This document shows, one piece after another, positions 1-43,644 of a stretch of DNA of 43,644 nucleotides. The notes beneath the pieces are model-generated. The model had not been told where the DNA came from and did not search any database. It saw only the letters and a list, made by a program, of their open reading frames with translations. The DNA is from Methylothermaceae bacterium (GTDB lineage Bacteria; Pseudomonadota; Gammaproteobacteria; Methylococcales; Methylothermaceae), in contig JALSSF010000151.1 in assembly GCA_026984375.1 (NCBI GenBank), positions 1 to 43,644 of the forward strand, in the 5' to 3' direction. Each line of letters begins with the position of its first letter. The stretch's first letter is position 1. The translations under genes were made by a program, and so were the position numbers.

Positions 1-1
1 C

Positions 2-720
<719 letters not shown>

Positions 721-721
<1 letters not shown>

Positions 722-996
722 TGAGGTGGGTGGCGCTCCTGTTGGGGATGCTGCTGTTGGCGTTGCAGTACCGCCTGTGGTTCGGGGACGGCGGGGTGAT
801 GGAAAACCGCCGCCTCCAGGAGCGGGTGGCGGAACTGCAGCGCCGGGTGCAGGCCCAACGGGAACGCAATCAGGCGCTGGAGGCCGAAGTGTGGGACCTG
901 AAACACGATCTGGCCGCCGTTGAGGAGCGGGCCCGCCGGGATCTGGGAATGATCCGGCCGGGTGAGACCTACGTCATGCTCGTGGAGCGGCCATGA
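721..996 (+). CDS. ftsB: Cell division protein FtsB
   Basis: Small protein with N-terminal TM and coiled coil ([26 protein letters not shown]...LQERVAEL...), directly after eno and before ispD. Confidence 0.9.
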
Positions 997-1682
997 GACG
1001 GCGCTGTTTCGCCGTGGTCCCCGCCGCCGGCCGAGGGCGGCGCATGGGTTCGGAGATTCCCAAGCAGTATCTGAACCTGGCGGGAAAGCCGGTTCTGCAG
1101 CACACTCTGGAGCGGCTTCTGGCGGTGCCGGATCTGGAGATCATCGTCGTCGCCCTGGCGGCGGACGACCGGCGCTGGCACGAGCTGCCCCTGGCGCGCC
1201 ATCCCCGCATCCGGGTGACCGAGGGGGGGGCGGAACGGGCCGACTCGGTGCTCGCCGGGCTCGAGTGCCTGGAAGGGGCGGCGACGGCGGCGGACTGGGT
1301 GATGGTGCACGACGCCGCGCGCCCCTGCCTGCGTCCCGCCGACGCCGAAAAACTGCTCCACACCCTGGCCGAAGACGAGGTGGGTGGCATCTTGGCTCTG
1401 CCTTCGGTGGACACCCTCAAGGAAGTGACGGACGGCGTCGTCCGGCAAACGGTCGCGCGCCACCGCATCTGGCGGGCTTTGACCCCCCAACTGTTCCGCT
1501 ACCGCCTGTTGCGCCGGTCGCTGGAGCAGGCACTGGCCCGGGGCATGCCGGTCACCGACGAGTCCAGCGCCGTCGAACTGGCCGGTTTCCGGCCCAAGAT
1601 CGTCGAAGGCAGTCCGGACAACATCAAGATCACGCGGCCGGAGGATTTGCCTCTGGCCCGCTTCATTCTGGAACGGTCATGA
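993..1682 (+). CDS. ispD: 2-C-methyl-D-erythritol 4-phosphate cytidylyltransferase
   Basis: [33 protein letters not shown] motif; followed by ispF with 4-nt overlap. Confidence 0.96.
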
Positions 1683-2161
1683 CGGAGTTTCGCATCGGTC
1701 AAGGTTACGACGCCCACCGGTTTCAGGACGGCGACCACGTCACCCTGGGGGGCGTGCGAATCCCCTTCGACCGGGGATTGGCGGCCCATTCCGATGGTGA
1801 CGTGGCCCTGCACGCCCTGTGCGACGCTTTGCTGGGGGCGGCGGCTCTCGGTGACATCGGACGGCATTTTCCCGACAGCGATCCGGCGTTGCGCGGCATC
1901 GATAGTCGCCTGCTGCTGCGTCGGGTGCGGCAATTGCTCGAACGCCAGGGGTGGGTCCCGGTCAACGTCGATCTGACCATCGTTTGCCAGGCGCCCAGGC
2001 TCGCCCGCCACATCTTGGCCATGCGCCGCCACATCGCCGACGACCTGGCCATCGAGGAAGATCGGGTGAACGTCAAGGCCACCACCACGGAAGGGATGGG
2101 CTTCGAAGGGCGGGGCGAGGGGATCTCGGCCCAGGCCGTGGCGCTCATCCGATCCCGTTGA
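1679..2161 (+). CDS. ispF: 2-C-methyl-D-erythritol 2,4-cyclodiphosphate synthase
   Basis: ATG at 1679; [15 protein letters not shown]..., [50 protein letters not shown]. Confidence 0.97.
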
Positions 2162-3186
2162 ACGCCTTTTCCCTGCCCCGGTGGCCGACCGCCTTCGGCG
2201 GTCCGGTCGGCCGCGGCCGCATCAAGACCTGTCCCGAGGATTTCCAGGTGGAGGAAGTCCTGGGCTTCGAACCTTCCGGTGACGGCGAGCACGTTTTTCT
2301 CTGGGTGGAGAAGTGGGGTTTGAACACCGACCAGGTGGCCGAACGCCTGGCGGCTTTTGCCGGATTGCCCAGGCAGCGGGTGAGCTATGCCGGCCTCAAG
2401 GACCGCCACGCCCTGACGCGGCAATGGTTCTGTCTCCATTTGCCGGGTGGGCGGGAGCCGCCGTGGCCGGCGTGCGGAGGCGAGGGCTTTCGGGTGCTTT
2501 CCTGGACCCGAAACCGGCGGCGCTTGCGCCGGGGAGCGCTGTCCGGCAACCGTTTCCGGATCCGGATTCGTCGGCTTTCAGCCCCCGCCGGGGAACTGAC
2601 CGCCATCCTCCAGCGGATACAGCGTCAGGGAATGCCGAATTATTTCGGCGCCCAGCGGTTCGGAAAGGCGGGGGGCAACGTGATTCGTGCCCGGGCGCTG
2701 CTGGCCGGGGAGGAGAAGATACGGTGCCGCCATCGGCGGGGACTGTATCTGTCCGCCGCCCGGGCCCTGATTTTCAATCAGGTGCTGGCTTTGCGCATCG
2801 AGGGGAAAACCTGGAACCGGGCCCTGCCGGGGGATCTTTTCATGTTCGCTCGGGGCAACGCCTTCTTTTCCGACGAGCTCGATCCGGTCATCGAACGGCG
2901 GGTCGCGGCCCTGGAGATCCATCCTTCCGGGCCGTTGTGGGGCGAGGGGGAGCGGGCCGGCGGGGAAGCCGGAAAAATCGAGGCGGAGGCGGTGTCCCGC
3001 TGGCCGCAGCTGGCCGAGGGGCTCGAGCGGTGCACCCAGGCCATGCGGCGCCCGCTCCGGGTTCCGGTCGCCCGGTTGGCGTGGCGCTTGGCCGCCGGAG
3101 AACTGGTTCTCGAATTCGAGCTGCCCGCCGGCAGCTACGCCACGGCGTTGATCGACGAACTGATAGACCTGGAGGAGGGGGATTGA
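2158..3186 (+). CDS. truD: tRNA pseudouridine(13) synthase TruD (probable TTG start)
   Basis: [67 protein letters not shown] motifs. Confidence 0.93.
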
Positions 3187-3998
3187 TGGATTGCCCAGAG
3201 GCTTACGGGTTGGCCCTGCTGCAGGGGGTGACCGAGTTTTTGCCCATTTCCAGTTCGGCCCATCTGATTCTGCTGCCGAAATTGCTCGGCTGGCCGGATC
3301 AGGGACTGGCCTTCGATGTGGCGGTTCATGTGGGCACCTTGCTGGCGGTGATTCTGTACTTCCGGGATGATCTGAGCGTCATCGTCCGGGACTGGTGCCG
3401 TTCCCTGTCGCAGCGGCGCCTCAACCCCAACGCCGTACTCGGCTGGGGTGTGCTGATCGGTACCGTTCCGGTCGGTCTGGCAGGACTGCTGCTGAAGGAT
3501 TGGATCGAAACCGTGTTGCGTTCCCCGCTGGTGATCGCGGGTGCGACGGTCGTCTTCGGCCTGTTGCTGGGCGTGGCGGAGTACCGAGGCGACCGAGGGG
3601 CCCGATCCCTGGAACAACTGACCTGGGTCGATGCCCTGGTCGTCGGTCTGTTCCAAACCCTGGCCCTGATCCCGGGCACTTCCCGCTCCGGGATCACCAT
3701 CACCGGAGGGTTGTTCCTGGCCTTCGACCGGGTGAGTGCGGCGCGGTTTTCCTTTCTGCTGTCGATCCCGGTCATTCTCCTGGCCGGCGGGGTGAAGGCC
3801 TGGGACCTGCTCCGGGCGAGCGCGGCGGTGGACTGGAATCTGCTGTTTCTGGCGGTCATGGTTTCGGCTCTGGCGGCCTATGGCTGCATCGGCTGGTTTC
3901 TGGGCCTGTTGCAGCGGATCGGCATGATGCCGTTCGTGCTCTATCGTCTGGTTCTGGGGGGCCTGCTGTTCTATTTGTTTTGGCCCAGCACCACGTAG
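3186..3998 (+). CDS. uppP: Undecaprenyl-diphosphatase
   Basis: ALLQGVTEFLPISSSAHLILLP and LIPGTSRSGITITGG (UppP/BacA signatures). Confidence 0.95.
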   Translation: MDCPEAYGLALLQGVTEFLPISSSAHLILLPKLLGWPDQGLAFDVAVHVGTLLAVILYFRDDLSVIVRDWCRSLSQRRLNPNAVLGWGVLIGTVPVGLAGLLLKDWIETVLRSPLVIAGATVVFGLLLGVAEYRGDRGARSLEQLTWVDALVVGLFQTLALIPGTSRSGITITGGLFLAFDRVSAARFSFLLSIPVILLAGGVKAWDLLRASAAVDWNLLFLAVMVSALAAYGCIGWFLGLLQRIGMMPFVLYRLVLGGLLFYLFWPSTT

Positions 3999-4471
3999 AG
4001 GGCGCCGCTGCCGCCGTGGCGGGGTTTGGCGCTGCAGAAGGCGAGCACTTGGGGATATTGGCGCAACCATTGGTTGAGGGCGCTTTTCAGGACCGGGCGA
4101 AACCCCTCGGAGCGCCAGCCCTTGCCGTGGATGATCAGGGCGCAGCGGACCCCGTCTTGGTGACATTCCTGCAGAAACAGGCGCAGCAGCGCCTGGGCCT
4201 CCCGGCGGGTGCAGCCGTGCAGGTCCAGTTGGGTCTCCGGATGGATTTTTCCCTGGCGCAGTTTTTTCAGGATCCGCTGATCGGCGCCGGGTTTCAGATA
4301 GGTCAGGGTTTCCCCCGGGGCCAGGGTTTCGGGCGGTTCTTCGGCGGCCGCCCGGGGCGCCGCAGCGGAGCGGCGGGTCCGGTGGGGTGCCGCCCGCGAT
4401 TCGTTCCGGACGGGCCGGATGCCGGCGACGGCCTGGCGGAACAGGGCCCTGTCTTCCTCGTCGATAGTCAT
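3971..4471 (-). CDS. Smr-domain protein (Smr/MutS C-terminal family)
   Basis: LDLHGCTRREAQALLRLFL...ALIIHGKGWRSEG Smr core; convergent with uppP, 28-bp 3' overlap. Confidence 0.88.
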   Translation of the reverse strand: MTIDEEDRALFRQAVAGIRPVRNESRAAPHRTRRSAAAPRAAAEEPPETLAPGETLTYLKPGADQRILKKLRQGKIHPETQLDLHGCTRREAQALLRLFLQECHQDGVRCALIIHGKGWRSEGFRPVLKSALNQWLRQYPQVLAFCSAKPRHGGSGALYVVLGQNK

Positions 4472-5052
4472 GATCCCAGGATCTTGACGCCGAAGCGGTT
4501 CAGCAGATCGATCAGCCGGATCAGGGGAAGCCCGATCAGGGCGTTGGGGTCGTCACCCTCGATCCGCTGGATCAGGGCGATCCCCAAACCTTCCGATTTG
4601 AAGGCGCCGACGCAGTCGAAGGGTCGTTCCCGGCCTAGATAATCTTCGATTTGGGCGCGGGTCAGGGAACGCATGTGGACCCGGCAGACGTCCACGGCGT
4701 TCAACTGCCGGCCGGTGCGGCTGTTGAGCACGCTGACCCCGGTATAGAAGCACAGGCTGCGTCCCGAGGCGGCCTGCAGCACTTCGAGGGCGGCGTCGAA
4801 AGTCCCCGGCTTGTCCAGTTTTTTCCCGCCGAGCAGGGCGACTTGGTCCGAACCGATGATCAGGTGATCGGAATATTCCCGGGAGACGGCGCGGGCCTTG
4901 GCGGCGGAAAGACGCATCGCCAGCTGCTCGGGGGCTTCGTTGAAAAGTGGGGTTTCGTCGATTTCCGGAGCCGCGGTCAGAAACGGTAACTGGAGTTTTT
5001 CCAGCAGGCTGCGGCGGTAAGGGGAACTCGATGCCAGTACCAGTCGGGTCAT
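4468..5052 (-). CDS. Maf family nucleotide pyrophosphatase (YceF-like)
   Basis: MTRLVLASSSPYRRSLLEKL, IIGSDQVALLGG, YTGVSVLNS, GAFKSEGLGIALIQRIEGDDPNALIGLPL. Confidence 0.92.
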   Translation of the reverse strand: MTRLVLASSSPYRRSLLEKLQLPFLTAAPEIDETPLFNEAPEQLAMRLSAAKARAVSREYSDHLIIGSDQVALLGGKKLDKPGTFDAALEVLQAASGRSLCFYTGVSVLNSRTGRQLNAVDVCRVHMRSLTRAQIEDYLGRERPFDCVGAFKSEGLGIALIQRIEGDDPNALIGLPLIRLIDLLNRFGVKILGS

Positions 5053-5086
5053 AGTAGCGGTGTCGCGTGCGAGGCAAAGCAATATT

Positions 5087-5116
5087 TTGACAGGTTTTCG
5101 CCAAAATCGGTATCAT
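5087..5116 (+). promoter_or_regulatory. Candidate sigma70 promoter upstream of yceD-rpmF-plsX
   Basis: TTGACA (5087-5092), 18-nt spacer, TATCAT (5111-5116). Confidence 0.6.
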
Positions 5117-5125
5117 TTAAAAATT

Positions 5126-5638
5126 ATGCCGACACATTTGCCTGGATTGATCGACCCCCTGCACTGTGTGGCCAAGGGGCGGCATTGGCGGGGGCGGTTG
5201 AGTTTGGCGAAGATGGGCCGCTTGGCGCGGATGGTCTCCAATCTCGGTGACGAGGTGGAAGTGGATCTGCGCTTCGAGCGGGAAGGGCGGGTGGCCGCGA
5301 TCACCGGTTCGGTACGCGGCGAGCTGGAAGTGACCTGCCAACGCTGTCTGGCGCCGTTGCGGATCGCCGTGGACAGCCCGGTGAAACTGGGTGTGGTCAC
5401 CTCCATCGACGAAGGGAATCGTTTGCCCGAAGCCTACGAGCCGCTGTTGCTGGAGCAGGAACGGATTCCCTTCGCCTCCATCGTGGAGGACGAGTTGATT
5501 CTGGCCATCCCGCCGGTTCCCAGGCACAGCCGTTGTTCTCCGGCTACGACCCGTTCCGAAGACCCGGATTTCGAGGCGGCGGCCGGCGAGCGGGAAAACC
5601 CGTTTTCGGTATTGGCCCGATTGAAAACCCGAGAGTAA
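5126..5638 (+). CDS. yceD: YceD family (DUF177) 23S rRNA accumulation protein
   Basis: LPGLIDPLHCVAKGRHWRGRLSLAKMGRL...VTCQRCLAPL; immediately upstream of rpmF. Confidence 0.9.
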   Translation: MPTHLPGLIDPLHCVAKGRHWRGRLSLAKMGRLARMVSNLGDEVEVDLRFEREGRVAAITGSVRGELEVTCQRCLAPLRIAVDSPVKLGVVTSIDEGNRLPEAYEPLLLEQERIPFASIVEDELILAIPPVPRHSRCSPATTRSEDPDFEAAAGERENPFSVLARLKTRE

Positions 5639-5656
5639 GCACAAGGAGAAAACCCG

Positions 5657-5851
5657 ATGGCAGTACAGCAAAATCGCAAAACCCGCTCCAAGCGCGGTAT
5701 GCGTCGTGCCCACGATGCCCTCAGGGCCCCGGCTCTGTCCCAGGATCCTCTGACCGGCGAAACCCACCTGCGCCATCACGTGAGTCCGGACGGCTATTAC
5801 CGCGGACGTCGCGTCATCGAAGTGAAGCTGGAAGACTCGGAAGAAGAATAA
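5657..5851 (+). CDS. rpmF: 50S ribosomal protein L32
   Basis: [22 protein letters not shown]...[14 protein letters not shown]. Confidence 0.97.
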
Positions 5852-5903
5852 GAACGCTTGCCAAGCGGGTTTTGTCTTATGATTCAAGCGACAAGGAAGT
5901 GCC

Positions 5904-6959
5904 ATGCCTGAGCGGCGTCCCGTGATCGCTTTGGACGCGATGGGTGGGGATCACGGTCCGGAAGTCATCGTGCCCGCGGCCCTGGACTGCCTGCAGGAGT
6001 ACCCCGATCTCCGTCTGATCCTGGTGGGGCAGGAGCCGGTGCTGCGTTCGCATCTCCGCCGGCTCGGTCATCGTTCCGAAGAGCGCCTGACGATCCGGCA
6101 CGCCTCCGAGGTGGTCGCCATGGACGACCTGCCTTCCCGGGCGCTGCGCAACAAGCGCGACTCCTCCATGCGGGTGGCGCTGAATCTGGTCCGGGACGGG
6201 GAGGCGGATGCCTGCGTCAGCGCCGGCAATACCGGGGCCTTGATGGCGACTGCCCGTTTCGTGTTGAAAACGATTCCCGGCATCGATCGTCCGGCGATCA
6301 TCGTCACCCTGCCGGCCGCCGGTGGCTGCACCCACATACTGGACATGGGAGCCAACGTCGATTCTTCCGCCGAGCATCTGTATCAGTTCGCCGTCATGGG
6401 TTATGAGCTGGTGCGGGCGGTGGAGAACGTCGAATCCCCCCGGCTCGGCCTGCTCAACATCGGCGAGGAGGAGATCAAGGGGAACGAGCAGGTCAAGCGG
6501 GCCGCCCAGCTGCTGTCCGATTCCTATCTCAACTTCATCGGCTACGTGGAGGGGGACGACCTGTTCAGCGGGAAGGTGGACATCATCGTGACCGACGGTT
6601 TCGTCGGCAACGTGGCCCTCAAGACCATCGAAGGGCTGGCCCGGCTGCTGGGGGATGCGCTGCGAGAGGGATTTCACAGGAATCTCTACGCCCGGTTGGT
6701 CGGTCTGCTGGCGCAGCCGGTGCTCAAGTCCTTCAAGGAGCGGTTCGATCCCCGACGCTACAATGGGGCCAGCCTGTTGGGACTGCGGGGCATCGTCATC
6801 AAGAGTCACGGCAATGCCGACCGGATCGCTTTCGCCAACGCCATTCGCATGGCGCTCCTGGAAATCGACAAGGCGGTCCCGGATCGCATCGGTGAGCGGG
6901 TGGCCACCATTTTCGCCGACGGCGCCGGGATTTCGTCGCCCCAGGTGAGAAGCGCATGA
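5904..6959 (+). CDS. plsX: Phosphate acyltransferase PlsX
   Basis: [48 protein letters not shown]. Confidence 0.97.
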
Positions 6960-7915
6960 GCCGCTATTCCCGCATCGCCGGAACCGGGGGCTACCTGCCG
7001 AAGACGGTCCGCACCAACGACGACATCTCCCGCATGGTGGACACCAACGACGCCTGGATCGTGGAGCGGACCGGTATCCGGGAACGGCGCATCGCCGCCC
7101 CGCACGAAACCGCTTCCAGCATGGGGGAGTGCGCCGCCCGCCAGGCGATCGCCGCGGCCGGCTGGGAACCGGAATCCATCGACCTGATCATCATGGCCAC
7201 CAGTACCCCGGACCGGATCTTCCCCAGCGCCGCCTGCATCCTGCAGCAGCGCTTGGGAATCCGCGAATGCGGCGCTTTCGACGTCCAGGCGGCCTGTTCC
7301 GGATTCATCTACGCCATGAGCATCGCGGACCAGTTCATCCGGGCCGGCACCGCTTCCCGCGTCCTGGTGGTCGGTAGTGAAATCAACTCCCGGCTGGTGG
7401 ATTGGAGCGACCGGACCACCTGCATTCTGTTCGGTGACGGTGCCGGCGCCGTGGTGCTGGAGGCCTCCGCCGAGCCGGGAATTCTGTCGACCCACATCCA
7501 CGCCGACGGCCACTATCAGGATCTGCTCTATTTGCCCAACCCGGAAATGGGTATCGACGGTGAGCCGCCCTATGTCAAAATGCAGGGTAACGAGGTTTTC
7601 AGGATCGCGGTGAACACCCTGGGCCGGATCGTCGACGAGACCCTGGCCGCCAACGGCCTGAAGAAGACGGACGTGGACTGGCTGGTTCCGCACCAGGCCA
7701 ACATACGCATCATCGCCGCCACCGCCCGCAAGCTGAAAATGCCCATGGAGCGGGTGGTCGTGACCATCGAGCGCCAGGGCAACACCTCCTCGGCCTCGGT
7801 GCCCCTGGCGTTGCATGAAGCGGTTAGCGACGGGCGGATCCGCCGGGGACAGATTTTGTTGATGGAAGCCTTCGGCGGCGGTTTTACCTGGGGGTCCGCA
7901 CTGGTAAGGTATTGA
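6956..7915 (+). CDS. fabH: 3-oxoacyl-ACP synthase III
   Basis: [86 protein letters not shown]. Confidence 0.97.
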
Positions 7916-8877
7916 CGATGATGGAAGAAGCACGACAACGGCCTGATTTGGCCTTTTTGTTCCCTGGGCAGGGTTCCCAGGCGGTGGGGATGCTGGCTGA
8001 GTTGGCGGCCGCCTTTCCCCAGGTCCGGGACACCTTCGCCGAGGCTTCCGAAGTCCTGGGCTTCGATCTGTGGCGCCTGGTGCAGCAGGGGCCGGAGGCG
8101 GAACTCAACCAGACCGCCAACACCCAACCGGCCCTGCTCGCCGCCGGGGTCGCCGTCTGGCGGGTCTGGTACGGTCAGACCCGGATCTGCCCTGCTTGGA
8201 TGGCAGGGCACAGTCTGGGGGAATATACTGCCCTGGTGTGTGCCGAGTCGCTGAACTTCCCCGACGCCGTGCGCCTGGTGGCACAGCGTGGCCGTCTGAT
8301 GCAGTCGGCGGTTCCGGAGGGGGAGGGCGCGATGGCGGCCATCCTCGGTCTCGAAGACCACGTCGTGGTCGGGATCTGCAACCAGGTCAGCGCCGCCGAC
8401 GGCCTGGTGGCGGCCGCCAATTTCAACGCCCCGGGGCAGGTGGTGATCGCCGGTGAGGCCGATGCGGTGGAGAAGGCGTGCGAGGCAGCCAAGGCGGCCG
8501 GTGCCAAACGGGCGGTCAGGCTGGCGGTCAGCGTTCCTTCCCATTGCGAGCTGATGCGCCCGGCGGCGGAGAAGATGGCGCAATTGCTCGAAGAGACGCC
8601 CATCCGGACTCCCCGGGTCGCCGTGGTCCACAATGTGGATGTCGGCACCCATGCGGCTCCGGAGGTGATTCGGGTACTGCTGGCGCAACAGCTCTATTCC
8701 CCGGTACGCTGGAGCGATACCATCCGTTTCCTCCACGACCAGGGAGTCAACCGTTTCGTGGAGGCAGGGCCGGGCAAGGTCTTGACCGGCCTCAACCGGC
8801 GCATCGTCAAATCCTGTCAAACCCTGCCGGTTTACGATCCAGCCACGCTCGACATCGCCATGGAGAAACTCGCATGA
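7912..8877 (+). CDS. fabD: Malonyl CoA-ACP transacylase
   Basis: [43 protein letters not shown]. Confidence 0.97.
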
Positions 8878-9608
8878 CTGACAAGGTTGCTTTGGTGACC
8901 GGTGCCAGCCGTGGCATCGGTCGCGCGATCGCGCTGCAATTGGCCCGCGACGGTTTCGTCGTCGTCGGAACCGCCACGTCGGCCGCCGGTGCCGAACGTA
9001 TCGGTTCGGCCCTTGCCGAGGTGGGTCGGGGCCAGGGAATGGTCCTGGACGTGACCGATGCCGGGCAGGTCCAGGCCGTGGTCGAGGAAATCGCCCGGCA
9101 TTTCGCTCCGCCTTTGGTGCTGGTGAACAATGCCGGCATCACCCGTGACAACCTGCTCATGCGCATGAAAGAGGAGGAATGGGCGGCGATCCTCGACACC
9201 AATCTGACCTCGGTGTACCGGTTGAGCAAGGCCTGCCTGCGGGGAATGATGAAAGCCCGTTGGGGGCGCATCGTCAATATCGGCTCGGTGGTGGGGGCCA
9301 CCGGCAATCCCGGCCAGGCCAACTATGCCGCCGCCAAGGCGGGAATGGTGGGATTCGCCAAATCCCTCGCCCGGGAGGTGGGTTCCAGGGGCATCACCGT
9401 GAACACCGTGGCTCCGGGCTTCATCGACACCGACATGACCCGGGAGTTGCCCGAAACCCAACGGAAAGCCCTGCTGGAGACGATTCCCCTAGGACGCCTG
9501 GGACAGGTGGAGGAAGTCGCCCATGCGGTTTCGTTTTTGTGCAGCGACAGGGCCGCATACATCACCGGCGAGACCCTTCACGTCAACGGCGGCATGTACA
9601 TGGCCTGA
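8874..9608 (+). CDS. fabG: 3-oxoacyl-ACP reductase
   Basis: KVALVTGASRGIGRAIALQLA; NNAGITRDNLLMRMK; NYAAAKAGMVGFAKSLAREV; ETLHVNGGMYMA. Confidence 0.97.
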   Translation: MTDKVALVTGASRGIGRAIALQLARDGFVVVGTATSAAGAERIGSALAEVGRGQGMVLDVTDAGQVQAVVEEIARHFAPPLVLVNNAGITRDNLLMRMKEEEWAAILDTNLTSVYRLSKACLRGMMKARWGRIVNIGSVVGATGNPGQANYAAAKAGMVGFAKSLAREVGSRGITVNTVAPGFIDTDMTRELPETQRKALLETIPLGRLGQVEEVAHAVSFLCSDRAAYITGETLHVNGGMYMA

Positions 9609-9696
9609 TTGAAAGATTGTGTTTGCCATGGGCGGCCATTAAAATGCCCGCTTTTGGAATTTTCATCGATACACTAACAACCGAGGAAGACACATC

Positions 9697-9933
9697 ATGA
9701 GTGACGTGGCAGAACGTGTGAAGAAAATCGTGGCCGAGCAACTGGGTGTCAAGGAAGAGATCTCCAACGATGCCTCCTTCGTCGATGACCTGGGGGCCGA
9801 TTCCCTCGACACCGTGGAATTGGTGATGGCCCTGGAGGAGGAGTTCGACTGTGAGATTCCCGACGAGGAAGCGGAAAAGATCACCACGGTTCAGGAAGCC
9901 ATCGACTACATCGAAAGTCATCTGAAGAAATGA
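9697..9933 (+). CDS. acpP: Acyl carrier protein
   Basis: [18 protein letters not shown]...[33 protein letters not shown]. Confidence 0.98.
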
Positions 9934-9939
9934 GACAAT

Positions 9940-9965
9940 CCCGCAGGCGACCCCTGCGGGCTTTT
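9940..9965 (+). terminator. Intrinsic terminator-like hairpin after acpP
   Basis: CCCGCAGG-CGACC-CCTGCGGG stem followed by CTTTTC. Confidence 0.65.
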
Positions 9966-9982
9966 CGGATTGGGTAAGCGCC

Positions 9983-11227
9983 TTGAGTGAAAGACGCGTC
10001 GTCGTTACCGGACTGGGCATTTTGTCCCCGGTGGGAAACACCGTTGCCGAAGCCTGGCAAAATATCGTCAGCGGCAAGAGCGGCATCGGCCCGATCGAGT
10101 ATTTCGACGTCAGCAGCTTTCCCACCCGTTTCGGCGGAGTGGTGAAGAACTTCGACGTGACCGAATACATTCCGGCCAAAGAGGCCCGCAAGATGGACCC
10201 GTTCATCCATTACGGGATCGCCGCCGCCTGTCAAGCGTTCGAAGACGCCGGCTTGGAGGTGACCGACGCCAACGCGGAATGGATCGGCGTGGCCATCGGC
10301 GCCGGTATCGGCGGCATCACCGGCATCGAGAACGGGCACAGCGCCTATCTCCAGGGAGGGCCGCGACGGATCTCGCCTTTTTTCGTGCCCGCGAACATCA
10401 TCAACATGATCTCCGGCAATTTCGCCGTCATGAAGGGAATCCGGGGGCCCAACTTCGCCGTGGTCTCGGCCTGTGCCACTTCCAACCACAACATCGGCGA
10501 GGCCGCCCGCATCATCCGCACCGGCGATGCCGAGGTGATGATCGCCGGCGGGGCGGAATTCCCCATTTCCCCCACCGGGCTGGGCGGGTTCGCCGCCGCC
10601 CGCGCCCTGTCACGGCGCAACGACGATCCCCAGGGGGCCAGCCGGCCGTGGGACAAGGACCGCGACGGCTTCGTACTGTCCGAGGGGGCCGGGGTGTTGG
10701 TGCTGGAATCCCTCGAGCACGCATTGGCCCGTGACGCCAACATTTACGCCGAGCTGATCGGCTACGCCGCCACCGCCGATGCCTATCACATGACCCAGCC
10801 ACCCCCCAGGGGGGAGGGTGCGGCGTTGTGCATGCGCCGCGCGCTCCGGGCGGCCCGCATCAATCCGGAACAGGTGGATTACATCAATGCCCACGGCACC
10901 TCGACCCCGGCGGGAGACCTGGCCGAAACCCAGGCCATCAAGAGCGCCTTCGGCGAGACGGCCTACCGTATCCCGGTCAGCTCCACCAAGTCGATGACGG
11001 GCCACTTGCTGGGAGCCGCCGGCGGCATCGAGGCCATCTTCACCATTCTGGCCCTGCGCGACCGGATTCTGCCGCCCACCATCAATCTGGACGAACCCGG
11101 CGAAGGTTGTGATCTGGATTACGTCCCCCACACCGCCCGGGAAGCCCGGATCGATATCGCCATTTCCAATTCCTTCGGCTTCGGTGGCACCAATTCCACT
11201 CTGGTCTTCAAACGGTTCACCGGTTGA
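9983..11227 (+). CDS. fabF: 3-oxoacyl-ACP synthase II (TTG start)
   Basis: [86 protein letters not shown]. Confidence 0.97.
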
Positions 11228-11304
11228 TTCCGCCCTTTCGCTTCCACGGCGTGGAAAGCGATCTGCCGGTGATTCGGCGAGACCGGAACTGATCGGAGTC
11301 TCCC

Positions 11305-12117
11305 ATGACAGCGTCGGTGTGGATCAACGGCCGGCCGGGGCGGTGGATCGACGTCTTCGACCGCGGTTTCCAGTACGGTGACGGTCTGTTTGAAACCTTC
11401 CTGATCCGGAACGGGACCCCCGTGTTGTGGGAGGCGCACATGGCCAGGCTGCGGCGCGGGTGCGAGCGCCTCGCCCTCCCCATGCCCGATCCCGGCCTGC
11501 TTTACGACGAGGCCCTCAGGGCTTGTGCCGGCGTGGAGGCCGGGGTGCTGAAGCTGCAAGTGACCCGGGGCGGCGGCGGGCGTGGTTATGCCCCGCCCCG
11601 GGAAGTCGAGGCGACCCGGGTGTTCAGCCGTCATGCGTTGCCCCCGGCGTTGTCCGTCTGGCGCCAGGACGGCGTTCGGGTCCGGTTGTGCCGGACCCGG
11701 TTGGGGATCAATCCCGCCCTGGCCGGTATCAAACATTGCAACCGCCTGGAGCAGGTACTGGCCCGGCTGGAGTGGAACGATCCCGCCGTCCACGAAGGAT
11801 TGATGTGTGACGGCGAAGGTTTTTTGGTAGAGGCCACCATGAGCAACGTGTTCTGGGTGCGGGACTCGGTGGTATTCACCCCCGGCGTCGACCGTTGTGG
11901 TGTCGCCGGCGTCGTCCGCGACTGGGTGATGCACCGGCTGCAGGCGTGGGGAACGACGGTGAGAACGGTGCGGGTGAAACCGACGGTGTTGGTGCAGGCG
12001 GAGGAGGTATTTCTCACCAACAGCGTGATCGGCATCGTGCCGGTGGTCGCCTGGGAAGACGGGCGCTGGCCGGTCGGACCGGTCACCCGGCGTCTGCAGG
12101 AGGCGTGGCGGCCGTGA
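11305..12117 (+). CDS. pabC: Aminodeoxychorismate lyase
   Basis: GRWIDVFDRGFQYGDGLFETFLIRNG; KLQVTRGGGGRGY; GIKHCNRLEQVLA; class IV aminotransferase; next to mltG. Confidence 0.92.
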   Translation: MTASVWINGRPGRWIDVFDRGFQYGDGLFETFLIRNGTPVLWEAHMARLRRGCERLALPMPDPGLLYDEALRACAGVEAGVLKLQVTRGGGGRGYAPPREVEATRVFSRHALPPALSVWRQDGVRVRLCRTRLGINPALAGIKHCNRLEQVLARLEWNDPAVHEGLMCDGEGFLVEATMSNVFWVRDSVVFTPGVDRCGVAGVVRDWVMHRLQAWGTTVRTVRVKPTVLVQAEEVFLTNSVIGIVPVVAWEDGRWPVGPVTRRLQEAWRP

Positions 12118-13118
12118 AGCGGTGGTGGCTGGTCATGTTGGGCCTGGGCCTGCTTCTCTTCGGCGGTGCCGGTTGGTTCTGGCACCAGTATCGCCAGGCT
12201 CTGGTGCGTCCCTTGGACCTGGATGCCCCGGTGACCTTCGAGATCAAACGGGGGGAGTCGCTCACCACCGTGGCGCGGCGGTTGCAGCGTCAGGGGATTC
12301 TGCCGCAGCCGCGCTGGCTGTTGTTATGGGCCTTGGAGCGGGGGGTATCCGCCGACATCCGGGCGGGGGAATACCGGTTGCGCCCCGGCATGACGCCCAA
12401 GTCCCTGCTCACCCTGTTTCTGTCAGGCAAGGTGGCCCAACACCGCATCACCCTGGTGGAAGGCTGGACGGTGAAACAAGTCCTGGCGGCCCTGGCGGCG
12501 GAGCCGGCCCTGAAACACACCCTCGAAAACGTTCCGTTGGCGGATTTGCTGTCGGTTCTCCAGTTGCCCCCGGGTCATCCGGAAGGCCGTTTCTTTCCGG
12601 ACACCTATTTCTTCGTCCGCGGTGCCAGCGATCGTGAAATTCTGCGCCGGGCCTACCGCCGCATGGAACGGGTCCTCGGGGAGGAGTGGCGCGACCGGGC
12701 CGCCGACCTGCCCCTGAAGACGCCTTATCAGGCGTTGATTCTGGCCTCCATCGTGGAGAAGGAAACCGGTCGCCGCGAGGAGCAGGCCGAGATCGCCGGT
12801 GTCTTCATCCGGCGCCTGCGCAAGGGGATGAAACTGCAGTCGGACCCGACGGTCATCTATGGCATGGGCGACGCCTTCGACGGTGACATCCGACGCCGGG
12901 ACCTGCGCGCCGACACGCCGTACAACACCTATGTGCATCCGGGATTGCCGCCGACCCCGATCGCCCTGCCGGGGCGGAGCGCCATTCACGCCGTGCTGCA
13001 TCCGGCGGACGGTGACGCCCTGTACTTCGTTTCCCGGGGTGACGGCAGTCACCAGTTTTCCGCCACCCTGAAGGAACACAATCGCGCCGTGGCCCGCTAT
13101 CAACTGGGGAAACGATGA
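12114..13118 (+). CDS. mltG: Endolytic murein transglycosylase MltG (GTG start)
   Basis: N-terminal TM; LILASIVEKETGRREEQAEIAGVFIRRLRKGMKLQSDPTVIYG; SPYNTY-like TPYNTYVHPGLPPTPIALPG. Confidence 0.95.
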   Translation: MKRWWLVMLGLGLLLFGGAGWFWHQYRQALVRPLDLDAPVTFEIKRGESLTTVARRLQRQGILPQPRWLLLWALERGVSADIRAGEYRLRPGMTPKSLLTLFLSGKVAQHRITLVEGWTVKQVLAALAAEPALKHTLENVPLADLLSVLQLPPGHPEGRFFPDTYFFVRGASDREILRRAYRRMERVLGEEWRDRAADLPLKTPYQALILASIVEKETGRREEQAEIAGVFIRRLRKGMKLQSDPTVIYGMGDAFDGDIRRRDLRADTPYNTYVHPGLPPTPIALPGRSAIHAVLHPADGDALYFVSRGDGSHQFSATLKEHNRAVARYQLGKR

Positions 13119-13744
13119 AGCGGGGCTGTTTCTTGACCCTGGAAGGCGGGGAGGGGGTCGGCAAAACCACCAATTTGGCGTTCATCGACGATTTCCTCCG
13201 ACGCCGCGGGATCGAGGTGGTGGTCACCCGGGAGCCCGGAGGGGTGCCGGTGGCGGAAAAGCTGCGGGAATTGATCCTCGATGAAACCGGTCTGCTGCCG
13301 GAGGCGGAGCTGCTGTTGATTTTCGCCGGCCGCGTCCATCACGTGCGCGACAAGATCCTCCCCGCCCTGGAGCGGGGGCAGTGGGTGGTGAGCGACCGCT
13401 TCGTCGACGCCAGTTACGCCTATCAGGGTGGTGGCCGGGGACTGTCCTGGCGGCGCATCGAATATCTGGAAGACTGGCTGGTGGCCGGTTGCCGTCCGGA
13501 TCTGACCTTTTTGTTCGATGCCCCGGTGGAAATCGGTCTGGGACGGGCCCGGGCCCGCGGCGATATCAACCGTTTCGAGGAGGAGACGGTCGCCTTTCTG
13601 GAGCGGGTGCGTCAGGCCTATCTGGAGCGTTGGCGCCGGGAACCCGGGCGTATCTGCCGCATCGACGCCAGCCGTCCCCTGGCCGAGGTTCAAGAAGCCA
13701 TCGCGGCCCGCCTGAGCCGATTGGTGGAAACGTGGCGGAAGTGA
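13115..13744 (+). CDS. tmk: Thymidylate kinase
   Basis: CFLTLEGGEGVGKTTNLAFI (P-loop); VVTREPGGVPVAEKLRELIL; VVSDRFVDASYAYQGGGRGL. Confidence 0.96.
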   Translation: MKRGCFLTLEGGEGVGKTTNLAFIDDFLRRRGIEVVVTREPGGVPVAEKLRELILDETGLLPEAELLLIFAGRVHHVRDKILPALERGQWVVSDRFVDASYAYQGGGRGLSWRRIEYLEDWLVAGCRPDLTFLFDAPVEIGLGRARARGDINRFEEETVAFLERVRQAYLERWRREPGRICRIDASRPLAEVQEAIAARLSRLVETWRK

Positions 13745-14697
13745 ACTGTTTCTGGCACGCCCCGGTGTGGCGCCGGCTGGAGGCCTACCTGAGCCAGGAC
13801 CGTCTGCCCCACGCCCTGCTGCTTCAGGGACCCGCCGGGATCGGTAAACGCCGCCTGGCCCTGACGCTGGCCCGACGCATCCTGTGCGAGGATGGCCGTG
13901 CCTGCGGCCGGTGCCCGGCCTGTCGATTGCTGGCCGGCGGCAACCATCCGGATCTTTTGACCCTGGCGCCCGAGCCGGGGCGGCCGCTGACGGTCGACCG
14001 GATCCGGGAATTGATCGAGACCCTGACCCTGACGCCCCAGTACGGCCGCGGCCGCGTCGTGGTCCTGGAAGCGGCCGACCGCATGAATCCGGCCGCCGCC
14101 AACGCCTTTCTCAAGACCCTGGAAGAACCGGCGCCCGACACGGTCATCCTGTTGCTGTGCGAGCAGGTGTCCCGTCTGCCGGCCACGATCGTGAGCCGGT
14201 GCCAGCGTCTCCCTTTGATCCCGCCGCCCCGGCAAGAGGCCGAAAAATGGCTGGTCGCCCAGGGTTTTCCCGCGCCGCAGGCCGGACTGGCCCTGGCTCT
14301 CAACGGTGGGGCGCCGCTGGCCGCCAAGGCTTGGCTCGAAGGCGACGAGCCTGAGCGTCGCCGACGGTTCCTGGAGACGCTGGAAGCGTTGCTGTCCGGG
14401 CGGCGGGATCCGGTGGTGCTGGCAGGGGAGTGGCAGACGGAGGTGCCGGAGCGTCTGAGCGTCTGGCTGCTCACCGTCGTCGCCGATCTGGTCCGCCTGG
14501 GACACGGCGCCGGCCAGGGTCTGGTCAACGTCGATTGCCGGGAGCGGTTGCAGGATTGGGCGGAAAAGCTAGACTTAAACCAGGTGTTCGGGGTCTGGGA
14601 GCGGTTGCTGAGCTGGCGCCGGGAGTTGCAGAGCCCGCTGAATCAGACCCTGGTGCTGGAATCGCTGTTTTTGGAAATTCATCGACTCAGGCCATGA
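13732..14697 (+). CDS. holB: DNA polymerase III subunit delta' (GTG start; 13732 or 13741)
   Basis: LPHALLLQGPAGIGKRRLALTLARRILCE; CGRCPACRLLAGGNHPDL; AANAFLKTLEEPAPDTVILLL. Confidence 0.92.
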   Translation: MAEVNCFWHAPVWRRLEAYLSQDRLPHALLLQGPAGIGKRRLALTLARRILCEDGRACGRCPACRLLAGGNHPDLLTLAPEPGRPLTVDRIRELIETLTLTPQYGRGRVVVLEAADRMNPAAANAFLKTLEEPAPDTVILLLCEQVSRLPATIVSRCQRLPLIPPPRQEAEKWLVAQGFPAPQAGLALALNGGAPLAAKAWLEGDEPERRRRFLETLEALLSGRRDPVVLAGEWQTEVPERLSVWLLTVVADLVRLGHGAGQGLVNVDCRERLQDWAEKLDLNQVFGVWERLLSWRRELQSPLNQTLVLESLFLEIHRLRP

Positions 14698-15044
14698 GCA
14701 AGCCCAAAGCGAAACAGGGGATTCTCTCCCTGACCATCAAGGACAAAAGCGCCCTCTATGCGGCCTACATGTCGTTTCTGCCCAACGGGGGATTGTTCAT
14801 CCCCACCAGCCGTGAGTATCAGCTCGGGGACGAAGTCTTCATGTTGCTCAGTCTGTTGGACGAGCCGGAACGGATTCCGGTGGCGGGGCGGATCGTCTGG
14901 ATCACTCCCAAGGGGGCGGAAGGCTATCGCAGCGCCGGTGTCGGGGTCCAGTTCAGCGACGAGGACAAAGGCAGGACCCGGAGCAAGATCGAGACCCATC
15001 TGGCGGGAAAGTTGCAATCGGAGCGCCCGACCCATACCATGTAG
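14694..15044 (+). CDS. PilZ domain protein
   Basis: ILSLTIKDKSALYAAYMSFLPNGGLFIPTSREYQLGDEVFMLLSLLDEPERIPVAGRIVWITPKGA...GVGVQFSDED; between holB and tatD. Confidence 0.9.
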   Translation: MSKPKAKQGILSLTIKDKSALYAAYMSFLPNGGLFIPTSREYQLGDEVFMLLSLLDEPERIPVAGRIVWITPKGAEGYRSAGVGVQFSDEDKGRTRSKIETHLAGKLQSERPTHTM

Positions 15045-15074
15045 CGCCTCTTCCGACGTCCAGGGTTCCGCCCG

Positions 15075-15863
15075 ATGCTGATCGATTCCCATTGTCATCT
15101 CGACCGTCTCGACCTCAAGCCCTTCGACGGTGATTTCGACCGTTTCATGGAACGGGCCCGTGAGGAGGGGGTGGGCCACATGCTGTGTGTGGGCATCAAT
15201 CTGCCGACTTTCCCGCGCATGGCCGAACTGGCGGCCCGCTATCCGGGGGAAATCTCCGTGTCCGTCGGCGAGCATCCCAACGACAGCAAAGGCGTCCCCC
15301 TCGATGTGGACCGCCTGCTCGAATACGGCCGACTGGATCGGGTGGTGGCCATCGGCGAGACCGGGCTCGACTATTACCGCAGCGAAGGGGATCTGACCTG
15401 GCAGCAGGAGCGCTTCCGCCAGCACATCCGGGTGGCCAAGATCCTGAACAAGCCTCTCATCGTCCACAGCCGCGCCGCCAGGGAGGACACCCTGCGGATC
15501 TGGCGGGAGGAGCGGGCCTTCGAGGTCGGCGGGGTGCTCCACTGCTTCGCCGAGGACTGGGACATGGCCCGCCGGGCGCTGGACGCCAATCTCTACGTTT
15601 CCTTCTCCGGTATCGTCACCTTCAAAAACGCCCAGGCCATTCAGGAAGTGGCGCGGAAGGTGCCGGAAGACCGTTTTCTGATCGAGACCGATTCACCCTA
15701 TCTCGCCCCGGTGCCCTACCGGGGCAAGCCCAATTATCCCTTTTACGTGGGCAAGGTGGCCGAGAAGATCGCCGAACTGCGCGGCGTTCCCTTCGAAAGG
15801 GTCGCAGAGCGGACCTGTACCAATTTCCGCCGCCTGTTCACCCGGGCCCCAGTCCCTGCCTGA
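15075..15863 (+). CDS. TatD family metal-dependent hydrolase (YcfH-like)
   Basis: MLIDSHCHLDRLDL; AIGETGLDYYR; KPLIVHSRAAREDTLRI; FLIETDSPYLAPVPYRGKPN. Confidence 0.95.
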   Translation: MLIDSHCHLDRLDLKPFDGDFDRFMERAREEGVGHMLCVGINLPTFPRMAELAARYPGEISVSVGEHPNDSKGVPLDVDRLLEYGRLDRVVAIGETGLDYYRSEGDLTWQQERFRQHIRVAKILNKPLIVHSRAAREDTLRIWREERAFEVGGVLHCFAEDWDMARRALDANLYVSFSGIVTFKNAQAIQEVARKVPEDRFLIETDSPYLAPVPYRGKPNYPFYVGKVAEKIAELRGVPFERVAERTCTNFRRLFTRAPVPA

Positions 15864-16965
15864 CCCGATCCAGGGCACGGTCGAGGGTTTCCAGGTCGTT
15901 GTGGAAGTGGGGGGAGAAGCGGATTCCTCCGCCGCGCAGGGCGCAGATCACCTGATGCTGGCGTAGAAACTGGAACAGCCGTGGGGCCTCCCCGGCCTTG
16001 GGGGCGAAGGTCACGATGCCGGCATGACGGTCCGGCGGCGTGATCAGCCGCAGCCGCTCGTCCCATTGGATGCGCTCGATCAGATACGCGGCCCGCTCCA
16101 GCACCTGGGTTTCGATGTCGGCCAGGCCGGTTTCCAGCAGCAGCCCCAGGCTGGCGTCGAGGCCGAAGATGCCGAGGAAATTGGGACTGCCGCATTCGAA
16201 ACGGCGGGCGCTTCGGGCCGGCTGCCAGTCGCGGCGGTCGTAGTCGCCGGCGTGTTCCACCATGTGCCAGCCGTATTCCAGCAGTCGGAGGCGGTCGCGG
16301 GCCGCCGGCGTGGTGTAGAACAGGCCCAGCCCTTCCGGAGCCAGCAGCCATTTGTGGCCGTCGGCCATGACGAAGTCGGCCTGCCATGCCTGGACGTCGG
16401 CCTGCAGGGCCCCCAGGCTCTGGATGGCGTCGACGCAGAACAGGATGTGACGGCGGCGGCAGAAGTCGCCGATCCGTTCCAGATCCATGCGGCGGCCGCT
16501 GGCGTACTGCACCGAGCTGACGGTGACGAGACGAGTGCGGCGGTCCACCAGGGCGAACAGGGCTTCTTCGGGGGATTCGGCCGACGCCGTGTCCGCCTGC
16601 CGCACTTCCACGCCGCGATCCCGTAAGGCCTCCCAGGGGATGCGGTTGGAGGGGAATTCCTCGTTGCTGGTGACGACGTTGTCGCCGTCTCGCCATTCCA
16701 GACCCTGAGCGACGAAGGACAATGCCTCGGAGGTGTTTTTCACCAGAGCGATGTCCTCGGTCGAGGGGGCGTTGAGCAGGCAGCGGATCCGTTCACGCAG
16801 GCGACCTTCCACCGTGAGCCAGTCCGGATAGTCGGCCGCCCCCCTGCGGCTGTTGGTTTCGGCGAAGCGGGTCACCGCCGCCTTGGTGCAGCGGGGCCAG
16901 GGCCCGACCCCGGCATGGTTGAGATAGATCAGCTCCGGTTCCAGTTCGAAGGCGGGGTGACTCAC
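15838..16965 (-). CDS. Aminotransferase class V-fold PLP-dependent enzyme (GTG start)
   Basis: YLNHAGVGPWPRCT; LVTVSSVQYASGRRMDL; ILFCVDAIQSLGALQ; DFVMADGHKWLLAPEGLGLFYT (PLP-Lys motif). Confidence 0.88.
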   Translation of the reverse strand: MSHPAFELEPELIYLNHAGVGPWPRCTKAAVTRFAETNSRRGAADYPDWLTVEGRLRERIRCLLNAPSTEDIALVKNTSEALSFVAQGLEWRDGDNVVTSNEEFPSNRIPWEALRDRGVEVRQADTASAESPEEALFALVDRRTRLVTVSSVQYASGRRMDLERIGDFCRRRHILFCVDAIQSLGALQADVQAWQADFVMADGHKWLLAPEGLGLFYTTPAARDRLRLLEYGWHMVEHAGDYDRRDWQPARSARRFECGSPNFLGIFGLDASLGLLLETGLADIETQVLERAAYLIERIQWDERLRLITPPDRHAGIVTFAPKAGEAPRLFQFLRQHQVICALRGGGIRFSPHFHNDLETLDRALDRVRQGLGPG

Positions 16966-18461
16966 AGCAACCCCCTGCCGGGATGGCGATGGTTGCCGGT
17001 GCGCCACGGGCGGCTGGCGAGAAACACGGCCAACGCCAGATTGATCAGTAGCCAGTCACGGCCGATCAGGATCAGAGCGGTCCAGGAGTAGCCGCCGTAG
17101 GGCTGGGTGATGTCCTGATACAGGTCACCGGCCAGGATCACCAGCAACACCAGCGGCACGAATCCTTTGATGAGCAGGTCCCAGATCTTGCCCAGGCGGA
17201 TGGGAGAGATCCGGTTCACGTGGCGGCGCAGCATGGGCAGGTCGAAGAACCAGCCGATGACGACGCACTCCAGCACCCCCACCAGCACCAGGCCGTAGTG
17301 GGTGAGGAAATGATCGACGATGTCCAGCCACAGCAATCCTGCCCGGGTGGCGAAAACGATCGAACCCAGGAACCCCAGCACGCACACCCCCGTGACCAAC
17401 GGCCCCCGGGCGGTGCCGAACTTGTCCACCACCGCCGATACGAAGGCCTCGATGATGGAAACCGCCGACGACAGGCCGGCGACCACCAGGCAAAGGAAAA
17501 ACACCGCCCCGAACAGATTGCCGCCCGGCATCAGGGACATGGCCTTGGGATAGGCGACGAAGGCCAGGCCGATGCTCTTGCTCACCACCTCCGCCAGTGG
17601 CTTGCCCTCCGCGGTGGCCATGAAGCCGAGGACGGCGAACACGGCGATGCCGGCGAACAGGGAATAACCGCAGTTGATGAAGGCGGTCAGCAGGGCGTTG
17701 CCGGTGATGTCGGCCCGGTCCGGCAGATAACTGGCGTAGGCGATCATGATGCCGAAGCCGAGGCTGAGGGTGAAAAAGATCTGACTGTAGGCGTCGATCC
17801 AGACTTTGGGGTCGGACAGCCTGGTGAAATCGGGGGTGACGTAGGCTTTCAGGCCGGTCGTGGCCCCGTCGAGGGTCAAAGACCAGAACACCAGGATGGC
17901 GGTCAGCAGCAGCAGGGTGGGCATGAGGATTTTGTTGGCCAGTTCGATGCCCCGCTGCACCCCGCGATAGACGATCCACCAGCTCAGGCCCCAGACCGCG
18001 ACGAGGCCGTAGAGGATCGGGGTGCGCACTTCCCCCAGCTCGGCGGGCGAGGCGGAGATCTGCAGGAAGCGTTTGAAGAAAAAGGTGTTGGGATCGTCGC
18101 CCCAGGCCAGGCGAAAGGCGTAGAAAAAATAATCCAGGCACCAGGCGATCACCGCGCTGTAGTACAGCATGATCCCGAACAGGACGAAGCACACCGGCCA
18201 CCAGCCCAGCCATTCCCAGCGGCGGCTGATTTTGGCGTAGGCCAGGGGAGCCGAACCGATCCGCTCGTGACCCAGGGCGTATTCCAGGATCAGCAACGGA
18301 ATGCCGGCCGTGAACAGGGCGACCAGATAGGGAATCAGGAAGGCGCCGCCGCCGTGTTCGTAGGCCAGGTAGCTGAAGCGCCAGATGTTGCCCAGGCCGA
18401 TGGCCGAACCCACCGCGGCCATCAGAAATCCCCATTCGCTTTTCCACTGTTCCCGTGCCAT
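16962..18461 (-). CDS. Neurotransmitter:sodium symporter (NSS/SNF) family transporter
   Basis: EQWKSEWGFLMAAVGSAIGLGNIWRFSYLAYEHGGGAFLIPYLVAL; polytopic. Confidence 0.93.
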   Translation of the reverse strand: MAREQWKSEWGFLMAAVGSAIGLGNIWRFSYLAYEHGGGAFLIPYLVALFTAGIPLLILEYALGHERIGSAPLAYAKISRRWEWLGWWPVCFVLFGIMLYYSAVIAWCLDYFFYAFRLAWGDDPNTFFFKRFLQISASPAELGEVRTPILYGLVAVWGLSWWIVYRGVQRGIELANKILMPTLLLLTAILVFWSLTLDGATTGLKAYVTPDFTRLSDPKVWIDAYSQIFFTLSLGFGIMIAYASYLPDRADITGNALLTAFINCGYSLFAGIAVFAVLGFMATAEGKPLAEVVSKSIGLAFVAYPKAMSLMPGGNLFGAVFFLCLVVAGLSSAVSIIEAFVSAVVDKFGTARGPLVTGVCVLGFLGSIVFATRAGLLWLDIVDHFLTHYGLVLVGVLECVVIGWFFDLPMLRRHVNRISPIRLGKIWDLLIKGFVPLVLLVILAGDLYQDITQPYGGYSWTALILIGRDWLLINLALAVFLASRPWRTGNHRHPGRGLL

Positions 18462-18526
18462 GCCGCTCCCCGTCGCTGACTCGAAAAAGGGAACTTTACG
18501 GGAAAACCTTGAGACCGATCAAGCGG

Positions 18527-18555
18527 TTGACTTGCCTCGGAGGCAGGCGTAAATT
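18527..18555 (+). promoter_or_regulatory. Candidate sigma70 promoter with palindrome in the spacer
   Basis: TTGACT (18527-18532), 17-nt spacer, TAAATT (18550-18555); spacer holds TGCCTCGGAGGCA (18533-18545). Confidence 0.5.
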
Positions 18556-18588
18556 GCCAGTGTCGACCTTTCCCCGAGGGTGAAACCG

Positions 18589-18816
18589 ATGCACGAGTTC
18601 TTCCAGGCCTTCAATGCGTATGCCGCCACCCATCCCGAGGTGCTCAAGGTGATGCACGTGTTGTTCTGGGTGCGCTGGTGGTTTTTCATGGGACTGATCG
18701 GGATCTTCCTGTACCTGATGTGGGCCGACCGGCGCCGCTACCTGGCGGAACAACGCCGCAAGGATATGATCCTGGGGCGGGTGAAAGTGCCGGATCAGGA
18801 CCGCTTCGCCGCTTGA
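18589..18816 (+). CDS. Small single-TM protein of unknown function (75 aa)
   Basis: ATG at 18589; MHEFFQAFNAYAATHPEVLKVMHVLFWVRWWFFMGLIGIFLYLMWADRRRYLAEQRRK. Confidence 0.65.
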   Translation: MHEFFQAFNAYAATHPEVLKVMHVLFWVRWWFFMGLIGIFLYLMWADRRRYLAEQRRKDMILGRVKVPDQDRFAA

Positions 18817-18839
18817 ATTCTTTTTTGGAATCCCCATGA
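18812..18839 (+). promoter_or_regulatory. Candidate sigma32 heat-shock promoter for htpG
   Basis: CTTGAAT (18812-18818), 13-nt spacer, CCCCATGA (18832-18839); matches CTTGAAA-N(11-16)-CCCCATNT, ~60 nt upstream of htpG. Confidence 0.8.
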
Positions 18840-18843
18840 GAAA

Positions 18844-18871
18844 GACGGCCCGCAAGGGCCGTCGTCGTTTT
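18844..18871 (+). terminator. Terminator-like hairpin between the small TM protein and htpG
   Basis: GACGGCCC-GCAA-GGGCCGTC followed by GTCGTTTTC; may instead be an htpG 5'UTR hairpin. Confidence 0.5.
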
Positions 18872-18899
18872 CATCCTGGGAAATCAACTGTCCGGAGTC

Positions 18900-20789
18900 A
18901 TGAGCGATACGGTGCAGAATCGAGAAACCATCCATTTTCAGGCGGAAGCCAGGCAACTGCTGAATCTGATGATCCATTCCTTGTACAGCAACAAGGAGGT
19001 GTTTCTGCGCGAGCTGATTTCCAATGCGGCGGACGCGGCGGAAAAGCTGCGGTTTCAGGCGCTCGGCGACGAATCGCTGTACGAGGGCGACAGCGAGCTC
19101 AAGATCTGGATTGAGGTGGACCGGAACGCCCGTACCCTCACGGTGCGTGACAACGGGATCGGCATGACCCGCCGGGAAGTGATCGACAACATCGGGACCA
19201 TCGCCCGTTCCGGCACCCGGCAGTTTCTGGAACGGCTCGGCGGGGATCAGGCCAAGGCCAGCCAATTGATCGGCCAGTTCGGCGTCGGGTTTTATTCCGC
19301 TTTCATGGTCGCCGACCGGGTCACCCTGGAAACCCGTAAGGCCGGTGTGCCGGCGGAACAGGGAGTGCGCTGGGAGTCCAGCGGGGAGGGGGACTACACC
19401 ATCGCCGACCTGACCCTTCCCGCACGGGGAACCCGGGTCACTCTGCATCTGCGCGAGGGTGAGGAGGAATTCCTTGATCCGGTACGCCTGCGTCAGCTGA
19501 TCCGCAAGTTTTCCGATCATATTCCCATCCCCATCGTGATGCGGCGGGAAAGCGGGGAAGGGGAGGAAGTGGTCAATCGGGCGTCGGCCCTGTGGACCCG
19601 CCGCCGGGAGGAAATCCGGCCGGAGGACTACGAGGAATTCTACAAACACGTGGCCCATGATTTCGAGGGGCCGCTGGCCTGGGTCCACAGCCGGGTGGAG
19701 GGAAGCACCGAATACGTCCTCCTGCTCTACCTGCCCAAGCGGGCTCCTTTCGACCTGTGGGACCGGGAACCGCGCCACGGGGTCAAGCTCTACGTACGCC
19801 GGGTCTTCATCATGGAAGACCCCAAGCTGATGCCTCGTTATCTCCGCTTCGTCCGCGGTGTCGTCGATTCCGACGATCTGCCCCTCAACGTTTCCCGGGA
19901 GATCCTTCAGGAAAACCGCACCCTGGAGAAGATCCGGGCCGGTGCGGTCAAGAAGGTGCTGGGGCTGCTCGAGGACTTGGCCCGGAACGAGCCGGACAAA
20001 TACCGCACCTTCTGGGAGAACTTCGGCACCGTCCTCAAGGAGGGCGTCATCGAAGATCCCGCCAATCGCGAGCGCATCGCCAAACTGCTGCGCTTCGCCA
20101 CCACCCACGACGAGGCCGAAAGCCAGAACGTCTCACTGGCCGATTATCTGGCCCGGATGAAGGAAGGCCAGGAGAAGATCTATTACCTGGTGGCGGAAAA
20201 CTATCAGGCGGCCCGCAACAGTCCTCACCTGGAGGTTTTCCGCCGGAAGGGAATCGAGGTGATCCTGCTGTGGGAACCGGTGGACGAATGGCTGGTGACC
20301 CACCTGACCGAGTTCGCGGGTAAGCCGTTGCAGTCCGTCGCCAAAGGGGAGCTGGATCTGGGCAAGCTGACGGACGAAAACGAGGAAAAGGCTCGGGAAG
20401 TGGTGGCGCAGGCCTTCCAGGCCACCCTGGACAAGATCCGCAAGGCCCTGGCCGGCAAGGTGGCCGACGTCAAGCTCAGTCGACGCCTCACCGATTCGCC
20501 CGCCTGTCTGGTGCTCGACGCTTACGGCCTCAGCCGGCGTATGGAGAGCATCCTCAAAGCGTCGGGACAGCCGGTGCCGGGAGGCTCGAAACCGATTTTG
20601 GAAGTCAACCCCAAACATCCCCTGGTGGAACGGCTTCGGGATGAAAGTGATCCGAAACGGTTCGACGACGTGAGCCGACTGTTGTATGATCAAGCGGTGC
20701 TGGCCGAAGGTGGCCAGCTGGACGAGCCGGCCGAATTCGTGCGCCGGTTCAACACGCTATTACAAGAAGCACTGGGCGGCGCTCGCTGA
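18900..20789 (+). CDS. htpG: Molecular chaperone HtpG (Hsp90)
   Basis: HFQAEARQLLNLMIHSLYSNKEVFLRELISNAADAAEKLRF; DNGIGMTRREVIDNIGTIARSGT; GQFGVGFYSAFMVAD. Confidence 0.98.
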   Translation: MSDTVQNRETIHFQAEARQLLNLMIHSLYSNKEVFLRELISNAADAAEKLRFQALGDESLYEGDSELKIWIEVDRNARTLTVRDNGIGMTRREVIDNIGTIARSGTRQFLERLGGDQAKASQLIGQFGVGFYSAFMVADRVTLETRKAGVPAEQGVRWESSGEGDYTIADLTLPARGTRVTLHLREGEEEFLDPVRLRQLIRKFSDHIPIPIVMRRESGEGEEVVNRASALWTRRREEIRPEDYEEFYKHVAHDFEGPLAWVHSRVEGSTEYVLLLYLPKRAPFDLWDREPRHGVKLYVRRVFIMEDPKLMPRYLRFVRGVVDSDDLPLNVSREILQENRTLEKIRAGAVKKVLGLLEDLARNEPDKYRTFWENFGTVLKEGVIEDPANRERIAKLLRFATTHDEAESQNVSLADYLARMKEGQEKIYYLVAENYQAARNSPHLEVFRRKGIEVILLWEPVDEWLVTHLTEFAGKPLQSVAKGELDLGKLTDENEEKAREVVAQAFQATLDKIRKALAGKVADVKLSRRLTDSPACLVLDAYGLSRRMESILKASGQPVPGGSKPILEVNPKHPLVERLRDESDPKRFDDVSRLLYDQAVLAEGGQLDEPAEFVRRFNTLLQEALGGAR

Positions 20790-20818
20790 CCGCCGCCGCA
20801 ACGACGGAGGAGGTGACT

Positions 20819-21034
20819 ATGCTGAAATTGGAACCCAACGTGGGTCGCAAAGACCGATTGATTCGCATCATAGCCGGCGTCGTCATCGTCGGTCTCGGGC
20901 TCTATTTCAAGAGCTGGTGGGGCGTGATCGGTCTCGTTCCCATCGCGACGGCCGTGCTGCGCTGGTGCCCGGCCTACGCCCCCCTGAACATCGACACCCG
21001 GGAACCGGAGGAGAAGCAATCCAGCGCCAGCTAG
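20819..21034 (+). CDS. DUF2892-type small inner membrane protein (YgaP-like)
   Basis: LEPNVGRKDRLIRIIAGVVIVGLGLYFKSWWGVIGLVPIATAVLRWCPAYAPLNIDT; SD GGAGGAGG just upstream. Confidence 0.8.
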   Translation: MLKLEPNVGRKDRLIRIIAGVVIVGLGLYFKSWWGVIGLVPIATAVLRWCPAYAPLNIDTREPEEKQSSAS

Positions 21035-21049
21035 GATGACCACCACCCG

Positions 21050-21108
21050 GGGGCCGGGGAGGAGTTCCTGGCTTCTATCGAGAATCCGGGGCGAACCTCC
21101 CCGGCCCC
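21050..21108. repeat. Long inverted repeat (13-bp arms, 33-nt loop)
   Basis: GGGGCCGGGGAGG (21050-21062) is perfectly complementary to CCTCCCCGGCCCC (21096-21108). Confidence 0.7.
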
Positions 21109-21199
21109 TTAGTCGATGATCGGCCTCGACACCTATCAATTTGGGGTTCCGATCCCCTCCGAAAGAAGTGATCGGTGGTAAGCTGATCGGCAAAAAGAC

Positions 21200-21227
21200 T
21201 TGCATCAAGCGGCCACCGCGTTAAAAT
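21200..21227 (+). promoter_or_regulatory. Candidate sigma70 promoter for tRNA-Val
   Basis: TTGCAT (21200-21205), 16-nt spacer, TAAAAT (21222-21227), 12 nt before the tRNA 5' end. Confidence 0.5.
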
Positions 21228-21239
21228 AAACCACGCTTC

Positions 21240-21314
21240 AGGCGCGTAGCTCAGTGGGAGAGCGCTGCCTTCACACGGCAGAGGTCGGCAGTTCAATCCT
21301 GCCCGCGCCTACCA
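21240..21314 (+). tRNA. tRNA-Val (anticodon CAC), CCA encoded
   Basis: AGGCGCG-TA-GCTCAGTGGGAGAGC-G-CTGCC-TTCACAC-GGCAG-AGGTC-GGCAG-TTCAATC-CTGCC-CGCGCCT-A-CCA folds into a full cloverleaf. Confidence 0.93.
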
Positions 21315-21356
21315 TCCTTTCCCATTCCCCCATTCTCCCGCATCCAAGGCGAAACC

Positions 21357-22238
21357 ATGGCGGATCGGCCGGAAATCGAATACAAAGCTTCCCCCCTCAG
21401 ACGCCTGTTTTGGTCCCTGGCGCTCGTGGCGCTCCTCGCCGGTGCCGGTGTGGCGCTGTGGAAGAGTTGGCAATTGAAGCAGGCGGCGGTGATCGGGGAA
21501 GCCGAGGAAGCGCCGCCGCAGTCGCCGTCCCGAACCGAAAGCGCTGAAAAACCGGCCGCCCCGAAGACGGCGGAAACCAATCCGGACGAGTTCGTGGCCC
21601 GCAGCGACACCACGGTTCGTTTTCCGCCGCCCCCCGCCACCGTCGCCGACAGCGATGCCTGGCTGAGGGGGCAGTTGCCGGTGGTCGATCCCGATCCCCG
21701 GTTGCAGGTCTGGCTGGCGGAGACCGGTGACCTGCTTCCCAAGCTGGTTCTCCTGGTCCAGGAAGTTTCCCAGGGCAAGGTGCCGCGGCGGATCTTCGCC
21801 TTCTGGGCCCCGACCGAGCCTTTCCAGGTCAGGGCGGTCGGCGAAGGCCGCTATGTGATCGATCCCCGCAGTTACCGGCGTTACGATGTCCTGGCCCAGG
21901 TCGTGGAAGCCCTCGACGTGGACCTGGCGTGGCGGCTCTACCGCCGGATCGAGCCCCTGGTCGACGCGGTGTTCGCCGAATACGCTCCTCCGGGCGTTCG
22001 TTTCGACGACGTGTTGCTGGCGGCGGTGGAACATCTGCTGAAAACGCCCCAGCCGCAGGGGGAAATTTACCTGATCAAACCCTCGGTCATGTACAAATAC
22101 GCCGATCCCGGGCTGGAATCCCTCAGCAAGGCGCAGAAGCAGTTGCTGCGCATGGGGCCGGTGAACGCCATGATCGTCAAGCACAAGCTGGGATTGCTGC
22201 GGGGCTACCTGCTGCAGCAACGCCGGGCCGAAGGGTGA
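21357..22238 (+). CDS. DUF3014-like membrane-anchored protein
   Basis: Single N-terminal TM; PVVDPDPRLQVWLAETGDLLPKLVLLVQEVSQGKVPRRIFAFWAP...YRRYDVLAQVVEALDVDLAWRLYRRIEPL. Confidence 0.75.
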   Translation: MADRPEIEYKASPLRRLFWSLALVALLAGAGVALWKSWQLKQAAVIGEAEEAPPQSPSRTESAEKPAAPKTAETNPDEFVARSDTTVRFPPPPATVADSDAWLRGQLPVVDPDPRLQVWLAETGDLLPKLVLLVQEVSQGKVPRRIFAFWAPTEPFQVRAVGEGRYVIDPRSYRRYDVLAQVVEALDVDLAWRLYRRIEPLVDAVFAEYAPPGVRFDDVLLAAVEHLLKTPQPQGEIYLIKPSVMYKYADPGLESLSKAQKQLLRMGPVNAMIVKHKLGLLRGYLLQQRRAEG

Positions 22239-22283
22239 TGAGCCGCACGGCCGGGGAGAACCGGCCGTGTCGGATAGGCAATG

Positions 22284-22982
22284 TCAGTCGGTTGCCGCTT
22301 CCGTGGCCTGCCGTTCCAGTTGAACGACGAAGTCCCGCTCCAGATCCAGGGCTTCGGCCAATTGTTGCAGATAGCGTTTTTCCTGGTCGTTGGCCGCGTC
22401 GATGACCATGCGGGAGAGGAGGTAGATTTCCGCCGCCGTTTCCTTCGAATCCGCCTCGGCGGCGATGGCCCGGGCATCCACTGGGGTTTGAAGTTGTTCC
22501 TCGATGAAGCGGAGGGTCTCCTCCTTGAGACCTAGGGTTTTGGCCTGATCCAGAATCTTCGCCCGTTCCTCATCGTCGATATGACCGTCCGCCTTGGCGG
22601 CGTCGAGCATGGCTTTCAACAGGATCTGACCGCGTTTTTCCGCCGCTTCCCCCGTCAGGCGGTCGACCGGCGTGCCGGGCTCCTCTGGCCTGGTGGACTT
22701 GACCGCGTGCCAGCTTTGATAAGCCTTGTAGGCCAGGGTCCCCAACGCGGCCAGACCGCCCAGCTTGACCGCGGTTCCGGTCAACCGGCGTCCTCCCCGG
22801 GTGCCCAGAAGCAGGGCCAGGAGCCCACCGGCCGCCGCGCCCTTGGCCAGGTTCGACAGGGCGGCCTCCCGTTCCGGTCCCGCCTTGGGGATATCGGCTT
22901 TTTCTTCGATCCATTCCTTGCCCTTTTCGGCGGCTTCTTTGCCGGATTGCAGCAACTGATCGAGCAACTGTCTGGCTTCCAT
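22284..22982 (-). CDS. YebE/DUF533-type TerB-like inner membrane protein
   Basis: Gly-rich TM segment plus LLKAMLDAAKADGHIDDEERAKILDQAKTLGL...AAEIYLLSRMVIDAANDQEKRYLQQLAEAL. Confidence 0.85.
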   Translation of the reverse strand: MEARQLLDQLLQSGKEAAEKGKEWIEEKADIPKAGPEREAALSNLAKGAAAGGLLALLLGTRGGRRLTGTAVKLGGLAALGTLAYKAYQSWHAVKSTRPEEPGTPVDRLTGEAAEKRGQILLKAMLDAAKADGHIDDEERAKILDQAKTLGLKEETLRFIEEQLQTPVDARAIAAEADSKETAAEIYLLSRMVIDAANDQEKRYLQQLAEALDLERDFVVQLERQATEAATD

Positions 22983-23097
22983 GGGTTCTCCTCCACGGTG
23001 AAGTTTGATTGACGAATGCCAGGCCGGCGGCCAAGGCGGTTTCAGTCTATCGGACAACGACCGTCGTTGTCTGCAACCTTGGGGTTATCCGCATGGC

Positions 23098-23128
23098 AGA
23101 AAAAAGGCCGCAGCGGTTTGCGGCCTTT
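23098..23128 (-). terminator. Intrinsic terminator of lon
   Basis: Perfect 10-bp stem AAAGGCCGCA/TGCGGCCTTT with a T-run on the minus strand, ~25 nt past the lon stop. Confidence 0.85.
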
Positions 23129-23151
23129 CAGTCCGTCACCGGAACGGTGCG

Positions 23152-25518
23152 CTAGGATTTCAATACATCGGGGCCGATGGCCTTGATGATGGCCTGGTCC
23201 ACGTTTTCCAGCCACACGAAGCGCAGTTTTTCCCGCGCCTCTTCGGGGATGTCCTGCCATTCCTTGCGGTTGCGCGCCGGCAGCATGACGGTTTCGATGC
23301 CGGCCTGGAGGGCCGCCAGCACCTTTTCCTTGATGCCGCCCACCGGGAGCACCAGACCGCGCAGGCTGATCTCGCCGGTCATGGCGACATCGGGACGTAC
23401 CGGCTTGTCGGTCAGCAGGGAGACCAGGGCCACGAAGATCGCCACCCCGGCGCTGGGACCGTCCTTGGGAGTGGCGCCGGCGGGCACGTGGACGTGGATG
23501 TCGCACTCGCTGAACACTTTGGGCTCGATTCCGAGCCGGTCGCTGCGGGCCTTGACCAGCGTCAGGGCGGCCTGGGCGCTTTCCTTCATCACGTCACCCA
23601 GATGGCCGGTGAGGATCAGCTTGCCGTTGCCCGGGGTCTTGGTGGCCTCGATGAAGAGTATGTCGCCTCCCACCGGGGTCCAGGCCAGTCCGGTGGCGAC
23701 CCCCGGGATGCTGGTGCGCATGGCCACCTCGCTTTCGAAGCGGCGCGGCCCCAGCACTTTCTCCACCGTCTCCGCGTCGATGCGGACCCTTTCCGCCTTG
23801 CCTTCGGCGATCTGGACCGCGGCCCAACGGAACACGGCGCCGATTTCCCGTTCGAGGTTTCTCACCCCGGCCTCGCGAGTGTAGAAACGGATGATGGTGA
23901 TCAGGGCATCGTCGGTGATTTCACATTGATCCGGGTTGAGACCGCAGGCCTCCAGTTGGCGTTTGACCAGATAGCGGCGGGCGATGTGGAGCTTGTCGCT
24001 TTCGGTGTAGCCCGGGATTTCGATCACTTCCATGCGGTCGAGCAGGGGGCGCGGAATGGTGTCGAGGACGTTGGCGGTGCAGATGAACATCACCTTGCTG
24101 AGATCGAAGGGCACCCCCAGATAGTTGTCGACGAAGTTGACGTTCTGTTCCGGGTCCAGCACTTCGAGGAGGGCGGCGGCCGGATCGCCGTGGAAGGCTC
24201 CCATGCCGAGCTTGTCGATCTCGTCCAGCATCATGACGCAGTTGTTGGCGCCGGCCTTGCGGATGGCCTGGATGATCTTGCCGGGCATGGCGCCGATGTA
24301 GGTACGGCGGTGGCCGCGGATTTCGGCCTCGTCATGGACGCCGCCGAGGGCGACCCGGACGAACTTGCGCCCGGTGGCCTTGGCGATGGACTGACCCAGG
24401 GAGGTCTTGCCGACCCCGGGAGGACCCACGAAGCACAGGATCGGTCCCTTGCCGCGGGGATTGAGCTTGCGCACCGCCAGATATTCGAGGATGCGGCGTT
24501 TGACCTTTTCCAGATCGTGATGATCCTCGTCGAGGATGCGCCGGGCCTCCTCGATGTCGAGCTTTTCCTCGGTTTCCTTCGACCAGGGCAGCTCGATGAG
24601 CCATTCCAGATAGGTGCGCAGCATGCCGTATTCAGCCTGGGATTCGTGCATCCGTTCCAGCCGCTTGAGTTCCTTGAGGGCATGTTCCTTCACCTCTTCG
24701 GGCATGCCAGCCTTCTCGATGGCCTCGCGCAGTTCCTCGATTTCGGCGCCTTCCTCCTCTTCGCCCAGTTCCTTCTGGATGGTCTTGAGCTGCTCGCGCA
24801 GCAGGAATTCCCGTTGCCGCTCCTCCATGGTCTTCTTGGTGCGCTCGCTGATTTCCTTGGAAAGGCGCAGCACCTCCAGGCGGTGAGCGACGTGCTCGAG
24901 CAGCTTGTCGAGCCGCCGGGAGACGTCGGTGGTCTCCAGCAGTTGCTGTTTTTCCTCCGGCGCGATGTCGATGAAGGCGGCGATCATGTCCGCCAGCATG
25001 GCCGGCGAGGTGATCTGCTGGACGGCGTTGACCAGTTCCGAAGGAGCCTGGGGCATCAGTTCCAGCAGTTCGCCGATCAGTTCCTTGAGACGGAGCATGC
25101 GGGCTTCGACTTCGGCGGTGTGCGCCTCTTCCTCAGGCAGCAGTTCGATTTTCGCCACCAGGAAGGGGTAGCCTTCGACGAACTCCTGGACCCGGAAGCG
25201 CTGTTCCCCCTGACAGACGATGTGGTGGGTGCCGTCCTGGCCGGTGACGTAACGCAGAATGGTGGCGGTGGTGCCGACGTGATGGAGATCGCTGGGCATG
25301 GGATTGTCGATGGCAGGATCCTTCTGCAACAGCAGTCCCACCGGCTGTTCCGCCTTCAGCGCCTGCTGGGCGGCGGCGATGGAGCGATCCCTGCCGATGC
25401 TGAGGGGAATGATGACGCCGGGAAACAGCACCACGTTGCGGACCGGAATGATGGGGACGGTGCCTTCCGGCAACTGGAATTCGGCTTTTTCGGTATCGGG
25501 TTTTTGTACTTCGCTCAT
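23152..25518 (-). CDS. lon: ATP-dependent protease Lon
   Basis: PILCFVGPPGVGKTSLGQSIAKATGRKFVRVALGGVHDEAEIRGHRRTYIGAMPGKIIQ; PKDGPSAGVAIFVALVSLLT catalytic Ser motif. Confidence 0.98.
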   Translation of the reverse strand: MSEVQKPDTEKAEFQLPEGTVPIIPVRNVVLFPGVIIPLSIGRDRSIAAAQQALKAEQPVGLLLQKDPAIDNPMPSDLHHVGTTATILRYVTGQDGTHHIVCQGEQRFRVQEFVEGYPFLVAKIELLPEEEAHTAEVEARMLRLKELIGELLELMPQAPSELVNAVQQITSPAMLADMIAAFIDIAPEEKQQLLETTDVSRRLDKLLEHVAHRLEVLRLSKEISERTKKTMEERQREFLLREQLKTIQKELGEEEEGAEIEELREAIEKAGMPEEVKEHALKELKRLERMHESQAEYGMLRTYLEWLIELPWSKETEEKLDIEEARRILDEDHHDLEKVKRRILEYLAVRKLNPRGKGPILCFVGPPGVGKTSLGQSIAKATGRKFVRVALGGVHDEAEIRGHRRTYIGAMPGKIIQAIRKAGANNCVMMLDEIDKLGMGAFHGDPAAALLEVLDPEQNVNFVDNYLGVPFDLSKVMFICTANVLDTIPRPLLDRMEVIEIPGYTESDKLHIARRYLVKRQLEACGLNPDQCEITDDALITIIRFYTREAGVRNLEREIGAVFRWAAVQIAEGKAERVRIDAETVEKVLGPRRFESEVAMRTSIPGVATGLAWTPVGGDILFIEATKTPGNGKLILTGHLGDVMKESAQAALTLVKARSDRLGIEPKVFSECDIHVHVPAGATPKDGPSAGVAIFVALVSLLTDKPVRPDVAMTGEISLRGLVLPVGGIKEKVLAALQAGIETVMLPARNRKEWQDIPEEAREKLRFVWLENVDQAIIKAIGPDVLKS

Positions 25519-25537
25519 GGTCGTGTCCCTTCGTTGA

Positions 25538-25945
25538 TCAGGCGCGTTTGCGAAAACCTAAGGCCAGGCAGCCCTGCCGATAGGTGGATTCGATCAGTTC
25601 GTAGCGTCCGGGCGGCAGATGGATCCGACGTTCGAAGCGGCCGTAGGGAATTTCCAGACGGTGGATCTGCACGGTGCCCGGAGTGACCGGCGCCGGTCGT
25701 TCTCCGGCGATCCGCAGCATCCCCCCTTCCAGGGTCACTTCCACCTGCTCGACAGCGATTCCCGGCAGTACGATGGTAATATGGAGTCCGTCCAGGGTTT
25801 CCACAATATCCACCGGGGGTTCCCAGGCGGGTATTCGTGCCCTGGAACGCTGGACGTGAAAACACAGTCGGTTAAGGCGCTCGGCTTTCTCCAGCATGTC
25901 GAGTGCCTGCAGCCACATCCATTCGAGTGGATCGCGTCGTTGCAT
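25538..25945 (-). CDS. Hsp20/alpha-crystallin family small heat shock protein
   Basis: PPVDIVETLDGLHITIVLPGIAVEQVEVTLEGGMLRIAGERP...IPYGRFERRIHLP. Confidence 0.88.
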   Translation of the reverse strand: MQRRDPLEWMWLQALDMLEKAERLNRLCFHVQRSRARIPAWEPPVDIVETLDGLHITIVLPGIAVEQVEVTLEGGMLRIAGERPAPVTPGTVQIHRLEIPYGRFERRIHLPPGRYELIESTYRQGCLALGFRKRA

Positions 25946-25957
25946 GGAACACCTTCC

Positions 25958-26929
25958 TCATTGTTTGGAATCGGTTAAGGCCAGCGATGACGGTAACGCC
26001 CGATCCGCCCCGGAGGGCAGGGCCTGCTCCGGGGACTGAATCCAGCTGAGAATGTCGCGCCAGTAACGCCGGGCGGCCAGATCGCGCAGCAGCATGTGGT
26101 ACGCCTGATCATACCAGGCCAGCCGCACTTTCCGGGCATCCACCCGACGCAAGAATGCCAGGGTGGGCTCCTTCGGCACCACCTGGTCGTTACCGCCGTA
26201 CAAATACAGCGTGGGAAGCTGCAGGCGCGGCGCGGCCGCCTGGGCCTGGTCCATGAGATCGACCAGACCGGCGATGGCGTCGATGCGGGTTTCCTTGATC
26301 ACCAGGGGATCGCGTCCCAGGGCCCGCAGCATTTCGATGTTGTCGGAGGCCAGGATGCCCAGACCGCTGCCGCTGAGACGGACCCACGGGATCAGATGAT
26401 CCCCGAGCCACAGGGCGGTGCGCTGGTACCACGGCATGGTCCAGCGCGCCCACACCGCCGGTGCGGCCAGAATCAGACCGTCGCCCACCAGTCCCCGGCT
26501 CGCCGCGACGATGGCCACCGCGCCTCCCATGCTTTCTCCCAGTACGTACAGTGGTATATGGGGATGATGTTTGCGTAACAAACGGGTGAAGGTGGCAAGG
26601 TCGTCGACGTAGGCCGAGGTGCCGGCCCAGTAGCCGTGACGGGGGGCGGCGCCGAAGCCCCGTTGATCGTAGGAATAGACGGCAATGCCGTGACGGCGGA
26701 AAAATCGCGCCGCCGGCTCGATGAAGCGGCCGTAATCGTTGAAACCGTGCAGGGCGACGATCACCGCTTTGGGTTTGCCTTCCGGCAGCCAGCGATGGAG
26801 CGGTAGTCGCTGCCCGTCCGCGGTAAGGAACGCTTTGTCTTCGATGGCCGGTTCGTTCAGCGGGGGAAGGGGGGGCTGGCGCACGCAGGCGGCCAGCAGC
26901 ACGAGCAGGCTGAGAATCAGGATACGCAT
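25958..26929 (-). CDS. Alpha/beta hydrolase (monoacylglycerol lipase/lysophospholipase-like), predicted lipoprotein
   Basis: Lipobox LLAAC; VIVALHGFNDYGRF; YVLGESMGGAVAIV; NDQVVPKEP. Confidence 0.87.
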   Translation of the reverse strand: MRILILSLLVLLAACVRQPPLPPLNEPAIEDKAFLTADGQRLPLHRWLPEGKPKAVIVALHGFNDYGRFIEPAARFFRRHGIAVYSYDQRGFGAAPRHGYWAGTSAYVDDLATFTRLLRKHHPHIPLYVLGESMGGAVAIVAASRGLVGDGLILAAPAVWARWTMPWYQRTALWLGDHLIPWVRLSGSGLGILASDNIEMLRALGRDPLVIKETRIDAIAGLVDLMDQAQAAAPRLQLPTLYLYGGNDQVVPKEPTLAFLRRVDARKVRLAWYDQAYHMLLRDLAARRYWRDILSWIQSPEQALPSGADRALPSSLALTDSKQ

Positions 26930-27508
26930 TTATTTCGTGGAGAGGATCTGTCGGACCGTGGGGAAATGTTCTTCGGGGATCTGAAGGACCACCTTGACCC
27001 GGGCGCCGTAGTCGGCGGAAAGAACGGTGGCGCCGAAAGCGGCCAACTCGCGGGCCAGCGTCTGGTAGCGGCCGTAATCGACTTCGACTTCCAGATTGCG
27101 ATAGGTCACGTAGGGAACGATGGCGGCCTTTTCCAAAACCTGTTGGGCGGCATGACCGTAGGCCCTGGCCAGGCCGCCGGCACCGAGTTTGATGCCGCCG
27201 AAATAGCGGATGACCGCCAGGCAGAGATTGATCAGATGCTTGCCCTGAAGGTGATTTAGAATGGGACGCCCGGCGGTGCCGGAAGGTTCCCCGGCATCGA
27301 AGGCACGCTCCCGCAGGCCCCGGGGGGTCTGGATGCGCCAGGCGTGCACGATGTGGGTGGCTTGGGGATGATGGGCGGCCAAATCGGCCAGGAAGGCGTT
27401 CAGGTGGTCGAGATCCGGGGTCGGGGCGACGACCGCGATGAAGCGCGAGCGTTTGATTTCGTATTCGCAGCAGTGGCGTTGTCGTACGGTGAAAACATTA
27501 CTGCTCAA
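26930..27508 (-). CDS. IMPACT (YigZ) family protein
   Basis: EIKRSRFIAVVAPTPDLDHLNAFLADLAAHHPQATHIVHAWRI...DAGEPSGTAGRPILNHLQGKHLINLCLAVIRYFGGIKLGAGGLARAYG. Confidence 0.93.
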   Translation of the reverse strand: MSSNVFTVRQRHCCEYEIKRSRFIAVVAPTPDLDHLNAFLADLAAHHPQATHIVHAWRIQTPRGLRERAFDAGEPSGTAGRPILNHLQGKHLINLCLAVIRYFGGIKLGAGGLARAYGHAAQQVLEKAAIVPYVTYRNLEVEVDYGRYQTLARELAAFGATVLSADYGARVKVVLQIPEEHFPTVRQILSTK

Positions 27509-28836
27509 TGGAGTCCCAGTCGCTGATCCGTTGTTTCGGTTAGACGTTGAAGGGCAGGAGAAATTTCAACGCGGTAGCCGGCCTGCTGGTCGATGGACCG
27601 GAGAGGGACGGGTAGTCTTTCCAACTGTGCCGCGACCCGCTCGCGGAGGACCGAGAGCGGCTCCGGCGGGTGCAGGCGTTTTCCCCGGCGCATGACCGGC
27701 TGGAGCAGCGCCTCGCCGTTCTGGCGGTCCTCGGCGGTCGTCAGGCTGTCGTACGCCAGGGTGCCGTCCTCGGCATAATAGCGATAAACCTGCTTGGCGC
27801 CGGGCCAGGTCTGCTTGCCGGCGGAGACCTTGCGCCGGGGAATGCCGGCGTAGGCTTCGAGCTTGTAGGCGCAGTTGAGATAGGGCACGTCGCTGGAAGT
27901 GGTCAGTTTGGTGCCGACGCCGAAGCCGTCGATGGGGGCGTCGCGCAGCGCCTGCAGTTTGTATTCGTCCAGGTCGCCGCTGGCGAAGATGCCGATGTCC
28001 GTCCGTCCCGCCCGGTCCAACCTTTGGCGCACCGCCCTGGCCAGCTCCCTCAGATCGCCGCTGTCGATCCGCACCGCTTTGATCCGGATGTTTTCTTTTT
28101 CCAGTTCCCCCGCCAGGGCGACGACCTTGTCAACGGCCGCCAGGGTGTCGTAGGTGTCGATCAGCAGGACCACGTTGTGGGGCTGGGAACGGGCGAAACC
28201 GCGGAAGGCGGCCAGTTCGTCGTCGTGGGCCATGACGTAGGAATGGGCCATGGTGCCGAAGACGGGAATGCCGAAGCGTTGGCCGGCGAGCACGTTGGAG
28301 GTGCCGGCGAAACCGGCCAGATAGGCGGCCCGGGCCGCCAGCAGACCGGCCTCGGCGCCGTGGGCCCGGCGCAGGCCGAAATCCACCTGGCGCTTTCCCG
28401 GGGCGGCGAGGACGCAGCGGACCGCCTTGGAGGCGATCAAGGTCTGGAACTGGAGCAGGTTGATGAGGCGGGTTTCCACCAGCTGCGCCTCCGGCAGCGG
28501 GGCGGTGACCCGGAGGATGGGTTCGTCGGGGAAGAACACCGTGCCTTCCGGCATGGCGTCCACGTCGCCGTGGAAGCGGAAGTCACGCAGGGTTTCCAGG
28601 AACTCGTCCTGGAAGAGACCGGTTTCCGCGAGATAGGCGATCTCCGCTTCGTGGAAACGCAGGTTCTCCAGGTAATCGAGGGCCTGCGCCAGGCCGGCGG
28701 CGACGAGGAAGTTGCGCTGCGGCGGGAATCGGCGCACGAACAGTTCGAACACCGCCGTCTCCGCCATGCCCTCGTGCCAGTAGCCCTGGAGCATGGTGAG
28801 CTGGTATAGATCGGTGAGCAGGGCCGACTCGTTCAT
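27505..28836 (-). CDS. pncB: Nicotinate phosphoribosyltransferase
   Basis: MNESALLTDLYQLTMLQGYWHEGMAETAVFELFVR; GTSNVLAGQRFGIPVFGTMAHSYVMAHDDELAAF; VRIDSGDLRELARAVR. Confidence 0.95.
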   Translation of the reverse strand: MNESALLTDLYQLTMLQGYWHEGMAETAVFELFVRRFPPQRNFLVAAGLAQALDYLENLRFHEAEIAYLAETGLFQDEFLETLRDFRFHGDVDAMPEGTVFFPDEPILRVTAPLPEAQLVETRLINLLQFQTLIASKAVRCVLAAPGKRQVDFGLRRAHGAEAGLLAARAAYLAGFAGTSNVLAGQRFGIPVFGTMAHSYVMAHDDELAAFRGFARSQPHNVVLLIDTYDTLAAVDKVVALAGELEKENIRIKAVRIDSGDLRELARAVRQRLDRAGRTDIGIFASGDLDEYKLQALRDAPIDGFGVGTKLTTSSDVPYLNCAYKLEAYAGIPRRKVSAGKQTWPGAKQVYRYYAEDGTLAYDSLTTAEDRQNGEALLQPVMRRGKRLHPPEPLSVLRERVAAQLERLPVPLRSIDQQAGYRVEISPALQRLTETTDQRLGLH

Positions 28837-29405
28837 GCCAAGTCCGCCAGGGTGACGAAACGCGCTCCCAGCCGACGCATTTCCTCCAGCGCCTTGCGGC
28901 CGTCCTCCGGGTTCACGGCGCGGATGGCGTCGGTCAGCAGAAAGACTTCGAAGCCGCGGCGGATCGCGTCCCGCACCGTGTTGAGCACGCAATATTCCGT
29001 CGCCAGGCCGCCGACGAACAGGCGGCGGACGCCGCGGCGTTTCAGCCGGGTTTCCAGATCGGTGCCCTCGAAGCCGGAATAGGCTTCCCGCTCCGGTTCG
29101 GTGGCCTTGGAGACGACGTCCGCCTCGGTCGGCAGCTCCAGCTCGGGGGGGAATTCGGCGCCGGGCGTACCGGCGACGCAGTGGGCCGGCCAGGGGCCGC
29201 CCCGTTCCCGGAAGGAGCAGTGATCGGGGGGATGCCAGTCGCGGGTGGCGAAAACCGGCAGTCCCCGGCGCCGGAACGTTTCGAGGTAGCGGTTCAGGAC
29301 CGGGACGACGGCATCGCCGTCCGGCACCGCCAGAGCGCCGCCGGGGAGAAAGTCCTTCTGCACGTCGACGACGAGAAGGGCATCGTGATCGGTCGGTTCG
29401 ATCAT
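28833..29405 (-). CDS. pncA: Nicotinamidase (isochorismatase family)
   Basis: DALLVVDVQKDFLPGGALAVPDGDAVVPVLNR; TRDWHPPDHCSF; FVGGLATEYCVLNTVRDA. Confidence 0.94.
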   Translation of the reverse strand: MIEPTDHDALLVVDVQKDFLPGGALAVPDGDAVVPVLNRYLETFRRRGLPVFATRDWHPPDHCSFRERGGPWPAHCVAGTPGAEFPPELELPTEADVVSKATEPEREAYSGFEGTDLETRLKRRGVRRLFVGGLATEYCVLNTVRDAIRRGFEVFLLTDAIRAVNPEDGRKALEEMRRLGARFVTLADLA

Positions 29406-30616
29406 GACCGCACCTGGGTGATGACCACCGTGACGCTGTCTTTATCCTGCCCCACCGCGACCGGTGCTGTCCACCCCTCCAGGTCGCCGGGGGCCCCTTT
29501 GGCGTTGCCCGACTTGGCCACCCGGGCGCCGATGACGACTTTGGAAAAGCGCGACAGTTTCATCTGGGGTATCATCGCCAGGGAATCGTCCAGGGTGACG
29601 GTGACCGGAAGATCGCGGACCTGTTTGCGGACGATGGCGAGCGGCATCGGCGGACCTTGGGCGGCGCGGGCGAAGATGAACACCGGATCGTCCGGTTTGG
29701 CCTCGGCGGCCAGTTTTGGATCCAGGCGGACCGTGACCTGGACCGCCGCCCCGCCGGCGGCGGCCTGTCCGGCCGGCTTGGTGGCGGTTTCCGGCACCGC
29801 GAGCCCGGCCTTGCGCATCATCGCGGTCAGCTGGCGGCGCGGTTCGCTGCCCGGGGGCATCTGGGCCAGCAGCCTTTCCCAGTGACGCTGGGCGGCGGCG
29901 CGGTCACCGGCGTGCAGGGCGGCCATGCCGGCCAGCCACAGGGCGTAGGGATGATCGGGGTGTCGCTTCAGGACTTCCTGGAGGATTTTTTCCGGTTCCC
30001 CGCTCAGATCGCCACCACGGGACTGGGCCAGGGCCTCGGCGTAGCGGACCTGGATGTCGGGATGCTCCGGAGCCAGCTTCAGGGCCTTGCGGTAGGCTTC
30101 CACCGCCTTGGCCGCCTGCCCGGTGGCCTGGTAGGAGCGCGCCAGCAGCACCCAGCCTTCCAGGTCGTCGGGATGCTGTTTCAGGCGGGCTTCGATCTTG
30201 GCGATGGCGGTTTCCAGGGAAGGGGGGGTAGGGCCTTGCGCCTGGGCGGTGCGGCCGTCGAGCAGATCCGGGCGTCCCAAAGTGAAATAGAGCGCCATCG
30301 CCGCCAGCGGCATCGTCGCCAGCACGGCGAACACCGGCACCATGCCCTGGTAGGACGGCTTGGCTTCGGCCGCCGACCTGTCGCTCAGTTCGAGCAGATC
30401 GCGGTCCAGCTCGGCGAGCAGTTGTTCGTACTGCTCCCGGTCGATCTTGCCGTCGTTCAGTTCTCGGGTCAGTTCTCGGCGGCGCTGGCGGTGGGCGGCG
30501 AGATTGGCTTCCAGGTCGGCCTCAGGGCTCAGGCGTGGCGGTTTCCGCAGGGTCCACCAGAACAGGAGGTAGGCCGCCAGGATCAGGGCGGCGGCGGTCA
30601 GCCAGAAAGCGGTCAT
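29402..30616 (-). CDS. ccmI: Cytochrome c biogenesis protein CcmI (TPR domain)
   Basis: MTAFWLTAAALILAAYLLFWWTLRKPP...LNDGKIDREQYEQLLAELDRDLL; TPR region AYRKALKLAPEHPDIQVRYAEAL. Confidence 0.92.
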   Translation of the reverse strand: MTAFWLTAAALILAAYLLFWWTLRKPPRLSPEADLEANLAAHRQRRRELTRELNDGKIDREQYEQLLAELDRDLLELSDRSAAEAKPSYQGMVPVFAVLATMPLAAMALYFTLGRPDLLDGRTAQAQGPTPPSLETAIAKIEARLKQHPDDLEGWVLLARSYQATGQAAKAVEAYRKALKLAPEHPDIQVRYAEALAQSRGGDLSGEPEKILQEVLKRHPDHPYALWLAGMAALHAGDRAAAQRHWERLLAQMPPGSEPRRQLTAMMRKAGLAVPETATKPAGQAAAGGAAVQVTVRLDPKLAAEAKPDDPVFIFARAAQGPPMPLAIVRKQVRDLPVTVTLDDSLAMIPQMKLSRFSKVVIGARVAKSGNAKGAPGDLEGWTAPVAVGQDKDSVTVVITQVRS

Positions 30617-31077
30617 GCGTCGTCGGATCCGTGGTCTTGAAGGAGTTTTTCCAGCCGCCGGCGTTCGGCGTCGCTCAGGGGCGGCGGCGGCTCGGGGCGG
30701 CGCTTTCTGCCGATCCGCCATAGCAGGATTCCCCCCAGCCCGAGGGCGGCGAAGGGACCGAACCACAGCAGCCAGGTGGTCTTCTTCACCGGCGGCTTGT
30801 AGAGCACGAAGTCGCCGTAGCGCTGCACCAGGAAATCGACGATCTCGGCATCGCGCTTGCCGGCCAGCAGCATGGTGTAGACCTCATCGCGCAGGTCCTC
30901 GGCCAGATCGGCGTTGGAATCGGCCAGGGACTGGTTCTGGCACACCAGGCAGCGCAGTTGTTCGATGAGGTGCTGATAGCGCGCCTCCAGTTCGGGGTTG
31001 GGAAACTGGCGCACCTCGATACCGGCCGACGTCGGCAAGGTCAGGATCAGTGCCAGCAGGGCGATTCCCCACTTCAT
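30613..31077 (-). CDS. ccmH: Cytochrome c maturation protein CcmH
   Basis: LIEQLRCLVCQNQSLADSNADLAEDLRDEVYTMLLAGK...FLVQRYGDFVLYKPPV. Confidence 0.96.
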   Translation of the reverse strand: MKWGIALLALILTLPTSAGIEVRQFPNPELEARYQHLIEQLRCLVCQNQSLADSNADLAEDLRDEVYTMLLAGKRDAEIVDFLVQRYGDFVLYKPPVKKTTWLLWFGPFAALGLGGILLWRIGRKRRPEPPPPLSDAERRRLEKLLQDHGSDDA

Positions 31078-31604
31078 GGCTGCTTCTCCAGATAGGCCAC
31101 CAGCGGCCCCAGTTTCTCCTCCCAGTCCTTGGGGGTGATGGGACCGATGTGTTTGTAGCGGATGACGCCCTGCTTGTCGATGACGAAGGTTTCCGGCACC
31201 CCGTAGACCCCCCAGTCGATGGCCACCTTGCCGTCGGTGTCGAAGGCGACCGCGCGGTAAGGGTTGCCGAGGCGCTCGATCCACTGCAGCCCGGCCTCGC
31301 GGGTGTCCTTGTAGTCGAGTCCGTAGATGGTCACGCCCTGGCGCGCCAGCTGCATCAGGAAGGGATGCTCCTGGCGGCAGGCCACGCACCACGAGGCCCA
31401 GACGTTGAACAGGCTGACCCGGCCGCGCAGTCGTTCGGCGCTGTCGAAGGGGGTTTCGGGGTCGTCGAGACGGGGCAGGGTGAAGGTCGGCGCCGGCCGG
31501 CCCACCAGGGGCGAGGGCACCTCGCGGGGATTGAGGGTGAGGCCGACCCCCAGCAGGATCAGCAGAGCGGCGAACAGTCCCAGTGGCAACAGGTATTTGA
31601 GCAT
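31074..31604 (-). CDS. ccmG: Thiol:disulfide interchange protein DsbE/CcmG
   Basis: SLFNVWASWCVACRQEHPFLMQLARQGVTIYGLDYKD; GVYGVPETFVIDKQGVIRYKHIGPI. Confidence 0.95.
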   Translation of the reverse strand: MLKYLLPLGLFAALLILLGVGLTLNPREVPSPLVGRPAPTFTLPRLDDPETPFDSAERLRGRVSLFNVWASWCVACRQEHPFLMQLARQGVTIYGLDYKDTREAGLQWIERLGNPYRAVAFDTDGKVAIDWGVYGVPETFVIDKQGVIRYKHIGPITPKDWEEKLGPLVAYLEKQP

Positions 31605-31608
31605 GGCG

Positions 31609-33573
31609 TCAGGCGGTGGCGTTCACGGAAGCGGGGGCGGCGGCGGTGGCCCGGGCTGTGCGGTAGCGACGGTCGGCCGCCGCCAGCAGGCCGCCGGCCA
31701 TCATCAGCAGGCCGCCGAGCCAGATCCAGCGTACCGCCGGTTTGACGTAGAGACGCACGCTCCAGGCGTCCCCCTCCAGCGGTTCCCCGAGGGCGACGTA
31801 GAGGTCGCGGCGCAGACCCGGGTCGATGGCGGCCTCGGTCATGACGTTGCGCTGCACCCGGTAGAAGCGTTTTTGGGGGCGGAGCACGGCGACCCGCTCG
31901 CCGTCGCGGTACACCTCGAAGGTGCCTTCGTCGGCGCCGTAGTTGGGACCGTCGAACTCCCGCACCCCTTGGAACAGGAAACGGTATCCCCCCAGTTCGG
32001 CGCTGTCGCCGGGAGCCAGACGGACGGTGCGCTCGATACTGTAATGGTTGGAGACGCCGACACCCACCAGGAACACCGCCAGGCCGAAATGGGCCAGGGT
32101 CATGCCGTAGAAGCCGGCCGGCTGACGCAAACCCCGCCAGCCTTCACGCCGGCGCAGGCGCTGCCACCACGGCAGCAACGCGGTGGCCCCGAGCCAGAAG
32201 GCGGTGGCGAGAAACGCCAGGGTGACCAGGTCCCCGATCCGGAACCAGAGGGCGGCGACCACGACGGCGGCGGTCAGGCTGACCGGAACCAGCCAGCGCA
32301 CCTGGCGCCACAACCGGGCCGGATCGTCCCGGCGCCAGGCCACCAGGGGACCGATGCCGGCGAGCAGGAACAGGGGCGCGGTCACCGGCGCGAAGACGCT
32401 GCCGAAGTAGGGCGGTCCGACGGAGATCTTACCCAGCCCCAGGGCATCGAGTACCAGGGGGTAGAGGGTCCCCAGCAGGACGCTGGCGGCGGCCACCACC
32501 AGGAGGACGTTGTTGACCAGCAGCAGGGCTTCGCGCGAGAACCAGTGGAAGCGGGCGTGGTCCCTCACCGCCGGTGCCCGTAGCGCGTACAGCAGCAGGG
32601 AGGCGCCGATCACCAGGCCGAGGAATACCAGGATGAACAGGCCCCGTTCGGGATCGTTGGCGAAGGCGTGTACCGACACCAACACCCCGGAGCGCACCAG
32701 GAACATCCCCAGCAGGCTCAGGGAGAAGGCGAAGATCGCCAGCAGCACGGTCCAGGCCTTGAAGGCGCCGCGCTTTTCCGTCACCGTCAGGGAGTGGATC
32801 AGGGCGGTGGCCATGAGCCAGGGCATGAAGGAGGCGTTTTCCACCGGATCCCAGAACCACCAGCCGCCCCAGCCAAGTTCGTAGTAGGCCCACCAGGAGC
32901 CCAGGGTGATCCCCAGGGTCAGGAACGACCAGGCCACCAGGGTCCAGGGGCGCGACCAGCGCGCCCAGGCGATGTCAAGGGTGCCGGACATCAGGGCGGC
33001 GATGGCGAAGGCGAACGGCACCGCCATCCCCACGTAACCCATGTACAGCATCGGCGGATGGACCGCGAGGCCGAAGTCCTGAAGCAGCGGGTTGAGATCG
33101 TTGCCGTCGGGGGGCACCGGCAGCAGGCGCTCGAAGGGGTTGGAGGTGAACAGGATGAAGGCGAGGATGCCGACGCTGACGAGGCCGAGGATGCCGAGCA
33201 CCCGGGCCGTGAAGATTTCCGATAGGCCGCGGTTGAACAGGCTCACCGCCGCGGTCCACAGTCCCAGGATCAGGGCCCACAGCAGCACCGAGCCTTCGTG
33301 GGCGCCCCAGGCGGCGGCGATGCGGTAGAACAGGGGCAGGGCGGAGTTGGAATGCTCGGCCACGTAGCGGACCGAGAAATCGTTGACCACGAAGCTCTGG
33401 ACCAGGCAGTAAAACGATACCGCCAGGAACAGCGCCTGGGCCCGCGCCGCCGGTCTGGCCACCGCCACCCAGGCCGGCAGCCGCAGGGCCGCCCCCGCCA
33501 GGGGGAAGAACGCCTGCACCACGGCCATCAGCAGGGCGAAGATCAGCGCCAGTTGCCCCAGTTCCGCCGTCAT
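31609..33573 (-). CDS. ccmF: Heme lyase CcmF
   Basis: YRIAAAWGAHEGSVLLWALIL; ELGWGGWWFWDPVENASFMPWLMATALIHSL (WWD domain). Confidence 0.97.
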   Translation of the reverse strand: MTAELGQLALIFALLMAVVQAFFPLAGAALRLPAWVAVARPAARAQALFLAVSFYCLVQSFVVNDFSVRYVAEHSNSALPLFYRIAAAWGAHEGSVLLWALILGLWTAAVSLFNRGLSEIFTARVLGILGLVSVGILAFILFTSNPFERLLPVPPDGNDLNPLLQDFGLAVHPPMLYMGYVGMAVPFAFAIAALMSGTLDIAWARWSRPWTLVAWSFLTLGITLGSWWAYYELGWGGWWFWDPVENASFMPWLMATALIHSLTVTEKRGAFKAWTVLLAIFAFSLSLLGMFLVRSGVLVSVHAFANDPERGLFILVFLGLVIGASLLLYALRAPAVRDHARFHWFSREALLLVNNVLLVVAAASVLLGTLYPLVLDALGLGKISVGPPYFGSVFAPVTAPLFLLAGIGPLVAWRRDDPARLWRQVRWLVPVSLTAAVVVAALWFRIGDLVTLAFLATAFWLGATALLPWWQRLRRREGWRGLRQPAGFYGMTLAHFGLAVFLVGVGVSNHYSIERTVRLAPGDSAELGGYRFLFQGVREFDGPNYGADEGTFEVYRDGERVAVLRPQKRFYRVQRNVMTEAAIDPGLRRDLYVALGEPLEGDAWSVRLYVKPAVRWIWLGGLLMMAGGLLAAADRRYRTARATAAAPASVNATA

Positions 33574-34031
33574 CGTCCCATCCTCCGGAAATCGTCCACC
33601 GGCGGCAGCTTGCCCGAGCGCTCGAGGGCTTCGGCCACCTCCGGCGGCATGTAGTTTTCGTCGTGCTTGGCCAGCACCTGGGTGGCCTGGAAACGCCCGT
33701 CGGGCTGCAGCCGGCCGATGGCGATGATGCCCTGGCCTTCCCGGAACAGGTCCGGGAGGATGCCGTCGTAGAACACCGTCACTTCGGCGGCGCCGTCGGT
33801 AAGGGTGAAACGCACCGCCAGGCTGTCCGGTTCTCGGTGGACGCTGCCCTTCTTCACCAGGCCGCCGACGCGGAAGGCGTAGCCGGTGGGGGCTTCGCCG
33901 GCGGCGATCTGCGACGGGGTGTAGAAGTAGAGCAGGTTCTTCTGGAACGCCGCCAGGGCCAGGAAGGTGGCGGCGCTGACGCCGGCCACGATCAGCCCCA
34001 CCCAGAGCATGCGCCGTTGCCGCGGGGTCAT
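33570..34031 (-). CDS. ccmE: Heme chaperone CcmE
   Basis: AFQKNLLYFYTPSQIAAGEAPTGYAFRVGGLVKKGSV...VLAKHDENYMPPEVAEAL (heme-binding HXXXY). Confidence 0.96.
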   Translation of the reverse strand: MTPRQRRMLWVGLIVAGVSAATFLALAAFQKNLLYFYTPSQIAAGEAPTGYAFRVGGLVKKGSVHREPDSLAVRFTLTDGAAEVTVFYDGILPDLFREGQGIIAIGRLQPDGRFQATQVLAKHDENYMPPEVAEALERSGKLPPVDDFRRMGR

Positions 34032-34195
34032 CGGCCGTTCTCCTGCTCGTACCAGCGCCGCAGCCGGGCCAGGACTTCGCGGCGGCGGCGCAGGGGGGCG
34101 GCTAGGTTCCACAACAACACCGCGGCGGTCAGGCCGTAGGCGCTCCAGACGTAGGCGCCGTAACCGCCCATGTGAACGAATTCGTGCCAGGTCAT
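34028..34195 (-). CDS. ccmD: Heme exporter protein CcmD
   Basis: 55-aa MTWHEFVHMGGYGAYVWSAYGLTAAVLLWNLAAPLRRRREVLARLRRWYEQ; between ccmE and ccmC. Confidence 0.9.
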   Translation of the reverse strand: MTWHEFVHMGGYGAYVWSAYGLTAAVLLWNLAAPLRRRREVLARLRRWYEQENGR

Positions 34196-34968
34196 GGGGT
34201 TGCCTCCTCGCGTTCCGCTGAGGGTTGGATGTCGTCCTGGGTCAACAGTTCCCGGACCCAGCGGCTGCGGCGCTCGCGCCACAGCAGTTCGCTGCGGGCG
34301 CGCATCAGCAGCACGGTGAAGAAATAGAGCTGGAAGGCGAGCGCCATCAGCAGCAGCGGCCACAGCATGCTCGGATGGATCGCCGGCTTGTCGAAACGGG
34401 TCACCGTCGGTCCCTGGTGCAGGGTGTTCCACCATTCCACCGAGTAGTGGATGATGGGAATGTTGACGCTGCCGACGATGGCCAGAATGGCGCCGGCACG
34501 GGCGGCGGTGCGCGGGTCCTCGATGGCGTTCTGCAGGGCGATGTAGCCCAGATACAAAAACAGCAGGATCAGTTCCGAGGTCAGGCGGGCGTCCCACACC
34601 CACCAGGTGCCCCACATGGGCTTGCCCCAGATGGCGCCGGTGGCCAGGGCCAGGAAGGTGAAGGAGGCGCCCACGGGGGCGGCGCTGACCGCCAGACAGT
34701 CGGCCATCTTCATGTTCCAGATCAGGCCGACGGCGCCGGCCGCCGCCATGAAGACATAGACGAACAGCGACAGCCACGCCGCCGGTACGTGGACGTACAT
34801 GATGCGGAAACTGTCACCCTGCTGGTAGTCCGGCGGCGCGACCCACAGCCCCAGATAGAGCCCGGTGGCCAGGCACAGCGCCGTGGCGGCCCCGAGCCAG
34901 GGAATCCAGCGCCCGGTCAAATGGTAGAAATGCCGCGGCGAGGCGAGGCGATGGAGAAAGGCCCACAT
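34192..34968 (-). CDS. ccmC: Heme exporter protein CcmC
   Basis: MYVHVPAAWLSLFVYVFMA; KPMWGTWWVWDARLTSELILLFLYLGYIAL (WWD motif). Confidence 0.96.
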   Translation of the reverse strand: MWAFLHRLASPRHFYHLTGRWIPWLGAATALCLATGLYLGLWVAPPDYQQGDSFRIMYVHVPAAWLSLFVYVFMAAAGAVGLIWNMKMADCLAVSAAPVGASFTFLALATGAIWGKPMWGTWWVWDARLTSELILLFLYLGYIALQNAIEDPRTAARAGAILAIVGSVNIPIIHYSVEWWNTLHQGPTVTRFDKPAIHPSMLWPLLLMALAFQLYFFTVLLMRARSELLWRERRSRWVRELLTQDDIQPSAEREEATP

Positions 34969-34996
34969 GACAGCCCTCGTCGATCGAAAAATGCTA

Positions 34997-35005
34997 ATGA
35001 TACCA
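34997..35005 (-). promoter_or_regulatory. Candidate extended -10 promoter for the ccm operon
   Basis: Minus strand TGGTATCAT, about 30 nt upstream of the ccmC ATG. Confidence 0.4.
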
Positions 35006-35074
35006 GATTCTGCGGTTCGGCCCGGGAGCGGCTTCCGCTCGTCTCGACACCGATTTGTTCGGTTTCGCCCGTGA

Positions 35075-35093
35075 AATTTGCTTTAAGCAAATT
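35075..35093. promoter_or_regulatory. 19-bp perfect palindrome, candidate operator
   Basis: AATTTGCTT-T-AAGCAAATT, perfect 9-bp arms, AT-rich in a GC-rich setting, between divergent ccm and the cytochrome cluster. Confidence 0.6.
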
Positions 35094-35221
35094 ACGGTCC
35101 AGAAAAAGCGGTGTCGCCCACGTGCCCTCACGATGGGTCGGGTTTGCGGGGGGGCGGAGGAGGACTGAAGCCCGGCCGGCGGCGGTTAGGCGCATTTTCC
35201 GGTTTCGGAAACTGCGCCATA

Positions 35222-35240
35222 TGACACAGTGACTGTGCCA
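35222..35240. promoter_or_regulatory. 19-bp near-perfect palindrome, candidate activator site
   Basis: TGaCACAGT-G-ACTGTGcCA, 8 of 9 arm positions paired; core CACAGTGACTGTG perfect. Confidence 0.5.
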
Positions 35241-35312
35241 GATCGCGCAATTTTTCGGGCCCCGGCCGACCCGGCCATCGCCATTTCCAATGGTTTCAGT
35301 TGGTTATGCAGG

Positions 35313-35328
35313 CGGCACGGATGTTGCC
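35313..35328 (+). promoter_or_regulatory. Candidate sigma54 (-24/-12) promoter for the multiheme cluster
   Basis: CGGCAC-GGATG-TTGCC; GG-N10-GC spacing as in TGGCAC-N5-TTGCW; ~84 nt upstream of the 35412 start codon. Confidence 0.55.
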
Positions 35329-35411
35329 AGTTCTATACAAGGCGACCGGCCAGGCACCCGCAGCCTGTTGGCCGTGAATAAGAACCCTGAAAACCCTAGT
35401 GGAGAAGAACG

Positions 35412-38219
35412 ATGCGATTCATCCCTGCGATCGACCGAAGGCTGTGCCTCGGGGCCGTCCTGCTTGCGGGCGTCGGCTCCGTGGACGCCAAGGTCAACTG
35501 GATCGACAAGCCGGTCGAGCACCCGGCGATCCCGCTGCTCGACGAAGACGGCAACCATGTGCTGCAGAGCGGCAAGCCCTACAGTCCGCGCAAAAGTTGC
35601 GCCGGCTCCGGCTGCCACGACTACGACAAGATCACCAGCGCTTACCACTTCGAAATGGGGCGCGACGAGGCCAACGACGACTTCGGCAAGTTCAACAACT
35701 TTCTCGGTGCCAAGTCCCTGGTCAGTCCGGGCTGGTTCGGGGGATTCAACTGCATGGGGGGCAGCATTCCCACCCTTCTGTCCAACAAGCACAACGCCTA
35801 CGAGGAGATGATCCGCGACTACGGGGCCGCCGGCTTCATCAATTGCTCCAGTTGCCACGTGGGCGGCGGTTTCGGGGAGAAGGACCGCGAGGGGATCCGC
35901 TACACCGAACGTGACCCGGCCACTATCCCGCTCTGGGACGGCGACTACTACAACCGGGGCACCGACGAGAACAATCAGAAGGTGAGCAAGGACGTGGTGG
36001 CCAAGTGGGACTGGCACAAGAGCGGTCTGCTCGAGGCCGACTGCCTGTGGTGTCACATGAGCCCGGACGGTATCAGCGTGCCGGACGACCGTATGCGGGG
36101 CCGTCGCGGCATCATGAGCGATTATCGCTCGGCGCGGCGGGAATTCATCCGGGGCGGCTGGTTCCGCTACGCCGCCAACACCGCCTGGGAGTTCCTGCCC
36201 ACCGTGGACGGCAAGAAAATCCTGACGGTGGAGCGGGAATGGGACGAGGACGGCAAGCGTTACACCATCAAGACCGGCCCCGACGGCAATCCGGTCATCC
36301 ACTGGAATCCGGAAGCTTTCGACGGGAACGGCCGCATCCACGTGAAGATGATCCGCTTCCCGGAAAGCGAGAACTGCATGTCCTGCCACCGGACCAGCAA
36401 CTCCCGCCGCGGTTTCTACGGCTACGGCGACGAGGCCCGGATGGAGCTGGGCGAGGACGGCACCCTGATCGAGGACTACAAGGACGACGTCCACAAGGGC
36501 AAGGATCTGGCCGAATACTGGCACGGCGAATCGCGGGTGATGGATAACTGCAACGTCTGCCACAGTCGCGCTTACCTCAAGGCCCGTCATGAGAACGTGA
36601 ACCTGGACCAGGATCACAACTTCATGAAGGGCAATTCCGACATGGATATCCGCAACGACCTGGATTTCTCCGCGGAGCTGCGCACCTGTGAATACTGCCA
36701 CGTGGAGGGCAGGAATCCGCGCGGCGAGCCGCCGATCATCACCACCGGTCACGACACGCAGCTGGCGGCCCACTTGCAGCGCTGGAAGCACAGCGGTTAC
36801 ATGGCCGGCTATCCCGAGGGAAAACTGGAGCAGGTGGTGGAGACCCACTTCCGGGTACTCAACTGCCAGACCTGCCACATCACCCGCAAGGAGAGCCGGG
36901 GCAAACCGCTGCAGATCATGTACCGCTACCGCGACGACCAGGACGGCAAGCGCCGGATCATTCCCTACAATCCGCGGTTGCGTTACCTGTGGATCGACAC
37001 CACCACCGGCTGGACTCTGACCCGCTACGAGCGCGGCCTGGTGGCCAAGCAGCGGAAGGATGCGGACGGCAAGCCGATCAAGCAGGGACGCAACTTCGTC
37101 TTCGATATCTACGATCCGGAAACCGGCGAGAAGCTGCCGGGGACGGTGTTGGGACGGATTTCCCACGGCTCCATGCGCTTGGGTGATCCCACCGACGCCG
37201 ACGGCTACCGTTCCCTGAAGCGGGCCTACGACAAGCTGATGAAGCTGCGTCACGCCCCGCAACTCGACGGCCGCGAGCCGGACGTGAAGCTGGTATGGCT
37301 CGAGTCCAACGAGTACATCATCAGCCACAACGTCCGTCCGGCCATCGAAGCCATGCCCTGCGGCGACTGCCACGCCCAGAAGCAGGACGGTTCCTACAGC
37401 GCCTTGCTGAAGGACGACGGGGTGTTGGGTTCCGGCTACGTCAAGAAGGTCGCCCGGCTCCCCGATCCCAAACTGGTGGAAGAGGGGGTCGTGGTGCTCG
37501 GCATGCCTTACATGCGACTGGCCGAGGACGGCACCATCTACGAGCGTGAGCGGGACATCCTGTTCACCACGTTGGTGGATCCGTTCATGACCATCAACGA
37601 CGCGCCGAACAGCCTGTTCTTCGGCGGCGCCCTGCGGAAACTGCCCATCGCCGAGGTGGCGCGGATGGCCCGGCTGGACGGCGGTGTGCTCGCCGGCGGC
37701 ATGGCTCAGCACGGCAGCGACGCCGAGTTCCACGCCTTGGTGCCCCGTTACGGCCGCGACGGTTTGCGCAACGCGATGGTGGCTTTGCCCGCCAATACCA
37801 TCACCGACGCCCTGGCGCCGAAGTGGCGGGTGGAGATGCTGCTGTTCCCGCAGTCGCCGGCGATCGCCGATCTGCTTCATCAGCAGGGCTTCGGCGACCT
37901 GGCGTCCGACGCCATCCGCATTGATCTGCTCGACGAGAACAAGCAGCCGATGGCGGAAGTGCTGGGTGGTCCCATGCTGATCAAGCTGCCCTACCGGGGG
38001 CGGTCCACCGACAAGGGGCAGATCGAGGTGTTGACCGCACGCGACGGAAGCAGCATCGAGCGTATCCCCGCCGACCGCATCCTGTTCCTGAAACCGCGGG
38101 GTGCCGACACGGCGGGCGAAAGCCTGCCCGGCGGCACGTCGGTGGGAATCGGCATGGAGGACGGCTACGTGCTGTTCCTGGCCGACAAACCGGGCTACTT
38201 CGCTGTGGCCGATTTGTAA
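35412..38219 (+). CDS. Secreted octaheme-type c-type cytochrome, 935 aa, function unknown
   Basis: Signal peptide ending GSVDA; 7 CXXCH (CSSCH, CLWCH, CMSCH, CNVCH, CEYCH, CQTCH, CGDCH) plus CAGSGCH (CX4CH); ~285-aa heme-free C-terminus. Confidence 0.9.
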   Translation: MRFIPAIDRRLCLGAVLLAGVGSVDAKVNWIDKPVEHPAIPLLDEDGNHVLQSGKPYSPRKSCAGSGCHDYDKITSAYHFEMGRDEANDDFGKFNNFLGAKSLVSPGWFGGFNCMGGSIPTLLSNKHNAYEEMIRDYGAAGFINCSSCHVGGGFGEKDREGIRYTERDPATIPLWDGDYYNRGTDENNQKVSKDVVAKWDWHKSGLLEADCLWCHMSPDGISVPDDRMRGRRGIMSDYRSARREFIRGGWFRYAANTAWEFLPTVDGKKILTVEREWDEDGKRYTIKTGPDGNPVIHWNPEAFDGNGRIHVKMIRFPESENCMSCHRTSNSRRGFYGYGDEARMELGEDGTLIEDYKDDVHKGKDLAEYWHGESRVMDNCNVCHSRAYLKARHENVNLDQDHNFMKGNSDMDIRNDLDFSAELRTCEYCHVEGRNPRGEPPIITTGHDTQLAAHLQRWKHSGYMAGYPEGKLEQVVETHFRVLNCQTCHITRKESRGKPLQIMYRYRDDQDGKRRIIPYNPRLRYLWIDTTTGWTLTRYERGLVAKQRKDADGKPIKQGRNFVFDIYDPETGEKLPGTVLGRISHGSMRLGDPTDADGYRSLKRAYDKLMKLRHAPQLDGREPDVKLVWLESNEYIISHNVRPAIEAMPCGDCHAQKQDGSYSALLKDDGVLGSGYVKKVARLPDPKLVEEGVVVLGMPYMRLAEDGTIYERERDILFTTLVDPFMTINDAPNSLFFGGALRKLPIAEVARMARLDGGVLAGGMAQHGSDAEFHALVPRYGRDGLRNAMVALPANTITDALAPKWRVEMLLFPQSPAIADLLHQQGFGDLASDAIRIDLLDENKQPMAEVLGGPMLIKLPYRGRSTDKGQIEVLTARDGSSIERIPADRILFLKPRGADTAGESLPGGTSVGIGMEDGYVLFLADKPGYFAVADL

Positions 38220-38248
38220 CGACGAAGGAAGTTTCAATCGAACGTATC

Positions 38249-38277
38249 GGGGATCCCGCATGGGATCCCCTGTTTTT
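38249..38277 (+). terminator. Intrinsic terminator-like hairpin inside the cytochrome cluster
   Basis: GGGGATCCC-GCAT-GGGATCCCC then TGTTTTT, 30 nt after the octaheme gene stop. Confidence 0.75.
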
Positions 38278-38296
38278 GTAACGAGGAGGAAACGCC

Positions 38297-38527
38297 ATGT
38301 TGAAGACCATCTGGATGAAGACGGCCCCCTGGTTGGCCGGCGCCGGTCTGGCGGGCGGCCATGCCGGCGTGGCGACCCGCTGCACCGTGCCTCAGCAGGG
38401 GGTGTGCGCCGGCTGCGGCAGTTGCGCCGTGGTGGTGGCTTCGCTGGTGACCTGGGCGCTGGTGGCCAAAAAACGCCGAGGCGGGGATTTCTATACCGTG
38501 ACCAGCGATCGCGACGGGGCCCGATAA
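38297..38527 (+). CDS. Small cysteine-motif membrane protein (76 aa), unknown function
   Basis: Strong SD (GAGGAGGAAACGCC-ATG); MLKTIWMKTAPWLAGAGLAGGHAGVATRCTVPQQGVCAGCGSCAVVVASLVTWALVAKKRRGG; CXXCXXC motif next to a TM segment. Confidence 0.75.
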   Translation: MLKTIWMKTAPWLAGAGLAGGHAGVATRCTVPQQGVCAGCGSCAVVVASLVTWALVAKKRRGGDFYTVTSDRDGAR

Positions 38528-38579
38528 CCACAGGACGGGGGACCGGATTGATCGCAGACGGTTGGAGTGAGCCAGGGAG

Positions 38580-39857
38580 ATGGTCTCTTTGCGACGAGGT
38601 CTGGCGGTCCTGGGTTTTTTTCTGGTCGCCGCCGGGGTGAGGGCGGTGGACGTGAGTGCGATCCTGGAGACCCGGTTGCAGGTGGACAACCGTTTCAATC
38701 GCAGCGCTCGGGTTCTCGGGGAAGTCTGGGGGGATGCGGATCTGGCGGGTCGCGACTGGCAACTTCACGCCTCGTGGGTCGGGCGCATGTCCAGCTTGCC
38801 GGACGACAGCGGCGGGCGCTTGTATCAGGGATTCTTGGCCAAACGCTGGCCTTGGTTGAACAGCGTGGTACGCCTTGGCCGGTTCCAGCGCGCCGACGTG
38901 GCCGGCCTGTATCTGCTCGACGGCGCCCAGTGGGATTATCAGGTTGGCGGCTGGCAGGTCCAGTGGTACGGTGGGCGGCCGGTGCGCCTCGATCACGTGC
39001 GCTCCGTGCAGGCGGATTTCGCCTACGGGGTGAATCTGTCCCGCCGGGAAACCGTCGATTGGAGCTTGGGCGGATGGCGATGGTCGGGTTATCGGCTGGG
39101 AGTGGGTTTCCAGGGATTCCGCCGGAACGGCGATCCCTCCCGGCGTCTGCAGGCCCGTGGTGGCGTGTATGGGACGTGGGGGAGCGGACGGGTCTGGGAG
39201 GTCAATCTGGCGGCGGTGTACCGCTTCGATCGCCGCCGTTTCGAGGACGTCTGGTTCCAGGGATTCGTCGATCTGCCGCAGCGTTTCCGCTTTCGCGGTT
39301 ACTACGAGTACTACCGTCCCCGCGCCCCCTTTCCCACCTTCCGCGAGCGTTTCGTCAGCGCCTACGCCCTGGGGGAGCAGAGCCTGTTGCGTCTGGGGTT
39401 GGAGCGGCGGCCGAAGCCGTCGCTGCGTTACTTCGTCGTCGGTCAGCGGGCCACCCGGGCCGACGGCTTCGACGGCTACGGTATCCGGGCGGGCGGTGAC
39501 GTCGGCTGGCGCGATCACCGGTGGTCGGTGGTTTACGACTATCTGGAGATCGGCTATGACGACGCCCACAGTGCCTACGGCCAGTGGCGCTACGTATGGA
39601 ATTCGCGCCTGGAGAGCCGGTTGAACGTGGCGCTGCGGCGTGAGCGGAAACTGTTGTACGGGGACAACTGGGCCCGCGGTGGGGAAGTTGGGCTGCGCTA
39701 CCTGTTCAGCACGGCCACGGTGGTGGATCTCAGCGTCTCCTACGTCGCCAACAGCCGCCGGCGTGACGATTACGTGGGGGCCGTGCGTCTCGTCTACTAT
39801 TTCGACCGATTCCGGCCCAAGCAGGAGAGAGAAACGTGCGCGGCATCGTGCTGGTGA
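38580..39857 (+). CDS. Putative outer-membrane beta-barrel protein (porin-cytochrome conduit candidate)
   Basis: Signal peptide; many alternating aromatic/polar strands (WQLHASWVGRM, WQVQWYGGRPV, VWEVNLAAVYRF, RFRGYYEYYRP, WSVVYDYLEIGYD, VVDLSVSYVANS, VRLVYYFDRF); no heme motif. Confidence 0.75.
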   Translation: MVSLRRGLAVLGFFLVAAGVRAVDVSAILETRLQVDNRFNRSARVLGEVWGDADLAGRDWQLHASWVGRMSSLPDDSGGRLYQGFLAKRWPWLNSVVRLGRFQRADVAGLYLLDGAQWDYQVGGWQVQWYGGRPVRLDHVRSVQADFAYGVNLSRRETVDWSLGGWRWSGYRLGVGFQGFRRNGDPSRRLQARGGVYGTWGSGRVWEVNLAAVYRFDRRRFEDVWFQGFVDLPQRFRFRGYYEYYRPRAPFPTFRERFVSAYALGEQSLLRLGLERRPKPSLRYFVVGQRATRADGFDGYGIRAGGDVGWRDHRWSVVYDYLEIGYDDAHSAYGQWRYVWNSRLESRLNVALRRERKLLYGDNWARGGEVGLRYLFSTATVVDLSVSYVANSRRRDDYVGAVRLVYYFDRFRPKQERETCAASCW

Positions 39858-40423
39858 TCGTCATGCTCTGGTACGCCATCGGCGGGGCCGCGGAGAAGGA
39901 AAAGCGCTGGTGGGAGAAGCGTGAGGCGCGCAAGCCGGACATTTATTTCCCCCACAACGTCCACATGCCGGTGATGAAGCAGGAAGGGGACGTGTGCATG
40001 CTGTGCCATTCCTTCCAGAAGACCACCGAGACCGATCCGAAGGTGCTCGAGGCCCTGAGCGCGATCGCCAACGAGCCCCTCAAGGCGGTATGCCACGATT
40101 GTCACGTCGTCGAACGGCGGGCGCCGTGGCGCTGCGACCTCTGTCACCCGGACAAGACCAAGATCTGGCCGGCGGATCACGATTTCGACTATGTCCGCCA
40201 TCACGGTCACGCCGCCCGGCGGAACGAAAAGGCCTGCCGCGAATGCCATCTGGATCTTTCCTATTGCACCGACTGCCATTTCCGCCGCGACGTTTCCGGC
40301 ATCGGCTACCACCCCCTGGGTTACATCACTCTGCACGGCATGGAGGCGCGCACCATGCCTTCCAACTGCGGTCGTTGCCACAACAATTTCTACTGCGACC
40401 GTTGTCACGCGAGGCGGCGATGA
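39836..40423 (+). CDS. Secreted heptaheme-type c-type cytochrome (GTG start)
   Basis: AGGAGAGAAAC-GTG; N-terminal hydrophobic signal; CMLCH, CHDCH, CDLCH, CRECH, CTDCH, CGRCH, CDRCH. Confidence 0.9.
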   Translation: MRGIVLVIVMLWYAIGGAAEKEKRWWEKREARKPDIYFPHNVHMPVMKQEGDVCMLCHSFQKTTETDPKVLEALSAIANEPLKAVCHDCHVVERRAPWRCDLCHPDKTKIWPADHDFDYVRHHGHAARRNEKACRECHLDLSYCTDCHFRRDVSGIGYHPLGYITLHGMEARTMPSNCGRCHNNFYCDRCHARRR

Positions 40424-41379
40424 GAAGGTTGTTGATCGTCTGGTTGCTGTGGATGGCTGCCACCCCTGCCTTCGCGGTCGAGACCCACGACGTTTCCCTG
40501 GCGCAAGGCCGGCTTCTGCTCACCGAGCGTCACGAGGGTTGGGGCAAGGGGCGCTGCCAGAGTTGCCACGTCCTGCGGATGATCCACGGGGACGCCCCCC
40601 ATATCCGGGATATCGTCCGCGCCAAGGGTTTCGACACCTGCGGCGGTTGCCACGGCGACAACGGCGCCGGTGTCGAACGCCGCTGCGCGATCTGCCACAA
40701 CCCTCGGGACCTGCCGGCATCACCTTATCTGACGGGGATTCACGCCCACGACTTCACCATCGACGGCGACCGACCCCTGGCGGACGGCGATTGCATGATC
40801 TGCCACTGGGCCGCGGACATGGACGGACGCTGGGAGATCGATACCGACCTGACCCGGTTCCCCGACGCCGCCGGTTTCGATCGCCCTTACCGGCGGGAGT
40901 CCGAATTCTGTCTGCGCTGCCACAACCGCAGTCACCAGCAGCCGGGTTTCCCGGTGCGGGCGCGGGACTATCTCGACCCGCTGGTGGCCGTCGAGGAAAG
41001 CTGGCGCTACATGGATTATCACGGCTGGGCGGTCGGCAGCGGCGACCGAATCTTCGCCGGTCTGCGCGACGGTTATCGTTACGGCACCGAGCTGGCCTGT
41101 ACCGAGTGCCACGCCATGCACGGCACCGACAACCCCAAGCTGATCCTCGACGACAGCCGCAAGGGGGCGTTCGGTCTGTCCTTCCGGGACCGGGGCGTGC
41201 CGGTGCAGGTGTTCGCGCCGGGGGACTATTCCCAACTGTGCGTGCTCTGCCACGCCATGACCACCCCGCTGGAGGACGCCCATATCGACACCGGCAACGG
41301 TCTTTCCGGCGTCCACCAGGTGGGGGGGGACTGCACCCTGTGTCACACCCACGGCCGGGCGGCCCAGGTGGGCTTATGA
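40420..41379 (+). CDS. Secreted octaheme-type c-type cytochrome (319 aa)
   Basis: Signal MRRLLIVWLLWMAATPAFA; CQSCH, CGGCH, CAICH, CMICH, CLRCH, CTECH, CVLCH, CTLCH. Confidence 0.92.
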   Translation: MRRLLIVWLLWMAATPAFAVETHDVSLAQGRLLLTERHEGWGKGRCQSCHVLRMIHGDAPHIRDIVRAKGFDTCGGCHGDNGAGVERRCAICHNPRDLPASPYLTGIHAHDFTIDGDRPLADGDCMICHWAADMDGRWEIDTDLTRFPDAAGFDRPYRRESEFCLRCHNRSHQQPGFPVRARDYLDPLVAVEESWRYMDYHGWAVGSGDRIFAGLRDGYRYGTELACTECHAMHGTDNPKLILDDSRKGAFGLSFRDRGVPVQVFAPGDYSQLCVLCHAMTTPLEDAHIDTGNGLSGVHQVGGDCTLCHTHGRAAQVGL

Positions 41380-42254
41380 GGCGGACGTTCCTGTTGGCGT
41401 GCTGGTTCGGGCTCCAGGCGGCCGCCGCGGCGGAAGAAAAGCCGAAGGTGCCGCCGTTGCATCACCTGGTGGAGGTGACCGTGCCGGAAACCATGAAGGT
41501 GGATCCGGCCTTGCCGCTGCCGGCGGACCGCAAGCTCGTCTGCCGTGTCTGCCACGGCATCGAAGACATCGACAAAATGGAGTTCGACGAGGTGGACAAG
41601 GACGATCCGAAGTTTCTGCGCGGCGGACCGTACCGCCGCCTGACCGACTTCTGCTTCCGTTGCCACGACCGCGAGCGTCACCGGCGTCCCAACGTTCATG
41701 CCATGCTCGACGACAACGGCGAGATCATCGAGGAAAACTGCCGTTACTGCCATCGCAAGGTCCTGAAACGGGACCGCCGCTACCGCCTCGACGAGATCGA
41801 ACTGAGGGCACCGGTGGACAAGCTGTGCTGGGGTTGTCACCTCAAGACGCCCCATCTCAACGCCCTGGTCCATCAGGTGAAACCGTCCGACAAGGTCAAG
41901 GAGCAGCGCAAGCGCTTCCTGGCCGAACATCCCGAGGTCCTCCTGCCGTTGACCGCCGACGGCAGGGTGACCTGCATCACCTGTCACACCCCCCATCCGC
42001 CGGGGGTGCTGGACGAGAAATTGCCGGCCGCTCGGCAGGCCGCCACCGCCGAGGTCGAGGAAGCCCCGGTGTACGCCGACAGTCCGTGGGCCGCCACCAT
42101 CGCCGAGGACAAGCGCGAGCGGTTGGCGGAACTGAGCCGCCGCCTCGGCCGGCCGCTGGATTACCGTTACCGTCAGATTCAAAAGGAAGCCTTGCTGCGC
42201 CTGCCCGCCAAGGACGGGCAGCTGTGCCGGGCCTGTCACGTGTTCGATGAATAA
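41376..42254 (+). CDS. Secreted hexaheme-type c-type cytochrome (292 aa)
   Basis: Signal MRRTFLLACWFGLQAAAAA; CRVCH, CFRCH, CRYCH, CWGCH, CITCH, CRACH. Confidence 0.92.
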   Translation: MRRTFLLACWFGLQAAAAAEEKPKVPPLHHLVEVTVPETMKVDPALPLPADRKLVCRVCHGIEDIDKMEFDEVDKDDPKFLRGGPYRRLTDFCFRCHDRERHRRPNVHAMLDDNGEIIEENCRYCHRKVLKRDRRYRLDEIELRAPVDKLCWGCHLKTPHLNALVHQVKPSDKVKEQRKRFLAEHPEVLLPLTADGRVTCITCHTPHPPGVLDEKLPAARQAATAEVEEAPVYADSPWAATIAEDKRERLAELSRRLGRPLDYRYRQIQKEALLRLPAKDGQLCRACHVFDE

Positions 42255-42278
42255 GATCGCCATTCGGAGGTTATCGCC

Positions 42279-43313
42279 ATGAGAGTCTGGTCCATCGCCC
42301 AACGCTGGCACAAGGTGCCGAAGATGCAAAAGTTCCGCTACGGCGTTATCGCCGCCTCCTGCATCGCCTTTCTCGGCCCGCTGGCCTTTCTTCCCCAATT
42401 GGTGGGCAACGAAGACCTGTGCGGGGTGCTGTGCATGCGCCGCTTCTATCTCTATTTCCCGGGCATGAGTTTCGAGGATCTGTGGATGCACGTGTCGGTG
42501 GCCTGGATCGGGGTCATCGCCTTCTTCACCATCATTACGGTCACCTTCTTCTTCGGCCGCCTTTGGTGTTCGTTTTTGTGCCCGGTCGGTGGCCTCAGCG
42601 AGCTGGTCAGCCGGGCGCTGGGGGAGCGCTGGAAGATCGATTTCCGCTTCCTGCCCCAGGTGCCGATCCGCTATGGCTATCTGGCCACCTACATGGTGCT
42701 GCTGCCGATGCTGGGGGTGAGCGCCTGCACCCTGTGCAACTTCGTCACCGTGCCGCGCCTGGTGACCGCCGTCACCGGCGGTGCCGCCGGTCTGGCGTTT
42801 CTCTTTTCCACCATCGGCCTGGTGAACCTGGCCATGCTGCTGCTGCTCGGTTTCTTTTCCGCCAAGGGGCGGGCCTACTGCCAGTTCATGTGCCCCATCG
42901 GCGCCCTCGACGCTCTGGTCAACCGCCTGGGGGCCAAGTTCCGCTTCACCTACCACATCCGCGTCGAGCGCAGCCGCTGCACCGGTTGCAACGAATGCGC
43001 CAAGGCGTGCATGTGTGGCGCCATCAAGATGGTGGACCGCATCGCCGTGGTGGACCAGACCTCGTGCATGTCCTGCCACGATTGCGTCGATTCCTGTGAG
43101 TGGCACGCCATCGAATGGACCCCGGGGCCGCGCAACAAGACCCCCAAACGCCTCAAGAAAGGGGTGCAGATCTACCCCGAGCCCCAGTGGCAGGCGTTCG
43201 CCCCGGCGATGGGGGAGGGGATTCCCTGGCCTCGGATCGTCAACGCCCTGATCGTCGCCACCGCTTCCGCGTTCGTGCTCTACACCTCCTACACCGCATG
43301 GATCGCCCATTGA
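42279..43313 (+). CDS. NapH/NosR-like polytopic membrane protein with two 4Fe-4S ferredoxin motifs
   Basis: TM segments; CSFLCPVGGLSE and CQFMCPIGALDA (CX3CP); CTGCNECAKAC and CMSCHDCVDSC ferredoxin motifs. Confidence 0.88.
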   Translation: MRVWSIAQRWHKVPKMQKFRYGVIAASCIAFLGPLAFLPQLVGNEDLCGVLCMRRFYLYFPGMSFEDLWMHVSVAWIGVIAFFTIITVTFFFGRLWCSFLCPVGGLSELVSRALGERWKIDFRFLPQVPIRYGYLATYMVLLPMLGVSACTLCNFVTVPRLVTAVTGGAAGLAFLFSTIGLVNLAMLLLLGFFSAKGRAYCQFMCPIGALDALVNRLGAKFRFTYHIRVERSRCTGCNECAKACMCGAIKMVDRIAVVDQTSCMSCHDCVDSCEWHAIEWTPGPRNKTPKRLKKGVQIYPEPQWQAFAPAMGEGIPWPRIVNALIVATASAFVLYTSYTAWIAH

Positions 43314-43644
43314 CATTCGTCCGCTTGCTGCTGGCGGCCGGCCTGGTGTTCGCTGTGGCAGCGGTCTGGGCCGGTCCGCGTCAGGCCGATCCCGACGGCT
43401 GTCTGGTGTGCCACGCCCTGCCGGGGTTGGAATACATCGACGCGCAGGGGGTGCGGCGCACCGCCACCATCGACCGGCACGCCTTCTACGGTTCCCTCCA
43501 CGGCAGCGTGCCCTGCCGCGACTGTCACCGCAAGATCCGCGACTATCCCCACGATCCCAAGAACGGCTACGTGGACTGCGGCGCCGCCTGCCACGTGGAA
43601 GAGCCGTCGGAGGCCGAGGCCTTCAGCCATCGCGACATCGTCGA
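43298..43644 (+). CDS. Secreted multiheme c-type cytochrome, 3' truncated by window edge
   Basis: ATG 43298 overlaps the previous stop; signal LTFVRLLLAAGLVFAVAAVWA; CLVCH, CRDCH, and CGAACH (CX3CH). Confidence 0.85.
   Translation, partial: MDRPLTFVRLLLAAGLVFAVAAVWAGPRQADPDGCLVCHALPGLEYIDAQGVRRTATIDRHAFYGSLHGSVPCRDCHRKIRDYPHDPKNGYVDCGAACHVEEPSEAEAFSHRDIV

Follow-up and report, generated by a model that had tools for sequence, protein, structure and literature searches.

A conserved multiheme cytochrome operon of a Methylothermaceae bacterium, orthologous to MCA0424-0433 of Methylococcus capsulatus, as a proposed trans-envelope electron conduit

Described systems and extent of the locus

A region of the Methylococcus capsulatus genome, MCA0424-0433, was listed by Ward et al. 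2004 (PMC517821) and was later reported to comprise 11 genes, 8 of them for cytochromes, with 58 CxxCH motifs (PMC4831470). MCA0424 and MCA0426 were recovered in the cell-surface fraction, their expression was higher without copper, and Larsen & Karlsen 2016 proposed the region as a possible electron route to the exterior (PMC4831470). M. capsulatus Bath gives an anodic current, which is lowered by CO, and reduces ferrihydrite; growth by Fe(III) reduction was not observed and the currents were low (PMC6281684). Deletion of MCA0421, which adjoins the operon and is not part of it, lowered the current, no more (PMC6281684). A report of a deletion within the operon itself was not found in the literature. 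In the same order, Methylococcales, a cluster of Methylobacter was described in 2026 which encodes an MtrA-family decaheme cytochrome and an MtrB/PioB-family barrel (PMC13322032).

The DNA analysed here (the window) is the whole contig JALSSF010000151.1 (C151; 43,644 nt) of assembly GCA_026984375.1 from a Methylothermaceae bacterium. Its cytochrome locus, at 35412-43644 on the plus strand, reaches the contig end and is cut inside the last gene, g7, which is the seventh of ten genes of the operon described below, or the eighth of ten if the small membrane protein is counted. The features are:

29402..34968, minus strand: divergent neighbouring ccm genes (CcmC, CcmE, CcmF, CcmG/DsbE, CcmH/NrfF-like, CcmI), by NCBIfam profiles
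35199..35411, no strand: intergenic region, presumed promoter, from the sequence
35412..38219, plus strand: A8, secreted octaheme cytochrome of 935 aa with 7 CXXCH and 1 CX4CH, by motifs and homology to MCA0424/MCA0426
38297..38527, plus strand: small Cys-rich membrane protein of 76 aa, position matching MCA0425
38580..39857, plus strand: outer-membrane beta-barrel of 425 aa, orthologue of MCA0427, by AF2 model
39836..40423, plus strand: g3, compact 7-heme cytochrome of 195 aa with 7 CXXCH, by motifs
40420..41379, plus strand: g4, 8-heme cytochrome with 8 CXXCH, by motifs and profiles
41376..42254, plus strand: g5, 6-heme periplasmic cytochrome with 6 CXXCH, by motifs and profiles
42279..43313, plus strand: NapH-like membrane protein, by motifs, Fer4_5 match and TM scan
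43298..43644, plus strand: g7, N-terminal part of an octaheme cytochrome with 2 CXXCH and 1 CX3CH before the contig end, by motifs and relatives

In the profile search, CcmC, CcmE, CcmF/NrfE, DsbE and CcmI exceeded their NCBIfam cut-offs and the NrfF-like protein stayed below. Genes for Ccm proteins were also seen near the operon in three other loci (L040, L086 and L088), and ccmC lies downstream of it in L031/L032.

The motif count gave 8+7+8+6+at least 3 hemes in five secreted cytochromes, a total of 32, the number that a sequence-only reading of this DNA had set as a minimum. Among all six-frame stop-to-stop ORFs of at least 100 aa in the window, CXXCH was restricted to genes of the locus, and shuffling of each protein gave a mean of 0.01-0.06 motifs by chance, with a maximum of 2. 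The lone CXXCH of the NapH-like protein (CMSCHDCVDSC) sits in a 4Fe-4S motif and is no heme site.

A comparison of relatives revealed a conserved gene order: A8, small membrane protein, barrel, g3, g4, g5, NapH-like protein, g7, g8 and g9. This order was found in 59 of 63 loci, mostly from Gammaproteobacteria, and all eight main components were present in 33 of the 63. Contigs of Desulfuromonas (L091) and Nitrosomonas (L041) MAGs may be misbinned and were not counted as spread outside the group. The genes for g8 (3 hemes) and g9 (an NHL-14-heme cytochrome) lie on another contig of the same genome, C122. Between the window and Methylococcus the genes follow in the same order and share 34-71% identity, lowest for the barrel and highest for the NapH-like protein. 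The Methylococcus operon, which carries the octaheme A8 gene twice, has 7+7+7+8+6+6+3+14 = 58 CXXCH motifs (L025, L027, L115 and L116). Upstream of A8 in M. capsulatus Texas (L088), the sigma54 and IHF sequences published for MCA0424 recur exactly, along with a FUR box near-identical to that of MCA0424; the window does not contain these elements in that form. Since gene order, CXXCH counts and, in L088, the MCA0424 promoter elements match, the locus is, as judged from these sequence comparisons, the leading portion of a conserved operon of ten genes orthologous to MCA0424-0433. It shares with that operon the genes, their order, the heme counts per gene and the proposed role, but is cut inside g7, has g8 and g9 on a different contig and carries A8 only once. 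The sequence-only reading had spoken of an uncharacterised conduit, to be abandoned upon clear orthology to a characterised complex. The operon had indeed been described before, but the function published for it is itself a proposal, so that this refuting clause applies only by half.

The window has a 19-bp dyad, TGACACAGTGACTGTGCCA, at 35222 upstream of A8, which is absent from the other loci compared. An element similar to GTGATATCAC stands out upstream of A8 in some loci only and, because this consensus was derived from the same loci, the shuffle figures for it are merely suggestive. A profile for pmoA (PF02461) gave no match and was uninformative, since control genomes matched nothing either.

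Surface, barrel and periplasmic components

A8 is probably a surface cytochrome. It scored 29.1 bits against PF22113 (MtrC/OmcA-like surface cytochromes; cut-off 30), and neither sequence nor profile searches gave a credible relative in the PDB. The alignment revealed 15 invariant histidines, 8 proximal and 7 others, so that one heme has no distal His that is invariant, and a highly conserved N-terminus; the first heme motif is atypical (CX4CH here, with wider spacing in relatives). With one conserved distal His missing, A8 could also act as an enzyme. The adjacent small membrane protein has four invariant cysteines (C29, C37, C40 and C43) and co-occurs with A8 in 59 loci.

The protein at 38580-39857, which the sequence-only reading had placed as a putative barrel between the first cytochrome and the rest, was predicted by AF2 as a single chain with confidence (mean pLDDT 89.3, pTM 0.79) to be a barrel of 22 strands, and the top 50 Foldseek matches were all generic outer-membrane barrels. 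No Pfam family was matched, hence not the MtrB/PioB family (PF11854), and sequence and profile searches gave no match in the PDB. The barrel is found together with g3 in 53 loci. In g3 all 7 motifs and 14 histidines are invariant among 22 sequences, therefore every heme of g3 can be bis-His ligated, and g3 is a candidate for a wire inside the barrel. The 6-heme cytochrome g5 has 6 proximal and 6 other conserved histidines. The cytochrome g4 is assigned to the periplasm or to the outer membrane; its resemblance to decahemes of the DmsE/MtrA type is weak and does not reach the cut-off (TIGR03508, E=1e-7). Searches of the PDB with g3, g4 and g5 gave only weak or irrelevant matches. Among the proteins of the window, similarity to the MtrA/DmsE family stayed below threshold throughout (best 31.7 of 192.2 bits).

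Like MtrCAB, PioAB and the Geobacter Omb/Oma/Omc systems, the operon encodes a barrel together with secreted multiheme cytochromes, small heme-dense ones included. Unlike these, it has a barrel for which 22 strands are predicted and which does not match PF11854, and an A8 without a sequence or fold relative in the PDB, as judged from searches of the PDB and of family libraries, and it comes with its own putative NapH-octaheme inner-membrane module. With the Methylobacter MtrAB-type cluster it shares the order Methylococcales, a proposed role in extracellular electron transfer and a scattered distribution (PMC13322032); identity with that cluster was rejected, since a profile search found PF11854 nowhere in this genome.

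The NapH-like protein and the diflavin half of g7

The NapH/NosR-like Fe-S membrane protein noticed earlier was found at 42279-43313, with two CX3CP motifs, two 4Fe-4S motifs and, by TM scan, about five transmembrane segments. It belongs to the same type of transmembrane protein as NapH and NosR and its match to Fer4_5 exceeds the cut-off, but it remains below the family cut-offs (TIGR02163: E=2e-17, 63.4 of 213.05 bits, with motifs and topology alike) and has an extra C-terminal transmembrane segment. In 20 other loci the NapH-like protein and the g7 octaheme are one polypeptide, in which this segment leads into the cytochrome domain; the transmembrane layouts agree. Because the two are fused in these loci, we infer that they form one inner-membrane module.

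In Methylococcus and in the genus of the window, g7 joins a periplasmic octaheme, through a single transmembrane helix, to a complete NADPH diflavin reductase of CysJ-like type. The latter, with flavodoxin, FAD and NAD domains following the helix, passes the cysJ model TIGR01931 in relatives (672.6 and 677.6 versus 668.15 bits). It resembles CysJ in its flavodoxin, FAD and NADPH domains but is membrane-anchored, fused to a periplasmic octaheme and has no CysI partner over cut-off. The remainder of g7 was not found among the contigs of this genome and the diflavin half falls in an assembly gap; the NapH-like protein of the window falls inside the clade that carries the diflavin fusion, and the organism presumably has the diflavin part as well. 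Most lineages with the operon are without this half. No description of a diflavin-multiheme fusion was found in literature searches. We know of no case in which a diflavin domain exchanges electrons with a NapH-type protein at the inner membrane.

Proposed electron path and alternatives

We consider it probable, with a good deal of doubt left, that the operon carries electrons outward from the inner membrane to the cell surface. The NapH-octaheme module would draw electrons from quinol via the NapH-like protein and, where the diflavin half exists, electrons would pass from NADPH via FAD/FMN to the cytoplasmic 4Fe-4S clusters of that protein. Periplasmic g7, g5 and g4 would hand them on to the compact g3 within the barrel, and they would exit through A8 at the surface to Fe(III), Cu(II) or another oxidant. 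Both direction and substrate are conjectural; energetics favour outward flow, the step from NADPH to the hemes being downhill. In the lineage that carries the diflavin half, NADPH may replace quinol as the electron donor or supplement it. That the operon of Methylococcus and Methylothermaceae is an NADPH-driven trans-envelope conduit, in which the CysJ-type diflavin-octaheme polypeptide works with the NapH-type Fe-S protein, is a tentative proposal to which we give somewhat less than an even chance.

The same path could serve assimilation. Yeast FRE reductases reduce metals for uptake at the surface, and here electrons from NADPH or quinol might likewise serve the uptake of Cu(II) or Fe(III), by reducing them at the surface, and not respiration or redox balance. 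Such a role would fit the NADPH-flavin-heme build of g7, the lack of growth on Fe(III) and the low currents of M. capsulatus (PMC6281684), as well as the induction of its orthologue without copper, the location of that orthologue in one copper-responding cluster with TonB genes and the FUR-like box upstream (PMC4831470; box also in L088). We nevertheless regard it as unlikely, as nutrient acquisition would hardly seem to call for the 54 hemes of the whole operon and the diflavin half is missing in most lineages that have the operon. Electrons could also flow inward, from donors outside the cell (minerals, Fe(II), reduced sulfur or partner cells) through A8 and the barrel to quinone, or via the diflavin part to NADP+, e.g. 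for sMMO. Tanaka et al. indeed proposed that reducing power is taken up when copper is deficient (PMC6281684), and MAGs from genera of sulfur oxidisers, among them Sedimenticola, carry the operon too. This direction is improbable, however, since electrons at the potentials typical of multihemes would have to move uphill to reach NADP+ (about -320 mV) and a subunit for coupling was not seen, and since anodic current and Fe(III) reduction alone were shown (PMC6281684).

Two further readings concern single components. The CysJ half of g7 might serve assimilatory sulfite reduction and be merely tethered to the cytochrome, which would be compatible with a quinol-fed conduit. The fusion is the sole full-length CysJ in five Methylococcus genomes and in G003 and G009, and a sulfite-reductase-like hemoprotein is present, but CysI exceeded its cut-off in none of 14 genomes and G008, a genome of the same genus, has a separate CysJ besides the fusion, so we give this role little credence. 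A8, for its part, might be the catalytic reductase or oxidase of a complex acting on a sulfur or nitrogen compound, with the barrel as an ordinary pore or export component. Its atypical first heme motif, the heme without an invariant distal His and the conserved N-terminus would suit such a function, and so would its match, a weak one, to the model for octaheme tetrathionate reductase (OTR; E=6e-6, 25.5 of 375 bits). This is very unlikely given that Foldseek, with a model lacking hemes, matched the A8 fold to no PDB structure, OTR included, at E<=0.001, that A8 orthologues are found at the surface and that the barrel is paired with g3.

If the proposal of an NADPH-driven outward conduit is true, surface cytochromes would be wired to the NADPH pool and not to quinones alone. 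The copper-repressed surface cytochromes of M. capsulatus, which have been without an assigned purpose since the 2000s, are here placed in a delimited set of ten genes, whose hosts are mostly methanotrophs and other Gammaproteobacteria and which includes a barrel without a match to the MtrB family and a possible entry for NADPH. This set bears on whether such cells export electrons from NADPH, reduce metals in order to acquire them or import electrons.

The operon at the end of contig C151 and its Methylococcus counterpart

The genome to which the window belongs comprises 2.49 Mb on 240 contigs, and the window is one entire contig, C151, of 43,644 bases. The operon is located at the right end of this contig:

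35412-38219, + strand: A8, an octaheme cytochrome
38297-38527, + strand: Cys-rich membrane protein of 76 amino acids
38580-39857, + strand: barrel
between barrel and NapH-like gene, + strand: cytochromes g3, g4 and g5 with 7, 8 and 6 CXXCH motifs, respectively
42279-43313, + strand: NapH-like protein
43298 to contig end, + strand: start of the cytochrome g7, interrupted by the contig end

A recount of the window genes gave the same 32 heme motifs that the sequence-only reading had claimed. Shuffled versions of the window proteins contained CXXCH by chance with a mean of only 0.01-0.06, and the CXXCH of the NapH-like protein belongs to a 4Fe-4S motif. The assembly break falls inside g7, the remainder of which was not found among the contigs of this genome; g8 and g9, the last two cytochromes of the operon, are carried by contig C122 (loci L118 and L119). 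The cytochrome c maturation genes (29402-34968) are divergent from the operon, and in several lineages adjoin or lie close to it, also in L086, L088, L040 and L031/L032. The gene of the small membrane protein is kept beside A8, and its residues C29, C37, C40 and C43, invariant in alignment A4, are a possible metal or Fe-S site.

An operon of this type is already known in M. capsulatus, where it extends from MCA0424 onward over 11 genes, eight of which encode cytochromes, and has 58 CxxCH motifs in all (Larsen & Karlsen 2016, PMC4831470). Ward et al. 2004 (PMC517821) had listed the region. Our count for Methylococcus was likewise 11 genes and 7+7+7+8+6+6+3+14 = 58 motifs, with A8 doubled. The beta-barrel is MCA0427, and the surface fraction contains MCA0424 and MCA0426, both more abundant without copper (PMC4831470); gene by gene, MCA0425 to MCA0433 were assigned from gene order. 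In M. capsulatus Texas (L088), the region before A8 contains the sigma54 and IHF elements published for MCA0424 in exact form and the FUR box in near-exact form. Palindromes like GTGATATCAC, a possible operator, lie 120-230 bases upstream of A8 in L040, L038, L088, L108 and L070, where they beat most shuffles; those upstream of A8 in the window, L021, L023 and other loci did not.

Gene order and distribution

Operon profiles were run over 17 loci that came from relatives and 77 that a search through 84,980 species genomes had yielded. The gene order is fixed: A8, membrane protein, barrel, g3, g4, g5, NapH, g7, g8, g9. It was canonical in 59 of the 63 loci with two or more operon genes each (the window included), the exceptions being the doubled A8 of Methylococcus, two Sedimenticola loci with barrel and membrane protein swapped and one weak stray match. 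All eight main components were present in 33 loci. The g8 protein has 3 hemes; g9 has 9-14 CXXCH motifs in copies not cut short and, in the one copy scanned, an NHL propeller N-terminal to the hemes.

Most of the hosts belong to the Gammaproteobacteria: Methylococcales, Bathymodiolus methanotroph symbionts, Sedimenticola and Chromatiales MAGs; a Halobeggiatoa contig carries A8 alone. A8 was found in eight of ten same-genus genomes, counting the window's own and including G003, G008 and G009 (G003 and G009 are genomes of 1-2 contigs). In an even draw of the class, g3 was present in 9 of 369 genomes at E<=1e-10, two of the nine being weak. A8 scores were near-equal in L091 (Desulfuromonas MAG) and L092 (Methylococcaceae MAG), which belong to one MAG series, and a Nitrosomonas MAG (L041) holds an A8 copy with 64% identity; these matches suggest misbinned contigs.

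Proposed outer- and inner-membrane modules

The 38580 protein, earlier taken for a putative barrel, was indeed modelled as one with 22 strands (pLDDT 89.3); its top 50 fold matches included generic outer-membrane barrels only. TonB receptors with 22 strands contain a plug of about 150 residues and, therefore, a compact cytochrome such as g3 would fit inside the barrel. Without its signal peptide g3 has about 175 residues, and two invariant His are available for each of its hemes. The model of A8 (pLDDT 81.5) had no fold match in the PDB at E<=0.001. Its conserved His are 8 proximal and 7 others; since the latter are seven and not eight, one of the hemes may have an open site or a different ligand. 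The first heme motif of A8, expanded and variable, sits in a highly conserved N-terminal region; it is CX4CH in the window and has a wider spacing in Methylococcus.

Full-length g7 starts with a signal peptide and contains eight hemes; by a topology read from hydrophobicity only, one TM helix then leads to a tail in the cytoplasm. In Methylococcus and in G003, G008 and G009 this tail is a CysJ-like diflavin reductase; the two g7 proteins scanned passed the cut-offs of TIGR01931 and of the flavodoxin, FAD and NAD domains.

L021:14183-17062, L025:15939-18884 and L036/L038: g7 fusions in which a single TM helix connects a periplasmic octaheme cytochrome with a CysJ-like NADPH diflavin reductase

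In 20 other loci, among them L058:17058-19409, NapH and the octaheme form a single ORF. These fusions argue that NapH and g7 function together. The diflavin form is one clade on the NapH tree (SH-aLRT 94), and since the NapH of the window sits inside it, the g7 of the window probably carries the diflavin reductase half. The fused CysJ was the sole full-length CysJ in 7 of 14 genomes tested, and CysI was over cut-off in none of the 14.

Proposed route of electrons

The open-licence papers searched described neither of the two fusions, NapH-octaheme and octaheme-diflavin, nor the family-wide gene order. The operon resembles porin-cytochrome conduits in its proposed mechanism but falls outside the Mtr/Pio family on the features tested. 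M. capsulatus (Bath) produces anodic current and reduces ferrihydrite, both to a greater extent without copper; the current is lowered by CO and also, in part, when the gene MCA0421 next to the MCA0424-0433 operon is deleted (Tanaka et al. 2018, PMC6281684).

Less probable alternatives to an outward conduit are that the operon serves metal assimilation, that it takes up electrons instead of releasing them and that A8 has an enzymatic role. In the outward conduit that we propose, electrons from NADPH (or quinol) would enter via the diflavin reductase or the NapH Fe-S protein, reach the g7 octaheme and pass through the periplasm to g5 and g4, from where g3 inside the barrel would hand them to A8 and, finally, to an extracellular acceptor. 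NADPH-fed electron flow toward the outside is downhill.
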